DNA of 64,000 nucleotides. Source: an uncultured Prevotellaceae bacterium. Lineage in GTDB: Bacteria > Bacteroidota > Bacteroidia > Bacteroidales > Bacteroidaceae. Within the stretch, counting starts at the first letter, position 1, and each line of letters starts with the position of its first letter. The position numbers and the translations under genes were made by a program. The stretch covers positions 1-64,000 of the forward strand of contig ONOG01000004.1 in NCBI GenBank assembly GCA_900319385.1, given 5' to 3'. The notes beneath the pieces were generated by a model. It ran no database searches. It had not been told where the DNA came from and worked only from the letters and a program-made list of their open reading frames with translations. Shown here one piece after another: positions 1 to 64,000 of the stretch.

Positions 1-1
1 A

Positions 2-286
2 AATCGACAATTGCACTTTTTTGTACCTTTCAACTTCGGGGTGTATTTGTTTCTGTCTGTGTTACAAATACTTATAAAAATCCAAAACACTTCCACATGT
101 ATTGTTTCAGATGGTCAGATTATTATCAAGAATGCAGTGGGCACCCATGTGAGAATCATTGATATGAGTGGACGCATAGTTTACGGCAATCGTCTCAGTA
201 AAGCGGTTGAGACTATCTCTGTGTATCCAGGTGTCTATATCGTGAAACTGGGTAGCAGCAAGACGTTGAAAGTAGCAGTGAAATAG
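2..286 (+). CDS. C-terminal part of a probable type IX secretion cargo protein (5' end outside window)
   Basis: The reading frame is open to the left edge, so only the tail of a gene is visible. Its last 55 or so residues follow the pattern of the type A C-terminal sorting domain of type IX secretion cargo: a short strand (QIIIKNA), a VRIIDMSGRIVY strand pair, then PGVYIVKLG and a final KVAVK strand. In that family the domain directs export across the outer membrane and is removed by PorU, which is encoded at 53415-56843. Residues before about position 28 (HFFVPFNFGVYLF) look hydrophobic and atypical, so the upstream frame may be wrong, shifted or decayed. The cargo function cannot be read from this piece. 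Confidence 0.5.
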   Translation, partial: NRQLHFFVPFNFGVYLFLSVLQILIKIQNTSTCIVSDGQIIIKNAVGTHVRIIDMSGRIVYGNRLSKAVETISVYPGVYIVKLGSSKTLKVAVK

Positions 287-527
287 CTAAGCCTCGTCTG
301 AAATCCTTACCATTGAAGGAACTTTCATTTCCTCACCTTGTTCCGCCTTCTTGGCGGAATGGGGTGGGGATTTCATTTTGCGGGTGCATTGTGTCACATA
401 TCCCTGAGTTTGTGAAAATAAAAGGTGAATCCATGTAAGTGATGATTTGTGGCTAAATACGAGACAATGCACCCCTCTGTTCCAGCTGTTTCACCCTTCG
501 TCCTCAGATACTGTGCAGAAAACACTC

Positions 528-611
528 AAAATCTCAATGAAATTTCTGAAAATCTCAATGGAATTTCTGAAAATCTCAGTGGAATTTCTGAAAATATCAA
601 TGATATTTTGA
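528..611 (+). repeat. Four tandem 21-base units, copy 1 of a dispersed element
   Basis: Four units (528-548, 549-569, 570-590, 591-611) share the frame AAAATCTCAATGGAATTTCT plus G, and the last is the palindromic variant AAAATATCAATGATATTTT. The array ends in TTTTGACTT, then GTCTGCGC. The same array, ending and orientation recur at 20795-20882. The period is three times seven, so the array stays open in several frames and would encode seven-residue repeats. Confidence 0.85.
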
Positions 612-681
612 CTTCCGTCTGCGCATCATCCGACTCCCCACCGCACTGCGGCTGAGTATGAAGGGCGGAGCAACTGGGTGT

Positions 682-718
682 GGAGGGGCGCATCAACAAA
701 ATTGATGCGAACAGTGGC
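682..718 (+). repeat. GCATCAA/TTGATGC hairpin module, copy 1
   Basis: GCATCAA and TTGATGC form a stem flanked by GGAGGGGC on one side and GAACAGTGGC on the other. The reverse complement recurs at 20755-20790 next to the other 21-base array, and a half-copy (ATTGATGCGAACAGTGGC) follows at about 744-763. Relative to its array the module is inverted between the two loci. Confidence 0.7.
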
Positions 719-810
719 CGAGGTTGAGGGGCACAGAGGTCGAGATTGATGCGAACAGTGGCTGGGCTTGTGGCGCAAATCGGGCGTTTTTGGGGCGCAG
801 GCCAAGATTT

Positions 811-842
811 TTCACGGTTCACTTTTCACTTTTCACTTTTTT
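811..842 (+). repeat. Heptanucleotide array (CACTTTT type)
   Basis: About four seven-base units of the CACTTTT type lie just before the promoter and start codon of the DUF4827 lipoprotein gene. This is one of many period-7 arrays in the window. Confidence 0.75.
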
Positions 843-846
843 GTCG

Positions 847-854
847 TAAATTTG
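847..854 (+). promoter_or_regulatory. Bacteroidetes -7 promoter element upstream of the DUF4827 gene
   Basis: TAAATTTG matches the TAnnTTTG -7 consensus and lies 24 bases before the ATG at 879. No TTG is present at the usual 19-21 base distance, because the heptamer array occupies that position, so the -33 element is weak or absent. Confidence 0.55.
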
Positions 855-878
855 CACGATATTGTATCCAAACTAAAC

Positions 879-1562
879 ATGAAGAAAGTTCAGAAACTAT
901 CGTTGCCGGCAGTGATGATGGCCATGCTGCTCTCGCTCGCCGCACTGACGGCCTGCGACCAGGGCGAGACCTACGCCGACATGAAGGAACGAGAGAAGGA
1001 TGCCATCAACGCGTTCCTCGCCGACAACCCCTACACGGGGCCGATCAACGTCATCAGCGAGGCGACGTTCAATGCCCAGGGCTGCACCACCAACCTCGAT
1101 CGCAACGAGTTTGTCGTGTTCTCCGAGGACGGTATCTACCTGCAAATCGTGCGCCAAGGCGAAGGCAAGTCGCTCGCCGAAATGGCCGACGAGAACGCCG
1201 AGGGGAAGGCGACGAAGCCCATCCTCTGCCGTTTCCTCGAATACGACATCAAGAATGCGGCGCAGACCATCAGCAACTACAACACTGAGAGTGTGGTCGA
1301 TGAGATGCAGTGCACCTACGTCAAGCAGGGGCGCAGCTACACCGCCAACTTCGTCAGTGGCGGCTACATGTACGCCAAGTACGGATCGGTCGTCCCCAAG
1401 GGCTGGCTCAAGCCACTCACCTATGTCAAACTGACAAAGGTAGCAGGACGTGAGGCCAAGGTGCGCGTCATCGTGCCCCACACCTCGGGTTCGGCCAATG
1501 CGTCGAGCTATGTACTGCCGTTCTATTACGAGATCACCTATCAGTTGCCCGCCAACCGATAG
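879..1562 (+). CDS. DUF4827 family lipoprotein
   Basis: This 227-residue protein starts at MKKVQKL, chosen because it opens a clear lipoprotein signal: a basic start, a hydrophobic core and the lipobox LTAC with Cys near residue 26. An in-frame start 111 bases upstream would put the signal inside the protein and lies before the promoter. The mature part matches the Bacteroidetes family DUF4827 by its acidic N-terminal helix, the conserved NxFVVFSEDGIYLQI stretch and a C-terminal half rich in beta strands ending YYEITYQLP. The family is found next to phosphoglucosamine mutase in other Bacteroidales, as here. It is probably attached to a membrane in the periplasm, and its function is unknown. 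Confidence 0.8.
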   Translation: MKKVQKLSLPAVMMAMLLSLAALTACDQGETYADMKEREKDAINAFLADNPYTGPINVISEATFNAQGCTTNLDRNEFVVFSEDGIYLQIVRQGEGKSLAEMADENAEGKATKPILCRFLEYDIKNAAQTISNYNTESVVDEMQCTYVKQGRSYTANFVSGGYMYAKYGSVVPKGWLKPLTYVKLTKVAGREAKVRVIVPHTSGSANASSYVLPFYYEITYQLPANR

Positions 1563-1579
1563 ACAAGACTCCACGATGG

Positions 1580-1627
1580 AAGCCTCCCCCCATCCCCCTC
1601 CGGAAGAGGGGAAGTTGCCATCCGGCA
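1580..1627 (+). repeat. GC-rich palindromic element with GTTGCCATCCGGCA tail
   Basis: AGCCTCCCCC, a CCCCCTCC/GAGGGG pair and the tail GTTGCCATCCGGCA (1614-1627) form a compact element just after the lipoprotein stop codon. A T-run follows, so it may also end transcription. The same tail appears reversed inside the mfd coding frame (TGCCGAATGGCAAC at 12950-12963) beside the same AGCCTC and GGAGGGG blocks. Confidence 0.7.
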
Positions 1628-1642
1628 TTTTTTTTATTTAAT

Positions 1643-1671
1643 TTTTCACTTTTAACTTTTAACTTTTAACT
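1643..1671 (+). repeat. Heptanucleotide array (ACTTTTA type)
   Basis: About four seven-base units of the ACTTTTA type end a few bases before the glmM start codon at 1679. The pyrimidine-rich strand is the mRNA sense. Confidence 0.7.
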
Positions 1672-1678
1672 ACTCCAA

Positions 1679-3103
1679 ATGTCACTCATCAAATCCATAT
1701 CCGGCATCCGCGGCACCATTGGTGGACGCGCCGGTGAGGGCCTGAACCCCCTCGATATCGTGAAATTTACCTCGGCCTACGCCACTCTCATCCGCCGCTC
1801 CGTATGCAGCGACACGGTGGCTGATGCCGACAAACCCGCCCATCCCAACACCATCGTCGTCGGACGCGATGCCCGCATCTCGGGCGAGATGGTGAAGAAC
1901 GTCGTCTGTGGCACGCTCATGGGCATGGGCTTCGACGTCGTCAACATCGGACTCGCCAGCACACCGACCACCGAAGTGGCGGTGACCATGGAGGGAGCTG
2001 CCGGCGGCATCATCATCACTGCCTCGCACAACCCCCGCCACTGGAACGCCCTCAAGCTGCTCAACCACCACGGCGAGTTCCTCAACGCCGCCGAAGGAAA
2101 CGAGGTGCTGCGCCTGGCCGAAGCCGAGGACTTCGACTATGCCGACGTGGATCACCTGGGCCACTACCGCGAAGACAACGGCTACAACCAGCGCCACATC
2201 GACCTCGTGCTCTCGTTGCCCCTCGTCGATGTCGAGGCCATCCGCAAGGCCAACTTCCGCGTGGCCTTCGACGCTGTCAACTCGGTCGGCGGCATCATCC
2301 TGCCCGAACTGCTCAAGCAGCTCGGCGTCGAACACGTCACTCCCCTCTACAGCGAACCGACGGGGGACTTCCAGCACAATCCCGAGCCGCTCGAGAAGAA
2401 CCTCGGCGACATCATGGCGCTCATGGCACGCGGTGAGCACGACGTGGCATTCGTCGTCGATCCCGACGTTGACCGCCTGGCGTTCATCCAAGAGGACGGA
2501 CGGATGTACGGCGAAGAGTACACTCTCGTCACTGTGGCCGACTACATCCTGCGACACACCCCAGGCAACACGGTCTCGAACCTCAGTTCCACACGTGCCC
2601 TGCGCGACGTGACCCGTCGCTACGGCAAGGACTACAACGCCGCAGCCGTCGGCGAAGTGAACGTCGTGACGAAGATGAAAGAGACGGGTGCCGTGATTGG
2701 CGGCGAAGGCAACGGCGGAGTCATCTATCCCGAAGCCCACTATGGCCGCGACGCGCTCGTCGGCATCGCCCTCTTCCTCAGCCACCTGGCACACGAAGGG
2801 GTGAAGGTGAGCGAGCTGCGCCGCACCTATCCCGAGTATTGCATCGCCAAAAACCGCATCGACCTTGAGCCGACGACCGACGTCGATGCCATCCTCGCCC
2901 GTGTGAAGGAGCTCTACGGACAGGAAAAGGATGTGGAGGTCAACGACATCGACGGCGTGAAGCTCGACTTCCCCGACCGCTGGGTACATCTGCGCAAGTC
3001 GAACACCGAACCCATCATCCGCGTCTATTCCGAAGCCGCCACGATGGAGGCCGCCGACGAAATCGGCAAACGCATCATGGACGTGGTCCTCAGCCTGAAG
3101 TAA
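1679..3103 (+). CDS. glmM: Phosphoglucosamine mutase
   Basis: This enzyme converts glucosamine-6-phosphate to glucosamine-1-phosphate on the way to UDP-GlcNAc. The 474-residue protein has the alpha-D-phosphohexomutase layout: the phosphoserine loop TASHNP at residues 114-119 (Ser116), the metal loop DPDVDR at 261-266, the sugar-specificity loop GGEGNGG at 341-347, and the C-terminal phosphate-binding stretch RKSNTEPIIRVY. It begins MSLIKSISGIRGT, as in Bacteroidetes homologues. The family also contains phosphomannomutases. GlmM is preferred because of length, the N-terminal sequence and the DUF4827 neighbour. The gene lies 116 bases after that neighbour, separated by two repeat elements. Confidence 0.9.
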   Translation: MSLIKSISGIRGTIGGRAGEGLNPLDIVKFTSAYATLIRRSVCSDTVADADKPAHPNTIVVGRDARISGEMVKNVVCGTLMGMGFDVVNIGLASTPTTEVAVTMEGAAGGIIITASHNPRHWNALKLLNHHGEFLNAAEGNEVLRLAEAEDFDYADVDHLGHYREDNGYNQRHIDLVLSLPLVDVEAIRKANFRVAFDAVNSVGGIILPELLKQLGVEHVTPLYSEPTGDFQHNPEPLEKNLGDIMALMARGEHDVAFVVDPDVDRLAFIQEDGRMYGEEYTLVTVADYILRHTPGNTVSNLSSTRALRDVTRRYGKDYNAAAVGEVNVVTKMKETGAVIGGEGNGGVIYPEAHYGRDALVGIALFLSHLAHEGVKVSELRRTYPEYCIAKNRIDLEPTTDVDAILARVKELYGQEKDVEVNDIDGVKLDFPDRWVHLRKSNTEPIIRVYSEAATMEAADEIGKRIMDVVLSLK

Positions 3104-3130
3104 GTCTTCCGTCCCCCTCCTTCCCCCTGC

Positions 3131-3198
3131 GCTGCGACCTCGTCGCAGCCCTTCGTCCCGCTCCGTCCCTGTATGCTGCGACCTCGTCGCAGCCCTTC
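3131..3198 (+). repeat. Two copies of a CTGCGAC-CTC-GTCGCAG palindrome
   Basis: Units at 3131-3154 and 3175-3198 each contain CTGCGAC and GTCGCAG around a three-base loop, followed by CCCTTC. They lie between glmM and the next gene. A third copy of the palindrome (loop GCG) lies in frame inside the MetH-activation gene at 7048-7066. Confidence 0.8.
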
Positions 3199-3208
3199 CG
3201 CCTCAGTT

Positions 3209-3571
3209 ATGCAGAACCAGTACTACAACGAAATGATCCAACTGCTCATGGGCAATCCCGAGGGGATGCGAGTGGGCACCATCGCCCGCGCTATCTACAA
3301 CGCGAGTTGCGACCTCTTCGACGCGCAGGCTGGTTCCCGCTTCCACCAGATCTACACCTCCATCCGCCGCTATCTCTGGCAGCAGAGCCGGCGACAGCGG
3401 TCTCCCTTCCGGCGAATCAAGTGGGGAACCTATGCATTGAGGCACAACTTCGTCTATCAGCTCGAACTGACCTTCGACGAATGGGAAGACGATGGCCCGA
3501 TACCGAAGCCCGAAACACGTAAAACACCCGCCAACGAGCCCTATATGCTCAATTTGTTTGGCTGGACATAG
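3209..3571 (+). CDS. Small winged-helix-like protein
   Basis: This 120-residue protein starts at MQNQYYNEMIQLL. An in-frame upstream start at 3173 would add residues encoded by the CTGCGAC repeat and is rejected. The first 85 residues look like a winged helix-turn-helix: a helix, the segment MRVGTIARAIYNASCDLF, the helical stretch FHQIYTSIRRYLWQQS, and a wing ending RIKWGTYALR. This resembles HARE-HTH or restriction-associated HTH folds, but I cannot assign a family. The C-terminus is acidic and polar. It is probably cytoplasmic and possibly DNA-binding. It follows glmM by about 100 bases and ends in its own terminator. Confidence 0.7.
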   Translation: MQNQYYNEMIQLLMGNPEGMRVGTIARAIYNASCDLFDAQAGSRFHQIYTSIRRYLWQQSRRQRSPFRRIKWGTYALRHNFVYQLELTFDEWEDDGPIPKPETRKTPANEPYMLNLFGWT

Positions 3572-3577
3572 TAACTG

Positions 3578-3602
3578 AAAAGGCCGATTCCACGGCCTTT
3601 TT
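3578..3602 (+). terminator. Intrinsic terminator after the winged-helix gene
   Basis: AAAAGGCCG and CGGCCTTTT form a stem of at least eight pairs around ATTCCA, and the T-run continues past 3602. It starts six bases after the stop codon and closes the glmM region. Confidence 0.9.
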
Positions 3603-3701
3603 TTTGTGTCACTGCGTAAAATCCTGAGAAAAAGCGCGTTACAATGATGTTAAACCTGCGGTGTGCCCGAACACACATGTTATTTAACATTGTTTTTTTC
3701 C

Positions 3702-3731
3702 TTGCAAAGCGTGTCGGAATGCCTAACTTTG
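3702..3731 (+). promoter_or_regulatory. Consensus Bacteroidetes promoter with no ORF downstream
   Basis: TTG at 3702-3704, a 19-base spacer and TAACTTTG at 3724-3731 match the sigma-ABfr consensus fully. The next coding sequence on this strand is more than 5 kb away, so the promoter most likely serves a short non-coding transcript, or is left from a lost gene. Confidence 0.7.
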
Positions 3732-3737
3732 CAGCAT

Positions 3738-3823
3738 CCTAAAAACAATCTTTTTACCTTAAAAAAATTAATACTTATTGAGAGGAAAGCGGGTGCTCGT
3801 GAGAGTATCCGCTCTCATTTTAT
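3738..3823 (+). ncRNA. Candidate small RNA from an orphan promoter
   Basis: The roughly 85 bases after the promoter at 3702-3731 contain no ATG. They begin A/T-rich and unstructured (ACAATCTTTTTACC), then form a hairpin with AGCGGGT (3788-3794) pairing to ATCCGCT (3807-3813), followed by CTCATTTTAT, a weak terminator-like tail. A second hairpin follows at 3835-3881. The ends are guesses: the 5' end is placed about seven bases after the -7 box and the 3' end in the T-rich stretch. No known RNA family is recognised. Confidence 0.35.
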
Positions 3824-3834
3824 ATAGAATACAC

Positions 3835-3881
3835 ACTCCGCCTGCAATGTCTTCGTCGTGTGAAGGCAATGCAGGCGGAGT
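3835..3881. other. 12-bp perfect inverted repeat between the orphan promoter and rfbC
   Basis: ACTCCGCCTGCA (3835-3846) and TGCAGGCGGAGT (3870-3881) pair perfectly, and the loop has a weaker inner CTTC/GAAG pair. It lies 22 bases past the rfbC stop codon, so it could end or stabilise rfbC mRNA. Neither strand has a good T-run after it. Confidence 0.55.
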
Positions 3882-3902
3882 CAGTAGGGGAGAGAACAGC
3901 CG

Positions 3903-4475
3903 TCAATAAAGTGGCTGGTCGTAGAAGAAGACGGGTTCGGCGTCGCACAGCCGCGGATGGTGGGCGTCTTTCTCGCTGAGGATGCGCCCTGTGGGTGGCA
4001 CTTGCCAGTCGATGCCGAGGTCGGGGTCGTCCCATGCGATGGCGCCTTCCGACTGCGGAGCGTAGTAGTTGTCGCACTTGTACTGGAAGACAGCCTCGTC
4101 ACTCAGCACGGCAAAGCCGTGAGCAAAGCCGCGGGGAACGAAGAACTGACGGTGGTTGTCCTCGGTGAGCAGGCACGAGACGTGCTGTCCGAAGGTCGGG
4201 CTGCCATGCCGAATATCGACGGCAACGTCGAGTACGGCTCCGCGAACCACGCGTACGAGTTTCGACTGTGTGAAAGGCGGCTTCTGGAAGTGCAGCCCGC
4301 GTACGACACCTGCCGTGGAACGCGATTCGTTGTCCTGCACAAAGGTGGTCCGGCAAACCTGCTCTTCGAACTCGCGCTGTGAGAAACTCTCGAAGAAATA
4401 GCCGCGTGCGTCGTTGAAGATGCGCGGCTCGATGATTTTTACGCCTTCGATGGCGGTTTCGATAACGTTAATCAT
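3903..4475 (-). CDS. rfbC: dTDP-4-dehydrorhamnose 3,5-epimerase
   Basis: This enzyme epimerises C3 and C5 of dTDP-4-keto-6-deoxyglucose in dTDP-L-rhamnose synthesis. The 190-residue cupin protein carries the family marks: GYFFESF near residues 25-31, the catalytic His62 in GVVRGLHFQ, the stretch FVPRGFAHGF at 112-121, and a catalytic Tyr near 132. The start MINVIETAIEG is chosen over the longer frame, which would run back through plsC. No rfbA, rfbB or rfbD is present, so the rest of the rhamnose pathway must lie elsewhere. It follows plsC by 19 bases, within a 23-base tandem duplication. Confidence 0.9.
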   Translation of the reverse strand: MINVIETAIEGVKIIEPRIFNDARGYFFESFSQREFEEQVCRTTFVQDNESRSTAGVVRGLHFQKPPFTQSKLVRVVRGAVLDVAVDIRHGSPTFGQHVSCLLTEDNHRQFFVPRGFAHGFAVLSDEAVFQYKCDNYYAPQSEGAIAWDDPDLGIDWQVPPTGRILSEKDAHHPRLCDAEPVFFYDQPLY

Positions 4476-4515
4476 GAGAGATGTATGTCTTGAATCATGA
4501 GAGATGTAAGTCCTG
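4470..4515 (-). repeat. 23-bp tandem duplication at the plsC-rfbC junction
   Basis: Bases 4470-4492 and 4493-4515 are two copies of one 23-base unit with two mismatches. One copy contains the rfbC start codon and the other encodes the last residues of PlsC (LHLS). Confidence 0.85.
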
Positions 4516-5226
4516 ATGAATGATGTCGTGAACCTGTTGCATGAGCACAGCGGTGGGCTTTCCCTGGCGTTCTTCGACCGTGATGGCGGGATGGATGGTG
4601 AGGGTGAGGGTTCCATAGTTGACCGAACGGGCACGGCGATTGAACACATGGAACGAGCCGTTGATGGTCATGGGGACGATGGGAAGGCCGATTTCGTTCG
4701 CCAGCGTGAAGGCTCCCTTCTTGAACGGCCCCATATCGCCGGTGTAGGTGCGGGTGCCTTCGGGGAAGATCACCATCGACATACCGCCCTGCAATGTCTT
4801 GTGTGCCTGGCGAACGGTGCGCTGCATGCTGGCACGTGTGTCGCCGACGTAGATTTGGCCAGACTTCGCACAGGCGTAGCCGACGAAGGGGATCTTGCGC
4901 AGATATTCCTTCATCATCCACTTGAAGTTGTGCCCCAGATAGCCATACAGAAGGAAGATGTCGAAGTAGCCTTGGTGGTTTGCCAGGAACACGTAGGACT
5001 GTTCCGGCGAGATGTGTTCGCGTCCTGTGACCCGAACACGGACAAGGAACAGCCAGCAGGTGATGCGCGACCACCATTTGGGTCCGTAGTAGCTGGTGAC
5101 GTCGCGGTCGCCGCAGAAGGATGCGACGATGACTGCCGTGGCGATGACGATGGTGACGATGACGAACAGCGGCAGTGCGATGCATAAGCTGTAGAGCTTG
5201 TAGAGAATGTTGAGGGTGGTTTTCAT
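4495..5226 (-). CDS. plsC: 1-acyl-sn-glycerol-3-phosphate acyltransferase
   Basis: This inner-membrane enzyme adds the second acyl chain to lysophosphatidate in phospholipid synthesis. The 243-residue protein has an N-terminal hydrophobic segment (about residues 11-36), the acyltransferase H-x4-D motif in NHQGYFD (His84, Asp89), and the glycerophosphate-binding motif FPEGTR at 154-159. Related enzymes acylate other lysolipids, but motif spacing and length fit PlsC. Its ATG directly abuts the stop codon of the metallophosphoesterase gene upstream, so the two are almost certainly co-transcribed and translationally linked. The C-terminal residues LHLS are encoded by the duplicated 23-base unit and may not be ancestral. 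Confidence 0.85.
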   Translation of the reverse strand: MKTTLNILYKLYSLCIALPLFVIVTIVIATAVIVASFCGDRDVTSYYGPKWWSRITCWLFLVRVRVTGREHISPEQSYVFLANHQGYFDIFLLYGYLGHNFKWMMKEYLRKIPFVGYACAKSGQIYVGDTRASMQRTVRQAHKTLQGGMSMVIFPEGTRTYTGDMGPFKKGAFTLANEIGLPIVPMTINGSFHVFNRRARSVNYGTLTLTIHPAITVEERQGKPTAVLMQQVHDIIHQDLHLS

Positions 5227-6447
5227 TTACTTGCGCTTTAGTGTGATGACATTGAGTTCGGGCCAGGCTCCGAAGCGGAAGGGGAACATGACCTGTCCGA
5301 TTCCTTCGCTCACGTTCAGAATCTGCGGGCCTTCGGTGTAGGCACCGCTCCATTCCTTGGTGGTGAAGGCGACGGGCGACCATCCGAACACCTTGAACTG
5401 TCCGGCGTGGGTGTGCCCTGCGAGGGCGAGGTCGATGCGGGTGTCGGGGATGACGTTGCGACGCCAGTGGCTCGGGTCGTGCGTCATGAGGATGCTGAAG
5501 GTGTGGTCGTCGGCTTGGGCAACGACGGTGTCGTTGCCGGCGATGAGCAAATGGGTGGTGGTGTCGCTGCGCATGACGTGGCAGAGGCCCGCAGTGGCGA
5601 GGGGCAGGTTGCCGAGCGAGGGGAAGCGACCTGTGCCGTCGTTTTCCGATCCGATGATGGCGATGCTGTCGCCAGAGCGGTGCAGGACGACGTGGTCGTT
5701 GAGCAGGAGTTGCCAGCCGTAGGAGCGTTCGCGTCGTTGCAGTTCCTGGATGTCTGCCTCGCGGATGGCTTGCTCGGCTGGGATATACATGCTGTAGTCG
5801 TGGTTGCCCATCACCGCGTAGATTCCGTCAGGGGCCTTGAGCCGTGAGAGCACCTGCTTGTAGCCGTCGGTCTCGCGCGTCTCGTAATTGACGAGGTCGC
5901 CGATGAAGAGGACGGCGTCGCACTTCTGTCGGTTGATGAGGTTGACGATGGTGGTGACGTCTTCCTGGTGCCCGTCGGCGAAGGTCCCGATGTGCAGGTC
6001 GGAAAACTGTGCAATGCGGTAGCCGTCGAAGGCTTTGGGGAGGTTTTCGAAGTAGAACGTCTGTTGGTGGACGACGTAGCGGCTGCGCCCGATGAAGAAT
6101 CCGTAGCCCAGCAGGATGGCGGCAAAGAGGGCGATGGTCATGGCTGCGATGCGCACGTAGCGTGCCCAGCCGATGAGTCCGATGAGGTCGAACAGCGTGA
6201 AGAGCATGCGTGGGGCGGTGTAGAGCAGGAAGATGAACATGAACAGCCCCACGACGGGTTGATGTTCGGCGCGCATGTCGTCGTGCTGCAGTACGACCAG
6301 CAGGTAGATGAGCAGCAGGATGGTGGGGATGAAGGTGGCGGCTCGCCACAGTCCGCTGCAGGTCCAGCGCCGCACGTAGCGCAGATAGATGTAGGTATCT
6401 GGGACGATGAGCAGGACGAAGAGCAGGAGTAGGACTCGGGGTAACAT
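5227..6447 (-). CDS. Membrane-anchored metallophosphoesterase (YkuE/YaeI type)
   Basis: This 406-residue protein starts at MLPRVLLLLF, which opens the first membrane segment; a longer frame reaches back into the neighbour and is rejected. About four hydrophobic helices occupy residues 3-120. The calcineurin-like domain follows with metal ligands in SDLH (149-152), GDLVN (183-187), GNHD (214-217) and GHTHAGQ near the C-terminus. Relatives hydrolyse phosphoester bonds, and some act on UDP-diacylglucosamine-like or lipid substrates. The direct junction with plsC suggests a lipid or envelope role, which is inference. The stop codon touches the plsC start, and one base separates it from the MetH-activation gene. 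Confidence 0.8.
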   Translation of the reverse strand: MLPRVLLLLFVLLIVPDTYIYLRYVRRWTCSGLWRAATFIPTILLLIYLLVVLQHDDMRAEHQPVVGLFMFIFLLYTAPRMLFTLFDLIGLIGWARYVRIAAMTIALFAAILLGYGFFIGRSRYVVHQQTFYFENLPKAFDGYRIAQFSDLHIGTFADGHQEDVTTIVNLINRQKCDAVLFIGDLVNYETRETDGYKQVLSRLKAPDGIYAVMGNHDYSMYIPAEQAIREADIQELQRRERSYGWQLLLNDHVVLHRSGDSIAIIGSENDGTGRFPSLGNLPLATAGLCHVMRSDTTTHLLIAGNDTVVAQADDHTFSILMTHDPSHWRRNVIPDTRIDLALAGHTHAGQFKVFGWSPVAFTTKEWSGAYTEGPQILNVSEGIGQVMFPFRFGAWPELNVITLKRK

Positions 6448-6448
6448 A

Positions 6449-7348
6449 TTATGCGTTGGTTTTTTGATGCAGGTTGGCAGCGAGGTAGGTGCGCATGACG
6501 TCGGTTGGGAGTCCGCGTCGGTGGGCATAGTCGTTGAGTTGTTCGTCGCTGATGGTGCCGACCGAGAAGTAGTGTGCCGCGGGGTGGGCGAGCATGAGCC
6601 CGCTCACCGAGGCGTGTGGAGTCATCATGCCGTGTTCGGTGAGCGTGATGCCCAGTTCGGCGAAGTCCAGCAGGCTTGCCAGCAGGAAGTTGATCGAGAG
6701 GTCGGGGAGTGAGGGGTAGCCCACGGCGGGGCGTATTCCCTGGAAATGCTCGGCGTGCAGTTCGTCCATCGTGAGTGCTTCGTCGGGCGCATATCCCCAG
6801 AGTTTTTTCCTGACTTCTTCGTGGAGTCGTTCGGCGGCGGCTTCGGCGAGCCGGTCGGCGAGGGTCTGAGCGAGCAGCTGCGAGTAGTTGTCGTCGTAGT
6901 TGAGGGGTGTGGCAACGGTAGTGGCGAACAGGCCGATGGTGTCGGGCGTGGTGCCTTTCGGACGGATGAAGTCGGCGAGGCAGAGGCAGTGGCCCTGAGC
7001 GTCGGGATGCTGCTGCCGGAGCATGGGGAGGCGCGGCTGGGCGCAAGGCTGCGACGCGGTCGCAGCATAGGAGGACAGGAAGTTGCTGTTTTTATCCTCA
7101 GTCGTCACTTGCGGGACATCGGGTGTGTGGAGAACGATGTCGTCGCCTTCGGCATGACAGGGGAAGAGGCGGGCTGCGGCACGGACGGTGGTGTAGGACG
7201 TCATGCGGCCGAGCATCCGATGGGCGTCGGTGCGCAGCTGTTTCTTTTCAGCCGTATCGCCGACCGGCATTCCCCAGGCATGGTCGAAGTACACCCAGTT
7301 GATGTATTCGGCGAGGTCGGGGATGCGGTATGCGTGGCTGAGCTTCAT
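6449..7348 (-). CDS. Stand-alone methionine synthase (B12-dependent) activation-domain protein
   Basis: This 299-residue protein resembles the C-terminal AdoMet-binding activation domain of MetH, with the motif RPAVGYPSLPD at residues 206-216 matching the family's RPAxGYPxxPD. In MetH the domain supplies AdoMet for reductive reactivation of cob(II)alamin. Bacteroidetes often carry it as a separate protein, which probably acts with a MetH encoded elsewhere. Residues of about 93-105 (SYAATASQPCAQP) are encoded by a palindrome also found at 3131-3198, so this looks like an in-frame repeat insertion before the expected DFIRP segment. It is read after pyrC and just before the phosphoesterase gene. 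Confidence 0.75.
   Translation of the reverse strand: MKLSHAYRIPDLAEYINWVYFDHAWGMPVGDTAEKKQLRTDAHRMLGRMTSYTTVRAAARLFPCHAEGDDIVLHTPDVPQVTTEDKNSNFLSSYAATASQPCAQPRLPMLRQQHPDAQGHCLCLADFIRPKGTTPDTIGLFATTVATPLNYDDNYSQLLAQTLADRLAEAAAERLHEEVRKKLWGYAPDEALTMDELHAEHFQGIRPAVGYPSLPDLSINFLLASLLDFAELGITLTEHGMMTPHASVSGLMLAHPAAHYFSVGTISDEQLNDYAHRRGLPTDVMRTYLAANLHQKTNA
7048..7066 (-). repeat. CTGCGAC-type palindrome inside a coding frame
   Basis: The 19-base palindrome has GCTGCGAC and GTCGCAGC around a GCG loop. The same arms occur twice between glmM and the winged-helix gene. Here the element is translated in the MetH-activation protein. Confidence 0.7.
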
Positions 7349-7355
7349 CCTTTTT

Positions 7356-7393
7356 GAAAGTGAAAAGTGGAAAGTGGAAAGTGAAAAATGAAG
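7356..7393 (-). repeat. Heptanucleotide array (CACTTTC/CACTTTT in mRNA sense)
   Basis: About five seven-base units fill most of the gap between pyrC and the MetH-activation gene. The array ends about eight bases before the latter's start codon, with the pyrimidine-rich strand in the mRNA. Confidence 0.8.
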
Positions 7394-7408
7394 GTTAAGT
7401 GGGTGTCG

Positions 7409-8755
7409 CTATGCGTCGAACTTGAGTGCCATGCCTCGTATGCCATCGACGACGATGCCGTCGGCATAGGCTGTCTTCCCGTTGACGAAGGTGCGGCGCA
7501 CCCGCCATTTGAACGTGCGTTCGTCCATGGGCGTCCATCCGCACTTGGTGTAGTAGCGTCCGGAAAGGACTTGCCAGTTGGCAGTCGGGTCAACGAGCAC
7601 GAGGTCGGCGTAGTAGCCTTTTCGGATGAATCCGCGTCGGTCGATGTGGTAGAGCAGTGCGGGATTGTGGCACATGAGCTGTACGACGCGCTCGACGGGG
7701 AAGTAGCCTTGGTCGCTCAGCTCCAGCATCGAGACGAGTGAGAACTGTATCATGGGCATGCCCGAGGCGGCCTTGAGCGCACCCCCCTCTTTCTCGCGAA
7801 GCAGATGGGGGGCGTGGTCGGTGGCGACGACGTCGATTTGTCCCATGGCCAGCGCTTCGCGCAGTGCCTCGCGGTCCTCGGGTGTCTTGACGGCTGGGTT
7901 GCATTTGATTTTCGCCCCCAGGTGGTCGTAGTCCTCGGTCGAGAACATGAGGTGTGCAATGACGGCTTCGGCGGTGATTTGCTTCTGTGTGACGTCGAGT
8001 TCGTCGCTGAAGAGTTCGAGTTCGCGTGCGCTCGACACGTGTGCCACGTGCAGTCGTGCTCCCGTATCGCGGGCGAGTGCAACTGCCTTCGCCGAGCTTT
8101 CGTAGCAGGCTTCTATGCTTCGGATGCGCGAGTGGTAGCGCACGGGGAAGTCGTTCTGTCCCTTGTACTTGCGCCGGAACTCGGCTATGTTTTGCTGGAT
8201 GATGCGGTCGTCCTCGCAGTGAGCCACGATGCGCACGGGCGATGAGAGGAAGATTTGCCGCAGGGCGTCGTCGTCGTCCACGAGCATATTGCCTGTGCTG
8301 CTGCCCATGAATATCTTGATGCCAGGCACGTGGTGTACGTCGAGCGTGGGCAGGAGGTAGGCATTTTCGTTGGTGGTGCCGAAGAAGAAGGAGTAGTTCA
8401 CGCGGCTCTTCTCCTCTGCCAGGCGGTGTTTCTCGGCCAGCAGGTCGGGTGTGGTCGTGGGCGGCAGGGTGTTTGGCATTTCCATGTACGAAGTCACGCC
8501 GCCGGCAGCAGCCGTGCGGCTTTCGGTCGCGATGTCGGCTTTGTGTGTGAGACCCGGCTCGCGAAAGTGCACATGGTCGTCAATGACGCCGGGCAGAAGG
8601 TAGAGCCCCGTGGCATCGACCACGTTGTCGAAGTGCTCGGTGTCGGCCAGGGGCTGCTGGAGCACGTCGATGATGTATTCCCCGTCGATGACGACGGCTC
8701 CGACGAACTGTCGCCCTTCGTTGACGATGGTGGCGTTGTTGATGAGGGTCAGCAT
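7409..8755 (-). CDS. pyrC: Dihydroorotase
   Basis: This enzyme cyclises carbamoyl-aspartate to dihydroorotate in pyrimidine synthesis. The 448-residue protein is a class I type amidohydrolase: HVHFREPG at 61-68 gives the first two zinc-binding His residues, Lys147 in GIKIFMGSS is the lysine expected to be carboxylated, AHCEDD and HVAHVSSA supply further His ligands, and DVVATDHAPH carries the catalytic Asp. The start MLTLINNATI was chosen because the upstream extension overlaps the 3' end of the mannosyltransferase gene and has no family match. It is read after that gene with a 29-base gap. Allantoinases and hydantoinases are related, but the spacing of motifs favours dihydroorotase. Confidence 0.9.
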   Translation of the reverse strand: MLTLINNATIVNEGRQFVGAVVIDGEYIIDVLQQPLADTEHFDNVVDATGLYLLPGVIDDHVHFREPGLTHKADIATESRTAAAGGVTSYMEMPNTLPPTTTPDLLAEKHRLAEEKSRVNYSFFFGTTNENAYLLPTLDVHHVPGIKIFMGSSTGNMLVDDDDALRQIFLSSPVRIVAHCEDDRIIQQNIAEFRRKYKGQNDFPVRYHSRIRSIEACYESSAKAVALARDTGARLHVAHVSSARELELFSDELDVTQKQITAEAVIAHLMFSTEDYDHLGAKIKCNPAVKTPEDREALREALAMGQIDVVATDHAPHLLREKEGGALKAASGMPMIQFSLVSMLELSDQGYFPVERVVQLMCHNPALLYHIDRRGFIRKGYYADLVLVDPTANWQVLSGRYYTKCGWTPMDERTFKWRVRRTFVNGKTAYADGIVVDGIRGMALKFDA

Positions 8756-8784
8756 AGTTTTTCTATAGTGTTTTTTCGGATTGT

Positions 8785-9555
8785 TCAGGCGTGCTGGGCG
8801 TCGGCTTCGTGCGGGATTTGCGGATACTTCTTGAACCATCCGTCCAGTCGCAGTTGCATGACGCCGAAGACGGCTTCGCTGAAGATTCCACCCGACATCT
8901 TCGAGGTGCCCTCAACACGGTTGACGAACACGACGGGCACTTCCTTGATGCGTCCACCACACTTGTAGGTGGTGTACTTCATCTCGATTTGGAAGGCGTA
9001 GCCCTTGAATCGGACGGCGTCGAGGTCGATGGTCTCGAGCACACGGCGGCGGTAGCATTTGAACCCTGCCGTCGTGTCGTGGATGTTCAGTCCGGTGACG
9101 ATGCGCACATATTTCGACGCGAAATAGGACATGAGCACGCGGCCCATGGGCCAGTTGACCACGTTCACGCCGCTCACGTAGCGCGAGCCGATGGACAGGT
9201 CGTAGCCCTCGTCGTGGCACGCTGCGTAGAGCCGTGGCAGGTCTTTCGGGTCGTGACTGAAGTCTGCATCCATCTCGAACACGTATTCGTAGTCGCGTTC
9301 CAGCGCCCACTTGAATCCTGCGATGTAGGCTGTGCCGAGGCCCAGTTTGCCGCTCCGTTCGACGAGGAACAGACGTCCTGCAAACTCGTCCTGCATCAGC
9401 CGGCGCACGATGTCGGCTGTGCCGTCGGGCGAACCGTCGTCGATGACCAGAATGTGGAACGATTGCTCAAGTCCGAGCACGGCACGGACGATCTTTTCGA
9501 TGTTTTCGCATTCGTTGTAAGTGGGGATGATGACAATGCTGTCGCTCTGTTTCAT
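8785..9555 (-). CDS. Polyprenyl-phosphate mannosyl/glycosyltransferase (GT2, Dpm1 type)
   Basis: This 256-residue enzyme resembles polyprenol monophosphomannose synthase, which moves mannose from GDP-mannose to a lipid phosphate at the cytoplasmic membrane face. Visible motifs are PTYNECENI at 11-19, DDGSPDGT at 39-46, the DxD-type site DADFSHDP at 96-103, and the C-terminal conserved block NRVEGTSKMSGGIF. It lacks C-terminal membrane helices, as in bacterial single-domain forms. It could supply mannose for protein O-glycosylation, which is common in Bacteroidetes periplasmic proteins; that link is inference. It is the first gene of the leftward pyrC group. Only a poor -7 box (TAACTTCG) is seen upstream. 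Confidence 0.85.
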   Translation of the reverse strand: MKQSDSIVIIPTYNECENIEKIVRAVLGLEQSFHILVIDDGSPDGTADIVRRLMQDEFAGRLFLVERSGKLGLGTAYIAGFKWALERDYEYVFEMDADFSHDPKDLPRLYAACHDEGYDLSIGSRYVSGVNVVNWPMGRVLMSYFASKYVRIVTGLNIHDTTAGFKCYRRRVLETIDLDAVRFKGYAFQIEMKYTTYKCGGRIKEVPVVFVNRVEGTSKMSGGIFSEAVFGVMQLRLDGWFKKYPQIPHEADAQHA

Positions 9556-9884
9556 GTCTGTTTTCCGTGATTTAGGTGCATTCTATCTCGCGAAGTTACG
9601 AAGTTTTTTTCAATTTCCGATGCTTCAAACCGAAAAAAGCGTAAAAATATACTGTTTTTCCCCTCGCCCAATGCTTTTCCCGATGCTCAGCCCCCTTCGC
9701 CGCAGGTACAGCGCCAGTTCGGAGCGCCGCTGCCTCGGTTGCGCAGCACGTCGCTGGAGGGGGCGGAAGGGGCAGGTTTACAGGGCAGACCGAAAAGAAA
9801 GAAAAGTGCATATTTTTTTTATTGCATACATACTAAGCGACTGTTCCTTCCGTTATAGAAATAGTTGAACACCCTGAAACATAG
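9556..9884. other. Intergenic region between divergent transcription units
   Basis: This region separates the mannosyltransferase gene from the mfd group. It contains GC-rich patches (about 9685-9780) with no clear stem or known repeat, and an A/T-rich stretch before 9885. No TAnnTTTG box on the + strand was found near the small ORF or mfd. Confidence 0.5.
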
Positions 9885-10052
9885 ATGCCTATGCCCGATT
9901 CTACTCCCAAACAATCTTTTACTGAAAAAACCAAGGAAGTCGTTTCCAAAATGGCAAAACTGAAGCCAGCCCTTCATGCCAGTGCCGATGCGCTGTTCTT
10001 CGTACAGCTGTTTGCACGCGCTTGCAACACCGAAGCACTCTTGACAACCTAA
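9885..10052 (+). CDS. Candidate 55-residue small protein upstream of mfd
   Basis: An ATG at 9885 opens 55 codons ending two bases before the mfd start codon. The product is basic and probably helical (TEKTKEVVSKMAKLKPALHA, then ADALFFVQLFARAC) with no signal peptide or known domain. The close junction and the weak TTG start of mfd suggest translational coupling. I do not recognise a family, and the ORF could be a regulatory leader and not a stable protein. Confidence 0.4.
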   Translation: MPMPDSTPKQSFTEKTKEVVSKMAKLKPALHASADALFFVQLFARACNTEALLTT

Positions 10053-10053
10053 A

Positions 10054-13000
10054 TTGGATACGCGACAAATTCTTCGTGTCCTGGCCTCGAACCCGCAGGT
10101 CAGGCAGCTGGGTGAGGCTCTTCGCAAGTCTCGCCCTCGTTTGTTTCAGCTTGCCGGACTGCAAGGCTCAGCCACTGCCGCCATGTTCTCAGCCCTGTCG
10201 CTGTCGCGTGGACGTCTGCCGCTGCTGCTCTTTGTGATGGACGATACCGACGAAGCCGGCTATTTCTACCACGACCTCGTACAGCTCATGGGCGACAGCC
10301 GCGTGCTTTTTCTCCCCTCGTCCTATCGCCGCGCCATCAAGTACAACCAACTCGATGCCGCCAACCAGGTGCTGCGCACGGAGGTGCTCTCGCAGTTGTC
10401 CACACGTGCCGACCAGCTGTTCTGCATCGTCACCTCGCCCGAGGCACTGGCCGAGACCGTCGTCTCGCCACGGCAGATGGATGCCAACACGCTTGCGGTC
10501 AAGCTGGGTATGAACCTCGATTTCAACGAATTGGAGGAGCGACTCGACGCGCTTGGCTTTCAGCGTGTCGATTATGTCTATGAGCCAGGGCAGTATGCCA
10601 TGCGTGGCAGCCTGGTCGATGTGTTCAGCTATGCCAGCGACGAGCCTTTCCGCATCGACTTCTTCGGCGACGAGGTGGAGAGCATCCGCACTTTCGACGT
10701 GCAGACACAGCTCTCCGACCACACGGTGACCGACTTCAACATCGTGTCGGCCCAGGCACAGAAGCACGACGAGCGCGTTCCTGTCTTCGACTATCTGCCC
10801 GAGGACACCGTCGTCGTCACACGCGACCGTGCCTACCTCTGCGACCGCATCGCCCAGATTCATCAGGAGGGATTCAGCCAACAGGCAGCACACGAAGGAA
10901 AAGATGCTGCCGAATTTCAGCAGAAAGTAGTGCAGCCCGACGTGTTCAACGTAGCCTTTGCATCGTTGCGTTGCGTCTTGTTGGCGGGAGCAATGGGTGA
11001 CGCGCAGACGATTTCCTTCAACACCTCGGCCCAGCCGCTGCTGCACAAAAACTTTGAACTCGTGGAGCAGGAGTGCCGGCGCCTCACTGCCGACGGCTAC
11101 ACCTTATATATATTAGCTGACAGTGGTAAACAGCTTGACCGCCTGAAGGAAATCTTCGGTGCCTTTGCTGAGCCTCTCAGCTTCATTCCCGTCGAACGTA
11201 CCCTCCACGCAGGCTTCATCGACCACGACCTGCGTGCGGCGTTCTTCACCGACCACCAGATATTCGACCGTTACCACAAGTTCAGTCTCAAGAGCGAACG
11301 TGCGCGCCGCGGCCATGCTGCCGTCACGCTCAAGGAGCTCCAGCAGCTGAGCATAGGCGACTATGTCGTGCACATCGACCACGGCATCGGGCGCTTCGGC
11401 GGGCTGGTCAACGTGCCTTCCGATACGGGTCGCGGCTATCAGGAGATGATTAAAATCACCTATCAGCACGACGACACCGTCTATGTCTCCATCCACGCCT
11501 TGCACAAGATTTCCAAGTACAAGGGCAAGGAGGGCGAGCCGCCGCGCCTCTCCCACCTCGGCACCGGAGCCTGGGAACGCATGAAGGACCGTGTGAAGAC
11601 CAAGGTGAAGGACATTGCCCGCGACCTCATCAGGCTCTATGCACAGCGAATGAAGGAACAGGGCTTCAGCTATTCGCACGACAGCTACCTGCAGCACGAA
11701 CTCGAGGCGTCGTTCCTCTACGAAGACACGCCTGACCAGCTGAAGGCGACGCAGGACGTGAAGGCCGACATGGAACGCCCGCAGCCCATGGACCGCCTCG
11801 TCTGTGGCGACGTGGGATTCGGCAAGACCGAAGTGGCTGTGCGTGCAGCCTTCAAGGCTGCCGTCGATGGAAAGCAGACAGCCGTGCTCGTGCCGACGAC
11901 CGTGCTGGCCTACCAGCACTATCAGACTTTCTCCTCGCGACTGAAGAACCTGCCCGTGCGCGTCGATTACCTCAGCCGTGCCCGCTCGACGAAGGAGCAG
12001 AAAGAGCTGCTCGCCGACCTCGAAACCGGCAAAATCGACATCATCATCGGCACCCACAAACTGATTGGGAAGAGCGTGAAATTCCACGACCTCGGACTCC
12101 TCATCATCGACGAGGAGCAGAAATTCGGCGTCGGTGTGAAGGAGAAACTCCGTCAGATGAAGGTCAATGTCGATACGCTCACCCTCACAGCCACACCCAT
12201 TCCGCGCACCCTGCAATTCTCGCTCATGGGTGCTCGCGACCTGAGCATCATCCAGACGCCGCCGCCCAACCGATACCCCATCCAGACGGAGCTCCACACC
12301 TTCTCGGCCGACGTGGTGGCAGAAGCCATCAACTTCGAAATGTCGCGCAACGGACAGGTGTTTTTCGTCAACAACCGCATCAACAACCTGCCCGAACTCG
12401 AGGCAATGATCCATCGGACAGTGCCCGACGCCCGCGTCTGTGTCGGACACGGACGCATGGATCCCAAGCAACTGGAGGAGGTCGTGATGGGCTTCATGAA
12501 CTACGACTACGACGTCATGCTTTCGACAACCATCGTCGAAAACGGCATCGACGTGCCCAACGCCAATACCATCATCATCAACTCGGCACAGAACTACGGC
12601 CTCTCCGACCTGCACCAGATGCGCGGTCGCGTCGGCCGAGGCAACAAGAAAGCGTTCTGCTACTTGCTTGCGCCGCCACTTGCAGCCCTGCCCGACGATG
12701 CCCGACGCAGGCTCAAGGCTATCGAGAGCTTCAGCGATCTGGGCAGCGGACTGCAGATTGCCATGCAGGATCTCGACATTCGTGGCGCCGGCAATATGCT
12801 CGGAGCCGAACAGAGCGGCTTCATCGCCGACCTGGGCTACGAAACCTATCAGAAAGTGCTGGCAGAAGCCATGTCGGAACTGAGGCGGGAAAGCCCCACC
12901 TCCACCCACAGCCTTCCCCCCGCTCCCTCCCAGGGAGGGGAAAAGAGCCTGCCGAATGGCAACACCCCCTCCATGGGAGAGGCTTGGGGTGATGTCTCCA

Positions 13001-13443
13001 TCGACTCCGACCTCGCCGCCTTCTTCTCCGAATCCTTTGTGCCCTCGTCGAGCGAGCGCATGAACCTCTACCGCGAGCTCGACGACCTCAGCACCGAAAG
13101 CCAACTGCAGGCCTACCGTCAGCGACTCATCGACCGCTTCGGCTCACTGCCCTTCGAGGCAGAGGAACTGCTGCGCGTCATGCCTCTCAAGTGGGCTGCG
13201 GCACAACTCGGCATCGAGCGACTCACACTCAAGCAACGCCGCATGATATGCTATTTCCCTACCGAAAAGGAAAGCCCATACTACAAGAGCGATGCCTTCG
13301 GACAGGTGATCCACTATGCGTCGTGGCACCCCCGCCAGTGCAAACTGCGCGATGAGAAAGTCCGCTCACTCCTCATTTACGACGTGCAGACCGTCGAGCA
13401 GGCACTCGGCATCCTCAACGAAATGCTCCGTCCCATCGGCTGA
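10054..13443 (+). CDS. mfd: Transcription-repair coupling factor
   Basis: Mfd displaces RNA polymerase stalled at DNA lesions and recruits UvrA. The 1129-residue protein has the UvrB-like N-terminal part (DYVYEPGQYAMRGSLVDVF), the polymerase-interacting region around GDYVVHIDHGIGRFGG, Walker A GDVGFGKTE at 585-593, the DEEQ box at 686-689, helicase motifs including TATPIPRTL and QMRGRVGRG, and a C-terminal TRCF domain. The start must be TTG at 10054, because a stop codon lies four codons upstream in frame and the N-terminal NPQVRQLGEAL region is conserved. Residues of about 946-980 are encoded by a palindromic repeat also found at 1580-1627. They sit in the linker before the C-terminal domain. 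Confidence 0.93.
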   Translation: MDTRQILRVLASNPQVRQLGEALRKSRPRLFQLAGLQGSATAAMFSALSLSRGRLPLLLFVMDDTDEAGYFYHDLVQLMGDSRVLFLPSSYRRAIKYNQLDAANQVLRTEVLSQLSTRADQLFCIVTSPEALAETVVSPRQMDANTLAVKLGMNLDFNELEERLDALGFQRVDYVYEPGQYAMRGSLVDVFSYASDEPFRIDFFGDEVESIRTFDVQTQLSDHTVTDFNIVSAQAQKHDERVPVFDYLPEDTVVVTRDRAYLCDRIAQIHQEGFSQQAAHEGKDAAEFQQKVVQPDVFNVAFASLRCVLLAGAMGDAQTISFNTSAQPLLHKNFELVEQECRRLTADGYTLYILADSGKQLDRLKEIFGAFAEPLSFIPVERTLHAGFIDHDLRAAFFTDHQIFDRYHKFSLKSERARRGHAAVTLKELQQLSIGDYVVHIDHGIGRFGGLVNVPSDTGRGYQEMIKITYQHDDTVYVSIHALHKISKYKGKEGEPPRLSHLGTGAWERMKDRVKTKVKDIARDLIRLYAQRMKEQGFSYSHDSYLQHELEASFLYEDTPDQLKATQDVKADMERPQPMDRLVCGDVGFGKTEVAVRAAFKAAVDGKQTAVLVPTTVLAYQHYQTFSSRLKNLPVRVDYLSRARSTKEQKELLADLETGKIDIIIGTHKLIGKSVKFHDLGLLIIDEEQKFGVGVKEKLRQMKVNVDTLTLTATPIPRTLQFSLMGARDLSIIQTPPPNRYPIQTELHTFSADVVAEAINFEMSRNGQVFFVNNRINNLPELEAMIHRTVPDARVCVGHGRMDPKQLEEVVMGFMNYDYDVMLSTTIVENGIDVPNANTIIINSAQNYGLSDLHQMRGRVGRGNKKAFCYLLAPPLAALPDDARRRLKAIESFSDLGSGLQIAMQDLDIRGAGNMLGAEQSGFIADLGYETYQKVLAEAMSELRRESPTSTHSLPPAPSQGGEKSLPNGNTPSMGEAWGDVSIDSDLAAFFSESFVPSSSERMNLYRELDDLSTESQLQAYRQRLIDRFGSLPFEAEELLRVMPLKWAAAQLGIERLTLKQRRMICYFPTEKESPYYKSDAFGQVIHYASWHPRQCKLRDEKVRSLLIYDVQTVEQALGILNEMLRPIG
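12899..12990 (-). repeat. GC-rich palindromic element inside mfd, in frame
   Basis: The stretch contains CCCTCC/GGAGGG stems and then TGCCGAATGGCAAC (12950-12963), the reverse of the tail of the element at 1580-1627, followed by the matching CCCCCTCC and GAGGCTT blocks. It is translated as a Pro/Ser/Gly-rich linker of about 35 residues. Confidence 0.75.
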
Positions 13444-13466
13444 CTTTCTCCCAATCTCCGTACGCA

Positions 13467-13571
13467 ATGACGACGCTTGAAACTCTGACAAGAAAGGGGC
13501 TGACGGGCAATGCACTGAAGGTGATAGCCATCGTCGCCATGACCATCGACCACTTGGCATGGATGATGTAA
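13467..13571 (+). pseudogene. Truncated TraX-like N-terminal remnant
   Basis: An ATG 23 bases after the mfd stop codon opens a 34-codon frame, too short to be a complete gene. Residues LTGNALKVIAIVAMTIDHL closely follow the start of TraX-family membrane proteins (typically SGNALKxIAxxxMxIDH). The frame stops where the first membrane segment should continue, and the following 90 bases do not resume it in any frame I could follow. TraX relatives are acetyltransferase-like membrane proteins. This is most likely a decayed gene that once followed mfd. Confidence 0.6.
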
Positions 13572-13602
13572 GTTTCCCTCAACCATCGCGCAAATAACGC
13601 AG

Positions 13603-13642
13603 TCGAGCTGTTCAGTCGGTCCTAAACCGCTGAGCAGCTCGA
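13603..13642. terminator. Hairpin between mfd/TraX remnant and the PII-like gene
   Basis: TCGAGCTGTTCAG (13603-13615) pairs with CTGAGCAGCTCGA (13630-13642) with one G-U pair, and the loop can extend the stem through CGGT/ACCG. It lies between convergent genes and may act in both directions. Neither side has a strong T-run, so termination is inferred from position. Confidence 0.5.
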
Positions 13643-13665
13643 TTGTGTTGAGAGATGGAGTGGGG

Positions 13666-13959
13666 TTAAATCGAAGCTTCTACACTCCACTGGAAGGCAC
13701 GGATGCCGAGCATGGGGTTGTCGTCGTCCGTTTCCTTGAGGCGGCGCAGCAGGGCAGATGCCTGTTCGTCGTCGACGACGGTGAGGATGGCGCTGTTCAT
13801 GGTGGGCCATGCGTGCGAACCCAGGTGCGGGTCACCGGTCTTGCTGCCGCAGCCACCTACCTGTTCGAAGAAGGTGTAGCCACGGGCGTTCGTGCGGCTC
13901 AGCACGGCCAGCACGTTGTCTTTCTGTGCCTGGTCAAAGGCTATGAAGATGGATTTCAT
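13666..13959 (-). CDS. PII-like small protein linked to the RND pump
   Basis: This 97-residue protein starts at MKSIFIAFDQAQ; the longer frame runs through the direct repeat and is rejected. The order strand, helix, strand, glycine-rich loop (GGCGSKTGDPHLG), strand, helix, strand fits the ferredoxin-like fold of PII/CutA-type proteins, whose loop binds nucleotides or metals. Residues ILTVVDDEQASALLRRLKE form the second strand-helix unit. It is the last gene of the tetR-tolC-adaptor-pump operon. Small PII-like proteins next to RND efflux genes may sense pump load or a ligand, which is inference. It lacks the classic PII T-loop tyrosine site. Confidence 0.6.
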   Translation of the reverse strand: MKSIFIAFDQAQKDNVLAVLSRTNARGYTFFEQVGGCGSKTGDPHLGSHAWPTMNSAILTVVDDEQASALLRRLKETDDDNPMLGIRAFQWSVEASI

Positions 13960-13964
13960 GCGTT

Positions 13965-14093
13965 CCCACCCCCATCCCCTCCCTGTGGGGGAGGGGCGTA
14001 GAATGTTTGGTGGGGGTGATATTCTACTATGATTATATTCCTTGTTTGTTTTGTGGTGACAGACCACGCCCCTTCCTTGCAGGGAGGGGTGGG
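13965..14093 (-). repeat. Intercistronic structured repeat, copy L (direct repeat with 17291-17405)
   Basis: The 129-base element fills the gap between the pump stop codon and the PII-like start, which is six bases away. It has three possible stems: CCCCTCC/GGAGGGG, GTAGAAT (13998-14004) with ATTCTAC (14021-14027), and CCCTTCCTTGC/AGGGAGGGG. The same blocks in the same order occur at 17291-17405, again six bases from a start codon. Confidence 0.85.
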
Positions 14094-14095
14094 TC

Positions 14096-17000
14096 TTATT
14101 CTTCGTCTTCCTCAGCCACGAAGTGCAGCTCCTGCTGAGCGTGCTCCTTCCAGTAGGCGTTGAGCTCGCGTTGCTCGCGCATCTTGCGACGCTGGCGCTT
14201 CACACCGTTGCCGCCGAAGATGCAGAACATCGATGGGGTGTAGATGAGGGTGAGGATGGTGGAGGCCGTCAGACCGCCGATGATGGCGATACCCATGCCG
14301 CGCCACATCTCGGCACCGACACCTTGCGACATGGCCATGGGGACCATACCGAGGATGGTGGTGAGCGAGGTCATGAGGATAGGACGCAGACGGCTGCGGG
14401 CTGCGGCGACGGAGGCACGGATCAGGCCATAGCCGCGTTCACGTAGCAGCTGGGTGTAGTCGATGAGCACGATACCGTTCTTCACCACAATACCGATCAG
14501 CATGATGCCGCCGAGCATCGACATGATGTTCAGGTTCTGACCCGTGAATATCAGCGAGTAGATGATACCTGCGAAGGCGAAAGGCACCGTAATCATGATG
14601 ATGAAGGGGTAGGTGAGGGACTCGAACTGGGCAGCCATGACAATGAACACGAGCAGGATGATGAGGATGCCCAGTGTGCCCAGGTCGCGGTTGGAGTCCA
14701 TCTGGTCTTCGTACGAACCGGCAACCTGGATGGTGATACCTGCGGGTATGTCCATGTTCTCGTAAATACTGCGTCCGAGCGCAACACCGTCCGACAGTGC
14801 GTAGCCGTCCTTGAGCACGGCATTGACGGTGACGATGCGCTGGCGGTCCTTACGTTCGATGGTCGGTGGAATTTCGCTTTCGATGATGTTGGCGATGTCG
14901 CGCACACGGACGTTGCCGCGTTGGGTGGGCACGAGCATGTTGAGGATGTCTTCTTTGCTCGTACGTGCGTCGGGCTCGTAGCGAACCTTGATATCGTATT
15001 CGTCACCGTCTTCGCGGTAGTAGGACATGAGCGAACCGTTGATGAGGTTGCGCACGGCATTCGATGCATCGCTCATGCCGATGCCCAGTTCGGCGAGTTT
15101 GTCGCGGTCGAAATCAACAACGAGTTCGGGCTGGAAGTCCTGTCGAGAGATGTTGGTCTGACCTACCATCTCGTTTTCGGCGAGCTTGGCTGCCAGTTCG
15201 TTGGCCAGCTGACCGGTGGCATCCATGTCGTAGCCGTAGATTTCGAACGTCGCGGTGCTCTGTCCACCCATGCCGCCGCCCTGGCGACCGCCGAGCATGA
15301 CTTGGAACTTGTCGAGTTCGGGAATGGCTTTGCAGTCTTCACGCATCTCGTCACAGATGGCTACGAGTCCCTTGTCGCGCTGGTTCGAGGGGACGAACTG
15401 GATATTGAAGGATGCGATGTGGGTACCGTTGTCCGAGAGTGAGGCGAAGGTGTTGTTGTCGCCTGCCTGACCGACGGTGAAGTTGCACGCTTGCAGGTCG
15501 CTGCCATAGCGCTTCATCCACTTGTCAGCCAGCTGTCGCGCTATCTCCTGCGTCACTTCCTTACGCGTTCCGATGGGGGTCTGCAGCGTGACGCCGACAC
15601 GACCCGAGTCGTTGGCAGGGAAGAACTCCGTCTTCAGTCCGATGACCTTCATCGTGACGATGGAGGAGACGAAGAACAGGACGCACAGTCCGATGACGGT
15701 CCAGCGGTGGCGTACGGCCCAGTTGATGAGCTGTTCGTATTTGTCGTCGAGCTTGTCGAGCCAGCGCTGAACGGGGCCGTAGAGTTTCTTGAACAGCTTG
15801 CTCTGTTTCTTCTGAAGTCGGAGCATCTGCGAGCAGAGCATCGGCGTGAACGACAGGGCCGACGTCGTGGAGATGGTCATGATGATGCACATCATCCAGC
15901 CGAGCTGCTTGAAGAGCACACCCGTCATACCCGTCACCATCGTGAGTGGGAAGAACACGGCAATCATGGTCAGGGTCGAGGCGATGACGGAGATAGCCAC
16001 CTCGTTCGTCGCGTGGATGGCTGCCTGCTTCGGGTCGCTGCCTCGCTCGATGTGCGTCGTCACATTCTCGAGGACCACGATGGCGTCGTCGACGACGTTA
16101 CCGATGGCGATGGTGAGACAGGCGAGCGAAATCATGTTGAACGAACCACCCGTGGCATACAGATAGATGAACGACGCGATGAGCGACATCGGGATGGTGA
16201 TGGTGATGATGACCACGGCACGCCAGCGTCCGAGGAACGCAAACACGACGATCACGACGAAGAGCATGGCGTAGATGATGGTCTCGGTCAGCGTGTTGAT
16301 GGTGTTCATGATGTTGTCCGAGGTGTTGATCATCACCTGGATGTTCACGTCGGAGGGAAGGTTCTTGCGCAGTTCGGGCAGCATCTTGATGACCTTGTTC
16401 GAGATGGCTACCGAGTTGGCACCGCTCTGCTTCTGGATGATGACGATGGCGCCCTGCTTGCCGTTAGTGAAGGTGGACTGGGCACGCTCTTCGACGTTGT
16501 CAACAATGCGGGCCACGTCGCGCAGGTACACTTTTGCACCGTTGAAACTGCCGACGACGACATTCTCCATTTGCTTCGGGTCGGTGAACTCACCTTCGAC
16601 GCGCACGGTGTAGGTTGTCGTACCGATATCGACCGAACCGCTGGTCGTGTTGCGGTTCTCCGAGGCGATGGCAGCGCTGACCTGTGCTGCGCTCAGTCCG
16701 TAGGCTTCCATGCGCTTCGGGTCCATGTAGATGTTGATTTCGCGCTCAGGCGCACCGCCGATGCTGACGGTACCCACGCCGTCGATGCGCGCCAGCGGGT
16801 TGGCGACGTTCTCGTCGAGGATTTTGTAGAGTGCCTGTTGGCTCTCTTCGGCCTGCACCGAGAGCAGGACGATAGGAATCATGTCGGTCGAGAACTTGAA
16901 GATGATGGGCGTGTTGGCGTCGTTCGGCAGCGAGTTGCTCACCATGTCGAGTTTGTCGCGAACGTCGTTTGTCAGGTCGTCGATGTCGTATCCGTACTCG

Positions 17001-17284
17001 AACTGCATGGTGATGACGCTCACGTTCTCGCGCGAGTTGCTGGTGATGTGCTTGAGGTGCTCGACGGAGTTGAGCGTATTTTCGAGCGGACGAGTCACGT
17101 TGTTCTCAATGTCGTTGGCCGACGCACCATTATAATAGGTAAAGATCATAATGGTATTGGTCTCGATGTCCGGCATGAGGTCGATAGGCAGCTTGACTGC
17201 CGAGAACACACCGAACACGATCACGGCCAGGAATACGAGGCTCGTCATAATCGGTCGTTTGACCGCTCCTTCATATAAACTCAT
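14096..17284 (-). CDS. RND efflux pump, inner-membrane subunit (AcrB/MdtC type)
   Basis: This 1062-residue proton-driven transporter exports drugs or other small molecules through a periplasmic adaptor and TolC channel. It starts at MSLYEGAVKRP, opening the first membrane helix. Twelve helices in two groups of six and two large periplasmic loops are expected and visible. Asp399 and Asp400 in VVDDA match the proton-relay aspartates of helix 4. The second half holds the GIVVKNGIVLIDY and RPILMTSLTTILGM blocks. The C-terminal tail is charged. The sequence is closer to multidrug pumps than to heavy-metal pumps, but the substrate is unknown. The gene is flanked by direct copies of a roughly 120-base repeat. 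Confidence 0.9.
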   Translation of the reverse strand: MSLYEGAVKRPIMTSLVFLAVIVFGVFSAVKLPIDLMPDIETNTIMIFTYYNGASANDIENNVTRPLENTLNSVEHLKHITSNSRENVSVITMQFEYGYDIDDLTNDVRDKLDMVSNSLPNDANTPIIFKFSTDMIPIVLLSVQAEESQQALYKILDENVANPLARIDGVGTVSIGGAPEREINIYMDPKRMEAYGLSAAQVSAAIASENRNTTSGSVDIGTTTYTVRVEGEFTDPKQMENVVVGSFNGAKVYLRDVARIVDNVEERAQSTFTNGKQGAIVIIQKQSGANSVAISNKVIKMLPELRKNLPSDVNIQVMINTSDNIMNTINTLTETIIYAMLFVVIVVFAFLGRWRAVVIITITIPMSLIASFIYLYATGGSFNMISLACLTIAIGNVVDDAIVVLENVTTHIERGSDPKQAAIHATNEVAISVIASTLTMIAVFFPLTMVTGMTGVLFKQLGWMMCIIMTISTTSALSFTPMLCSQMLRLQKKQSKLFKKLYGPVQRWLDKLDDKYEQLINWAVRHRWTVIGLCVLFFVSSIVTMKVIGLKTEFFPANDSGRVGVTLQTPIGTRKEVTQEIARQLADKWMKRYGSDLQACNFTVGQAGDNNTFASLSDNGTHIASFNIQFVPSNQRDKGLVAICDEMREDCKAIPELDKFQVMLGGRQGGGMGGQSTATFEIYGYDMDATGQLANELAAKLAENEMVGQTNISRQDFQPELVVDFDRDKLAELGIGMSDASNAVRNLINGSLMSYYREDGDEYDIKVRYEPDARTSKEDILNMLVPTQRGNVRVRDIANIIESEIPPTIERKDRQRIVTVNAVLKDGYALSDGVALGRSIYENMDIPAGITIQVAGSYEDQMDSNRDLGTLGILIILLVFIVMAAQFESLTYPFIIMITVPFAFAGIIYSLIFTGQNLNIMSMLGGIMLIGIVVKNGIVLIDYTQLLRERGYGLIRASVAAARSRLRPILMTSLTTILGMVPMAMSQGVGAEMWRGMGIAIIGGLTASTILTLIYTPSMFCIFGGNGVKRQRRKMREQRELNAYWKEHAQQELHFVAEEDEE

Positions 17285-17290
17285 GATAGA

Positions 17291-17405
17291 CCCACCCCCG
17301 ACCCCTCGCTGCATGGAGGGGAGTAGAATGGTTTATGGGGGTGTATATTCTACTTGTGTTATTGCTCAAAGTGACCGCTCCCCTCCCTTGTGAGGGGTAG
17401 GGGGA
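17291..17405 (-). repeat. Intercistronic structured repeat, copy R
   Basis: This element fills the gap between the adaptor stop codon and the pump start codon. It keeps GAGGGG-GTAGAATG and ATTCTAC (inverted pairs 17323-17329 with 17347-17353) and the flanking CCCCTC/GAGGGG blocks found at 13965-14093. Confidence 0.85.
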
Positions 17406-17413
17406 AGGGCCTG

Positions 17414-18436
17414 TTATTTTATCACTTCCACTTCGCGGCCGTTGGCCAGCTTGGTCTGACCGGCTGTGACCACTTGGTCGCCGTCGCGAACGCCGCTCAG
17501 GATTTCATACTGGTCGCCGATTTGGCGTCCGAGCTCCACTTTGTTGTAGCTGACTTTGCCGTCTTTATAGACATAGACGTAGCGGTCGCCGGCACCAATC
17601 TGCTTCACGACAGCCACGTCGGGCACCAACACGTGCTGCTCGTCGCCGAAGTTGACGGTGGCGCGGGCGAACATTCCAGGACGCACTTTCTGCGACTGGT
17701 TGTTGATGGTGATTTCGACGGGGAAGGTGTGTGTCGTGGCGTCGATCGAAGGATAAACGATGGTGACGGTGCCGGTGAAGGCTTCGCCTGGGTAGGCATC
17801 GAGCTCCAAATCGACGGGCATGCCGCGGTGCATTTTCGAATAGTTCACTTCGGAGATGTTGACAATGAGCTTCACGGGGTTGGTCTGCTCGATAGTCAGC
17901 ACGGGTTGTCCGCCGTACATGTCGCCGTTGTCGTAGTTGCGGGCAGTGACGACGCCGCTGATGGGAGCGGTGAGCTGGGTGTTCTGTACGAGCTGACGGT
18001 ACTGTGTCTCGAGCACGTCGAGCTGCATCTTCACGTTGTCATACTCTGCCTTCGAGGCGCCGCCCACTTCGTAGAGGGCGCTGGTGCGGTTGTACTCCAC
18101 TTTCATGTTGTCGATCTGCAGCTTGAGCTGGCGCAGGTTCGACGCGTCGAGCTGTACGACCACCTGTCCTCTGCGCACGACGTCGCCCACATCCACCAGC
18201 ACGCGCTCGATGCGCAGCGGGGCGTTCGGGGCGATGTTGTTCTTGACGTCGCTCTCCACCGTGGCGGAGTAGGTTTCGATCTGTGGAATGCTTTGGCTGT
18301 GAACCTGGGCAATCTTCACTTGGGGCTTGGCTTCAGCCTGTGCAGCTGCGGCCTCCTCGCTCTGCGAGTTGCTGCTGCACGAAATCATGGCGATGGCCGC
18401 AATGAGTGTGAGTGCGGCCGAATAATACTTATTCAT
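17414..18436 (-). CDS. RND periplasmic adaptor lipoprotein (HlyD/MFP family)
   Basis: The 340-residue adaptor joins the pump to its TolC channel. It has a lipoprotein signal with lipobox MISC (Cys near residue 20), a short alpha-helical hairpin (about 95-150, relatively small), a lipoyl half-motif (RVLVDVGDVVRRGQVVVQLD and APISGVVTARNYDNGDMY), a beta-barrel domain and a membrane-proximal domain ending VVTAGQTKLANGREVEVIK. It lies between the tolC-like and pump genes of one operon, 78 bases after the former across a heptamer array and 129 bases before the pump start. Confidence 0.9.
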   Translation of the reverse strand: MNKYYSAALTLIAAIAMISCSSNSQSEEAAAAQAEAKPQVKIAQVHSQSIPQIETYSATVESDVKNNIAPNAPLRIERVLVDVGDVVRRGQVVVQLDASNLRQLKLQIDNMKVEYNRTSALYEVGGASKAEYDNVKMQLDVLETQYRQLVQNTQLTAPISGVVTARNYDNGDMYGGQPVLTIEQTNPVKLIVNISEVNYSKMHRGMPVDLELDAYPGEAFTGTVTIVYPSIDATTHTFPVEITINNQSQKVRPGMFARATVNFGDEQHVLVPDVAVVKQIGAGDRYVYVYKDGKVSYNKVELGRQIGDQYEILSGVRDGDQVVTAGQTKLANGREVEVIK

Positions 18437-18470
18437 ATATCTTATCTTTTTTTATTCTCAATTTCCAATT

Positions 18471-18520
18471 TTTCACTCTTCACTTTTCACTCTTCACTTT
18501 TCACTTTTCACTTTTCACTT
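18471..18520 (-). repeat. Heptanucleotide array (GTGAAAA in mRNA sense) containing a stop codon
   Basis: About seven seven-base units lie in the gap between the tolC-like gene and the adaptor gene. The TGA stop of the tolC-like gene (18515-18517) is inside the array. Confidence 0.85.
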
Positions 18521-19858
18521 CAAGTACGTCTCGCGTCCCAGCGTGTAGTCCAGGTCGGCACGGTTGGTGAGATAGTTGTAGATGCTCTGGTGGTAGGTCA
18601 GTCGGGCCTGCGTGAGAGCCACCTGACTCTGATTCAGTTCGAGGATGGTGCCGCGGCCCACTTCGTAGCGCTTTTCGTTGATGGTGACGGCCTTCTGTGC
18701 CTGGCGGATGGCTTCGTGGTTGCTGCCCACCTGCACGATGCTGGCTGCCATGTTCTTCGAGTAGCTCTCGGTGGCCATCGACAGCTGGCGTCGGGTGTTT
18801 TCGCGCGTGTCGCTCAGTTCGGAGAGCTGCAGCTTGGTCTTCTTCAGAGCGGTCCAGTTCGTGGCCTTGAAGATGGGAATGGAGAGCACGAGTGTGAAGG
18901 ATGCGCTGGGCGCGTAGTCGTACTTCCACAGCCGCCAGTTGTCATTGTAGAGCGACTGATACTGACCGGTGAGCTGGAAACCAAGCGTAGGCATGAAGGC
19001 GGTGCGCTGTATCTTGAGCGAACGTTCGAGCAGCTTTTGGTTGAGGTCCAGCTGGCGCATCGCCGAGTTGTTCTGCAATTCGGCTTCGTACGCCTCGATG
19101 TTGGGCAGGGTGAGCAGACGTTCGTAGCTCTCGAGGCTGTCGTTGATGTGGATGTCCACATTCTCCGTCACGCCCATCAGCACTTTCAGCTGCAGTTTGG
19201 CAAGGGTGACGCCCGTCTCAGCCTGCACGAGGTTGGAATTCATCGAGCGCATCTGCACCTCGGCACTGATCTTGTCGTATTCGCTCACCGAACCGACCTC
19301 GTATTTCTTGTTCACCACGTCGAAGTTCTGCTTCGAGATGTCGTAGCTGTCCTGCATGACACGGTGCGAATCCTGTGCCAGCATCGTCTGGTAGTAAGCC
19401 TTCGTCACCTGGTTGATGAGGTCCAGTCGCGACGCGCGAGCTTTCTCCTGTGCCAGCAGGATGTCCTGCTTCGTGAGCTTCATATTCTGATAGACAGCCG
19501 GCGCGAAGAGGGGCAGCGACATGGTGGCAGCGGCTGCCACGGTGTTGGTGTTGTCCTTACCCATCTTGAATTTCTGGTCGCCCAGTTTCATCTCGGCAGC
19601 CAGCAGCGTGTGCTGCAAGTTGCCCGTCACGTTCACTTCGGGGAGCAGTGCCATCCATGCCTCGCGGTCGGCAATCTTCTTCAGCTCGACGTCCTTGTCC
19701 GCCACGCGTATCGTGGGGTTCTCGGCCAAGGCAATGTCGATAGCCTGCTCGAGCGTGAGGTCGAGCGTGCCCAGCGTACTGCTGCCGTCCTGCGCCCAGC
19801 CGGCGATCGGAACCACCGCAGCCAGCAGGCATGCAATCCATTTTTTACCTTTGTTCAT
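18515..19858 (-). CDS. TolC-family outer-membrane efflux channel
   Basis: The 447-residue protein has a cleavable signal peptide (about residues 1-22, ending GWAQ) and two repeated outer-membrane efflux domains of long helices and short strands. Typical features are LDLTLEQAIDIALAENPTIRVA at the mature N-terminus and a second repeat near residue 250-440. It forms the trimeric exit duct for the adaptor and pump encoded downstream. It is read second in the operon, ten bases after tetR. Its final residues TYLK and stop codon lie in the heptamer array. Confidence 0.9.
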   Translation of the reverse strand: MNKGKKWIACLLAAVVPIAGWAQDGSSTLGTLDLTLEQAIDIALAENPTIRVADKDVELKKIADREAWMALLPEVNVTGNLQHTLLAAEMKLGDQKFKMGKDNTNTVAAAATMSLPLFAPAVYQNMKLTKQDILLAQEKARASRLDLINQVTKAYYQTMLAQDSHRVMQDSYDISKQNFDVVNKKYEVGSVSEYDKISAEVQMRSMNSNLVQAETGVTLAKLQLKVLMGVTENVDIHINDSLESYERLLTLPNIEAYEAELQNNSAMRQLDLNQKLLERSLKIQRTAFMPTLGFQLTGQYQSLYNDNWRLWKYDYAPSASFTLVLSIPIFKATNWTALKKTKLQLSELSDTRENTRRQLSMATESYSKNMAASIVQVGSNHEAIRQAQKAVTINEKRYEVGRGTILELNQSQVALTQARLTYHQSIYNYLTNRADLDYTLGRETYLK

Positions 19859-19867
19859 AGTGCTGTT

Positions 19868-20491
19868 TTATTGTTTTTTGTTGATTTTCTTGTCCAGGAT
19901 CTCCAGCCCCTTCGGCGTGCAGATGCCGCGGAAGAAGGTGTCGTAAACGGTATATACGATTTCCTGCATCGGAAACTCCTTGTAGATTTCGTGCTCCATC
20001 ATCGCGCGGCTGACCAGGTCGAACATACGCGTAATCAGCACGTAATCGACGCCCGAGCGGAACAGTCCCTGCTCCACGCAGCTGTTGACAAAGCGCAGCA
20101 TGTCCTCCTTGCGCGTCTTGCTCTCCTCTTCGAAGCCCTTGGCGATGCTGTCGTAGCGCTTGCAGTCGGTGATGAACTGAGCACTCACGCGGCGCACTTC
20201 GTCCATCTTCATGTTGAACACGCCGGCAAACACCTCGAGCGGGTTGTCGCCCTGGCTGGCGATCTCAGCGATGCGGCGCTTGTTCTGCTCGTGGTTGTAG
20301 CGGATGCTGGCGAGCAGCAGGTTCTCTTTGTCCTCGAACATCTCGTAGAGTGTCCGTTTCGACATCTGCAAGTCGGCGGCAATGTCGTCCATCTTGACGC
20401 TCTTGATGCCGTTGGCAAAAAACAGGTCCATGGCGCGTCGGAGAATCCGTTCGCGAACTTCTTCCTGATGCGCGTTGCAATTCTGTGCCAT
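19868..20491 (-). CDS. TetR-family regulator of the efflux operon
   Basis: This 207-residue regulator has an N-terminal TetR helix-turn-helix (about residues 13-60) with the recognition region SVKMDDIAADLQMSKRTLYEMFEDKENL, given here only to mark the conserved K-x-LYxxFxxKExL signature. The C-terminal ligand-binding part is helical and lacks clear family-specific residues. It is the first gene of tetR-tolC-adaptor-pump-PII-like, so it probably represses the operon until it binds a pump substrate or envelope stress signal. The promoter at 20575-20604 precedes it with a leader of about 75 bases in which an operator would be expected. I see no clear palindrome overlapping the -7 box. Confidence 0.85.
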   Translation of the reverse strand: MAQNCNAHQEEVRERILRRAMDLFFANGIKSVKMDDIAADLQMSKRTLYEMFEDKENLLLASIRYNHEQNKRRIAEIASQGDNPLEVFAGVFNMKMDEVRRVSAQFITDCKRYDSIAKGFEEESKTRKEDMLRFVNSCVEQGLFRSGVDYVLITRMFDLVSRAMMEHEIYKEFPMQEIVYTVYDTFFRGICTPKGLEILDKKINKKQ

Positions 20492-20574
20492 TTTATCTTC
20501 TCTTTCTTTCGAATCTCTTTACCGATCTATATAAATAGGTACGCGCGTGAGTGTGTGCGCTTCCAAAAACGCTG

Positions 20575-20604
20575 CAAAGGTACACAGAAAACTTTTAACC
20601 GCAA
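20575..20604 (-). promoter_or_regulatory. Consensus promoter of the tetR efflux operon
   Basis: On the minus strand TTG (20604-20602), a 19-base spacer and TACCTTTG (20582-20575) match the Bacteroidetes consensus. The tetR start codon is 84 bases downstream. Confidence 0.8.
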
Positions 20605-20754
20605 AATAGTTTTCAAAATATTTCTATGCCCCGCTTTACATTTAACAATTATTCAGATTGAACCCTCCGAAAACGCCCACTTTCTCTGCATTATGTGCGA
20701 ATCCATCCTCTGCCGACCGCCCCTCAAACCCCGCCCTTCCGCCCTCCAAACCCA

Positions 20755-20790
20755 GCCACTGTTCGCATCAAACACGTTGATGCGCCCCTC
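20755..20790 (+). repeat. GCATCAA/TTGATGC hairpin module, copy 2
   Basis: GCCACTGTTCGCATCAA, a five-base loop and TTGATGCGCCCCTC match the reverse complement of 682-718. It lies directly before the second 21-base array. Confidence 0.75.
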
Positions 20791-20794
20791 TAAA

Positions 20795-20882
20795 GTCAAA
20801 ATATCACTGATATTTTCAAAAATCTCAATGGAATTTGTAAAAATCTCAGTGGAATTCCTAAAAATATCAATGATATTTTGAC
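20795..20882 (+). repeat. Four 21-base units bounded by a 12-bp inverted repeat, copy 2
   Basis: Units run 20798-20818, 20819-20839, 20840-20860 and 20861-20881. The first and last are palindromes (AAAATATCA-N-TGATATTTT), and GTCAAAATATCA at 20795-20806 is inverted as TGATATTTTGAC at 20871-20882, giving the element defined ends. The unit sequence and exit (CTTATGTCTGCGC) match 528-611. Confidence 0.85.
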
Positions 20883-20945
20883 TTATGTCTGCGCTGCGGC
20901 TGTGTTTTCGCTGCGCTGCCATCGACTTGCAACTGCGGTCGGGAC

Positions 20946-20979
20946 AAAAAAACAGGGAGGTGGCGTGGCCATCTCCCTG
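20946..20979 (-). terminator. Intrinsic terminator of the aroB gene group
   Basis: On the minus strand CAGGGAGATGGC and GCCACCTCCCTG (20979-20968, 20964-20953) form a 12-pair stem with G-U pairing, and a seven-base T-run follows. It begins about 40 bases after the aroB stop codon. Confidence 0.9.
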
Positions 20980-21019
20980 CGGTAGGATGCGGGTGGGTGC
21001 GTCGTCGCTGCGGCGTCGG

Positions 21020-22075
21020 TCAGAGCCCGTCGCGCAGGAAGTCGAGGGCTTCGTCGATTTCCTGGCGGCTTGCCGTCTGGTTGAGGCGCAGTTGGCCGAC
21101 GTCGGCGAGGAGGGTGAAATTGATGGTGTCGCCCTCGTTCTTCTTGTCGTGCTGCATGAGACGGAAGAGGGTGGGGTAGTCATCGCACGAATAGTCGAGC
21201 GTGCCGTAGTGCTCGCGGATGTAGCTGACGATCTGGCGCATCACGTCGGTCGGGAAACCGCACTTCACACACGACAGATACAGTTCGCACACCAGTCCGA
21301 ACGCCACTGCGTAGCCGTGCAGGATGGGGCGTCCCTGCTCCATGGCGAAGCTCTCGAAGGCGTGGCCCACGGTGTGGCCCAGGTTGAGCGCCTTGCGCAG
21401 TCCCTGCTCGTGCGGGTCCTGCTCGACGATGCGCTGCTTCACGCCCACGCTGGTGGCGAGGAGCGCTGCCAGTGTGCCCTCTGCGGCGACCGTGTCGAGG
21501 CAATCGGTGGCGAGTAGCTCGCCGAGGTGCTCACGGCTGCTAATCAGTCCGTGCTTCAGCATCTCGGCATAGCCGCTCAGCAGGTTCTCGCGGTCGAGCG
21601 TGCGGAGGAAGAGGGTGTCGATCAGCACGGCGTCGGCCTCGTTGAACACACCGATTTCGTTCTTCAGACCGCCGAAGTTGATGCCGGTTTTTCCGCCCAC
21701 GCTGGCATCTACCTGCGCCAGCAGTGTGGTGGGGATGTTGATGTAGTGCAGTCCGCGCTTGAAGGTGGAGGCAGCAAAGCCGCCCAGGTCGGTGACCATG
21801 CCGCCGCCCAGGTTCACCATCAGGCTATGGCGTGTGGCCTTTCCCGCCTGCAGCGCTGTCCATACGTCGGCGAGCGTTTGGAGCGTCTTGGCGGTGTCGC
21901 CGTGCCGGATGACGATGGGTTCCGTGCCCTGCAGGCAGGGCAGGTCCCGCAGCAGCGGCCAGCAGAGGCGCACCGTCACGTCGTCGCACAGGACGAACAG
22001 GCGGTCGTGCTTCACACTGGCAAGTGCCTCGCTCAGCTTCGTTTGTATGTCTTCTGAAAAAATGACGTTCTGCAT
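21020..22075 (-). CDS. aroB: 3-dehydroquinate synthase
   Basis: This NAD- and zinc-dependent enzyme makes 3-dehydroquinate from DAHP, the second step of the shikimate pathway. The 351-residue protein starts at MQNVIFSEDI; the longer frame reaches into manA and is rejected. Family marks are GGGMVTDLGGFAASTFKRG (NAD and substrate binding), DASVGGKTGINFGGLKN, and the zinc site RKALNLGHTVGHAFE. It is read last of the group, 47 bases after manA, across a heptamer array, and is followed by a strong terminator. Confidence 0.93.
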   Translation of the reverse strand: MQNVIFSEDIQTKLSEALASVKHDRLFVLCDDVTVRLCWPLLRDLPCLQGTEPIVIRHGDTAKTLQTLADVWTALQAGKATRHSLMVNLGGGMVTDLGGFAASTFKRGLHYINIPTTLLAQVDASVGGKTGINFGGLKNEIGVFNEADAVLIDTLFLRTLDRENLLSGYAEMLKHGLISSREHLGELLATDCLDTVAAEGTLAALLATSVGVKQRIVEQDPHEQGLRKALNLGHTVGHAFESFAMEQGRPILHGYAVAFGLVCELYLSCVKCGFPTDVMRQIVSYIREHYGTLDYSCDDYPTLFRLMQHDKKNEGDTINFTLLADVGQLRLNQTASRQEIDEALDFLRDGL

Positions 22076-22097
22076 CTTCGTTCTCCTTTTCTTCGTT

Positions 22098-22125
22098 GTA
22101 CTTTGTACTTCGTACTTTGTCCTTA
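22098..22125 (-). repeat. Heptanucleotide array (GTACTTT type) containing the manA stop codon
   Basis: Four seven-base units (GTACTTT, GTACTTC, GTACTTT, GTCCTTA) run head to tail on the + strand. The manA stop codon (22123-22125 read on the minus strand) is in the last unit. The motif differs from the CACTTTT arrays but the period is again seven. Confidence 0.8.
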
Positions 22126-23127
22126 GTTGAAGTGTTTGTTGTCGATATATACCTCGAGCACTTTCGCCGTCGCGTCGTGGGGCACGAGGTAGAGGTCGGC
22201 GTCGCAGGCGGGCACGAGGCATACGCCGCCCCGCTGAAGGGCGACGGCTGTGGCGGGGTCGGACACGGGCTGGATGGTGCATCCGCCTTCGAGGCAGAGG
22301 TAGATGATGAAAGAGTCGTACTTGAATAGCTTGCGGTGGAACGGACGCGTGACGTTGTGAATCTTCACCGTGAAGTAGGGGCATTCGGTCAGTGCGACGG
22401 GTTTGTTCACACGTTCGCTGTAGTTGGTCAGGTACGAGCTGTAAACCTTGTAGTCGATGGCGTCCTCGGCAAGTGCGGTGTGCAGCTCGCGCAGCTTCCC
22501 GTCGAGCCCTGGCCGGTTGTAGTCGAAGATGCGGTAGGTGACGTCGCTGCTTTGCTGAATCTCCGCCACCATGATGCCGCCACAGATGGCGTGTACCCGT
22601 CCGGCTGGGATGAAGAAGACGTCGCCCCGCTTCACCTCGTGCCGCATGAGGACGTCGGTGATGCTGCCGTCCTCGACGCGCTTGCTGTATTCGTACTTAC
22701 TGATTTGCGACTTGAAGCCGCTGTAGAGGTGGGCACCGGCGTCGGCCTCCATCACAAACCACATCTCGGTCTTGCCCAGCGTGTGGTGGCGCGCTGCTGC
22801 GAGCTGGTCGTCGGGATGGACCTGTATGGACAAATCTTCGCGGGCGTCGATGAGTTTGAGCAGCAAAGGGAAGGTCTGGCCGTACATAGCCTTCACCTTC
22901 CTGCCCAGCAGTTGCTCGCCGTAGTCGGCGGTGAGGCGGCTCAGGGTCAGCCCCGCCAGCGGTCCGTTGCTCACCACGCTTTCGTGTCCCTCCACGGCAC
23001 TCACCTCCCAGCTTTCGCCGATGGGTGCATCGTCAGACGGCAGTCCTTTCAGCGGCTTGATGCGCTGTCCGCCCCACACCTTTTTCAGCAGGTTTTCACG
23101 AAACTGTAGGGGATAGAGTCTTTCCAT
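22123..23127 (-). CDS. manA: Mannose-6-phosphate isomerase, class I
   Basis: The zinc enzyme interconverts mannose-6-phosphate and fructose-6-phosphate, feeding GDP-mannose synthesis. The 334-residue protein has the zinc-site motif QVHPDD at residues 102-107 (His104), the KTEMWFV block, and VFFIPAGRVHAICGG with the later metal His. The second cupin half is short, as in Bacteroidetes and Firmicutes forms. The product could serve the polyprenyl-phosphate mannosyltransferase encoded at 8785-9555. It is read after rsmD with a 27-base gap and before aroB. Confidence 0.9.
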   Translation of the reverse strand: MERLYPLQFRENLLKKVWGGQRIKPLKGLPSDDAPIGESWEVSAVEGHESVVSNGPLAGLTLSRLTADYGEQLLGRKVKAMYGQTFPLLLKLIDAREDLSIQVHPDDQLAAARHHTLGKTEMWFVMEADAGAHLYSGFKSQISKYEYSKRVEDGSITDVLMRHEVKRGDVFFIPAGRVHAICGGIMVAEIQQSSDVTYRIFDYNRPGLDGKLRELHTALAEDAIDYKVYSSYLTNYSERVNKPVALTECPYFTVKIHNVTRPFHRKLFKYDSFIIYLCLEGGCTIQPVSDPATAVALQRGGVCLVPACDADLYLVPHDATAKVLEVYIDNKHFN

Positions 23128-23154
23128 GTCGGTCGTGGCTGAATGAAGGGGATT

Positions 23155-23694
23155 TTACTGAAAAAAACTGAAGTTGACGGAGCCGTAGTTGCGATGGTCC
23201 ACAAAGTGCGGATGGTCGGTGAACGAGTCGGTACGGCCGTGTTCGAGGATGAAGAGTCCGTCGGGTGCCAGCAGCTGACTCTCGAACACCAGGTCGGGAA
23301 TCGTGCGAAGCTTGTCGAGCGCGTAGGGAGGGTCGGCAAAGATGAGGTCGAACTGCTCCGTGCAGCGGGGCACATAGCGGAAAACGTCGGCGTGGAGCGG
23401 CAGCCAGGCCTCGTCGCGCAGCTCATGGCTGAGGCGCATGAGGAACTGCCAGTGGCGGTAGTCCCGCTCCACACTCACCACACGGCGGCAACCGCGCGAA
23501 AGCAATTCGAGGCTGATGCTGCCCGTGCCTGCGAACAGGTCGAGCGCCGTGGGCTCAGCGTCGAAGTCGATGTCGGCGCTGTGCTGAAGGATATTGAACA
23601 GACTTTCTTTGGCAAAATCGGTGGTGGGGCGTGCCTTGAACGTCGTTGGCACGTCGAAACGCTTATGTTTGTATTTTCCGCCGATGATGCGCAT
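23155..23694 (-). CDS. rsmD: 16S rRNA (guanine966-N2)-methyltransferase
   Basis: RsmD methylates G966 of 16S rRNA with S-adenosylmethionine. The 179-residue protein has the AdoMet site DLFAGTGSIS at 52-61, the catalytic DPPY at 121-124, and the N-terminal MRIIGGKYKHKRF typical of the family. It is read after the DUF3822 gene, a pairing widely kept in Bacteroidetes. The gap between them is filled by a heptamer array that ends about eight bases before this start codon. Confidence 0.9.
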   Translation of the reverse strand: MRIIGGKYKHKRFDVPTTFKARPTTDFAKESLFNILQHSADIDFDAEPTALDLFAGTGSISLELLSRGCRRVVSVERDYRHWQFLMRLSHELRDEAWLPLHADVFRYVPRCTEQFDLIFADPPYALDKLRTIPDLVFESQLLAPDGLFILEHGRTDSFTDHPHFVDHRNYGSVNFSFFQ

Positions 23695-23702
23695 CTGCTA
23701 TT

Positions 23703-23747
23703 GAAAGTGAAAAGTGAAAGGTGGAAAGTGAAAAGTGAAAAGTGAAG
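23703..23747 (-). repeat. Heptanucleotide array (CACTTTT in mRNA sense) before rsmD
   Basis: About six seven-base units with small variations lie between the DUF3822 stop codon and the rsmD start, pyrimidine-rich in the mRNA. Confidence 0.8.
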
Positions 23748-23765
23748 GTACGGGGGATTGTTTGA

Positions 23766-24617
23766 TCAGAAACCACAGACGAGCAGCGTCTGCAGGTCGT
23801 AGGGAATGCCGCTGAAGTGCGGGTCGCTGCGCTCGGTGAGCGAGGTCTGCTTGATGAAGTAACGCATCTTGTCCGTGAGCTGCTGCCCTACATTTTCTGC
23901 CTGACTGCCGAGGCGGTTCGCGTCCTCCACAATCTCGAGGCTGTCGTCCAGCTGGTCGAACTCCAGCGTCTTCCACACGTTGAGCAGGTAGTACTGGCAG
24001 TCGCCCATGCCGCGCACCCCATAGGTGTTGACAAAGAGCAGACGTCCCTGGTCGAAGGCATAGATGGTCATCTCCTCTTCGTGGATGTAGGCAAACATCT
24101 TGCGCCCGCTGCCAATCATGCTGCGCTCGCTGAAAAACTCGATCAGCGTCGAGGCGGCAGCATAGAATCGGGCCCGTGGGAAGTCGTCGTGCAGCAACTG
24201 ATAGACGTTCTTGTCCAGCCCGAAAATAATTGCAATGCCGGAGCGCCGCAGCACATTGTAGGATATGTGCGGCTGTACGGCGTGGTCATAGGCATGGGCA
24301 TCCACATCGGGCGTCGTGCTGCCGTGGAAAACGAAGTTGAACGTGCTGTCGATCTGTTCTCGGTCGAAGGCGGCTGTCGGTACAGTCGTGAACTGTGGCG
24401 TGCTCACCAGTACGTTCACTCGCTGATACTGCGCCTTCAACAAATCGACCGTCTGCAACGCTTCTTTCAGGTTGGCAGCCATCGACACGACAGGCTTCAC
24501 CTCGAATGTCTCGTAGCGATAGGGCTGACTGACGTCCGACGGGGTGTAGATGCAAAAAGAAAGTCCATCCGTAGAGATACGGATGGACAGACTTTTCAAT
24601 TTATTTTCTCCATCCAT
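23766..24617 (-). CDS. DUF3822 family protein
   Basis: This 283-residue protein matches DUF3822 by its order and neighbour: an N-terminal SLSIRISTDGLSFCIYTP strand pair, the LVSTPQFTTVPTAAFD block, and a C-terminal region with the duplicated fold RLLFVNTYGVRGMGDCQYYLLNVWKTL (only its start and end motifs are diagnostic). The fold resembles the actin-like ATPase group of pilus-assembly proteins (PilM-like). No signal peptide or membrane segment is present, so it is probably cytoplasmic. Its function is unknown. It is always found beside rsmD in the genomes I know. The start at MDGENKLKSL is preferred to a longer frame that overlaps a heptamer array. Confidence 0.8.
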   Translation of the reverse strand: MDGENKLKSLSIRISTDGLSFCIYTPSDVSQPYRYETFEVKPVVSMAANLKEALQTVDLLKAQYQRVNVLVSTPQFTTVPTAAFDREQIDSTFNFVFHGSTTPDVDAHAYDHAVQPHISYNVLRRSGIAIIFGLDKNVYQLLHDDFPRARFYAAASTLIEFFSERSMIGSGRKMFAYIHEEEMTIYAFDQGRLLFVNTYGVRGMGDCQYYLLNVWKTLEFDQLDDSLEIVEDANRLGSQAENVGQQLTDKMRYFIKQTSLTERSDPHFSGIPYDLQTLLVCGF

Positions 24618-24643
24618 TCTGAGAAAGTTCTGTGTCTTTGAAA

Positions 24644-24721
24644 TGTTTAGTGTTTGGCGTTTGGTGTTTAGCATGCAGGTGACTCACCTGGCACGAAACG
24701 CTCAACACTCAACACTCAACA
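24644..24721. repeat. Two period-7 arrays (TGTTTAG and CTCAACA types)
   Basis: TGTTTAG, TGTTTGG, CGTTTGG, TGTTTAG occupy 24644-24671, and three CTCAACA units occupy 24701-24721. The two lie in the gap between the unknown membrane protein gene and DUF3822. They share the period but not the sequence of the CACTTTT arrays, and the two motifs are near reverse complements (CTAAACA and CTCAACA). Confidence 0.8.
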
Positions 24722-24730
24722 GTCGTAGGA

Positions 24731-25417
24731 TTAGTCCCAGTTACCAGCCATCTTGTTGCCAGTGTCCTGAAGGTCGCCCACACGCAGGCCGTACCATTCG
24801 CCTTCGAGGTCGTCGGCGTTGTCTTCAAACAGGTCTGCACGGTTCTTGTGCAGCTTCTTGAGCACAGACTTGAGGTTCTTCACGCGCTTGTCGTCCACAC
24901 CATACATGTAGTCGTCCATGCTTGCACGGAACTCGATGAGGTTCTCAAATTCGTTCGAACGCATATTGAAGGCATCCTTCTTGCGCAGCTGAATCAGGGC
25001 TCCTTCGCGGCCTACAGGAACGTAGCGCAGCGAGTCGGGACAGCTGATGCCCAGACGCTCGGCAGCCGATACCCACACGGTGTCGCGCTTGATGATGCCC
25101 TTCTGAACGGCTTCGCGCTCTGTCATGCCGGCTTCGAGCTGGTCGTCGCTCAGTTCACCTTCCTTGATGATACGGTCGATCATCTTTCCATTCTTCACGA
25201 AATCGACGAGTGAATCGATGTCGCCGCAGTACCAGCCGTAAACCATCCTGTACTGTTCCTCGGCCGAACGGATTTCCCAGAGACGAGCCTTAACAATGTT
25301 TTCTCTTTCTGCGCGCTTTTCATCGAAAGCGATGTCACTGTAGATACTGTTGAAGCAGGCATAGGCCAAACCCAGCGTGCACACAACGAGAATCCAATTG
25401 ATAACTGATTTTTTCAT
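24731..25417 (-). CDS. Conserved membrane-anchored protein of unknown function
   Basis: This 228-residue protein has one N-terminal membrane segment (about residues 5-25) with few charges before it, so the rest probably faces the periplasm. The remainder is charged and helical with the pattern RSAEEQYRMVYGWYCGDIDSL near residue 50, WVSAAERLGIS near 116, and RYVPVGREGALIQLRKK near 130. Similar proteins occur in other Bacteroidales between DUF3822 and a RecD-like helicase gene, as here. I do not recognise a function. The C-terminus is acidic. The gene is read first of the leftward rsmD-aroB group. Confidence 0.65.
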   Translation of the reverse strand: MKKSVINWILVVCTLGLAYACFNSIYSDIAFDEKRAERENIVKARLWEIRSAEEQYRMVYGWYCGDIDSLVDFVKNGKMIDRIIKEGELSDDQLEAGMTEREAVQKGIIKRDTVWVSAAERLGISCPDSLRYVPVGREGALIQLRKKDAFNMRSNEFENLIEFRASMDDYMYGVDDKRVKNLKSVLKKLHKNRADLFEDNADDLEGEWYGLRVGDLQDTGNKMAGNWD

Positions 25418-25448
25418 TGATTTATGTTTTTTATTGATGATTTTGCAC

Positions 25449-25456
25449 TACCTTTG
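25449..25456 (+). promoter_or_regulatory. -7 promoter element of the RecD-like gene
   Basis: TACCTTTG matches the -7 consensus, 71 bases before the ATG at 25528. No TTG lies at the usual distance. A minus-strand box (TATTTTTG, 25477-25470) nearby may serve the divergent gene. Confidence 0.5.
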
Positions 25457-25527
25457 CACAAAGTCCGTGCAAAAATACTAAAAAGGATTGAGATTCAGCA
25501 CTAATTTTTCTTTTTTTTGAAAAAAAG

Positions 25528-27015
25528 ATGTTAATTGACTACCTAAAGGAACAAATCGGAGCAAATTTTGGGCATTTGCCGACGCAAGACCAAGAAAATG
25601 CGATCGACCTGCTGGCACAGTTCATTTTGTCGCCAGAATCGAACCGTGTGTTTCTGCTCAAAGGGTTTGCCGGAACTGGAAAAACGTCGCTTCTCGCTGC
25701 TGTGGTCAAGACACTCGAACAGCTCGAACGGCCCTGTGTGCTGATGGCGCCGACGGGTCGGGCGGCCAAGGTCTTCTCTCTCTATGCCGACCATCCCGCA
25801 TTTACCATCCACAAACGTATCTACCGGCAGAAGAGTATCGACGCCGACAGCATTTTTTCGCTGAACTACAACATGCTCCACCGCGTGTTTTTCATCGTCG
25901 ATGAGGCCTCGATGATTAGCAACACGCAGGACTATTCTGCCCAGCACGCTTCGCTGCTCGACGACTTGATTTCCTTTGTCTATGCCGGCGACCAGCAGTG
26001 TCGGCTCATCCTGGTCGGCGACACCGCTCAGCTGCCCCCCGTCGGTGAGGCCGAGAGCCCTGCATTGCAGCCCGAAGTGCTGCGCTCCTACGGACTGGAG
26101 GTGATGCAGACAACGCTCCGGCAGATTGTTCGCCAGCAGGAAGAATCGGGCATCTTGTGGAATGCAACCGTCCTGCGACGACTCATCGACACCGAACAGG
26201 TGTTCGACCTACCGAAGATTCGTTTCTTCGGTTTCAAGGACGTGGTCAATGTGCCTGGCGACGAACTCATCGAAACGCTGTCGAACTGTTATGCCCGCTT
26301 TGGGCTGGACGAGACGATGGTGGTGTGCCGCTCAAACAAGCGTGCTGTCGTCTATAACAACGGCATCCGCAGCCAGATTCTCGGTCGCGAGGAGGAGCTG
26401 AGCAGCGGCGACTTGGTCATGATAGCCAAAAACAATTACTTCTGGGTCAAGGCATCGGCAGCACCCGCCACATCGAGCTCCGGCGAGGGGATGGAGAGAC
26501 AGCGCGATGAGACCGTCGGGGCTTCGGTCTCGTTCCTTGCCAACGGCGACGTCGCCGAGGTCGAACGGGTCCGCAACGAGCGCGAACTCTACGGTTTCCA
26601 CTTCGCCGATTGCACGTTGCGACTGCCCGACTACGACGACTATGAGGTCGAAGCCACCGTCCTGCTCGACACGCTACATGCCGAGGCACCGGCGCTGAGC
26701 CGCGAGCAGCAGGAACTGCTCTTCCAGCGTGTGATGGAGGATTATGCCGACATCCCGCAGAAGCGCGAGAGGTTGAAGAAGATGAAGGACAATCCATACT
26801 TCAACGCCCTGCAACTCAAGTATGCCTATGCCGTCACCTGCCACAAGGCGCAGGGCGGACAGTGGAGCCATGTGTTCATCGACCAAGGCTACATGACCGA
26901 CGACATGCTCGGTCCAGACTACTTCCGTTGGCTCTACACGGCACTGACCCGCGCCACGCAGACTGTCTATTTCGTCAACTGGCGCGACGTGCAGACGCTG
27001 ACCGACCCCGCCTGA
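25528..27015 (+). CDS. RecD-like ATP-dependent DNA helicase
   Basis: This 495-residue superfamily 1B helicase has Walker A GFAGTGKT at 46-53, APTGRAA at 74-80, DEAS at 125-128, and the C-terminal VTCHKAQGGQW block starting at 436 (motif V/VI region) followed by LYTALTRAT. It lacks RecD N-terminal additions, so it resembles short RecD2/Dda-like enzymes of Bacteroidetes. The role is probably 5'-3' unwinding in repair or replication, by family. Residues of about 310-332 form a Ser/Ala/Gly-rich insert containing a 7-bp hairpin (26509-26515 with 26525-26531) ahead of the expected NGDVAEV loop. It is transcribed alone and convergent with the esterase gene. Confidence 0.8.
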   Translation: MLIDYLKEQIGANFGHLPTQDQENAIDLLAQFILSPESNRVFLLKGFAGTGKTSLLAAVVKTLEQLERPCVLMAPTGRAAKVFSLYADHPAFTIHKRIYRQKSIDADSIFSLNYNMLHRVFFIVDEASMISNTQDYSAQHASLLDDLISFVYAGDQQCRLILVGDTAQLPPVGEAESPALQPEVLRSYGLEVMQTTLRQIVRQQEESGILWNATVLRRLIDTEQVFDLPKIRFFGFKDVVNVPGDELIETLSNCYARFGLDETMVVCRSNKRAVVYNNGIRSQILGREEELSSGDLVMIAKNNYFWVKASAAPATSSSGEGMERQRDETVGASVSFLANGDVAEVERVRNERELYGFHFADCTLRLPDYDDYEVEATVLLDTLHAEAPALSREQQELLFQRVMEDYADIPQKRERLKKMKDNPYFNALQLKYAYAVTCHKAQGGQWSHVFIDQGYMTDDMLGPDYFRWLYTALTRATQTVYFVNWRDVQTLTDPA

Positions 27016-27039
27016 AACGCATCCTGACTACGTTCGGAG

Positions 27040-27089
27040 AAAAAAACATCCCCTCCGGACTTCCTTTCGTGCGGAAGTCGGAGGGGATG
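27040..27089 (-). terminator. Strong intrinsic terminator of the esterase gene
   Basis: On the minus strand CATCCCCTCCGACTTCC (27089-27073) pairs with GGAAGTCCGGAGGGGATG (27064-27047) with one bulge, followed by a seven-base T-run (27046-27040). The + strand gives the same stem without a T-run. Confidence 0.9.
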
Positions 27090-27111
27090 ACTGTGTGCGG
27101 ACGAATGCCCC

Positions 27112-28752
27112 TTATTTCTTCTTGAAATTCTTCTGCTTCAGCGTCCAGCCGTCGTAGCCTTTGAGGTCGCCGTTCAGGAACAGGGCGTCGAAGTCCTTCT
27201 TCCCGCGTAGCTGCCATTCGAGCCAGCTGAGCACCATCTGGGCGTTGGCTCCGCCTGCGGGCTGGTTGTACGTACCGCCATGGCCGCTCGGTGTGTTGTC
27301 GGCCCATACGACGGGCACTTTGCGGATGGATTCGTAGTCGGTCTGGGCATTGCGGTAGGCCACATCGGTCGGGCCGCCGGTGAGGTAGAGAACGGGAGCG
27401 TGCAGGTTTTTCAGCGATTTGGCTGAGGCACCAGCCATCTCCATGCCGCCCATGCCGGCGTTGAGGATGAGGTAGGTCTTCAGTCGCGTGTCGGCTGCAT
27501 TGGCCAGCACCTGGGCACCGCCGCACGAGTGGCCGGCAGCAGCCATCTTCTCCGTATCCACCTTATTATAATAAGGAGAGGCCTTGTCTGTGGCCTGCTG
27601 TCCGATCCAGCCCATCGCCTTCGCCACCATGCTGGAGGGCGTCTGCTGTTCGCGGCGCTCTCCTTGGTACTGCTGCATCTCGCCGATGGCCACGACGACG
27701 TAGCCATGCGACGCTACATGAGTGAGCATGTTCTCGTAGCCCACCGACGTGTCCATACAGCCGCCGTTGGCAAAGATAAGTACGGGCAGTTTTCCTCCGC
27801 TGCGACGCACGGCCTGCTCCATGTTGTTGGGGTGATAGACGGTGAAGTCGGGCAGACTCTTTTCGCGAACAGCTACTGCCTTGAAGGGGCCGTTGCCGCC
27901 GAAGTCGGGCACCTTCAGCTGCTCAATCGTCAGCGACGGGTCGTCCATGCCGAGGTGGCGTGCGAAGAAGGCATCCATGGCTGGGCGAGTGAACTCCAGC
28001 TGTTGGTCGAACGCCACGCCGTGCTGTCCATGCACGACAACGGTCTCGACAGGAGTACCTGCCTGGCGCATCTTCTGCACCCAGTCGAGTGTCAGGTTGG
28101 GACGCACGATGGGGTCTTCGCCGCCTTGCAGCACGAGGATGGGGGTAGTCATGCGGTGAATGTAGCCAATGGGCCACCACTCGGGGTGTTGCGACCACGG
28201 CGAGTTGGGATTGCCAATCTCCGTCGGTGGAGCACCGCCAACGGCACAAGCCACGTCGCACGTCTGCTCTTTCCACGGTCCGCCTTCGTCGGGGAAATCG
28301 GGGCTGTCGGCGGCCACGCCTGCCATGAGCGACAGATGTCCGCCAGCCGAGTGGCCGAAGGTGCCGATGCGCTGCGGGTCGATGCCCAGTTCGGCGGCGT
28401 GGGCTTTCATCCATCGGATGGCACAGCGCACGTCCTCGATGCAGGCTGGGAAGGGGGCTTCCTGCACAAGGCGGTAGTTCATGTTGCAGACCACATAGCC
28501 CTTCATGGCATAATCGATCATCAGCGTGCGATAGACGGCATCGTTCTTCGAGCCGGCACTCCAGCCGCCACCGTGGATAATGAGGATGGCAGGACGCACG
28601 CCGGTGGCGTCGGCAGGTTTGGCCAGGTCGAGCACGGTGTTCGGACCCTTGTCCGTTCGATAGGGGATATTCTCAGTCACGACGACGCTGCGTTGCGCCG
28701 ATGCGGCCATTGCGATGAGCACGGCCGACAGTAAACTAACAATTCTTTTCAT
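27112..28752 (-). CDS. Secreted two-domain esterase with two alpha/beta-hydrolase units
   Basis: This 546-residue protein has a signal peptide (about residues 1-19, ending ASAQ) and two alpha/beta-hydrolase domains. The first has the oxyanion motif HGGG at 60-63, nucleophile GHSAGG at 133-138 (Ser135), and a C-terminal HGQHG His. It resembles Bacteroidetes feruloyl/acetyl esterases (BD-FAE). The second (about residues 300-546) has nucleophile GHSCGG at 407-412 (Ser409) and weaker similarity. Both nucleophiles are kept, so both units may be active. The probable role is removing acetyl or feruloyl groups from plant or host glycans in the periplasm or outside. It stands alone with its own promoter and terminator. 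Confidence 0.75.
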   Translation of the reverse strand: MKRIVSLLSAVLIAMAASAQRSVVVTENIPYRTDKGPNTVLDLAKPADATGVRPAILIIHGGGWSAGSKNDAVYRTLMIDYAMKGYVVCNMNYRLVQEAPFPACIEDVRCAIRWMKAHAAELGIDPQRIGTFGHSAGGHLSLMAGVAADSPDFPDEGGPWKEQTCDVACAVGGAPPTEIGNPNSPWSQHPEWWPIGYIHRMTTPILVLQGGEDPIVRPNLTLDWVQKMRQAGTPVETVVVHGQHGVAFDQQLEFTRPAMDAFFARHLGMDDPSLTIEQLKVPDFGGNGPFKAVAVREKSLPDFTVYHPNNMEQAVRRSGGKLPVLIFANGGCMDTSVGYENMLTHVASHGYVVVAIGEMQQYQGERREQQTPSSMVAKAMGWIGQQATDKASPYYNKVDTEKMAAAGHSCGGAQVLANAADTRLKTYLILNAGMGGMEMAGASAKSLKNLHAPVLYLTGGPTDVAYRNAQTDYESIRKVPVVWADNTPSGHGGTYNQPAGGANAQMVLSWLEWQLRGKKDFDALFLNGDLKGYDGWTLKQKNFKKK

Positions 28753-28794
28753 GGTTCTTTGATGGCTGTTGTGTGTGTATTTGTGTTAGATGTG

Positions 28795-28825
28795 CAAATA
28801 TAAAGAAAATATATGAGGGCAGCAA
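28795..28825 (-). promoter_or_regulatory. Consensus promoter of the two-domain esterase gene
   Basis: On the minus strand TTG (28825-28823), a 20-base spacer and TATATTTG (28802-28795) match the Bacteroidetes consensus, 43 bases before the start codon. Confidence 0.75.
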
Positions 28826-28972
28826 CGTTTTAGGCGAAAAGTTGAATACTTTTCGCAATGTCAGGTTCACGACCGAGCTCGACGCGGTGTGAACTCGGGT
28901 GCGGTGCTGTGTGCAGGACAAGAGGTACAGGGAAAAGAAATAGTTCCTATGTCGTGCAGGGATGTGGAATGC

Positions 28973-29848
28973 TCAGAAAAATAGTACGATCAGTGCCGTC
29001 AGCAGTCCGAAAAGGAATATGTTGCGGGCTGTCAGACCAAGCACATGGTTCAGCTCGCGTCCCGTGAGACGGCACAACAGACGATAGGTCTGGAAGTGGA
29101 AAAGGAGGTAGGGCAGAACGACGAAAACGCCCTTGGGATGGAGCGAAACCACAATCGCAGCGGCCACAATGCCCAGCCAGAGGTAGGCATGACGACCGGA
29201 GCGCTCCCCAAAACGTACGACGAGCGTTCGCTTGCCACTCAGACGGTCTTGCTCCACATCGCGGTAGTTGTTCACCATCAGCAGACAGTCGGTAGCAAGT
29301 CCCATGGCCAGTCCGAGGAGCAAAACCTCAACCCATTCCCCATCCGTCGGGGCAGTGACCACCCACCAGGTGAAGAATACGGGTACGAAACCGAAGAACA
29401 CGACGACCAGTATGTCGCCCCATCCGCGGTAGGAAAGGTGCGTCGTGTAGAGGATGCAACCCGCCACGCACAGCGCACCGACCGCAAGCATCCACCAACC
29501 TCCGTACCACACAAGCGGCAACCCGACCGCACAGCCCGCGAGCGTGGTCACCACGATGCCGCGCCGCATAGCCTCGGGCCGTATCCACCCCTGCGCACAG
29601 GCCCGTTCAGGACCCAGCCGGTCGGCGCGGTCTGTTCCTTTCTTGAAATCGAAGTAGTCGTTGACGAAGTTGGCGTCGATTTGCATCACGAAGGCAAACA
29701 GCAGGCATAAGAGAAATGCCCACACCATCTGCGGTGTGAGCATTCCTATCGTTTTGTATGCGCATGACCCGCCTATTAGGACCGGTGCAGCTGCACCCGT
29801 CAATGTCTTAGGCCGTGCAGCCAGAAACCATGCTTTCAGGGGAGTCAT
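28973..29848 (-). CDS. menA: 1,4-dihydroxy-2-naphthoate polyprenyltransferase
   Basis: This inner-membrane UbiA-type enzyme prenylates dihydroxynaphthoate in menaquinone synthesis. The 291-residue protein has about eight membrane helices, the prenyl-diphosphate-binding stretch NDYFDFKKGTDRAD at 63-76, and the second Asp-rich motif NNYRDVEQDRLSGKR near residue 190. The mature N-terminus (LKAWFLAARPKTL) is typical. It is read three bases after alaS, so the two genes are co-transcribed. No terminator is seen in the 120 bases that follow before the esterase promoter. Confidence 0.9.
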   Translation of the reverse strand: MTPLKAWFLAARPKTLTGAAAPVLIGGSCAYKTIGMLTPQMVWAFLLCLLFAFVMQIDANFVNDYFDFKKGTDRADRLGPERACAQGWIRPEAMRRGIVVTTLAGCAVGLPLVWYGGWWMLAVGALCVAGCILYTTHLSYRGWGDILVVVFFGFVPVFFTWWVVTAPTDGEWVEVLLLGLAMGLATDCLLMVNNYRDVEQDRLSGKRTLVVRFGERSGRHAYLWLGIVAAAIVVSLHPKGVFVVLPYLLFHFQTYRLLCRLTGRELNHVLGLTARNIFLFGLLTALIVLFF

Positions 29849-29851
29849 GAC

Positions 29852-32485
29852 TTACAGTTCCGCCAGCTCGACCACTTTGTTCACAGCGTCCTGGAGGCCG
29901 TCGAGGTCCTTGCCGCCGGCGGTGGCGAAGTGGGGCTGACCGCCGCCTCCACCCTGCATGAGTTTGGCGGCGTCGCGGATGATCTTGCCGGCGTTCTTGC
30001 CTGCGGCGACGAGGTCATCGCTGAACGAGACGGTGAGGTTGGGCTTGCCGTCGTTGAGGGCACCGATGACGATGAGCGTCTGTTCGGGGAACTGCGCACG
30101 GAGCTGGAAGGCGATGTCCTTCGCACTCTGCGCATCGACGGGCACGACATCGGCAATGACACGGACGCCGTTGACTTCCTCCTGATGAGCGATGAGGTCG
30201 CGCTTGAACTCCTGTGCCTTCTGCGCCTTGAACTCGTCGAGCGACTTCTTCAGTTCGGCGTTCTCCTCGATGCTCTTACGGATGGTGCCGATGAGGTCGG
30301 GAGCGTTGTTGAAGAGGTTGCGGAGGTCGGTCATGTAGTCCTGCAAGCGGTCGAGGTATTCCTCCACCTTGCTGCCGGTGATGGCTTCGATGCGGCGCAC
30401 GCCGGCGGCAATCGAACTTTCGCTGATGATGCGGACCATGCCGATTTGTCCCGTAGCCTTGACGTGGCAGCCGCCACAGAATTCGACGCTTGTACCGAAC
30501 TGTACGACACGCACGCGGTCGCCGTATTTTTCTCCGAACAGGGCAATGGCACCGAGTTCTTTGGCCTTTTCGATCGGGTAGTCGCGGTATTCGGTGAGGG
30601 GGATGTTCTGACGGATTTTCTCGTTGACGAGGTGTTCCACCTCGCGAAGCTGCTCAGGTGTCACCTTTTCGAAGTGGCTGAAGTCGAAGCGAAGTCCGTC
30701 GGGTGTGACGAGCGAGCCCTTCTGTTCGACGTGTGTGCCGAGCACCTGGCGCAGGGCTTCGTCGAGCAAGTGGGTGCAGGAGTGGTTCGCTTCGGTAGCG
30801 CGACGCTTCTCTACATCGACGCAGGCCATGAACTCGGCCTCGGGGTGCTCCGGCAACTTGTCCACAATGTGTACGGAGAGTCCGTTCTCCTTCTTCACAT
30901 CGAGCACGTTGATGGTTTCGTTTTCGCTCACGAGCACGCCCTGGTCGCCGACCTCACCGCCCATTTCGGCGTAGAACGGAGTCTGGTCGAGCACCACTTC
31001 GTAGCTGGTTACCTTCTTCTGCTTCACCTCACGATATTGCAGGATGTGGCATGTATATTCCGTAAAGTCGTAGCCTACGAACGTGCTTTCCACAGTTTCG
31101 CCGTCGAGTGCTCCGACCTGTACCCAGTCGCCGAGTTCGCGTTGTGCGGCGTTGCGGGCGCGGTCCTTCTGCTTCTGCATTTCGGTGTCGAAACCGGCTT
31201 CGTCAACAGTGAGTCCGTTTTCGCGGCAGATGAGCTGTGTGAGGTCGAGGGGGAAACCAAAGGTATCGAACAGTGTGAAGGCGTCTTTGCCGTCGATTTC
31301 TGTCTTGCCAGCCTTCCGTGCATCGTCCATCACGCCACCGAGCAGACGGATGCCGTTTTCGAGTGTACGGAGGAAAGAGTCCTCTTCTTCCTTCATCACC
31401 TTCATGATGAGGTCGCGCTGAGCGGGCAGTTCGGGGAAGGCGTCACCCATTTCCTGGATGAGTGTCGGCACTAGTTTGTAGATGAAAGCCTGCTTCTGTC
31501 CGAGGAAGGTGTAGCCATAGCGGACGGCACGGCGCAGGATGCGGCGGATGACGTAGCCTGCCTTGGCGTTCGACGGCAGTTGTCCGTCGGCGATGGAGAA
31601 GGCGATGGCGCGCAGGTGGTCGGCCACGACGCGCATGGCAACGTCGGTCTTCTCGTCGGTGCCGTACGCTTTGCCGGTCATGTCGCCAAGCACTTTGATG
31701 ATGGGTTGGAACACGTCGGTGTCGTAGTTCGAGTGCTTGCCTTGCAAGGCACGGACGAGTCGTTCGAAGCCCATGCCCGTGTCGATGACGTTCATGCTGA
31801 GGGGTTCGAGGCTGCCGTCGGCCTTTCGGTTGAACTGCATGAAGACAATGTTCCAGATTTCAATCACCTGTGGATCGTCCTGATTCACGAGTTCGCGGCC
31901 GGGGACCGCGGCTTTCTCCTCGGGTGTGCGCGAATCGAGGTGAATTTCGGAGCAGGGTCCGCAGGGTCCCGTGTCGCCCATTTCCCAGAAGTTGTCGTGT
32001 TTGTTGCCGTTGATGATGTGGTCTGCCGGCACGTGCTTGAGCCAGTAGCCTGCTGCTTCGTCGTCGCGCTTGAGCCCTTCCTTCGGGTCGCCTTCGAACA
32101 CGGTGACGTACAAGTCCTTCGGGTCGAGGTGCAGCACATCGACGAGGTATTCCCACGCCATGTCGATAGCGCCCTCCTTGAAGTAGTCGCCGAAGGACCA
32201 GTTGCCCAGCATTTCGAACATGGTGTGGTGGTAGGTGTCGTGTCCCACCTCCTCGAGGTCGTTATGCTTTCCGCTCACGCGCAGACACTTCTGTGTGTCG
32301 GCACGTCGGCGCGGCTCGGGGTCGCGTGTTCCGAGAATAATATCCTTCCACTGGTTCATTCCGGCATTGGTGAACATGAGTGTGGGGTCGTCCTTGATGA
32401 CCATCGGTGCGCTCGGCACGATGGCGTGTCCTTTGCTTTCAAAATACTTCTTGAAAGACTCGCGTATTTCTTTTGCTGTCAACAT
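29852..32485 (-). CDS. alaS: Alanine-tRNA ligase
   Basis: AlaRS charges tRNA-Ala. The 877-residue enzyme has the class II core with [11 protein letters not shown] (motif 1 region) and [13 protein letters not shown], the editing-domain zinc site HSCTHLL...CGGCH, and a C-terminal Ala/coiled-coil region ending in a glycine-rich stretch [14 protein letters not shown]. The start [11 protein letters not shown] is typical of the family. It is read first before menA with a leader that contains a weak period-7 TTTACAA array at about 32491-32525. Confidence 0.95.
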
Positions 32486-32552
32486 CTTGATTTACAATTA
32501 GACAATTTACGATTTACAATTTACCTTGTTTTACACTTTTTCAAAAACTCTG

Positions 32553-32560
32553 CAAAGTTA
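32553..32560 (-). promoter_or_regulatory. -7 promoter element of alaS-menA
   Basis: TAACTTTG on the minus strand (32560-32553) matches the -7 consensus, 68 bases before the alaS ATG. No TTG lies at 19-21 bases. Confidence 0.5.
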
Positions 32561-32603
32561 CGACTTTTTCTGCAATTAAGTGTATTTTGCAGGGCGAAAA
32601 CTA

Positions 32604-33497
32604 TTATTTTGTACTCTTCAGCGGTTCCATGTGGAGGGTGACGTGTGTTTTGCTGCCGAATCGTTCTTTGAGACGTCGTTCGATGGCAGAGGCGCGCTCG
32701 TGAACGGTGGAGAGGGGCAGGTTGCCGTCCATGCGCACGTGGGCTTCGATGGCGATACGGTTGCCGATGCGGCGGGTGCGCAGGTTGTGGGGTTGCTCGA
32801 CGTCGGGGAATGAGAGGATGATGCCGAGGATTTCGTCTTCGGTTTCGGCAGGGAGCGAACCTTCGGTCAGTTCACCCACGCTGGTCTTGAGCAGGTTGAA
32901 TGCCACTTTGATGAGCATGAGTCCGACGACGATGGAGGCCACGGGGTCGAGCACCGTCCAGCGATTTCCTAAAAAGATGGCTCCGCCGATGCCGATGGCT
33001 GTGCCAATGGACGAGAGGGCGTCGCTGCGGTGGTGCCAGGCGTTGGCTACCATGACCGGCGAGTCGAGGTTCTTTCCACGACGTGCCGTATATTGGTACA
33101 GGACTTCCTTGACGGCAATCGACAGCAGGGCTGCCCACAAAGCGAGCATACCGGGTGCTGCGAGTTGTGCGCCATTAAACCATGCCACGAGTTTTGAACC
33201 GCCTGCGATGATGATGCCTGTGGCTGCCGCCATGAGTGCCAGGGCGATGATGAACGACGCGATGGTCTCAAACTTCCCGTGTCCGTAGTCGTGCGAGTCG
33301 TCCTGTGGCTTGGCGCTGATGCGGACAAAGATGAACACGATGAGGTCGGTCAGAAAGTCCGACAGCGAATGGATGGCATCAGCTATCATCGCCGAACTGT
33401 GTCCCACGATGCCGGCGATGAACTTGAACGTCAGCAGCAGCATGTTGCCGATGCTGCCGACGAGCGTCACCTTGTATATTTCACGTTCGCGTGTCAA
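32604..33497 (-). CDS. Cation diffusion facilitator metal exporter
   Basis: This 297-residue CDF transporter exports divalent metals (zinc, iron or manganese) using the proton gradient. It has six membrane helices, site A ligands in AIHSLSD (His43, Asp47) and WHHRSD (His156, Asp159), and a cytoplasmic metal-sensing domain at about 215-297 (VEQPHNLRTRRIG, HVRMDGNLP). Metal choice cannot be fixed from sequence, though the H-x3-D pair pattern favours zinc or iron. The start is TTG at 33497, because a stop codon lies two codons upstream and the N-terminal MTREREIYKVTLVGS is conserved. It follows the glycosyltransferase gene with ten bases between them. Confidence 0.88.
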   Translation of the reverse strand: MTREREIYKVTLVGSIGNMLLLTFKFIAGIVGHSSAMIADAIHSLSDFLTDLIVFIFVRISAKPQDDSHDYGHGKFETIASFIIALALMAAATGIIIAGGSKLVAWFNGAQLAAPGMLALWAALLSIAVKEVLYQYTARRGKNLDSPVMVANAWHHRSDALSSIGTAIGIGGAIFLGNRWTVLDPVASIVVGLMLIKVAFNLLKTSVGELTEGSLPAETEDEILGIILSFPDVEQPHNLRTRRIGNRIAIEAHVRMDGNLPLSTVHERASAIERRLKERFGSKTHVTLHMEPLKSTK

Positions 33498-33507
33498 AAC
33501 GGTTCAG

Positions 33508-34389
33508 TTACAATTGACAATAATATCCCAGTTTGTAGAGGTCGAAGAGGCGGGTGCAGGGACGTGTGCCGGCGAGGTTGGTGCGCAGCGTGGGCAGTAG
33601 CAGTCGGCCTGTGCTACGGACGAGCGGCAGGAGGTGGAGACTGTCGAGGCACCGCACAAGGCCGAGCAGGCGGACATCGTCGCGGTCGAAGAGGTCGGCG
33701 TGGTCGTGGAGGGTGTGGAGTGCTTCTTCGGTCTTGGCCACAAAGACGTCGTTAGCCTCCAGGTCGGTGTTTTCCAACGGGTTGTCGATGTGACGGATGC
33801 GTGCCCCCTGCTGTCGGAGCTTCTGTCCGAAGAGGACATCCTCGTAGCCGTAGTGGCGGAAGGTTTCGTCGAACCGGATGCGGTTGAACACCTCGCGGCG
33901 GATGACGAAGCAGAAGGTGCGGAAGGGTAGGGTGGCGTCGTTTTGCCGAGCCCGAGCCGTGAAACGTCGTTCGCTGCGATGCTCGTAGTCGTAGCGCAGG
34001 CGGTTACGGTCGGTGAGGTACTCGCGTGAATGAATGATGCCGCCGCAGACGACGTCGCAGTCGGTGGCTGCCTCGAGGTAGTCGCGCAGGAAGTTCGTAT
34101 TGACGACCCGCCCGTCGCAGTCCATATACATCAGCCACTCGCCGCTCGACTCGTCGGCCAGGAAGTTGCGGATGGCGGCACGTCCGACATTCTGCGCACG
34201 GACGATGTAGCGGCAGTGGGGCAGACGGGCGATGTCGGCGTTGAGCTTTAGGCAGTCGCGGTCGGTCGATCCGTCTTCGGCAGCTATGATTTCGATGTCG
34301 GCATCGACGGCGTCGGCCTGTTGGCTGAGCGAACGGCAGAGTTCGCGGCAGTCGTGGTTGAAAATGGGGATGAGAATGGACAGTTTCAT
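33508..34389 (-). CDS. Glycosyltransferase family 2
   Basis: The 293-residue enzyme has a GT-A fold with EDGSTDRD at residues 38-45 and the metal-binding DCDG at 90-93 (MYMDCDGR). It lacks membrane segments. It starts at MKLSILIPIF; an upstream extension runs through the promoter and is rejected. The C-terminal half contains a HYGYEDVLFGQKLR motif typical of a GT2 acceptor region. Its sugar donor and acceptor are unknown. It is the upstream partner of the CDF gene and diverges from two other GT2 genes. Confidence 0.8.
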   Translation of the reverse strand: MKLSILIPIFNHDCRELCRSLSQQADAVDADIEIIAAEDGSTDRDCLKLNADIARLPHCRYIVRAQNVGRAAIRNFLADESSGEWLMYMDCDGRVVNTNFLRDYLEAATDCDVVCGGIIHSREYLTDRNRLRYDYEHRSERRFTARARQNDATLPFRTFCFVIRREVFNRIRFDETFRHYGYEDVLFGQKLRQQGARIRHIDNPLENTDLEANDVFVAKTEEALHTLHDHADLFDRDDVRLLGLVRCLDSLHLLPLVRSTGRLLLPTLRTNLAGTRPCTRLFDLYKLGYYCQL

Positions 34390-34446
34390 CTTTTCGTGCT
34401 CTGCGGTGATGGCTTCGTGGCGCAGGGGACGCCGTGGAAGCGTTGC

Positions 34447-34477
34447 CAAAATTACGGAAAAACGCACATAAAACCAA
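34447..34477 (-). promoter_or_regulatory. Consensus promoter of the leftward GT2-CDF pair
   Basis: On the minus strand TTG (34477-34475), a 20-base spacer and TAATTTTG (34454-34447) match the consensus, 58 bases before the ATG. Confidence 0.65.
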
Positions 34478-34529
34478 TGTCTGGGCGAAAAAAAGTGTGT
34501 TTTCGCTGCACTTTATGAAATATATTGCC

Positions 34530-34537
34530 TAAATTTG
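34530..34537 (+). promoter_or_regulatory. -7 promoter element of the rightward GT2 pair
   Basis: TAAATTTG fits the -7 consensus, 22 bases before the ATG at 34560. A 7-bp stem GCGAAAA/TTTTCGC (34485-34491, 34500-34506) lies between the divergent promoters and could be an operator. No TTG is at the usual distance. Confidence 0.5.
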
Positions 34538-34559
34538 CCGCTGGTAAAGGCAAAAGCGT

Positions 34560-35513
34560 ATGGACGTGCAACTGACGGTCATCATTCCCGTCTATCGGGT
34601 CGAGGCAACGCTGAGGCGCTGTGTCGAGAGTGTGCTTCGCCAGCAGGTGGAGCAGATGGAGGTGGTGCTGGTGGACGACGGTTCGCCCGATGCCTGTCCT
34701 GCGATGTGCGACCAACTGGCGGCAACCGACCCTCGCATCGTTGTCCTGCACCGCACGAACGGCGGGCTGTCGGCTGCGCGAAACACCGGCATCGCCGCAG
34801 CGCGCGGCGAGTGGGTCACCTTCGTCGATTCCGACGACTGGATCGAGGCCGACACCTACGCCCCACTGCTGCGCGAACTGGCTCAGCACGACGACTGCGA
34901 CATCGTGGAATATCCTGTGCAGGTGTACGAAGGCGGTCGCGACGAACATCGCCTCGACCTCCTGCCGTGGGAATGCGAGGAGGCCGACGACTACTGGCTC
35001 GTGCAGCGCGGTTACGAGCATGCGTATGCCTGGAACAAAATCTACCGGCGGCGACTCTTCGACAGCGTGAAGTTTCCCGAAGGACAGGTGTTCGAAGACG
35101 TGCCGACCACCTGGCAGCTGGTCGGGGCGGCACGCTGCGTGCGCACCAGCCGGCAGGGCCTCTATCACTACATGGCCAATCCGCAGGGCATCACGCTCAC
35201 GGCTGGCTACACGGCTCTGCACGCCTTGCTTGCGTCGCACGTCGATATCTTCACCCAGTTGCGCAGCCGCCAAACGATGGATGCCCTGATGCAGCGCTAC
35301 TATCTCCACATGGTGGACATCCAGGTGAATGTCTTTCGGCTCGGGCCGTCCGTGCTGCTCATGCCCGAGGAAACGCTCTCGTGGAGCTGCCTGACCGACA
35401 GCCGCCTGCGCTGGACGCACCGGCTGAAGGCTGCTTTTATCAAACTGTTCAGTCTCAAACGCTTATGCCAAGTCCTACAGACCATCCACAATCTCCGGTC
35501 GAGCCGTTTCTGA
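34560..35513 (+). CDS. Glycosyltransferase family 2
   Basis: The 317-residue GT-A enzyme has VIIPVYRVEATLRRCVESVL at its N-terminus, DDGSPD at 39-44, NGGLSAARNTGI at 68-79 and the DSDD metal site at 90-93. The C-terminal half (WNKIYRRRLF, FEDVPTTWQL) is usual in EpsJ/WcaA-like transferases of surface glycan synthesis. It has no membrane segments. It overlaps the next gene by 49 bases, so the two are made together. Confidence 0.85.
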   Translation: MDVQLTVIIPVYRVEATLRRCVESVLRQQVEQMEVVLVDDGSPDACPAMCDQLAATDPRIVVLHRTNGGLSAARNTGIAAARGEWVTFVDSDDWIEADTYAPLLRELAQHDDCDIVEYPVQVYEGGRDEHRLDLLPWECEEADDYWLVQRGYEHAYAWNKIYRRRLFDSVKFPEGQVFEDVPTTWQLVGAARCVRTSRQGLYHYMANPQGITLTAGYTALHALLASHVDIFTQLRSRQTMDALMQRYYLHMVDIQVNVFRLGPSVLLMPEETLSWSCLTDSRLRWTHRLKAAFIKLFSLKRLCQVLQTIHNLRSSRF

Positions 35514-36454
35514 CCTTCATCGTGCCAGTGTATAACACGGAGCCGTCGATGCTGCGCGAGTGCATCGACAGCCTGCTCGCTGTGCAGTTGGCGGACAATG
35601 AGCGTGAGGTACTGGTGGTGGACGACGGCAGCGATGCCCCTGCCACACGGGCCCTGCTCGCCGAACTGGGCCCTGCGGTCCGAGTGCTGACGAAGGCGCA
35701 TGAGGGTGTGAGCCTGGCACGCAATGCTGGTCTGGCACAGGCGCGGGGCGAATATGTGGGTTTCGTCGATGCCGACGACATGCTGCTGCCCGATCGCTAC
35801 GACACCTGCCTGGCCTGTCTGCGCCGCCATGGTCCCGATGTGCTGGCTTTTGTCCATGACGAAAAGAAAAGCGAAAAGGCTTTTGTCCAAGGCGAGAAGA
35901 AAAACGAAAAGTCACCTGCGTTTCGTGAAGATGTGTACGAAACGGGGGCTCAGTATATGCTCCGGAATAATGTGCACGGAGCCTGCTGGAACTACATCGT
36001 GCGCACCGACGTGGCAAGGCTGGTGGACTTTCCCGCCAGGGTTCGATATACGGAAGACGAGCGTTGGACCTCGCTCATGCTGCTGCGTGCCGGACGCACC
36101 GTTTCGACTGCTTTCCCTGCCTACTACTACCGTCTGCACACGGCATCGGCCACGGGAAATGTTTCGCCCGAGATGAACGTGCAGCGCATGGCCGATGCAC
36201 TCTCGACGATTGTCTATCTCGACGCCATCTGCGCAACGCTGAAGGATACAGAAAACGACGCCTTTCGACGCCGTGTTTCGCAACTCACGATGGACTTCAT
36301 TGTTAATGTATGGCGGTGGACGCACTCCTTCCGCACGCTGCGTCGGCAGATAGGCGTGCTCCGCGAACGCCGGCTTTTTCCCTTGCCCATAAAGAAATAT
36401 TCCCGTCTGTACGCCGTGTTTAGCGTACTGACGAGAATACTTTTTCCCTTTTGA
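35465..36454 (+). CDS. Glycosyltransferase family 2, with an in-frame repeat
   Basis: The 329-residue enzyme starts at the ATG inside the previous gene, chosen because VPVYNTEP then follows as usual. Motifs are VVDDGSDAPAT at 51-61, GVSLARNAGL at 81-90, and DADD at 102-105. Residues of about 128-149 are an 11-residue Lys/Glu unit repeated twice (AFVHDEKKSEK, AFVQGEKKNEK), encoded by a 33-base tandem duplication. The C-terminal helical region ends RRLFPLPIKKYS. It probably acts with the previous gene in the same glycan pathway, and it lies next to a CPBP protease gene on the other strand. Confidence 0.82.
   Translation: MPSPTDHPQSPVEPFLTFIVPVYNTEPSMLRECIDSLLAVQLADNEREVLVVDDGSDAPATRALLAELGPAVRVLTKAHEGVSLARNAGLAQARGEYVGFVDADDMLLPDRYDTCLACLRRHGPDVLAFVHDEKKSEKAFVQGEKKNEKSPAFREDVYETGAQYMLRNNVHGACWNYIVRTDVARLVDFPARVRYTEDERWTSLMLLRAGRTVSTAFPAYYYRLHTASATGNVSPEMNVQRMADALSTIVYLDAICATLKDTENDAFRRRVSQLTMDFIVNVWRWTHSFRTLRRQIGVLRERRLFPLPIKKYSRLYAVFSVLTRILFPF
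35846..35911 (+). repeat. 33-bp in-frame tandem duplication
   Basis: Units 35846-35878 and 35879-35911 are near-identical, A-rich, and keep the frame of the GT2 gene. They encode a charged Lys/Glu insert. Confidence 0.85.
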
Positions 36455-36469
36455 AACAGCCGAAAGGCT

Positions 36470-37258
36470 CTATTCTTTCTCCACCTTACACTCTGTTCGT
36501 TTCCAGAACACCCATAGCAGATAGGCGGTAGCCAGCGCTGCAGTGGCCATCGTCACCCACATGCCGGTCGTGCCGAGCATGTTCTCAAACGTCAGTTCGT
36601 CTGTCTCTTCGCCATAGATGTTCATGAGCACGACCGATGCCGAGTTGTTCAGGATGTGGCACAGCGACGTGATGACAAGGCTCTGCGTACGGTAGTAGAT
36701 GATGCCGAACACCACGCCCACCATCGCCGCAAACGGAATCTGAGCAGGGTTGCCATGCACGAGTCCGAAGACGATGGCCGAGAGCAGGATGGCGACCCAC
36801 GGATTGGCTCCACGGTCGAGCATCGGCTTCATCAAACCGCCACGGAAGACAATCTCCTCGCAGATAGGGCCGAAGATGCCGATGGCCAGCATGCCCCACA
36901 CACTGCTGCTCATGCCGACGAAAAGTTCCTCGGCAATGTTGGGGAGGTCCAGCTGTTCGTTCACGATGTCGAACGCCAGGAGCGAGAAGAGTGTGGCGAA
37001 CAGTGCGATGAGGGTCGAGACGCTGTCGCAGCCTGTGTCCTTGAACGAGTTGCTCAGCCCGAACTGCGGTATCAGCATCAGGGCAATACCCGTCACGATG
37101 GACGAGGCGAGCAGAGAGATGGCCATCCACTGAGTCGGGTCGGAGTCGGGCGATAGGTATTGCACGACCCCCGTAGGGATAGCACTCAGTGCCTGCACGG
37201 TCAGGTATATCAGCAGAGCGATGAGCGGCCAAAGCAAGATACGAAAACGGTTTTTCAT
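36470..37258 (-). CDS. CPBP-family intramembrane protease
   Basis: This 262-residue membrane protein has about eight helices and the CPBP/Rce1-like catalytic motifs: EEIVFRG at 134-140 (Glu134, Glu135, Arg139), FGLVHGN around His168, and HILNN at 201-205 (His201, Asn204). Family members cleave prenylated proteins, process bacteriocins or give self-immunity. The C-terminus ends in basic residues (FWKRTECKVEKE). It is alone on this strand between the GT2 genes and the outer-membrane protein. Its substrate is unknown. Confidence 0.85.
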   Translation of the reverse strand: MKNRFRILLWPLIALLIYLTVQALSAIPTGVVQYLSPDSDPTQWMAISLLASSIVTGIALMLIPQFGLSNSFKDTGCDSVSTLIALFATLFSLLAFDIVNEQLDLPNIAEELFVGMSSSVWGMLAIGIFGPICEEIVFRGGLMKPMLDRGANPWVAILLSAIVFGLVHGNPAQIPFAAMVGVVFGIIYYRTQSLVITSLCHILNNSASVVLMNIYGEETDELTFENMLGTTGMWVTMATAALATAYLLWVFWKRTECKVEKE

Positions 37259-37284
37259 CTTTTTCTGAGTTTTATGAGTCGGAG

Positions 37285-37342
37285 CGCGGACGTCTCACCC
37301 GCATTGATTGCGGACGGGAACGTCCGCGTTCCCAGTTTTTTT
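37285..37342 (+). terminator. Nested palindromes and a T-run between CPBP and the outer-membrane gene
   Basis: CGCGGACGT (37285-37293) pairs with ACGTCCGCG (37320-37328), and inside the overlap GGGAACG (37316-37322) pairs with CGTTCCC (37327-37333) before AG and seven Ts. On the + strand this is a good intrinsic terminator, but no + strand gene ends nearby. The outer-membrane gene (minus) ends at 37341. Confidence 0.55.
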
Positions 37343-40300
37343 AACGCGGACGACGGCCACCGCCACCTGGGCGTCCACCGCCAGGACGTCTGCCGCCCTG
37401 ATTGCCGCTGCCTATGGTGTTGCCCCACATGTCGCGCTCGTTGGCGGTGCCGTTGGCGTTCTTTCCGCCGAAGATGTTCAGTTTATAGATTACGCGAACC
37501 ATACCGTAGCTGTAGATGGCGTTGTACTGTGAGTCGCTTGACATCAGCGCGCTGACCGTTCGGCTTACGTTGCTTTGGCGGCGCAGGATGTCGTTCCATT
37601 CGAACGAAATGGTGAGTGCCTTACCCTTGAGGAACGATTGCGAGATGGCAGCGTTCCAGATGAGTTCGTTTGTGTTCATGTTTGCCTGGGCATAACCACG
37701 GCGGCTGTTCATCGCGATGTCGGTGGTCAGGCTCGTGCCCCAGGGTGCATTGAGCTGGAGTTCGGCGCCGTAAGAGAAGTTGTAGGTGTTGGTCAGATTG
37801 CTGGTGACGTTGTTGTCTGAGTGGTTGAAGTTCAGGTTCCCGTTGATGCCAGCCTCCAGCCATTCGTTGCGGTAGCTGAAGCTGAGGTTCTGGTTGACGT
37901 TGATGCTCTTGGTGGTTGACTTCACCTGCGAGGCCGCCGAACTAGTGCTGACGAATCCCACGCGGTTGTTGTAGGCGAAGTTGGTCATCGAGTTCATGGT
38001 GAACATCTTCTCGCTGTCGAGTGCTGTGTTGAAGCCGAAACCGAGGTTGGTGTTCCAGTTACCGTTGATGTTGATGGGCTGTGTGGTGCTCACACCGGTG
38101 GCTTCGTCATACTCCGTGCGGTTCTCGATCGAGTTTCGTGTGAAGCCGAAGCTTGCCCAGGTGAAGATGCCGCGCTGGTGTTCCACGTTGTAGGTATTGA
38201 AGAAGAGGCGGAAGTTGCTGTTGAACGACGGCTTCAGTCCTGAGTTACCTTTGCGGATGTTGAGCGGGTTCGAGTCGTCGGTGATTTCGAGAAGGTTGGT
38301 CATCGACGGCTGTGAGGTGCGTCCCCAGTAGTTGAAGTTCAGGTTCGTCGTCTCGTTGAAGCGGTAACGCAGGTTGGCCGTAGGGGTGAAGTTGAACACG
38401 TCGCGCTTCACTTTGGGATATTCCGTGCCCATGTAGCGGTAGTTCAGTTCGGAGTGCTGGGGCAGGAGTTCGACGCCGAGGTTGAGGTTGTATTTGTCGC
38501 GTGTCATGCGGAAGCTGACACCGATGGTGTGGTTCATGTTGCGATACTCGGAGAACTGGCTGAGGCGGTCGTCGTAGGTCTGGGCATAGCCAGCAGGATT
38601 GCTGAGCAGTTCGTCGAGCGCGCCGGCGATGTCGTAGCGGTTGTTGCGCAGGGCGCTGACGAGGTCGGTGTAGGCTACGGCGTCGTAGGTGAAGGCGTCG
38701 CGGTCGCTCTTCGAGTAGCTATAGTTGAAGCGATAGGAGAACTGCAGGTAGGTGCGCTCGGCGATGGGTTCGCTGTAGGTGAGCTGAGCCGACCAGTTGT
38801 TGGAGCGGCCTGGCGTGGTGTAGTAGCGGTTGTTGGTGTCGCCGGTGCGTCCTGAACTGAGGCTGTAACGGATGGCTGAGGCCGAGAGTTGCTGACTCTC
38901 GCTGTTCGAGAATCCGCCCGTCAGTCGCAGGGTGATGTTGCGTCCGCTGTTGTTGAGTTTGCGGTTCACCTGCAGTTCGCCGTTCATGCCGCGGCTGTTG
39001 GAGTAGGACTGGCTGCGGCTTTTGTTCGTATTGACGATCATGGCGATGATTTTGTCGATGTCGGCGTCGCCGGTTGTCGTCGTGCCAGCCTCGAAGTTGC
39101 CCTCGGCGGTCAGCATCTGGTCGTCGTCGTAGCTGTTGGGGTCTTGGTTGTAGGTGCCGCTTTCGTTGAAGTTGCTCCCGCGGTTGCGGCTATACGATGC
39201 GTTGGGTCGGAAGATGATGTTGGTCATCGAGTCGGGCTTCCATTCGAAGCGGAAACCGGCCGAGAGCGACATATTGCTGCCGTAGGACTGCCCGAGGCTG
39301 TTGCTGAAGGCACCGGTCGAGGTCACGAAGTTCTGCGTCGTCGATTTGTTCCAGGCGTCGCTGCCATCGTAGCGGTGCCACACGTAACCACCTGTTTCGA
39401 GCTTTTCGTTGGGCGTGATGGTGGCGAAGTTGAATCCGGCTTCCTTGCTCGCACGCAGGCCGCTGCCGCCCCATCCCCAGCCGCGTCCGCCACCGCCGCC
39501 GAAGCCGCGGTCGCCCACGTTGTTGGCGCCCAGCACGAGCGAGTACTGGTTGGAGCCGTTGAAGCGGTTGATGTTGGCGCGTCCGTTGTAGCGTTGCTCC
39601 GTACCCACGCCGCCGCTGATTTGGCCGAACCATCCGTTGTTCATACCCTTTTTCACGGTCAGGTCGAGCACGGTCTCCTCCTCACCGTCGTCGATGCCCG
39701 TCACGCGGGCCAGGTCGCTCTTGCGGTCGTAGGCCTTAATCTTGTCGATGATGTTGGTCGGCAGGTTTTTCATGGCGATCGACTTGTCGTTGATAAAGAA
39801 CTCCTTGCCGTCAACCAGGATTTTCTTCACTTCCTTGCCGTTGATTTTGATGGTTCCGTCCTGCTCGACCGTGGCGCCAGGCAGGCGCTTCACCAGGTCT
39901 TCCAGCACCGAACCCTCCTGCAGACGGTAGGCATCGGCGTTGAACATGAGCGAGTCGCCCTTCACCTGTACCTTCGCCGCCGAGGCACTCACCGTCGCCA
40001 TGGCGAGCATCTTGGCGTCCTCCGACAGGGCGATATAGCCGACATCGACCGTTTTTTTCTTCTCGTTCGTGAGGTCGATGTTAATCACTTTCGGGTGCAG
40101 ACCGATGTATGTGACGCGCAGGATGTACCTGCCCTTCTTCACGTTGTTCACCGCGAACACACCTTTCAGGTCGGTGTAGGCACCGGTGACGACGGTCGTG
40201 TCCTTCTCGGTGCAGATGCTCACGTTGGCACCGGCGACCAATTCTTTCGTGTCCTCTTCGAACACAGTTCCTGTAACGGTAAATTTCGACTGGCCCCAGG

Positions 40301-40355
40301 CGGCGGTCATCGCTGACAGCAGGGAGGTCAGCAGCAGAAGTCTTTTCAGCTCCAT
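37341..40355 (-). CDS. Outer-membrane beta-barrel protein with N-terminal carboxypeptidase-like and plug domains
   Basis: This 1004-residue protein has a signal peptide (about residues 1-22), a carboxypeptidase-regulatory-like domain (SKFTVTGTVFEEDTKELVAGANV), a TonB plug-like region (DLVKRLPGATVEQDGTIKINGKEVKKILVDGKEF, diagnostic part only) and a large beta-barrel of the Bacteroidetes outer-membrane barrel family 3 type. A Gly-rich insertion (GFGGGGGRGWGWGGSG) lies near residue 290, and the C-terminus is a Gly/Arg tail (GGRRPGGGRPGG). It may import a nutrient or export a protein; no SusD partner is adjacent, so SusC-type glycan import is less likely. It is preceded by a consensus promoter. 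Confidence 0.8.
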   Translation of the reverse strand: MELKRLLLLTSLLSAMTAAWGQSKFTVTGTVFEEDTKELVAGANVSICTEKDTTVVTGAYTDLKGVFAVNNVKKGRYILRVTYIGLHPKVINIDLTNEKKKTVDVGYIALSEDAKMLAMATVSASAAKVQVKGDSLMFNADAYRLQEGSVLEDLVKRLPGATVEQDGTIKINGKEVKKILVDGKEFFINDKSIAMKNLPTNIIDKIKAYDRKSDLARVTGIDDGEEETVLDLTVKKGMNNGWFGQISGGVGTEQRYNGRANINRFNGSNQYSLVLGANNVGDRGFGGGGGRGWGWGGSGLRASKEAGFNFATITPNEKLETGGYVWHRYDGSDAWNKSTTQNFVTSTGAFSNSLGQSYGSNMSLSAGFRFEWKPDSMTNIIFRPNASYSRNRGSNFNESGTYNQDPNSYDDDQMLTAEGNFEAGTTTTGDADIDKIIAMIVNTNKSRSQSYSNSRGMNGELQVNRKLNNSGRNITLRLTGGFSNSESQQLSASAIRYSLSSGRTGDTNNRYYTTPGRSNNWSAQLTYSEPIAERTYLQFSYRFNYSYSKSDRDAFTYDAVAYTDLVSALRNNRYDIAGALDELLSNPAGYAQTYDDRLSQFSEYRNMNHTIGVSFRMTRDKYNLNLGVELLPQHSELNYRYMGTEYPKVKRDVFNFTPTANLRYRFNETTNLNFNYWGRTSQPSMTNLLEITDDSNPLNIRKGNSGLKPSFNSNFRLFFNTYNVEHQRGIFTWASFGFTRNSIENRTEYDEATGVSTTQPININGNWNTNLGFGFNTALDSEKMFTMNSMTNFAYNNRVGFVSTSSAASQVKSTTKSINVNQNLSFSYRNEWLEAGINGNLNFNHSDNNVTSNLTNTYNFSYGAELQLNAPWGTSLTTDIAMNSRRGYAQANMNTNELIWNAAISQSFLKGKALTISFEWNDILRRQSNVSRTVSALMSSDSQYNAIYSYGMVRVIYKLNIFGGKNANGTANERDMWGNTIGSGNQGGRRPGGGRPGGGGRRPR

Positions 40356-40430
40356 TATCAATAAATAGGAATGTGCGCACGTACGTGCGCGCAAAGTGGA
40401 TAAATTGTTTTCTTTCTACAAATTCGACTG

Positions 40431-40462
40431 CAAAGTTACGAATTAGTTTAGTGACGGCACAA
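40431..40462 (-). promoter_or_regulatory. Consensus promoter of the outer-membrane beta-barrel gene
   Basis: On the minus strand TTG (40462-40460), a 21-base spacer and TAACTTTG (40438-40431) match the consensus, about 76 bases before the start codon. Confidence 0.75.
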
Positions 40463-40703
40463 ATTTTAAGAACATTTAGCACAAAAATGCGTTTTGTTCG
40501 CAAACTTTCGGCCGAAAACGCAGGGCAGAAAGTCCAAGTCTTAGTTTCTCCAGCCGTTAACACATTTAACAATTCGGGTAGAGTTAGTTGTTGTTTTGTC
40601 AACTATGGGATTGCCTGCCTGACGTCTGAGAATCGCGCAGAAGTCAGCGACCGACCGCTCGGCTGGAAATATCGCAGCCACGACGCGTTGACTTCCGACC
40701 CGT

Positions 40704-40754
40704 TTTTCACTTTTCACCTTTCACTTTTCACTTATCACTTTCCACTTTCCACTT
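40704..40754 (+). repeat. Heptanucleotide array (CACTTTT type)
   Basis: About seven seven-base units, some changed to CACCTTT or CACTTAT, abut the GC-rich 12-base array. Confidence 0.8.
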
Positions 40755-40755
40755 G

Positions 40756-40945
40756 TCCGCCGTCTGGCTGTCGGTAGTCGGCGGACGCAGCGTCGGCAGA
40801 CGGCGGACAAACCTATCAGCAGACGGCGCTCTGCGGGCCGTCAGACGGCGGACTGACGACGCTCCGTCGGCGGACAACCGACAGAGTAAACGGCGCTCTG
40901 ACGACGCTCAGACGGCGGACTGCCGACGCCCAGACGGCGGACAAA
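40756..40945 (+). repeat. Imperfect array of CAGACGGCGGAC-like units
   Basis: Variants of GGCGGAC and CAGACGGCG recur more than ten times, separated by GACGCTC and CGCTCTG blocks. The spacing is irregular, near 10-30 bases. No ORF crosses it with conserved residues. Confidence 0.75.
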
Positions 40946-41040
40946 AATGAAATAAATGGGAATCTGTGACGTGAAAATGCTTTTCGCAAAGCGGAAAAAA
41001 GGAATTTTTAGTCAGAAAACTACACTTTTGGGATTTTTTT

Positions 41041-41145
41041 AGAAGACAACTCGGGACAACAAAGGACAACTTGGGACAACTTTATCATTTCATTATTAAG
41101 AAAATGTTGTCTTTTGTTGTCCTTCGTTGTCCCAAGTTGTCTTCT
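41041..41145. repeat. Large inverted repeat built from GACAAC units
   Basis: The left arm (41041-41079) and right arm (41107-41145) pair along about 39 bases with a few mismatches: AGAAGACAACTCGGGACAAC on the left matches the reverse of GTTGTCCCAAGTTGTCTTCT on the right. Each arm itself contains about four GACAAC units with a 10-11 base period. The loop is A/T-rich. Confidence 0.85.
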
Positions 41146-41208
41146 AAAATACTGCCTCTCCAAAAAATTTATTCCCAATTTCTTTCGGTTTTCAGGCTTC
41201 GCCTGATC

Positions 41209-41230
41209 GGGCGGGCATGGGAACCCGCCC
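41209..41230. repeat. GGGCGGG/CCCGCCC hairpin
   Basis: A 7-bp perfect stem has the loop CATGGGAA, preceded by the small hairpin AGGCTTCGCCT. It resembles short palindromic elements common between genes in Bacteroidetes. Confidence 0.65.
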
Positions 41231-41508
41231 CTACGACAACTGGAACCGCAATTTTCTGGATTCCCCGCCAAAAATTTTTCGTGTTTTTCGTTTTTTTTGT
41301 TTTTTTTCGCTGTTCGAAAACCTATTTTCCCAAAATTTCTCCCACAAAAATGTGCCGTTGAAATGTTAATATTCTTGGTTTTTTAACATTTGGACTTTCC
41401 TGTGAAATGAATCACGCGACCGACTCAATGGTCCGAATCCTCACCCTCTGCGTTGGAGCTCGGAGGTGGGAATTATTGCGCCATTTGGAATGTTTTTCTT
41501 TTATCCTT

Positions 41509-41538
41509 TTGTAAATTAAGCAATTGTTTGTATCTTTG
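41509..41538 (+). promoter_or_regulatory. Consensus promoter of the second efflux operon
   Basis: TTG (41509-41511), a 19-base spacer and TATCTTTG (41531-41538) match the Bacteroidetes consensus, 55 bases before the adaptor ATG at 41594. No regulator gene is adjacent. Confidence 0.85.
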
Positions 41539-41593
41539 CACAGCTTTTGCGAAAAATAAGTTCAATCATCGTAATTTAACTAATCTTAGTTGT

Positions 41594-42724
41594 ATGAATA
41601 AACAATTTTTTGGATGGGCCTTGTGCTGCGGCATGATGCTCAGCTGCGTGACTTCGTGTGTGATTGACATGCCGGAAGAGGTGCAGACATCGTTCGAAAC
41701 GATGACAGTGAAGAAACAGGACATTGACATGTCGGTGAAGTTCAGTGCCAGACTCAATGGTCAGGCCGACGTGACCATCACGCCCCAGGTGGCCGGTCAG
41801 TTGACCCGCATCGCAGTGAGCGAGGGTCAGCAGGTGACAAAGGGACAGGTGCTCTTCGTCATCGACCAGCGTAATGCACGGCTCGACCTCGAGGCTGCGC
41901 AAGCCAACCTGCAGGCCGCACAAGCCGCCGAAAATTCCGCAAAACTGGAGTACGATTCCAACAAGAACTTGTTTGACAAGGGCATTGTGAGCCGTTACAT
42001 GCTCGACAATTCGCTCAACTCCTACAAGAGTGCCCAAGCTGCGGTGTCGCAGGCCCGCGCCGCGGTCGATCGTGCTCGGGTGGACTTAGGTTTCTGCACC
42101 ATCACGTCGCCCGTGACGGGTGCCATCGGTGAGATTCCCGTGCGCACAGGCGACCAGGTGGCTCCGGGCTCTGTCCTGACTATTGTCAGCGGCAACACGA
42201 CGATGGAAGCCGAGTTCTCGGTGACTGAGGCTCTGGTCGAGGCGATGGTACAGTCGGGTATGTCGAACGAAGAGAAGGAGAAGTATATCGCCAGCCTGCC
42301 GCCGGTGAAGTTTGTGATGAAGAACGGAACGGAATATCCCCACGAAGGCCGCATCACCAGCCTGACGGGTGTGGTCAACGCGACGACCGGTTCGCTCACC
42401 TGCAAAGCGACGTTCCCCAATCCCGACGGCAATCTGTACTCGGGCATTCAAGGCACTGTGGTGATGCCGTACAGCGAGGAGGACGTCATCGTCGTTCCCC
42501 AAAGTGCCGTCGTGCGTATGCAGGACAAGTCGGTCGTTTATCAGGTGAAGGCCGACAGCACAGCGACAGCCATCGACGTGACGACCGAGGATGTGGGCAA
42601 CGGAAAGGACTTCATCATCCGGAGCGGTCTGAAGCCAGGCGACAAGATTGTGAAGGTGGGTGCCAACAACGTGACGGAAGGACAGCAAGTATTGTTCCCT
42701 GAGGTAAAGAAAAGTGAAAAGTGA
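41594..42724 (+). CDS. RND periplasmic adaptor lipoprotein (AcrA/MexA type)
   Basis: This 376-residue adaptor starts at MNKQFFGWAL and has a lipobox (Cys near residues 20-25, within CVTSC). It shows the lipoyl half-motifs (VAGQLTRIAVSEGQQVTKGQ and TITSPVTGAIGEI), a longer helical hairpin (about 85-150) than the first adaptor, and a beta-barrel domain. It is the first gene of adaptor-pump-channel. The final residues KKSEK and the TGA stop lie in a heptamer array before the pump gene. Confidence 0.9.
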   Translation: MNKQFFGWALCCGMMLSCVTSCVIDMPEEVQTSFETMTVKKQDIDMSVKFSARLNGQADVTITPQVAGQLTRIAVSEGQQVTKGQVLFVIDQRNARLDLEAAQANLQAAQAAENSAKLEYDSNKNLFDKGIVSRYMLDNSLNSYKSAQAAVSQARAAVDRARVDLGFCTITSPVTGAIGEIPVRTGDQVAPGSVLTIVSGNTTMEAEFSVTEALVEAMVQSGMSNEEKEKYIASLPPVKFVMKNGTEYPHEGRITSLTGVVNATTGSLTCKATFPNPDGNLYSGIQGTVVMPYSEEDVIVVPQSAVVRMQDKSVVYQVKADSTATAIDVTTEDVGNGKDFIIRSGLKPGDKIVKVGANNVTEGQQVLFPEVKKSEK

Positions 42725-42733
42725 AAAGTGAAC
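42712..42733 (+). repeat. Heptanucleotide array (GTGAAAA in mRNA sense) containing a stop codon
   Basis: About three units AAAAGTG cross the adaptor stop codon (TGA at 42722-42724) and end eight bases before the pump start codon. Confidence 0.8.
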
Positions 42734-42740
42734 GTGAGCG

Positions 42741-45700
42741 ATGAAAAATAATATTTTTATCAACAAATACGTGATGGCATGTGCCATCTCGATTGTCATT
42801 GCACTGGTGGGCTACATCTCGATGAGTACACTGCCCATCGAGCAATACCCCGATATCGCACCGCCAACGGTGGCGGTCAACACCAGCTACACCGGAGCCG
42901 ACCAGAACACAGTCATGAAATCGGTGATCCAGCCGCTGGAGGAAGCCATCAACGGTGTGCCCGACATGACCTATATCACAGCGAAGGCTTCGTCGAACGG
43001 TGACGTGGAAATCATGGTCTATTTCAAGCAGGGTACCGACCCCGACATGGCGGCTGTGAACGTGCAGAACCGCGTGGCCCGCGCCCAGGCGCTGCTGCCT
43101 GCCGACGTGACTAAGGTCGGCGTGACGGTGGAAAAGCGCCAGAACAACATCCTGCAGATTTTCGCCGTGCGCAGTGCTGACGGCAAATACGACGAGGACT
43201 TTGTGTCGAACTACGTCGATATCAACGTCAAGCCCCGACTGATGCGTATCACCGGTGTGGGTAACGTGCAGAGCATGGGTAATACTTACGCCCTGCGCAT
43301 CTGGCTCAAGCCCGACGTGATGGCACAGTACAACCTCACGCCGAACGACATCTTTGCTGCCATCGGCGGTCAGAGCTTCGTGTCGGCAGTGGGTTCGCTG
43401 GGTGAACAGTCGGAGAATGCCTACCAGTACTCGATGCAGTATAAGGGTACGCTGAAGAGTGTCGAAGAGTTCAACGACATCGTGCTTCGCACGGGCGAGG
43501 GTGGACACATCCTGCACCTGAGCGATGTGGCCGAGGTGAAGATCGGTGCGATGAGCTACAACTTCACCTCAAACATTATGGACCGTCCGGGTGCGCTCTT
43601 CATGGTGTTTGCGGCTCCGGGTGCCAATGCCACGGAAGTGAATGCCCGCATCAACCAGACGTTTGAGGAACTGAAGTCTTCGATGCCTGCCGGCCTGGAG
43701 TTCGTGACGATGATGACGAGCGACGACTTCCTCTTCGCAGCCATCCACAATGTAGTGGAGACCCTGGTCATCGCCATCATACTTGTCATCCTCGTCGTCT
43801 TCTTCTTCCTGCAGAACTTTAAGGCGACAATCATCCCCTCGATTTCGATTGTCGTGTCGCTGCTGGGTACGTTTGCCATCGTCTCGCTGGCAGGCTTCTC
43901 GCTCAACATCCTCACACTCTTTGCCCTCGTGCTGGCCATCGGTACGGTGGTCGATGACGCCATCGTCGTGGTCGAGGCGGTCATGGCGAAGATGGAAAAC
44001 GGCATCAGCGATGCCCGCGAAGCCACCCGCCAGGCGATGAACGAGGTGTCGGTAGCCGTCGTCTCCTGTACGTTGGTCTTCATGGCGGTGTTTATCCCCG
44101 TGATGTTCATGCCTGGCACTTCGGGCACCTTTTTCACCCAGTTCGGTGTCACCATTGCATCGTCCGTGGGACTTTCGTGTGTGTCTGCCCTGACGCTGTG
44201 TCCGGCCCTCTGCGCCATCATGATGCGTGTGACCGAAGGTAAGAAGGATGGCAAGAGCCTGACCTATTACACCAAGAAAGCCTACGAAGTGAGCTACAAC
44301 GCTATATACAATAAGTACAGCAAAGCCGTACAGAAGTTCATCAAGCGCCCCATCCTGGCGTGGGGTCTGCTGGCGGTGGCAGCCGTGCTGTTGGTATTCT
44401 TCATGAAGAGTCTGCCCTCCGGCCTCGTGCCTCAAGAGGACCAGGGCGTGTTCCTGGTAGAAGTACAGGCTCCGGAAGGCTCGACCCTGAAGCAGACCCG
44501 TGAGATGGTGAAGCTGGTGGAGGAGAAGGTGAAGAAGATTCCCGAACTGGAGAGTTTTGCCTCAGTATGCGGCTACGGTATGATTTCAGGTGCCGGTTCG
44601 AACTATGCCACGATGGTGGTGCGTCTGAAGAACTGGGACGACCGTCCGGGTATGAACCACCTGCTTGCCCTGGTTGCAGGACGCTTCTATTACGACTGCC
44701 AGGACATCAAGAATCTGCTGGTGATTCCGTTCGAAATGCCTCAGATTCCGGGTTACGGTACGAGTAACGACATCATGCTGGCGGTCGAAGATCCCACCGA
44801 CGGCAACCTGTCGGAGTTTGCCAAGCAGACCGAGCATTTCCTGAACAAACTGACTGAGCGGCCTGAGATAGCCTCAGCCATGTCAACTTATTCTGAACGC
44901 TTCCCGAAGTATCAGGTCGATGTCGATGCAGCCCAGTGCAGCCGTGCCGGCGTGTCACCCGCCGAAGTGCTGAATACGCTCGGCGTTTTCTGCGGTGGTG
45001 CCTACATCGGCAACTTCAACCAGTTTGGTAAAGTGTATCGCATCATGTCGTCGGCTTCGCCAGAGTATCGCCTCGACCCCTCGTCGCTCAACAACATCTT
45101 CGTTCAGGTGGGCAGCGGCAAGATGGCTCCCATCTCCGAATTCGTCAGTCTGAAGGAGATTGTCGGCCCTGCCAATATCGAACACTTCAACCTGTTCCAG
45201 AGCATTACCTGTATCGTCAAACCTGGTAGCGGCTACACCGAGGGCGATGCCCATAAGGCGATTGCCGAGGTGTTCAGGGAAGAGATGCCTTCGACAGCTG
45301 CCTACGAGTATAGCGGCATGTCGCGTGAGGTGGAAGAGGCGGCGGGCTCGAATGCCACTGCACTTATCTACGTCATCTGTGCCATCCTCATCTACCTCAT
45401 CCTGGCTTCGCTGTACAATTCGTGGTTCACGCCCTGGGCCGTACTGTTCAGTGTGCCGTTCGGACTGATGGGCGCCTTTGTGTTTGCTTATCTGGGCTAC
45501 ACACAGGAAATCCCCGGCATGGACAACAACATCTACTTGCAGACGGGTGTCATCATGCTGATCGGCCTATTGGCCAAGACCGCCATCCTGATTACCGAGT
45601 TCGCCTCCGAACGCCGAGCGCAAGGCATGAGCATTCGAGATGCCGCTTTCGAGGCCTGCAAGGAACGTCTGCGCCCCATCCTGATGACGGTGCTCACGAT

Positions 45701-45905
45701 GATTATAGGTATGATTCCGCTGGTGATCGAAGGCGGTGCCGGTGCCAATGGTAACCGTGCCCTCGCACTCGGCGTCATCGGAGGTATGACCATCGGCACC
45801 ATCGCCCTGCTGTTTGTCGTGCCTGCCTTCTTCATCGTCTTCCAGAAGCTGCACGAACGCTTCCAGGGACAAGTCATCCAAACCAAAGAGAAAGAGGAGG
45901 AATAA
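42741..45905 (+). CDS. RND efflux pump (HAE1/AcrB family)
   Basis: This 1054-residue pump starts MKNNIFINKYVMACAISIV. Asp405 and Asp406 in VVDDA match the proton-relay residues of helix 4, and GLLAKTAILITEFA and GMIPLVIEGGAG fit the second half. Large periplasmic loops with a binding pocket are expected. It is closer to hydrophobic-amphiphilic multidrug pumps (AcrB, MexB) than the pump at 14096-17284. The substrate is unknown. The stop codon is two bases before the channel gene start. Confidence 0.93.
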   Translation: MKNNIFINKYVMACAISIVIALVGYISMSTLPIEQYPDIAPPTVAVNTSYTGADQNTVMKSVIQPLEEAINGVPDMTYITAKASSNGDVEIMVYFKQGTDPDMAAVNVQNRVARAQALLPADVTKVGVTVEKRQNNILQIFAVRSADGKYDEDFVSNYVDINVKPRLMRITGVGNVQSMGNTYALRIWLKPDVMAQYNLTPNDIFAAIGGQSFVSAVGSLGEQSENAYQYSMQYKGTLKSVEEFNDIVLRTGEGGHILHLSDVAEVKIGAMSYNFTSNIMDRPGALFMVFAAPGANATEVNARINQTFEELKSSMPAGLEFVTMMTSDDFLFAAIHNVVETLVIAIILVILVVFFFLQNFKATIIPSISIVVSLLGTFAIVSLAGFSLNILTLFALVLAIGTVVDDAIVVVEAVMAKMENGISDAREATRQAMNEVSVAVVSCTLVFMAVFIPVMFMPGTSGTFFTQFGVTIASSVGLSCVSALTLCPALCAIMMRVTEGKKDGKSLTYYTKKAYEVSYNAIYNKYSKAVQKFIKRPILAWGLLAVAAVLLVFFMKSLPSGLVPQEDQGVFLVEVQAPEGSTLKQTREMVKLVEEKVKKIPELESFASVCGYGMISGAGSNYATMVVRLKNWDDRPGMNHLLALVAGRFYYDCQDIKNLLVIPFEMPQIPGYGTSNDIMLAVEDPTDGNLSEFAKQTEHFLNKLTERPEIASAMSTYSERFPKYQVDVDAAQCSRAGVSPAEVLNTLGVFCGGAYIGNFNQFGKVYRIMSSASPEYRLDPSSLNNIFVQVGSGKMAPISEFVSLKEIVGPANIEHFNLFQSITCIVKPGSGYTEGDAHKAIAEVFREEMPSTAAYEYSGMSREVEEAAGSNATALIYVICAILIYLILASLYNSWFTPWAVLFSVPFGLMGAFVFAYLGYTQEIPGMDNNIYLQTGVIMLIGLLAKTAILITEFASERRAQGMSIRDAAFEACKERLRPILMTVLTMIIGMIPLVIEGGAGANGNRALALGVIGGMTIGTIALLFVVPAFFIVFQKLHERFQGQVIQTKEKEEE

Positions 45906-45907
45906 AT

Positions 45908-47350
45908 ATGAAAAGACTTAGCAATATCATCACAGTCGCAGCCGTGAGCCTGATGCTCACGGGCTGCGGACTCTATCAGAAGTATGAGCAGAAAACCGAA
46001 ACACCTGCCAATGTCTTCGGCTACAATGCCGACGGCAGCGTGATCGACGGCTCTGCCACGGGCGACAGCACGTCCATCGCCCAGATGTCGTGGCGCGAAT
46101 TCTTCACCGACCCGATGCTGCAGCAGCTCATCGAGCAGGTGCTCGCCAACAACACCGACCTCAATTCTGCCCGCATTGCTGTCGAGAAGAGCGAGGCTGC
46201 ATTGAAGATGGCCCGCATGGCATACCTGCCTTCGCTCCAGTTTGCACCGCAGGGTGCACTCGCCCGATTCGACAACAATCCGTGGTCGAAAACCTACGAC
46301 CTGCCGCTGCAGCTGTCGTTAGACCTCGACGTGTTCGGCAGCATCACCAACCAGAAGCGCGCTTCGAAGGCAGCCCTCCTGCAGGCGCAGATGTCGGAAC
46401 AGGTAGTCCGTTCCAACCTCATCGCCCTCACCGCGCATTATTACTACTACCTGCAGATGCTCGACCAGCAGTTGGATATCCTCGTGCAGACCGACAGCCT
46501 CTGGAAAAAGTCGCTTGACACACAGATGTCGCTGTGGGAGAACGGTAAGTCGTACAAGACTGCTGTCAGCCAGATGGAAGCTTCCTATCTGGATGTCAAG
46601 ACCCAAATCGTCGATATCCGCCGACTCATCCTGTTCACAGAGAACATGCTCTGCAGTATGTTGGGCAGTACACCCCAGCACATCGCACGACAGAAAGGGG
46701 GCAGCTTGGCGCTGGCACATCCCGATGCCCAGGGCGGCGAAACCGGTCAGCCCATGTTCGACACGAAGTACCTGCGCACAGGTTTCCCATCGGCGATGCT
46801 CGAGCGTCGTCCCGACATCCGGATGGCCAACCATGCGATGGAAGAGGCTTTCTACAACACGAAAGCTGCACGCGCAGCCTTCTTCCCCAGCATCACGCTG
46901 AGTGGCTCTGCCGGTTGGACAAACTCCGCCGGCGGTCTGGTTGTTGACCCTGGAAAGCTGTTGCTCAGTGCCATCGGCCAACTCACTCAGCCCATCTTTG
47001 CCCGCGGCAAGCTGAAGGCAAACCTGCGCATCGCTCAACTCACCGAGGAGGACCTGCAGAAGAAGTACGTGCAGACCGTCATCGATGCAGGCAACGATGT
47101 GAACGAAGCCATGGCCGACTGTATGGCTGCCCGCGAGAAACAACAGTACTACCATCGTCAGATCGAGGTGCTCCGCGAGGCATACAGAGGTACGCACGAA
47201 CTGATGGACAACGGCAAGGCAAGTTATCTTGAGGTGCTGACCGCCCAGGAGAGCCTGCTGAGTGCCCAGCTAAGCGAAGTCAGCAACCTGTTCGACGGCA
47301 CGTTGGGCGTGGTTGCCCTCTATGTCGCCCTTGGCGGTGGCGTCGAATAA
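45908..47350 (+). CDS. Outer-membrane efflux lipoprotein (OprM/NodT type)
   Basis: This 480-residue protein has a lipobox (LMLTGC, Cys near residue 20), which differs from the cleaved signal of the first operon's channel, and two outer-membrane efflux domains. The stretch FRTGFPSAMLERRPDIRMAN-like segment (here TGFPSAMLERRPDIRMA) is the well-kept NodT mark. It completes the adaptor-pump-channel operon and is followed after 41 bases by a MORN-protein gene. Confidence 0.92.
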   Translation: MKRLSNIITVAAVSLMLTGCGLYQKYEQKTETPANVFGYNADGSVIDGSATGDSTSIAQMSWREFFTDPMLQQLIEQVLANNTDLNSARIAVEKSEAALKMARMAYLPSLQFAPQGALARFDNNPWSKTYDLPLQLSLDLDVFGSITNQKRASKAALLQAQMSEQVVRSNLIALTAHYYYYLQMLDQQLDILVQTDSLWKKSLDTQMSLWENGKSYKTAVSQMEASYLDVKTQIVDIRRLILFTENMLCSMLGSTPQHIARQKGGSLALAHPDAQGGETGQPMFDTKYLRTGFPSAMLERRPDIRMANHAMEEAFYNTKAARAAFFPSITLSGSAGWTNSAGGLVVDPGKLLLSAIGQLTQPIFARGKLKANLRIAQLTEEDLQKKYVQTVIDAGNDVNEAMADCMAAREKQQYYHRQIEVLREAYRGTHELMDNGKASYLEVLTAQESLLSAQLSEVSNLFDGTLGVVALYVALGGGVE

Positions 47351-47360
47351 CAATTCTTCG

Positions 47361-47388
47361 CTTCACCTTTCACCCTTCACGCTTCACG
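47361..47388 (+). repeat. Heptanucleotide array (CTTCACC/CTTCACG type)
   Basis: Exactly four units CTTCACC, TTTCACC, CTTCACG, CTTCACG end three bases before the MORN-protein ATG at 47392. Confidence 0.85.
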
Positions 47389-47391
47389 TTT

Positions 47392-48129
47392 ATGAAAAAA
47401 ATTCTTTGCTTGTTAAGTCTGTTCGCCACCCTGTCGGCACAGGCACAGTTCACTCGTCTGACACGTCATCCCGACATCCCCGTCCAGTATGACGCAGCCT
47501 TTGTCGATTTGGTCAAAGGATACTACAGCGGTACGGTCAAATCGTCCTACGGACAGTATTTCGGCCACCTGTCGCCCGACCAGAATGTCTATGGCTACGG
47601 CACGTTCTTCACCGACCAGGACGGAGAGATCTGCGGACAGTTTCGCAACGGCGACCTCATCGTCGGCATCCGCATGGGTACAGCCATCGTGCGAGTCGGC
47701 ACCGAGGACCACTACACAGCCTACGACCTGCTGACGGGCGAAGCCCAGTATGTGTTTCTGAACGACGAGAAGTACAAGCTCGACGCCGAGCATCTGGCAT
47801 CGTGGCGCTACGTGCAGTTGGCGTACAAGAACGGAGACAAATACGTCGGTGAGACCGTAGACGGCAAGCGCGACGGCTATGGCATCTACTACTACGCCAA
47901 CGGCAACTTCTACTTTGGACGCTACAAGGACAACAAGGCCGTAGGCTACGGAGCGCTGTTCAAGACCGACAACCACGTTTCGATACAGTATTGGGACGGG
48001 CCGTCGGAAGCTGAGCAGGATGCTGCAGCCCAGGCCGAACTGGAGGCTGCCGCAGCTGCTGCCGAGGCTGCGCAGAAGTCCGAGAAGAAGCCTGCCAAGC
48101 GCCGAAACGTCAACGCCTGGAGCCGGTAG
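47392..48129 (+). CDS. Secreted MORN-repeat protein
   Basis: This 245-residue protein has a signal peptide (about residues 1-19, ending AQAQ) and MORN-like repeats: FGHLSPDQNVYGYGTFF near residue 60, and GDKYVGETVDGKRDGYGIYY with FGRYKDNKAVGYGALF at about 145-190. MORN repeats in bacteria are linked to membrane or envelope proteins. The C-terminus has an Ala/Glu-rich helix and a basic tail (KKPAKRR). It follows the efflux channel gene and may be read with it. Its function is unknown. Confidence 0.75.
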   Translation: MKKILCLLSLFATLSAQAQFTRLTRHPDIPVQYDAAFVDLVKGYYSGTVKSSYGQYFGHLSPDQNVYGYGTFFTDQDGEICGQFRNGDLIVGIRMGTAIVRVGTEDHYTAYDLLTGEAQYVFLNDEKYKLDAEHLASWRYVQLAYKNGDKYVGETVDGKRDGYGIYYYANGNFYFGRYKDNKAVGYGALFKTDNHVSIQYWDGPSEAEQDAAAQAELEAAAAAAEAAQKSEKKPAKRRNVNAWSR

Positions 48130-48160
48130 CGCGAAGCGAAAGTAAAGATTTTGTCTGGTA

Positions 48161-48221
48161 AAAAGCCCCGAAGGGGCAACAGAATACAGGCAGGGGTGGA
48201 GCGAAGCGAAACCCCTGCCTG
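48161..48221. repeat. Two-hairpin intergenic palindromic element
   Basis: GCCCC (48165-48169) pairs with GGGGC (48173-48177). CAGGCAGGGGT (48187-48197) pairs with ACCCCTGCCTG (48211-48221). AGCGAAGCGAAA links them and also appears earlier at about 48131. This type of element recurs in other Bacteroidetes genomes. It sits between convergent genes and may end transcription from both sides. Confidence 0.8.
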
Positions 48222-48266
48222 TTGTTATGTCTGTACCGCAGCCAACTCTGGAGGACGGTGCAAGAA

Positions 48267-48287
48267 TGTTTAGTGTTTAGTGTTTAG
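48267..48287. repeat. Heptanucleotide array (TGTTTAG type)
   Basis: Three perfect TGTTTAG units. The same motif is used at 24644-24671. Confidence 0.8.
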
Positions 48288-48345
48288 TGTACTGGCTGAC
48301 TTACTTATATACTATATATTCAGCACACGAAACCTCTGCTTGCGA

Positions 48346-51300
48346 TTAGTCCAATGCGTCGAGCAGGATGAAGCCAGCCCAGTAGAAGGGGGTGGCGTAG
48401 GGGTTGCGACCACGGTCGTCGGTGTAGTCGCGGACGGCGTGTTGTGCCATGCGCAGGGCTTCGCGCTTGGTCTTTCCTTCGGCCAGATGCTGATAGAAAT
48501 GTTCCATGAGCATCTCGGTGGCGCGGTCGTCCACACTCCACAGACTCATGAGCAGCGTCTGGCATCCGGCTTTCTTGAAGCCACGTTGCAGTCCGAAGAC
48601 GCCGTCGCCATTCACCGTGCCCAGTCCAGTCTGACAAGCGCTGAGCACTGCGAGCTCGATGTTGCGCAGGTCGGTCTTCGAGATTTCCCACGCGGTCAGG
48701 ATGCCATCGTCGTGGGCATGGAGCGATGCCTGCCCCGTGAGGGCTTCGTTGGCACCGGCGAGGAAGAGACCCGAGCCCATCAGCATGCGGTCCTCGGGCT
48801 CTGTGCGTGTGAGCAGCATACCCAGAAAACCCAATTTGTCTTTCGACGCCTTGCGCTCGGCCTGACGCTCGGTCCAGTAGAATCCGTGGGTGGCGATGTG
48901 CAGCAGCTGGGTCGGACTGCCGGCCACCTGCTGTCGGAAGGCTTCTTCTGTCCCTTCGCCGCCCGTAAGGAGCGAAATCTGAATGCCGTTCTCCTGCAAC
49001 TGGTCGGCAATGTTGCGCGCCTCGGTCAGCGTGGCAGGCAGGTATTCGATGCCCACCTGGCGTAGCGAGTCGGGCAGCATGGCGAGGCTGACGGTGTCGG
49101 CTTGTGCGGCTGCTTGGGCATCGGCCTGGCGCATGTAGCTGATACCTCCGTAGATGGTGGCGTTTAGCAGTGAGCGGCGTGGCTGGCTGACGGCCAGTTG
49201 GCGAGTGGACGAAAGTCGGTACATCTGCCAGCGGTCGCCTGTCAGCAGGTCGCTGTCCTCCATCGGCAGCGACTCCAGGGCGATGGTGTAGAGTTCGGCT
49301 GCTGGGGAGAAATAGACGGTGCTGACGCTGTCCATCTCGCTCTGGATTGGGCCGAACAGCAGTTTGGCGAGCGTCGGAGTGTTGTAGCGACGTTTGCTGC
49401 GCACGGCCTTGAGCTGTGCCTCGTTGCAGAGGACGGTGAAGCGTGGTGTGGCGTAGTCGGCACCGAGGGTGAATGCGGCGTAGTAGCTGCTGTCGTTGAC
49501 CTGCGAACGGTAGTGGATAAATTCGACCGCCAATTCGTGGGGATGCAGCTTCTGCTTGACTTCGTGCCAGTCGATGCGCAGGTTTTTTGTGAAGTCGCCG
49601 TAGGCTTTGCACTGCTGTAGCAGGGCACGTTCCTCGCGCTTTACCAGTTTGAACAGCGAGTCGGTGTTGAGGGTGCGCTCGGCCTTGGGCAGTGTGAACT
49701 GCTCGTTGATCAGTCGGTGGGTGGCCTGCAACTGTTGGTAGCGCTGTGCCAGCGCCGAGTCGTTGCTCTCGACGATGAGGTTTTGCATCTCGATCTCGCT
49801 GTTGAGCAACAGTCCCTTGGCCAGCAGCGTGGCGTTGTAGGCATTCTCGATGATGGGACGGGTGGGGAAGTGCGAGGTGAATGCAGGCAGCTGGCGCAGA
49901 TACCAGCGGTTGACACTGTGCCAGTAGTGGTTGCGCTCGGCAGCGGTGAGGTTGGCAAAGGTCTGCAGAATGACGTCGGTGAAGCACTCCGTGGCGTTGA
50001 TGGCGGTGCGTTGCGCCAGGCTGTCGTTGTGGTTGTAGGCGTAGTAGATGGCTTGGTTGGCCAGTTGCTGCGCATAGTTGGGGTGGTCGGTGCCAAAGAT
50101 GGCGCGGATGCGTTCGAGGGCATTCGCTCCGTACTTCACCGCCTCGGCATAGTCGCCTTTGTGGAAGTAGAAACGGGCAAGGCTGGTGAGCGACTCGGCA
50201 AAGTCGGGATGTTCGCGCCCGAGTATGCTGTCACGGATGCCGATGGCCATCATGCCAGTCTGCTCAGCCCGCTCGTAGTCGCCCATGCCATCGTAGTAGT
50301 CGGCCTGGTTGGCTAGCGTATTGGCATAATCGCGGGTGAAGCGTCCGCCCTGCCGCTCGCGCAGGTCAAGTGCCTGCGAACCCCACTGCACGGCGTGGTT
50401 GTATTCGCCCAGGAAATAGTAGTAGCGCGCCAGGTTGTTGACCGACTGTGCATAGTCGGGATGCATCTCGCCAAGGATTCGTTCGCGAATCTGCAGGGCT
50501 TCCATGCCAACACGGACGGCTGCACGATAGTTGCCCATGCGCGAGTAGTAGCCAGCGAGGTTGGAGAGCGACTGGGCTGTCTCGGGGTGGTCGGTGCCGT
50601 AGAGCTGACGTCGCAGCTCGACAGCCTGCGTTCCGAGGTCGATGGCCAGGTGATAGTTGCCTTTGTAGGAATGGTATCGCGCCAGATGGTTGAGCGACTG
50701 CGCATAGTCGGGGTGCTGTTCGCCCAGCACGGCACGCCGGATTTCGAGTGCCTGCTCGCCATAGCGGATAGCCTCGTCGTAGTGGCCGCTGCGCGAATGG
50801 TAGCCCGCCAGGTTGCTGACCATCTGGGCATACACCTCGTCGTTGGTGCCGGCCAGACGTGTGCGGATGTCGATTGCCTGCGTTTCGAGTTCAATGGCGC
50901 GGGCAAACTGTGAGACGTAGGAAAGATATTTGGAAAGATGGTTCAGCGCCTGGGCATACTCCAGACTTTCGGTACCGAACAATCGTTTGCGCAGTGGCAG
51001 CACCTCTTCGCCCAGCCGCACTGCCTCGGTGTAGTGGCCGCTGCGCGAATGGTAGCCAGCCATGTCGAGTTGGGCGGTGGCATAGTCGGCCGACTGCGGG
51101 CCCTTGTTCCGTCGGTAGTAGTCGCACACACGCTCCCCCTCTTGCAGGGCCTCGTCGAGGCGTCCGACGTAAGACAGGAACTTGGCGTGGCGACTGAGCG
51201 CATGGACATAGCGCACGCTGTCGCTTGGGACTGCCAAACTATAGTGCTGCATCAGACGTTCAGCAGCCAGAAGTGCACCGTCGTAGTCACCTTCGTCGCG

Positions 51301-51468
51301 CAGGTGTTCCATCTGCACCTCCAACGTGTCGGCAGGTGTCTGGGCATGAATGGGGATAAAGGAAAGACTCTGGACAACGAAAAAAAACAGAAAAACGCAG
51401 AAATACACAGACCTAATCTTCCGTGTATCCCTCTCCAGACCGTCTATTTTCGGCTTATAAATTTCCAA
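48346..51468 (-). CDS. TPR-CHAT protease-like protein, exported
   Basis: This 1040-residue protein has a hydrophobic signal-like segment (about residues 21-42, ending IHAQ), about ten tetratricopeptide repeats of 42 residues (about 50-480, pattern HPDYAQSLNHLARYHSYKGNY, given for its core), a helical linker, and a C-terminal CHAT domain with the caspase-type dyad His861 in ATHGFYW and Cys945 in LSACQTGLG. CHAT proteases cut proteins, and their TPR parts bind partners. The start is a TTG (LEIYK) or a GTG at 51408. It is read last of the porU-porV-ispF group, 88 bases after ispF. Target and trigger are unknown; a periplasmic place is unusual for defence-type CHAT proteins. Confidence 0.85.
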   Translation of the reverse strand: MEIYKPKIDGLERDTRKIRSVYFCVFLFFFVVQSLSFIPIHAQTPADTLEVQMEHLRDEGDYDGALLAAERLMQHYSLAVPSDSVRYVHALSRHAKFLSYVGRLDEALQEGERVCDYYRRNKGPQSADYATAQLDMAGYHSRSGHYTEAVRLGEEVLPLRKRLFGTESLEYAQALNHLSKYLSYVSQFARAIELETQAIDIRTRLAGTNDEVYAQMVSNLAGYHSRSGHYDEAIRYGEQALEIRRAVLGEQHPDYAQSLNHLARYHSYKGNYHLAIDLGTQAVELRRQLYGTDHPETAQSLSNLAGYYSRMGNYRAAVRVGMEALQIRERILGEMHPDYAQSVNNLARYYYFLGEYNHAVQWGSQALDLRERQGGRFTRDYANTLANQADYYDGMGDYERAEQTGMMAIGIRDSILGREHPDFAESLTSLARFYFHKGDYAEAVKYGANALERIRAIFGTDHPNYAQQLANQAIYYAYNHNDSLAQRTAINATECFTDVILQTFANLTAAERNHYWHSVNRWYLRQLPAFTSHFPTRPIIENAYNATLLAKGLLLNSEIEMQNLIVESNDSALAQRYQQLQATHRLINEQFTLPKAERTLNTDSLFKLVKREERALLQQCKAYGDFTKNLRIDWHEVKQKLHPHELAVEFIHYRSQVNDSSYYAAFTLGADYATPRFTVLCNEAQLKAVRSKRRYNTPTLAKLLFGPIQSEMDSVSTVYFSPAAELYTIALESLPMEDSDLLTGDRWQMYRLSSTRQLAVSQPRRSLLNATIYGGISYMRQADAQAAAQADTVSLAMLPDSLRQVGIEYLPATLTEARNIADQLQENGIQISLLTGGEGTEEAFRQQVAGSPTQLLHIATHGFYWTERQAERKASKDKLGFLGMLLTRTEPEDRMLMGSGLFLAGANEALTGQASLHAHDDGILTAWEISKTDLRNIELAVLSACQTGLGTVNGDGVFGLQRGFKKAGCQTLLMSLWSVDDRATEMLMEHFYQHLAEGKTKREALRMAQHAVRDYTDDRGRNPYATPFYWAGFILLDALD

Positions 51469-51535
51469 TTTCCAATTTTTATCAGCGGATGTTCGCCGAT
51501 ATCCACGGTTTTTAGGTTTTTAAGTTTTTAAGTTT

Positions 51536-51575
51536 TCACTCTTCACTTTTCACTTTTCACTTTTCACCCTTCACC
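51536..51575 (-). repeat. Heptanucleotide array (GTGAAAA in mRNA sense) containing the ispF stop codon
   Basis: About five units lie between ispF and the TPR-CHAT gene. The ispF stop (TGA, 51559-51557) and the residues GEK lie in it. Confidence 0.85.
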
Positions 51576-52045
51576 ACCAGTGCGACGGCATAGGCACTGA
51601 TACCCTCTTCGCGACCGGTGAAGCCAAGGCGTTCGGTCGTCGTGGCCTTGATGCTCACGTCATCGACGGGGATGCCCATCACCTCGGCCAGCGTCTGCTG
51701 CATCTGGGGGATGTGCGGGTTCAGTTTGGGATGTTCGGCGCAGATGGTGGCATCGATGTTGCCGACCTCGTAGCCTTTCTCGCGCAGCAAGGCAAGCGTT
51801 TTTCGCAGCAGAATCTTGCTGTCGATACCGGCATACTCGCCTGCCGTGTCGGGAAAGTGGAAACCGATGTCGCGCAGGTTAGCAGCACCGAGCAGGGCGT
51901 CGCAGATGGCATGAATGAGCACGTCGGCATCGCTATGGCCCAACAGACCATGTGTGTGGGGTATGCGAACACCGCCAAGCCAAAGGTCGCGACCTTCGAC
52001 AAGGCGGTGTACGTCGTAGCCAAGTCCAATACGGATATTCATCAT
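51557..52045 (-). CDS. ispF: 2-C-methyl-D-erythritol 2,4-cyclodiphosphate synthase
   Basis: This enzyme closes the cyclodiphosphate in the non-mevalonate isoprenoid pathway. The 162-residue protein has the zinc ligands in GYDVHRL and HSDADVLIHA, and ATTTERLGFTGREEGIS near the C-terminus. The first of two adjacent ATGs (MMNIRIG) is taken as the start; an upstream frame lies in the heptamer array. The window also has dxr, but not ispD, ispE, ispG or ispH. It is read after porV. Confidence 0.93.
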   Translation of the reverse strand: MMNIRIGLGYDVHRLVEGRDLWLGGVRIPHTHGLLGHSDADVLIHAICDALLGAANLRDIGFHFPDTAGEYAGIDSKILLRKTLALLREKGYEVGNIDATICAEHPKLNPHIPQMQQTLAEVMGIPVDDVSIKATTTERLGFTGREEGISAYAVALVVKGEK

Positions 52046-52053
52046 AGAATCAT

Positions 52054-52114
52054 TGTTCACTCTTCACTCTTCACTTTTCACTCTTCACTTTTCACTTTTC
52101 ACTTTTTACTTTTA
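52054..52114 (-). repeat. Heptanucleotide array (GTGAAAA in mRNA sense) between porV and ispF
   Basis: About eight units fill the whole gap between porV and ispF. The porV stop codon (TAA, 52114-52112) lies in a modified unit (ACTTTTA), and the other end is nine bases before the ispF start. Confidence 0.85.
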
Positions 52115-53311
52115 CCTCCTTCTTCTTCCGAGCAGGTCACCGATGCCGTCCATGTCGAAGGCGACGGTGAAGCGGAGCGTCTGGTCGAGCGGGTTTGACT
52201 GTGCAGCTGAGATGACATAACCGGCGTCGATCGAGAAGACGCTCATCTTGAAGCCCGCACCCACTGTGTAGTATTTGCGGTTACCCTTGTTGGGGTGTTC
52301 GTAGTGGTAACCGGCACGCAGGAAGAATTTGTCGTCGTAGCTATATTCGGCACCGATGCTCCAGTTGATTTCCTGCAATTCCTCCTTGAAGCCGTTCGGT
52401 GCGTCGTTGAACGACTTGAAGATGCCGCTGATGGGCGAGACATTGTAGTAGCCCTGGTCCATGAGCCACGATGTGTAGCCCGAATAGTCCGTTTCCTCAG
52501 CATCGGGATGCTCTTCCAGATATTGCTTCATCGTGGGGCGGGTGGGCACCATCAGCTTGTTGACATCTGCCGAGATGGTGAAGCGGTTGTAGTCGTCGAT
52601 AGGAATCAGCAGCGACATACCCAGACGCAGGTTTGTCGGAAGGAATTCACTCGTGTTACCCTCGTCGTATGAGATTTTCGAACCGATGTTCGAGGCGTTC
52701 AGACCCCAACCCAGCTGACACTCACGGTTGCCTATGTTCAGGTAGCCTTGGTGGTAGAGGGCGATGTCGGCTGCGAAGGCGTTGCCAGGCGTCGTCTCGT
52801 CGTCCGACTTGTAGGCCAGGTCGCTGCGGATGTAGCGCAGGGCAACGGCTGCCGAGAATGTCTCGGAGAGCATACGAGAGTAGGCCACATCAATGCTCAT
52901 TTCGTAGGGCTTGATTTTTTCCTCCATGCCTGCGCCGTAGGCCGTCACCTCACCCAGCGAGAAGTAGCGGAGCGAAGCCGAAACAGCGTCGTAGTCGCCG
53001 ATGCGGTAGTAGCCGGTGATGTTGGCCAGGTCGATGTCGCTCACCAACTGACGGAGCCACGGTGTGTAGTTGAGGGCCACGCCGGAACGGCTGATGGCGA
53101 ACGGATACTTGGCGGGGTTCCAGTATTGCGAGTTGACATCGGGGTCGGTGGCTGCACCGACGTCGCCCATGGCGCCGGCACGGGCGTCGGGGGCGATGGC
53201 CAGCGAAGTCACGCCGTAATAGACGGGGTTGAGCTGATCTCTCACGTCCTGAGCCTGCAACTGACTTGTGCAAAGTGCCAGGGTGAGTAAGGTCAAGAGG
53301 GTTTTCTTCAT
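52112..53311 (-). CDS. porV: Type IX secretion outer-membrane protein PorV
   Basis: PorV is a 14-strand outer-membrane barrel that carries cargo from the translocon to the PorU sortase. The 399-residue protein has a signal peptide (about residues 1-20), the LNPVYYGVTSLAIAPDARAGAMGDVGAATDPD block (marks: ARAGAMGDVGAAT) typical of PorV/LptO, and a barrel ending RFTVAFDMDG. It is read directly after porU (103-base gap), as in Porphyromonas gingivalis. The C-terminal RRRR and stop codon reach into the heptamer array. Confidence 0.92.
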   Translation of the reverse strand: MKKTLLTLLTLALCTSQLQAQDVRDQLNPVYYGVTSLAIAPDARAGAMGDVGAATDPDVNSQYWNPAKYPFAISRSGVALNYTPWLRQLVSDIDLANITGYYRIGDYDAVSASLRYFSLGEVTAYGAGMEEKIKPYEMSIDVAYSRMLSETFSAAVALRYIRSDLAYKSDDETTPGNAFAADIALYHQGYLNIGNRECQLGWGLNASNIGSKISYDEGNTSEFLPTNLRLGMSLLIPIDDYNRFTISADVNKLMVPTRPTMKQYLEEHPDAEETDYSGYTSWLMDQGYYNVSPISGIFKSFNDAPNGFKEELQEINWSIGAEYSYDDKFFLRAGYHYEHPNKGNRKYYTVGAGFKMSVFSIDAGYVISAAQSNPLDQTLRFTVAFDMDGIGDLLGRRRR

Positions 53312-53414
53312 GTTTTGTGGGTTTTCTTCAGAGTCGTTTAGGTTTCTGTCGAGAGGGCCTCAGTTTGTGCCCCTAAGAGAAATAACGTTCAGACGGTGTG
53401 ATTATTGTTTGCGC

Positions 53415-56400
53415 TTATTTTTTATTGATAAGCACGAATTTCTTGGCGATATCGTCGGATTGCCCTCCGTTGGACGAGACGTCGGCATGGACGATGTAGA
53501 TGCCGGAGGTGAGGTGGTTGTCGGCTTCGTTCATGTCCCAGGTGAAACTGTAGGAGGTGCCGATGCTGAATCCGCTCTGACTGCTCTGCCATACGCGACG
53601 GCCGGTGACGTCATAGACCTTGAGGTCGATGCCGAGATTGGTCTGCGGACGGTCGGTGACGAAGGTGAAGGTGGTGATGCCGCTGGTGGTCGATTCGATG
53701 CGCAGGTCGGCGATGTTGGGGCTGGCGCCTTCGTTGACGTAGAACTGAATGGTGCTGAGCGACGGGTTGTTGAGAATGTCGTAGGCACGCAGGGTGAGCG
53801 TGTGTTGACCCTCGGGGAGCGTCGGGATAGGGAACTGGAGGCTACCCTTGCGGTAGTCGCCGACAGTGGGGGTGAAGTAGGAGTTGAGGGAGTAGGTCCG
53901 TGCTTCCTGGTTGTCGATGGAGGCGGTGATGTCGTGTCCGACACCGCTGCCTGTCATGTTGAGTCCGCTGTCGTCGTGGAGGCGGACGATGAGCAGGGGT
54001 GTCTCGTTGACGACGTCGCCGTCGCGGAAACTCTCGGTGTTGAGGAACATCTCAACGTCGGGACCCTGGGTGTCGGCAGAGAGTTCACTGGAGGTCCCTC
54101 CAACGGAGAAGTTGGTGAAGCGGCCGTTGGCTTCGATGGTGGCATCGGTGGTGGCGGCATAGAGGGAGATGAGTCCTTCCTGACCGCTGTAGTTGTTGTC
54201 GAGGGGAATGGGGAAGGTGAACTTGAACTTACCGTCGGTGACGACGTCGGCACAGGTGTAGAGGGTGCGCAGACGGTCGGTGTAGGTGTAGGGGGTATCT
54301 ACGTCGCCGGCGTTGTTGTTGCAGACGACGGTTTCGAGGTTGTCTTGTACGAGAGGGTAGATTTGTCCGTTGAACGTGTCGGCGAGATTACCTTCGGGGT
54401 CGGTGATGTGACCCTCAATCGTGAGCAGGCTACCGGCGTTGGCGGTGTAGGGTGTGCCTGGGGCATAGGTCTCGTTGATGCGGTCGATGACAATCTTATA
54501 GGTAGGGAGTGCGAGTCGGATGGCTGGGTCGCCGAGCAAGACGAAGTGTGCTTTGTTGACACTGTTGCTGTTGGCGTCGATGAGCTGGCATTTGGTCGTC
54601 GAGAGTGCCTGTCCGATCGTTAAGGGTCTGCTGTTGGTGTTGTCCGTATTGAGGGCGAGGCTCATGAAGCGTCGGTTGAGCTCGCGGTTGGAGTCGGCAA
54701 TGACGGTGCGTGTCGTGGTGAGGATGCCCATGGCGGCTCCGCTGGGGTTGAGGATAGCTGTCTCGCCGATGTTCTCCTCGTTCATGTCGAAGGGGGCGAC
54801 GTCGCAGGCTGCGGTGACCCAGAGTGGCAGTCGGGGAGAGTTCCAGGTGGCGAAGTCGGCTGTCTTCATGACCATCTCGTGCGACAGGCAGTAGGCAGCG
54901 CCGTGGCCGGTATAGTTCATCACGAGGGCACCTTCCTGCATCTGCTTGTAGATGTCGGAGGTGGCAGCAGGGTAGGAGGCTCCGGTGGAGGTGACTTCGA
55001 TGGGATAGGTGTCGAAGTAGATGCGGCGAATGCGCAGGTCGGGCGAACTGGTGGTGATGTCGTCGATGACGGTGGAGGCGTCGCGCATGTGCAGGTTTTC
55101 GTTGCCGTCGTCAGCCATGACGCAGATGAGGTTTTTCCAGTTGCCTACTTCCTCGTTGTTGATGTAGGTAATGAGTTTATCGACTACATCCTTGGCCTGC
55201 TTGGCTGTGTGGGCAGGGATGCGTCCGACGCCGAGACGTGGCTTCCAACGCAGGGGGTTACCGCTGGCATTGTCGTCGGTCATGGCGACGTACTCTTCCA
55301 TGATGTAGCTGTATTTGTTGCTCAGACTGGTATCGCTCTCGTAGGCAAGCAGATAGTCATCGGGGTTGCTGTGGCGCATGTTGGACGTGACCATGCGGTT
55401 GTCCCATACACAGGGTCCGAAGAGCAGGATGTTCTTGGGACGGTTTTCCTCGGAGTCGGCACGGTCGTAGAGCATTTTTGCAAATCGGCGAATGGCCGTC
55501 TGGTCGGGTGTGCCGGAGGAGAATTCGTTGTAGATGGTCTGTGCCGGCAGGACGAGGCTACGCGTGCCGTCGTGCTGGTTGTGGGCGTTGGCCAACCGTT
55601 CGGCTTGTGCCGTGAGGCGACCACTATTGGGGACGACGATGATGAGGTCGATGTCCTTGGCGGCATGGAGGTCCTGATTGGCCACGTCGCCCAGCTTGGT
55701 CGGTGTGGGATAGGTGGCGGTGGGGTTGACAGCCAGCAGTTCTTCCTTCATCCAGGCGTTCGTCGTGTTGGTGGCGCTGCTGAAGGGCACTCGCCAGGTG
55801 GCTGTACCGGCGTCGTAGGTACCGGCTACTTCTTCGATGCCGCTTGCCTGGGTAACATGCCAGAACACGGTCTCGGATGTGCCGCCAGTGAGTTGGAAGA
55901 CGACGTCGCCACTGCTGGCGGGACGGAACAGGAGTGAAGTCGCGCCCTGCATGTCGAGGCGACGGATATAGGAGGCACGGATGTAGTCGAGGTGGCCGGA
56001 TGTGCCGGAAGGACGTTCGTGGGTGAGGGTGACAGTGCTCGTCTCGCTGGTGGGGGCTGTGACGGTGTAGCCACCGAAGCGCATCATGCCGTACATGAAC
56101 TCTTCGAGGGTTCCGAACGACAGTTTGCCGACCTGCTCTCCGTTGAACTTGATGGTCAGACTGGTGTTGCTGCCACCAGAGGCGAACTGTACGCCGAGGT
56201 TGAGGTTGGTGGTTTCGCCCACGATGCCTGGTGTGGCAAGGGTATAGGTGCGTGTCTTTCCGTTTGCAAAGTCGTATTCTTCGAAGAAACGACGTCCGGA
56301 GCGCATGAAGCTGAAGCCGTCGCTTTCGACGAGGGCATGCTCTGGGAACGTGGTTTGCTGTGTGGCACTGGAAGCGACCTCGTAGGCGTATTTTTCAAAC

Positions 56401-56843
56401 TCCTTTGGGGCACCTTCGCCGCTATCGGTGAGGAAGTAGGAAACGTTTTGGGTGTAGGGGTTGTTAAAGTGGCCGAACCCGCAACGGCTGGGAGTCGATG
56501 AGGTCAAGGTCCAACGTGTGGTGCCACGTCCGTAGAACAGGCAACGGTCGGCCGTGCGGTAGAGGGGAAGTTCGACGAGGTCGTCGTCGATGTTCTCGAT
56601 TTGTGTCTCGGGCAGCACTTCGAGGTTGAGTCCGTAAAGGCGCACACGGTCGGGATTGCTGAATCCCCATGAGCGCAAGGTGCTATGGCTGAGCTGGTAA
56701 ACACCGGCTTCGTCCACCTGAATGCGCACCCATCGTCCGCTGCTCAAGACGGAGTGGTCGGCATACTTCTGTGCCTCGACAGGACTGCTGCCCAGCCAAA
56801 CGGACAGCAGAAGCATGAGGAATATGAGGTTGCTGTGTCTCAT
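53415..56843 (-). CDS. porU: Type IX secretion sortase PorU
   Basis: PorU is a gingipain-type (C25) cysteine protease on the cell surface. It removes the C-terminal domain of type IX cargo and attaches the protein to anionic lipopolysaccharide. The 1142-residue protein has a signal peptide (about residues 1-24), a large N-terminal beta region, the C25 core with catalytic His647 in MNYTGHGAAY and Cys680 in VTAACDVAPF, and a C-terminal sorting domain (TSGIYIVHADVSSNGGQ, ending KKFVLINKK). Length and layout fit the family. The T9SS core genes (porK-N, sov) are not in this window. It is read after an FAH-family gene with a 29-base gap. Confidence 0.95.
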   Translation of the reverse strand: MRHSNLIFLMLLLSVWLGSSPVEAQKYADHSVLSSGRWVRIQVDEAGVYQLSHSTLRSWGFSNPDRVRLYGLNLEVLPETQIENIDDDLVELPLYRTADRCLFYGRGTTRWTLTSSTPSRCGFGHFNNPYTQNVSYFLTDSGEGAPKEFEKYAYEVASSATQQTTFPEHALVESDGFSFMRSGRRFFEEYDFANGKTRTYTLATPGIVGETTNLNLGVQFASGGSNTSLTIKFNGEQVGKLSFGTLEEFMYGMMRFGGYTVTAPTSETSTVTLTHERPSGTSGHLDYIRASYIRRLDMQGATSLLFRPASSGDVVFQLTGGTSETVFWHVTQASGIEEVAGTYDAGTATWRVPFSSATNTTNAWMKEELLAVNPTATYPTPTKLGDVANQDLHAAKDIDLIIVVPNSGRLTAQAERLANAHNQHDGTRSLVLPAQTIYNEFSSGTPDQTAIRRFAKMLYDRADSEENRPKNILLFGPCVWDNRMVTSNMRHSNPDDYLLAYESDTSLSNKYSYIMEEYVAMTDDNASGNPLRWKPRLGVGRIPAHTAKQAKDVVDKLITYINNEEVGNWKNLICVMADDGNENLHMRDASTVIDDITTSSPDLRIRRIYFDTYPIEVTSTGASYPAATSDIYKQMQEGALVMNYTGHGAAYCLSHEMVMKTADFATWNSPRLPLWVTAACDVAPFDMNEENIGETAILNPSGAAMGILTTTRTVIADSNRELNRRFMSLALNTDNTNSRPLTIGQALSTTKCQLIDANSNSVNKAHFVLLGDPAIRLALPTYKIVIDRINETYAPGTPYTANAGSLLTIEGHITDPEGNLADTFNGQIYPLVQDNLETVVCNNNAGDVDTPYTYTDRLRTLYTCADVVTDGKFKFTFPIPLDNNYSGQEGLISLYAATTDATIEANGRFTNFSVGGTSSELSADTQGPDVEMFLNTESFRDGDVVNETPLLIVRLHDDSGLNMTGSGVGHDITASIDNQEARTYSLNSYFTPTVGDYRKGSLQFPIPTLPEGQHTLTLRAYDILNNPSLSTIQFYVNEGASPNIADLRIESTTSGITTFTFVTDRPQTNLGIDLKVYDVTGRRVWQSSQSGFSIGTSYSFTWDMNEADNHLTSGIYIVHADVSSNGGQSDDIAKKFVLINKK

Positions 56844-56872
56844 GTGTGTGGTCTTTAGGTTGTGTCTTTTGT

Positions 56873-57487
56873 CTATTTCACCCGCATTTTCAGCACTTCT
56901 CGGTCTTCGAGCCAGGCAGTGATGACTTCGCCTTCGTGTACTGGTCCCACGCCGGCGGGAGTTCCTGTGAAGATGAGGTCGCCCATCTTCAGGGTGAAGA
57001 ACCGGCTGCAGTAGGCGATAATCTGATCGACGGTGTGGAGCATTTCGGCCGTATGTCCTGTCTGGCGTGTCTGTCCGTCGATGTCGAGACGGAAATGGAG
57101 GTCTCCGACGGGTGGCAGTTCGGACTTGTTGACCATGTGGCCGACGGCCGCGCTACCATCGAATCCTTTCGACACGAGCCAGGGTTCTGCCTTTTGCCGC
57201 AACCGATGCTGCAGGTCGCGTGCGGTGAAGTCGATGCCCACACTGAGCTCGTCGTAGTAGCGGTGGGCAAAACGCTCGTCGATGTCCTTGCCCAGCCGGC
57301 AGATGCGCACGACGAGTTCGGCTTCGTAGTCGAACTGTTCAGCGAAGTCGGGGACGAAGAACGGACGTCCCGTCAGCAGCAGTGCTGAATCGGGCTTCAT
57401 GAACAGCACAGGCTCTTCATTATATAACGGATTCCCGAGTTCTTTATTGTGTGCGGCATAGTTCTGCCCGACGCAGAGTATCTTCAT
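56873..57487 (-). CDS. Fumarylacetoacetate hydrolase-family protein
   Basis: This 204-residue protein is the short FAH fold form. Metal ligands are likely Glu55 and Glu57 in DYEAELVVR and an Asp in SVGIDFTARD. Relatives act as hydratases, decarboxylases or acylpyruvate hydrolases (FAHD1-like). The short length favours acylpyruvase/oxaloacetate-type activity, but the substrate is not fixed. It has no signal peptide. It lies between rseP and porU in the same direction. Confidence 0.8.
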   Translation of the reverse strand: MKILCVGQNYAAHNKELGNPLYNEEPVLFMKPDSALLLTGRPFFVPDFAEQFDYEAELVVRICRLGKDIDERFAHRYYDELSVGIDFTARDLQHRLRQKAEPWLVSKGFDGSAAVGHMVNKSELPPVGDLHFRLDIDGQTRQTGHTAEMLHTVDQIIAYCSRFFTLKMGDLIFTGTPAGVGPVHEGEVITAWLEDREVLKMRVK

Positions 57488-57506
57488 CGTCTTGGGTCAA
57501 TATGGC

Positions 57507-59006
57507 TTAGATTCCGAACAGGCGGAGGAAGTCGTTCAGGTTGGCGAATATCAGCAGACCGAGCAGCAGGAACATACCCACATACTGCGCCCGTTCAAGG
57601 AATTTGTCGCTGGGCTTGCGTCCGGTGACGATCTCGTAGATGGCAAAGAGCGCATGGCCGCCGTCGAGGGCTGGGATGGGTAGCACGTTCATGAAGCCGA
57701 GGATGATGCTGAGGAAGGCGGTGAGCATCCAGAATTTGTACCAGTCCCACTCGGCAGGGAAGATGTTGCCGATGGAGACGAAGCCGCCAACCGATCGGGC
57801 ACCTTTCTTGGTGAAGATGTACTTGAGGTCGCTCACGTATCCGCTCAGGATGTTGCCGGCATAGGCCACGCCTGCAGGCAGACTTTCGAGCAGACCATAC
57901 TCACGGGTGGTCACCTTGTAGTCCGGCATCTTGTTGACGAAGCCCAAGGTAAATTCGGGGGTGAGTTGCACCTTGGCAGCTTGTTCCTTACCTTTTATAT
58001 ATATAAGCACCGTGCGTGCCCGAAGGCTGTCGGCATGGGTCGATTCCTGAGTGATGCCGGCAGCGAGGGCGGCGAGTTGGTTTTGCACGTCGTTGAAGTC
58101 GTTGACGGGCTGGTCGTTGATGGCGGTGATGATGCTGCCCCTTTGCAGTCCGGCCTTCTCGGCAGGGCTTCCTGGCAGGATGCTGTCGATGTGGAGCGGG
58201 ACGAGTGCATCGACATAGCGAGGCTGCTCCAGCATTTCGAGCAGGTTCATCTCGCCCGGCAGCTGAACGTCCAGCTTTTTGCCGTCGCGCTGGACATGGG
58301 CCACGCTGGCATTGCTGAGGTCGCGGAGGTGGTTCACGTTCCAGTCGTCGAACGTCTGGTCATCGACACCGAGGATGAGGTCGCCATCTTTGAAACCGTC
58401 GGCTTTGGCACGTTCGTTGAACTTCATGCCGTAGGTCATGTCGGTGGTCTTCACATATTCCTCGCCCCAGGTGTAGAGCACGCCGGCATAGATGATGAAG
58501 GCTACGAGGAAATTGACGATGACGCCGCCGAGCATGATGAGCAGGCGTTGCCAGGCGGGTTTGCTGCGAAACTCCCAGGGCTGTGGCTCAGTGGTGAGTT
58601 GCTGGTTGGTCTCGTCGATCATACCCGCAATCGAGACGTAGCCGCCGATAGGCAGCCAGCCGATGCCGTACTCAGTGCCGTGCTCGGGCTTGTAGATTTT
58701 GTTGCCGATGTTCTTGGTCTGGATTTTATCTTTCTGTCCAGTCAGCTGGTAGTATTGGTTTTTTAGCCACTGGAAGAAGTTCTGACCCTCGTCGCCTCGT
58801 TCGGTGATCAGAGGGCGGCGGAGCAAGCGACGGAACCAGTTGTCGTAGGTCGAGAAGAGGTGGAAGCCCCAGTTGGCAAAGAGGTAGAAGCGCGTGACGC
58901 GTGTCTTGAAGAGTTTGGCAAACAGGAAGTGGCCGCCTTCGTGTAGGGCGACCAGCAGGCTGAGTGAGAGAATGAACTGGAGTGTCTTGATGAGGATTGT
59001 TTCCAT
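57507..59006 (-). CDS. rseP: RIP metalloprotease RseP-like
   Basis: This site-2-protease cuts transmembrane anti-sigma factors or signal peptide remnants inside the inner membrane. The 499-residue protein has HEGGH (His22, Glu23, His26) in the first helix, one or two central PDZ domains (about residues 190-340; GSIITAINDQPVNDF), and the third-helix motif IPALDGGH near residue 450. The N-terminal loop after HEGGH is long, as in Bacteroidetes. It follows dxr by 28 bases, a pairing seen widely. Confidence 0.9.
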   Translation of the reverse strand: METILIKTLQFILSLSLLVALHEGGHFLFAKLFKTRVTRFYLFANWGFHLFSTYDNWFRRLLRRPLITERGDEGQNFFQWLKNQYYQLTGQKDKIQTKNIGNKIYKPEHGTEYGIGWLPIGGYVSIAGMIDETNQQLTTEPQPWEFRSKPAWQRLLIMLGGVIVNFLVAFIIYAGVLYTWGEEYVKTTDMTYGMKFNERAKADGFKDGDLILGVDDQTFDDWNVNHLRDLSNASVAHVQRDGKKLDVQLPGEMNLLEMLEQPRYVDALVPLHIDSILPGSPAEKAGLQRGSIITAINDQPVNDFNDVQNQLAALAAGITQESTHADSLRARTVLIYIKGKEQAAKVQLTPEFTLGFVNKMPDYKVTTREYGLLESLPAGVAYAGNILSGYVSDLKYIFTKKGARSVGGFVSIGNIFPAEWDWYKFWMLTAFLSIILGFMNVLPIPALDGGHALFAIYEIVTGRKPSDKFLERAQYVGMFLLLGLLIFANLNDFLRLFGI

Positions 59007-59014
59007 TTATTTTT

Positions 59015-59043
59015 TACTTTTCACTTATCACTTATCACTTTTC
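59015..59043 (-). repeat. Heptanucleotide array (GTGAAAA/GTGATAA in mRNA sense) containing the dxr stop codon
   Basis: About four units lie between dxr and rseP. The dxr TGA stop (59037-59035) is in the array, which ends eight bases before the rseP start. Confidence 0.8.
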
Positions 59044-60180
59044 AATCAAACTTGCTGCATAGCGACGTGCCTCGCAGTCGGTGTCGAGATAGGCTTCGAG
59101 CGACGATTCGTTGGTGAACGGAATGTGCTCCATCGTCTCGGAAATCACCTCGGCAATGCGGGTGAACGAGATGTGGTCGTCGATAAAGGCGCGATTAGCT
59201 ATCTCGTTGGCGGCATTGACGATACAGGGCATATTGCCTCCCTGTGCCAGCGCATCGTAGGCGAGCTGGAGGCAGGGGAAGCGTTCTGTGTCGGGACGTT
59301 CGAAGCTGAGGTCTTTCAGCTGGAAGAAGTCCACGCGTTCGCTGTTGAGCGGCAAGCGCTGCGGATAGCTGAAGGCGTACTGGATGGGCAGGCGCATGTC
59401 GGGCACGCCGAGCTGTGCTTTCACGGCTCCGTCCTCGAACTGCACCATCGAGTGGATGACGCTTTGCGGATGCACCACCACTTGAATCTTGTCGGGTGTG
59501 ACGCCGAAGAGCCATTTCGCCTCGATGACTTCAAATCCCTTGTTCATCATCGTGGCAGAGTCGATGGTGATCTTTGCCCCCATGTTCCACGTGGGGTGGG
59601 CGAGTGCCTGTGCCTTGGTCACGGTGCGCAGTTCCTCCTGCGAGAAGTGGCGGAAGGGGCCGCCGCTGGCAGTGAGCAGAATCTTCTCGATGCGGTTGCC
59701 ACGTTCGATGCACTGGAAGATGGCGCTGTGTTCGCTGTCAACCGGAAGGATGGGCACTTGATTTTCGGAGGCCAGGCGGTTGATGAGTTCACCTGCCACG
59801 ACCAGCGTTTCCTTGTTGGCCAGTGCAATCACCTTCTTTGCCTTGATGGCACTGATGGTGGGGCGCAGTCCGGCAAAGCCTACCATCGAGGCGAGCACGA
59901 TGTCCACCCCTTCGTCCTGCACGACCTCGCACAGTGCGTCGGCTCCAGCATACACCTTGATGGGAAGGTTGGAGAGGGCACGCTGCACGGCGTCGTAGTG
60001 CTGTTCGTTGGCAATCACCACCATTTCGGGCTGGAAACGGCGGGCCTGCTCCACGAGCAGTTCCACATTGTTGTTAGCTGTCAGCACGTAGGCTTCGAAC
60101 AGGTCGCTGTGCTGCTCAATCACGTCGAGTGCCTGAGTGCCAATCGACCCCGTCGAACCTAATATCGCAATTCGTTTCAT
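59035..60180 (-). CDS. dxr: 1-deoxy-D-xylulose-5-phosphate reductoisomerase
   Basis: Dxr makes 2-C-methyl-D-erythritol 4-phosphate, the committed step of the non-mevalonate pathway. The 381-residue protein has the NADPH loop GSTGSIGTQ (residues 8-16), metal ligands in LPVDSEHSAIFQ, the TASGGPFR loop and MGAKITIDSATMMNKG. Its last residues SLIEK and the stop are in the heptamer array. The start overlaps the rimM stop codon by four bases (ATGA), which suggests coupled translation. IspF is encoded 7 kb downstream. Confidence 0.95.
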   Translation of the reverse strand: MKRIAILGSTGSIGTQALDVIEQHSDLFEAYVLTANNNVELLVEQARRFQPEMVVIANEQHYDAVQRALSNLPIKVYAGADALCEVVQDEGVDIVLASMVGFAGLRPTISAIKAKKVIALANKETLVVAGELINRLASENQVPILPVDSEHSAIFQCIERGNRIEKILLTASGGPFRHFSQEELRTVTKAQALAHPTWNMGAKITIDSATMMNKGFEVIEAKWLFGVTPDKIQVVVHPQSVIHSMVQFEDGAVKAQLGVPDMRLPIQYAFSYPQRLPLNSERVDFFQLKDLSFERPDTERFPCLQLAYDALAQGGNMPCIVNAANEIANRAFIDDHISFTRIAEVISETMEHIPFTNESSLEAYLDTDCEARRYAASLIEK

Positions 60181-60701
60181 GATAAGTCTAAGAGTCCTTC
60201 GGGCAGAGACATCGTGAGTGTCTTCGCCTCATGGTTAATGTCTGTGATAAACTCTTCGTGGGCAGGTATCAGTGCTTCGCTGCCGTCGGGACGGCTGACG
60301 ACGAACAGCCAGTTCTCGGTCTGGTCGTCGATGGCAGCGACGGTGCCAATGTCGGAACCGTCCTCGTTCTGCATCTGGAAGCCGACGAAGTAGTTGAGCG
60401 AGAGTTCTTCCTCACCGCTTTCGGCTGCTTTGGCTTTTTCGAAAAACACACGGCAGCCCACCAGCCGCTGAGCTTGGTCGGCTGTGTCGATGTCGTCGAA
60501 CTTCATCAGCACCGATGTGTCGCTGCGGAATCGGTATTCCTCGATGAAGAAGGGCACAAGGATGCCGTCCACCTCGACAATGACGTAGTCGCTGTCGGTG
60601 CGGTCGAAGATGTCGTCGGTGAGGTGCATGACCACCTCGCCGCGCAGGGCATGGGTCTTCGAGATGTGTCCTATCTGGTAAACGTCGTCGTAGCGGATCA
60701 T
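60177..60701 (-). CDS. rimM: Ribosome maturation factor RimM
   Basis: RimM helps assemble the 30S ribosomal head. The 174-residue protein starts MIRYDDVYQIGHISKTHALRGEV (marks: IGHISKTHALRGEV), with an N-terminal barrel domain and a C-terminal PRC-barrel (LNYFVGFQMQNEDGSDIGTV; AHEEFI). Between murA and dxr it fits the Bacteroidetes gene order. The stop codon overlaps the dxr start. Confidence 0.9.
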   Translation of the reverse strand: MIRYDDVYQIGHISKTHALRGEVVMHLTDDIFDRTDSDYVIVEVDGILVPFFIEEYRFRSDTSVLMKFDDIDTADQAQRLVGCRVFFEKAKAAESGEEELSLNYFVGFQMQNEDGSDIGTVAAIDDQTENWLFVVSRPDGSEALIPAHEEFITDINHEAKTLTMSLPEGLLDLS

Positions 60702-60704
60702 GGG

Positions 60705-62012
60705 TCAGTTCACTCTGGTGATGTGTGCTCCGAGTGCCACGAGGCGACCCTCGATGTTCTCGTAGCCGCGGTCGATTTGCTCGATGTTGCTGATGGTACT
60801 CGTTCCCTGTGCACTGAGGGCGGCGATGAGCAGGGCGATGCCGGCACGGATGTCGGGTGAGGTCATGCGGATGCCGCGCAGCGAGAAGCGGCGGTCGTGG
60901 CCGACGACCACGGCGCGGTGGGGGTCGCAGAGGATGATCTGTGCGCCCATGTCGATGAGTTTATCGACGAAGAACAGGCGGCTCTCGAACATCTTCTGGT
61001 GGATGAGCACACTGCCCTTGGCCTGTGTCGCTACGACGAGGAATACGCTCAGCAGGTCGGGCGTCAGTCCTGGCCACGGCGCATCGCTGAACGACATGAT
61101 GCTGCCGTCCATGAAGGATTCCACCTCGTAATGTTCCTGTGCCGGTATGTAGATGTCGTCGCCACGGCGTTCCATGCGGATGCCGAGGCGCTGGTACATG
61201 TCGGGAATGATGCCGAGATTGTCGAACGACGTGTTCTTGATCGTCAGCTCGCTCTGCGTCATGGCTGCCATGCCGATGAAGCTGCCCACCTCGATCATGT
61301 CGGGCAGGATGGTATGCTCTGTGCCGTGCAGTTCGCTCACGCCTTCGATGGTGAGACGGTTGGAGGCGATGCCGCTGATGCGGGCTCCCATGCGGTTGAG
61401 CATCTGGCACAGTTGCTGGATGTAGGGTTCGCACGCTGCGTTGTAGATGGTGGTCGTCCCCTCTGCCAGCACGGCTGCCATGATGATGTTGGCGGTTCCC
61501 GTCACACTGGCTTCGTCGAGCAGCATGTATTTGCCGCGAAGGTGTTCGGCCTCCAGGTCGTAGGTGCCGCGCTCGCGGTTGACGGTGAGCTTTGCGCCGA
61601 GCTCCTGCATGCCGATGAAGTGGGTGTCGAGGCGCCGGCGTCCGATCTGGTCGCCGCCTGGTTTGGCTACCGACGCGCGGTGGAATCGTCCGAGCATCGG
61701 GCCCATGAGCAGGATGGAGCCGCGCAGTGCGGCACAGCGCTGGATGAACTCGTCGCTCTGCAGGTAGTCCATGTCGAGGCAGTCGGCCTGCAGCTGCCAG
61801 TCGCCCTCACCGATCTGCCGCGTGCTCACACCCATACGGCTGAGCAGGGCGATGAGGTTGTTGACGTCGAGGATGTTGGGCACGTTGCGCATGACGACAG
61901 GCTCGTTCGTCAGCAGTACGGCGCTGATGACCTCCAGTGCTTCGTTCTTGGCGCCCTTGGGAGTGATCTCTCCGCTGAGCCGGTGTCCGCCTTCGATGAT
62001 GAATTTAGCCAT
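60705..62012 (-). CDS. murA: UDP-N-acetylglucosamine 1-carboxyvinyltransferase with Asp at the catalytic Cys position
   Basis: MurA transfers enolpyruvate from PEP to UDP-GlcNAc, the first committed step of peptidoglycan synthesis. The 435-residue enzyme has the two-domain EPSP-synthase fold, GAKNEAL at residues 20-26, and the active loop AKPGGDQIGRRRLDTH. The residue at the fosfomycin-target position (Cys115 in E. coli) is Asp121. Asp variants are known from Mycobacterium, Chlamydia and other groups and cause resistance to fosfomycin, and the same is expected here. It is read after the DUF4290 gene, which it overlaps by eight bases. Confidence 0.95.
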   Translation of the reverse strand: MAKFIIEGGHRLSGEITPKGAKNEALEVISAVLLTNEPVVMRNVPNILDVNNLIALLSRMGVSTRQIGEGDWQLQADCLDMDYLQSDEFIQRCAALRGSILLMGPMLGRFHRASVAKPGGDQIGRRRLDTHFIGMQELGAKLTVNRERGTYDLEAEHLRGKYMLLDEASVTGTANIIMAAVLAEGTTTIYNAACEPYIQQLCQMLNRMGARISGIASNRLTIEGVSELHGTEHTILPDMIEVGSFIGMAAMTQSELTIKNTSFDNLGIIPDMYQRLGIRMERRGDDIYIPAQEHYEVESFMDGSIMSFSDAPWPGLTPDLLSVFLVVATQAKGSVLIHQKMFESRLFFVDKLIDMGAQIILCDPHRAVVVGHDRRFSLRGIRMTSPDIRAGIALLIAALSAQGTSTISNIEQIDRGYENIEGRLVALGAHITRVN

Positions 62013-62622
62013 GGTGCTTTTTCTTCTTTTTCTTGCCAGTGTTGGCAGTCTGAATGCCGCTGAGGATTTCCTGGTCGCTCAGCAGGGGGAGTGCTTCGGG
62101 CATGATGCCTACTTTGCCTTGTGTATATTGGAAGATGTCGTCGAGCACCTTGTCGTTGCTCATCGCGTCGGCGTTCCATCGCGCGAGGGCACGCTTCATC
62201 TGATTGGCCACCTGCTGGGTGAGGGCCAGACGTTCCTCTTCGTCCTCGATTTCGGTCAGTTTCTGCATCAGCGCCTCGACGATGGCACCGTAGTGGCGGC
62301 GTGCGATGCGCTTCTGGGGATAGGGGATGCGGTCGTGCTGTGCCCGTGTGTCCTCGATGCGCTCGATTTCGACGGGATAGTCGATGTCGAGTTCGTAGTC
62401 GGCAATGGCGGCGAGGTGGTTCCAGAGCTTCTTACGGAACTCGTCGGCGTCGCCGTGCTGCTTCACCATGCTCGCCATGAGCTGGACGATGGTCTGGGCG
62501 CAGCGCAGGCGTTCGGCGCGGTCGTCGATGCTCTTGCAGTGGTCCACCATTTGCTGGATGCAGCGTCCGTATTCCGGCATGCGGAGTTGGTCGCGCTGGG
62601 TGTTGTAGTCGATGTTGGTCAT
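62005..62622 (-). CDS. DUF4290 family protein
   Basis: This 205-residue protein matches DUF4290 by its start MTNIDYNTQRDQLRMPEYGR (20 residues, a mark of the family), mostly helical body and basic C-terminal tail (GKKKKKKHHG). No signal or membrane segment is present, so it is probably cytoplasmic. It always precedes murA in Bacteroidetes I know and overlaps it here by eight bases, which suggests a role linked to peptidoglycan synthesis or its control. The function is unknown. Confidence 0.85.
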   Translation of the reverse strand: MTNIDYNTQRDQLRMPEYGRCIQQMVDHCKSIDDRAERLRCAQTIVQLMASMVKQHGDADEFRKKLWNHLAAIADYELDIDYPVEIERIEDTRAQHDRIPYPQKRIARRHYGAIVEALMQKLTEIEDEEERLALTQQVANQMKRALARWNADAMSNDKVLDDIFQYTQGKVGIMPEALPLLSDQEILSGIQTANTGKKKKKKHHG

Positions 62623-62629
62623 ATCTAAG

Positions 62630-63325
62630 TCAAATGATTTTCTTTTTACTTACTGTGGCCACGAAGTCCTTGAGGTAGAAGGGCTCGAAGTAGGCTACGT
62701 CTTCAAACTGGCCGTTGGCATGGGCACGTTCGGCCAGCGGTGCCATGTATTTGGCGAGCGGACGGACGTTGTCGAAGAAGTGGGCATTGGGGTGGTTGAG
62801 CACGCTTTTGCATTTCTCGGACCCGTTGCCGAAGAAATAGACGGGGTGCTCGGCCAGCACGTCGGCAAAGCTCTGCTCGTCGATCACCATGGCCTGTGTC
62901 TGCTGCATGGTGCGCAGGGCTCGGGTGTAGAGGGCGCAATAGACTTCCATGCGTCGGGCGTCGATCATGGGGCAGAGCAGGGCATCCTCCGGCAGGTCGT
63001 CGTGTTGCAGGAGCACAGGCACGCTGAGCACCTGCAGTGTGGGCAGGGCGATGAGCTGCAGCTTGCGCCCGTAGCACACGCCTTTGGCCATCGACACGCC
63101 GATGCGCAGTCCTGTATAGGAACCTGGTCCGCAGCTCACGGCGACGGCATCGAACGGGATGGCATGGCTGTCGGTGAACGACAGTGCTTCATCGACCATG
63201 CTTCCCAGGCGCCGCGACTGTGCTGCGCCCGTCTGTTCTGTCTGCTCAAAAATCACCTGTCCGTCCTCGCTCACTGCCACCGAGCAGAGGTCGGTCGCCG
63301 TCTCAATATGTAGTATGCACGACAT
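62630..63325 (-). CDS. tsaB: tRNA threonylcarbamoyladenosine biosynthesis protein TsaB
   Basis: TsaB pairs with TsaD and TsaE to add threonylcarbamoyl to A37 of ANN-decoding tRNAs. The 231-residue protein has the ASKHA fold marks HIETATDLCSVAV near the N-terminus and SCGPGSYTGLRIG near residue 88. It is read first of the long leftward group ending at the TPR-CHAT gene, seven bases before DUF4290. Confidence 0.9.
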   Translation of the reverse strand: MSCILHIETATDLCSVAVSEDGQVIFEQTEQTGAAQSRRLGSMVDEALSFTDSHAIPFDAVAVSCGPGSYTGLRIGVSMAKGVCYGRKLQLIALPTLQVLSVPVLLQHDDLPEDALLCPMIDARRMEVYCALYTRALRTMQQTQAMVIDEQSFADVLAEHPVYFFGNGSEKCKSVLNHPNAHFFDNVRPLAKYMAPLAERAHANGQFEDVAYFEPFYLKDFVATVSKKKII

Positions 63326-63373
63326 AGGTACAGTATCTTTTTATGATTGCTTCAGTTGCTTTCAAACAATTTG

Positions 63374-63381
63374 CAAAGTTA
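63374..63381 (-). promoter_or_regulatory. -7 promoter element of the tsaB-DUF4290-murA group
   Basis: TAACTTTG on the minus strand (63381-63374) fits the -7 consensus, 49 bases before the tsaB ATG. No TTG is at 19-21 bases. Confidence 0.55.
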
Positions 63382-63470
63382 CGCAAAATTTCGGTGAACC
63401 GAAAGGAAAAGCGGATTTATTTGTGTTTTCGGGCAGACGGAGGGTGGATGATGAGGGGAGTGAAGGCAAG

Positions 63471-63499
63471 AGCGGCAGCCTCGGGAGGGGGCTGCCGCT
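63471..63499. terminator. GC-rich hairpin after the HU-family gene
   Basis: AGCGGCAGCC (63471-63480) pairs perfectly with GGCTGCCGCT (63490-63499). It starts 38 bases after the HU-family stop codon on the minus strand. No T-run follows, so the role as terminator is inferred. Confidence 0.55.
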
Positions 63500-63536
63500 G
63501 TGGGTGCGCTTGTGGCGGAGGTGTGATGGGGGGCGT

Positions 63537-64000
63537 TTAGCCGAGCACATAGACTTTATGGCTGCCTGCGCCTTTAGTCTTGATGCCCGATGCGAGGTCG
63601 GCGGCAAAGGATGCCAGTTCCTTGGTGGCCATGGAGCGCCGCAGACCGGTCAGTTCCATGTAGCCGACGACGTTCATGGATGGCGACGTGGCGAGTGCCT
63701 GCTTCAGCATTTGGAGCCGGTCGTCGCGGGTGGTTTCCAGCTGGTTCACGCGCTGCACGAGTCCGTCACCTTCCAGACGGAGATCCTCGCGGAGACGGTC
63801 CATGAACTCCTTCGAGGGCTTGAAACGCACGCCGCGCACGGTGATGCTATGGGCATTGAGCTGCTTGCCTTCGCCGTCGATGTCGGAGACGGTGCGGCCC
63901 TTCACCGGTCCGATGGACAGTCGGAAGGTGCCCAGGTGGGGCACGGTGACGGTGTGTCCGAGCAAGAGCATGTCGCTCACCGATGCCATCAGGTTGCTCA
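63537..64000 (-). CDS. HU-family DNA-binding protein (5' end outside window)
   Basis: The frame is open to the right edge, so the N-terminus is missing. The visible part has the HU/IHF-like stretch SNLMASVSDMLLLGHTVTVP, then HLGTFRLSI, matching the DNA-binding arm of the Bacteroidetes HU-related family (TIGR01201 type). An internal ATG at 63989 would truncate the first helix. The C-terminal extension (about 80 residues, ELTGLRRSMATKELASFAAD) is typical of this group. Its role is DNA bending or chromosome packing by family. It is followed by a hairpin at 63471-63499 and does not overlap tsaB. Confidence 0.7.
   Translation of the reverse strand, partial: SNLMASVSDMLLLGHTVTVPHLGTFRLSIGPVKGRTVSDIDGEGKQLNAHSITVRGVRFKPSKEFMDRLREDLRLEGDGLVQRVNQLETTRDDRLQMLKQALATSPSMNVVGYMELTGLRRSMATKELASFAADLASGIKTKGAGSHKVYVLG

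Follow-up and report, generated by a model that had tools for sequence, protein, structure and literature searches.

A dispersed family of probable folded RNA leaders between stop and start codons in operons of rumen relatives of Prevotella

The two repeats that flank an RND efflux pump gene in the DNA studied here (the window: 64,000 nt from an uncultured Prevotellaceae bacterium, assembly GCA_900319385.1, contig ONOG01000004.1, positions 1–64,000) are members of a dispersed family of folded RNA leaders in rumen relatives of Prevotella. On the coding strand, the module reads in the order stop codon, GACCC end, hairpin P2, AT-rich linker, hairpin P3 (GTAGAAT..ATTCTAC), hairpin P4, G-rich tag, about 5 nt, and ATG. 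P3 and P4 thus directly precede the ATG, and the Shine-Dalgarno-like tag stands about 6–14 nt before it. Two other parts of the module are complementary to this tag: the loop of P3, and the 5′ end, which lies at or beside the stop codon of the upstream gene. We give even chances to the reading that this is a structured cis-acting mRNA module, reaching from the upstream stop to the downstream start, that tunes downstream translation. Its likeliest role is to control initiation or reinitiation through alternative pairings of the tag.

Both copies are in the same orientation in an operon on the minus strand, which comprises genes for a periplasmic adaptor (membrane fusion) protein (17414–18436; Pfam HlyD_D23), the RND efflux pump (14096–17284; Pfam PF00873) and a P-II family protein (13666–13959; Pfam PF00543, E 1.2e-7; start codon 13957–13959). 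The pump start codon (17282–17284) was placed by the conservation of MSLYEGAVKRPI. The initial annotation correctly located a repeat in the gap on each side of the pump gene, each with the GTAGAAT..ATTCTAC hairpin and flanking stems. Sequence, pattern search and, for copy 1, alignment place P3, with its C-rich loop, at 13998–14027 in copy 1 and 17323–17353 in copy 2, with a GC-rich hairpin on either side. These are P4 (CCCCTCCC / GGGAGGGG; 13976–13996, from sequence and alignment) and the distal GC-rich palindrome P2 (14069–14089) in copy 1, and an imperfect P4 (CCCCTC / GAGGGG; 17302–17321) and P2 (17380–17397) in copy 2. The tag of copy 1 (TGGGGGTGGG in the mRNA; 13965–13974), complementary to its own P3 loop CACCCCCA, lies 5 nt before the ATG of the P-II-like gene, and that of copy 2 (GGGGGTGGG; 17291–17299), supported by the loop-tag analysis, lies 6 nt before the pump ATG. 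The extents originally assigned (13965–14093 and 17291–17405) fall short of the natural ends, at 14095 and 17411. The GACCC 5′ end of copy 1 (14091–14095, GGGTC on the forward strand), placed by sequence and by the offsets in other copies, touches the pump stop codon (14096–14098), and the corresponding GGCCC of copy 2 (17407–17411) lies 2 nt after the stop codon of the adaptor gene (17414–17416). RNA folding z-scores of -4.45 and -4.57 for the two copies indicate folding beyond chance, with a thermodynamic fold that favours end-to-end pairing of the element.

Copy 1 used as a DNA query gave 13 matches in its own genome, where the pattern of the inner hairpin occurs at 5 places, versus 1 for a reversed control pattern. 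Sixteen seeds were retained from 20 hairpin matches, after excluding L058, L081, L082 and L097, which lack the arrangement of C-rich loop and palindrome. A covariance model of the start-proximal half found matches in 65 of 399 family genomes, with at most 12 candidates scored per genome, so that copy numbers are lower bounds, and with 20 of the lower-scoring matches listed being inspected; in the order sample, the window's own genome was the sole match among 295. The 106 distinct P3-bearing copies described below derive from 144 model matches, by keeping those of at least 47.3 bits and reducing them to distinct sequences; matches under 47.3 bits, many of them on the opposite strand and adjoining counted copies, were left uncounted. 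A match in L240 proved spurious, caused by GAAGAATG repeats, and was discarded, three of the 106 copies on named contigs (L072, L073 and L095), without a known genus number, were set aside in one count, and a MAFFT alignment of 50 of the 106 copies (A4), in which the loop types are out of register, was not used for counts. None of 4227 Rfam families matched at its gathering threshold in window positions 13600–17800 or in 14 element-bearing loci; the sub-threshold matches were to anti-hemB in the window (21 bits versus 49.5) and mostly to miRNA families in the loci. Phage carriage was rejected, as 0 of 20 viral-contig stretches that match the hairpin pattern have a G-rich tag and C-rich loop. 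We found no printed description of the repeat in the literature searched; among the 3161 structured RNA candidates of PMC8040213, part of which come from Bacteroidetes, the element may already be present as a computational prediction.

The position of the module is constant. Although the ATG was no part of the covariance model, an in-strand ATG occurs 0–5 nt past the model end in all 106 distinct P3-bearing copies, and opens at least 60 codons in 105 of them. When the loci fetched for model matches were selected by the P3 hairpin alone, such an ATG was present 20–60 nt downstream in 82 of 82; the other side had one in 6 of 82, and random places in 19.9 %. Five of the six pattern matches outside those loci are also at an ATG, and the remaining one has no C-rich loop. 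At the opposite end, 79 of the 80 copies in which both marks were found have GACCC somewhere from 30 nt ahead of the end of the upstream stop codon to 18 nt beyond it. The junctions occupied include groES-groEL, pta-ackA and sdhA-sdhB. Matches devoid of P3 are mostly away from start codons, and P3-less relatives with the same ends are found inside open frames and elsewhere.

In alignments, the sequence of the P3 stem is near-invariant, while its loop and the tag vary in a concerted manner. Excluding five of the 106 copies, with no full 7-base loop or tag, 652 of 707 loop-tag cells are Watson-Crick (92.2 %), as compared to a mean of 79.7 % and a maximum of 84.4 % after shuffling (0/5000), and a shift of one base in the register lowers the value to 71.7 % and 56.3 %. 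At least seven consecutive Watson-Crick pairs occur in 72 of the 106 copies, and pairing is poor in some others, including L002 and L003 from the window's own genome. This statistic counts related sequences, and the existence of three main loop/tag types implies few independent switches. The 5′ end serves as an internal control for this signal because it has the same ancestry, yet the tag of each copy fits it no better than permuted tags do: 200 of 200 permutations were as good as or better than the cognate pairs, and end-to-end pairing was hence rejected as a coevolving interaction. A count of structure pairs in the 16 seeds was uninformative because the P3 stem, by which they were picked, does not vary in them (7/7 pairs), with P3 plus P4 pairing at 93.3 % barely above the 92.5 % of shuffles (31/500). 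The fixed site and orientation at start codons, together with the loop-tag covariation, support the original proposal of an mRNA element acting on translation within the operon. The outcome named beforehand as contrary to it was a lack of covariation joined to absence of the element from the same gaps in all close relatives; covariation exists, and some relatives do carry the element in the same gaps.

Nevertheless, presence in a given gap differs between close relatives, most of which have no element there. The module is therefore no conserved essential part of this operon, and its turnover indicates either mobility or easy loss. The initial annotation had also considered that recombination between homologous copies could delete the pump gene, which is not supported: the longest exact run common to both is 10 bp, all 13 genomes of the genus contain a pump match, and recombination between the copies is unlikely.

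How the module might act can be outlined from its complementarities. The tag would have two mutually exclusive partners, the 5′ end of the module and the P3 loop. As long as the upstream gene is untranslated, the tag would be sequestered in the end-to-end pairing, the stronger of the two. A ribosome that terminates at the end of this gene would mask the 5′ strand and so release the tag for pairing with the P3 loop, and the resulting pseudoknot would determine how often initiation or reinitiation takes place on the gene downstream. This proposed switch resembles the rep leaders of ColIb-P9, IncB and IncL/M plasmids (repZ, repA), where a hairpin loop pairs with a sequence shortly before the start codon of the second cistron, the first cistron ending inside the structure. 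The ColIb-P9-type pseudoknot governs one plasmid replication gene, preceded by a short leader peptide, and an antisense RNA counteracts it, whereas the present module recurs between housekeeping genes of full length and is not known to have an antisense RNA. It shares with that type a loop complementary to the sequence just upstream of the start codon. The upstream stop is at the 5′ strand in 79 of 80 copies, and a competing pairing exists, which a ribosome terminating there would have to open.

A broader reading, which we offer tentatively, is that a spreading RNA module colonises operon gaps and installs a termination-dependent pseudoknot switch, with a Shine-Dalgarno-like tag, in unrelated housekeeping operons of bacteria normally unable to use Shine-Dalgarno sequences; selection for coupling of the gene pairs concerned would have led to the same junctions being filled more than once, in different genera.

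We consider it unlikely that the repeats represent mobile DNA of the MITE or REPIN kind, bounded by inverted hairpins, that is tolerated in operon gaps and devoid of host function, even though their inverted GACCC..GGGTC ends, each of which contains a palindrome, are as in MITE terminal inverted repeats, and both the P3-less relatives and the variable presence among close relatives would agree with it. Every P3-bearing copy adjoins a start codon, in one and the same orientation, which rules out random transposon insertion as their full account; insertion tolerance does not explain this placement, because larger neutral gaps exist, and neither does it predict that loop and tag covary. Inspection by eye of the flanks of 44 paired elements showed no target site duplication. 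Passages of PMC3733652 describe REP/BIME/REPIN sequences and their RAYTs as dispersed palindromes, mostly intergenic and some intragenic, with a proposed mRNA role, as in our case; the present module differs in being anchored at start codons, with no linked RAYT found and no GTAG end tag, since GTAG sits inside the P3 stem and not at the repeat end. The 11 Y1 matches, from 7 of 13 genomes of the genus, have no palindrome in any of their loci (about 2.2–3.3 kb each), so that RAYT mobilisation was rejected; within the genus, no Y1 match was present in 4 of the 7 carriers, although the genomes are incomplete.

There is little probability that the GTAGAAT hairpin is recognised by a trans-acting RNA-binding protein with a repressing or stabilising effect on the downstream gene. 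An almost invariant P3 stem with a varying loop and tag is what sequence-specific recognition would produce; but exact arms were favoured by the search, and one copy at a start codon (L242) has a different P3 stem, GTGATAT/ATATCAC. It is less credible still that the module sets the expression ratio of two operon genes through mRNA processing or differential stability, as has been discussed for REP/BIME hairpins: strong hairpins do lie between co-directional neighbours such as groES-groEL and sdhA-sdhB, but a barrier to decay needs no fixed spacing of a few nucleotides to the ATG and leaves the loop-tag covariation unexplained. The motif TAnnTTTG is the Bacteroidetes promoter motif. A DNA operator or internal promoter is very improbable, in spite of the palindromic P3 with invariant arms, because the loop that separates these varies from 12 to 17 nt, which fits an RNA hairpin better than an operator, and TAnnTTTG occurs in only 2 of 106 linkers. 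A G-quadruplex before the start codon was also discarded, with its motif in 13 of 106 copies.

Dispersed repeats just upstream of many unrelated start codons, with a proposed role in translation, have a precedent in the TAACTGA repeats of marine Beggiatoaceae, as presented in parts of PMC4679880; those are short direct heptamers of unrelated sequence, whereas the present module is folded and has a putative pseudoknot with covarying strands, and no TAACTGA heptamers occur in the consensus sequences of alignments A2 and A4. The extended Shine-Dalgarno leader of Flavobacterium rpsU, discussed in sections of PMC9976891, is similar in having a strong Shine-Dalgarno-like sequence where the ribosomes of the class otherwise ignore them, although it concerns one ribosomal gene, as opposed to many metabolic genes and a putative pseudoknot; in the same sections, no Bacteroidales meets the criteria for rpsU autoregulation.

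Ribosomes of Bacteroidia are reported, in portions of PMC9976891, to be blind to Shine-Dalgarno sequences, with A favoured at -3, -6, -12 and -13 and a preference for little structure before the start. The leaders described here, which precede such genes as groEL, ackA, sdhA, sdhB and the pump gene, show T at -3 in 84 of 106 and G at -6 in 85 of 106, together with strong structure and the G-rich tag. If our reading is true, the family would show how these bacteria couple or tune genes within operons, would make it easy to test whether Bacteroidales use Shine-Dalgarno sequences, and would be an example of a repeat seated between a stop and a start codon that leaves the operon unbroken.

The two copies lie at the places assigned to them in the initial annotation, 13965–14093 (copy 1) and 17291–17405 (copy 2), and the sequence bears out their orientation as direct repeats. 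Structure is described throughout in the mRNA sense, here that of the minus strand, which carries the operon; in this sense the order is a GACCC end, P2, an AT-rich linker, hairpin P3 (GTAGAAT…ATTCTAC, with a C-rich loop), P4 and a G-rich, Shine-Dalgarno-like tag just before the downstream ATG. Copy 1 occupies the interval between the stop codon of the RND pump gene, which it follows directly, and the ATG of a P-II-like gene, from which 5 nt separate it. Copy 2 sits between the adaptor and pump genes, beginning 2 nt past the adaptor stop codon and stopping 6 nt short of the pump ATG. Both fold better than their shuffled versions (z −4.45 and −4.57, respectively).

With copy 1 as query we found 13 matches within its own genome; of 61 genomes, 9 gave matches, its own included. 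On inspection these were of two kinds, with the inner hairpin P3 or with the same ends and no P3. From 16 P3-bearing seeds, aligned in mRNA sense, we built a covariance model covering the start-proximal half; it matched 65 of 399 family genomes in 9 of 30 genera (E 1e-5), a count that takes in P3-less copies, and a single genome, the window's own, among 295 of an order sample (E 1e-7). The bare P3 pattern plus its 3′ flank occurred in 33 of the 399 genomes and 4 of the 30 genera. One form is matched exactly by 26 stretches of the named collection, all from assemblies of uncultured Prevotella, Prevotellaceae, Bacteroidaceae or Bacteroidales; several sample names indicate a ruminant origin (deer, sheep, goat), and RUG denotes a rumen series.

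The P3-less relatives among the stretches L001–L097 share the inverted ends but stay away from start codons: they are found within long open frames or in other places. They resemble MITE- or REPIN-type repeats that can form translated portions of proteins. In the window, a GC-rich palindromic stretch (12895–12985) within a long plus-strand frame (10054–13443, which we take to be Mfd-like; protein segment PPAPSQGGEKSLPNGNTPSMGEAWGD) has the look of a decayed repeat whose insertion was in frame.

Model matches of at least 47.3 bits in the fetched loci gave 106 distinct P3-bearing copies. The model did not include the ATG, and an in-strand ATG follows its end by 0–5 nt in all 106 (by exactly 1 nt in 82), opening at least 60 codons in 105; in the single exception, L130, 49 codons resemble the start of the protein in L112 before the frame breaks off. 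Sites picked in these loci by the P3 hairpin alone had an ATG and an open frame 20–60 nt downstream in 82 of 82 cases; the corresponding counts were 6 of 82 for the opposite side and 3980 among 20000 random places. Since the loci had been chosen with the model, six bare-hairpin matches outside them were also examined: five stand at an ATG; the C-rich loop is missing from the sixth. Among 20 lower-scoring matches, one (L257) has P3 with the C-rich loop and sits at an ATG; in another (L242, around position 809–893), also at an ATG, a different 7-bp stem, GTGATAT/ATATCAC, replaces GTAGAAT/ATTCTAC, a hint of compensatory change in P3. In two of the other 18, an ATG opening a frame of 60 codons or more lies within 20 nt.

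The GACCC end lies −30 to +18 nt from the end of the upstream stop codon in 79 of 80 measurable copies, and at −2 to +6 in 59 of those 79; in about ten copies the upstream frame enters the element and terminates in the P2 region. The element thus spans the whole interval between the two genes, its 5′ end anchored at a stop codon and its 3′ end at a start codon. In L111 and L115 the upstream protein runs into the element and ends …ETLPSPSL, with its stop codon in the P2 region. A tandem pair of start-proximal halves precedes one start codon in L110 (1436–1564), and L138, L145 and L185 each carry the element at three gene junctions.

The proteins encoded downstream of the 106 copies include many with housekeeping functions. 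Family searches support the junctions groES-groEL, pta-ackA, sdhC-sdhA, sdhA-sdhB, gldK-gldL, sugar kinase-KDPG aldolase, adaptor-RND pump and aminotransferase-DAHP synthase; other downstream genes are argG and those for a pyruvate ferredoxin oxidoreductase-type subunit, a TPP enzyme, prephenate dehydrogenase, OmpH and methylmalonyl-CoA mutase.

In 96 of the 106 copies the stretch from −16 to −4 contains GGAGG or GGGGG. T stands at −3 in 84 copies and G at −6 in 85, the opposite of the preference reported for Bacteroidia. Where a junction is empty in the nearest relatives, its gap is short and A-rich and bears no G-rich tag.

The P3 loop is complementary to the tag, and the covariance check proposed initially did reveal covariation between them: in the 101 copies whose 7-base strands are complete, 652 of 707 cells are Watson-Crick (92.2 %). 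When tags were shuffled among copies, the share averaged 79.7 % and peaked at 84.4 %, and none of 5000 shuffles reached the observed value, although kinship of the copies reduces the force of the test, a few loop/tag types being dominant (CCTCCCC/GGGGAGG in 37 copies, CTCCCCC/GGGGGAG in 21, CACCCCC/GGGGGTG in 3). Sliding the register by one base left 71.7 % or 56.3 %. The 5′ end served as a control of the same ancestry: the match of the loop to its own tag beat 200 of 200 permutations, whereas that of the 5′ end was no better than with permuted tags (200 of 200 as good or better). Before a ferredoxin-like gene (MAKMRGAIV), L213 has CCTTCCC/GGGAAGG and the other copies of that junction CCTCCCC/GGGGAGG. 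A formal structure-pair count on the 16 seeds added little.

In none of the 106 copies does the loop match the 3′ arm of its own P4 over more than 6 bases, and at least 7 consecutive loop-tag pairs form in 72, so P4 and the pseudoknot are in different registers. Pairing of the 5′ end with the tag is stronger on average than loop-tag pairing (−19.7 versus −15.6 kcal/mol, 84 copies). Free-energy folds of eight copies make the tag region the partner of the 5′ end wherever that end is included; in copy 1 the 5′ end has the P4 arm as its partner and, of the tag, just the first bases.

Some relatives carry the element in the same gaps as the window's genome (G000). Among genomes of the genus, it occupies the adaptor-pump gap in G000 and G010, and in none of the other 10 with a readable gap, and the pump-P-II gap in G000 and G008, and in none of the other 10 read; G000 and G008 also have it in the KDPG aldolase gap (9 genomes read) and in that of the gene in L002 (13 read). 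In the adaptor-pump gap of G010 (L046 and L100) the 5′ half of the element is missing, and so are the C-terminal residues of the adjoining adaptor protein, as though a deletion had extended into the adaptor gene. Eight of 41 junction families are shared between genera. Four are common to genera g1 (10 families) and g15 (33), with a chance probability of 1e-5 to 2.5e-3 for an assumed 2000 to 500 junctions, and similarity across genera is only slightly higher at the same junction (mean 0.858) than at other junctions (0.815). Vertical inheritance with losses and repeated insertion are both possible explanations of this distribution.

The position of the module, the complementarity of its strands and their covariation are evident in the copies themselves, and the best-supported reading makes the element an RNA module that acts in cis to control initiation or reinitiation on the downstream gene. 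A terminating ribosome may drive a switch between end-to-end pairing and the pseudoknot, which would resemble the repZ leader of plasmid ColIb-P9.
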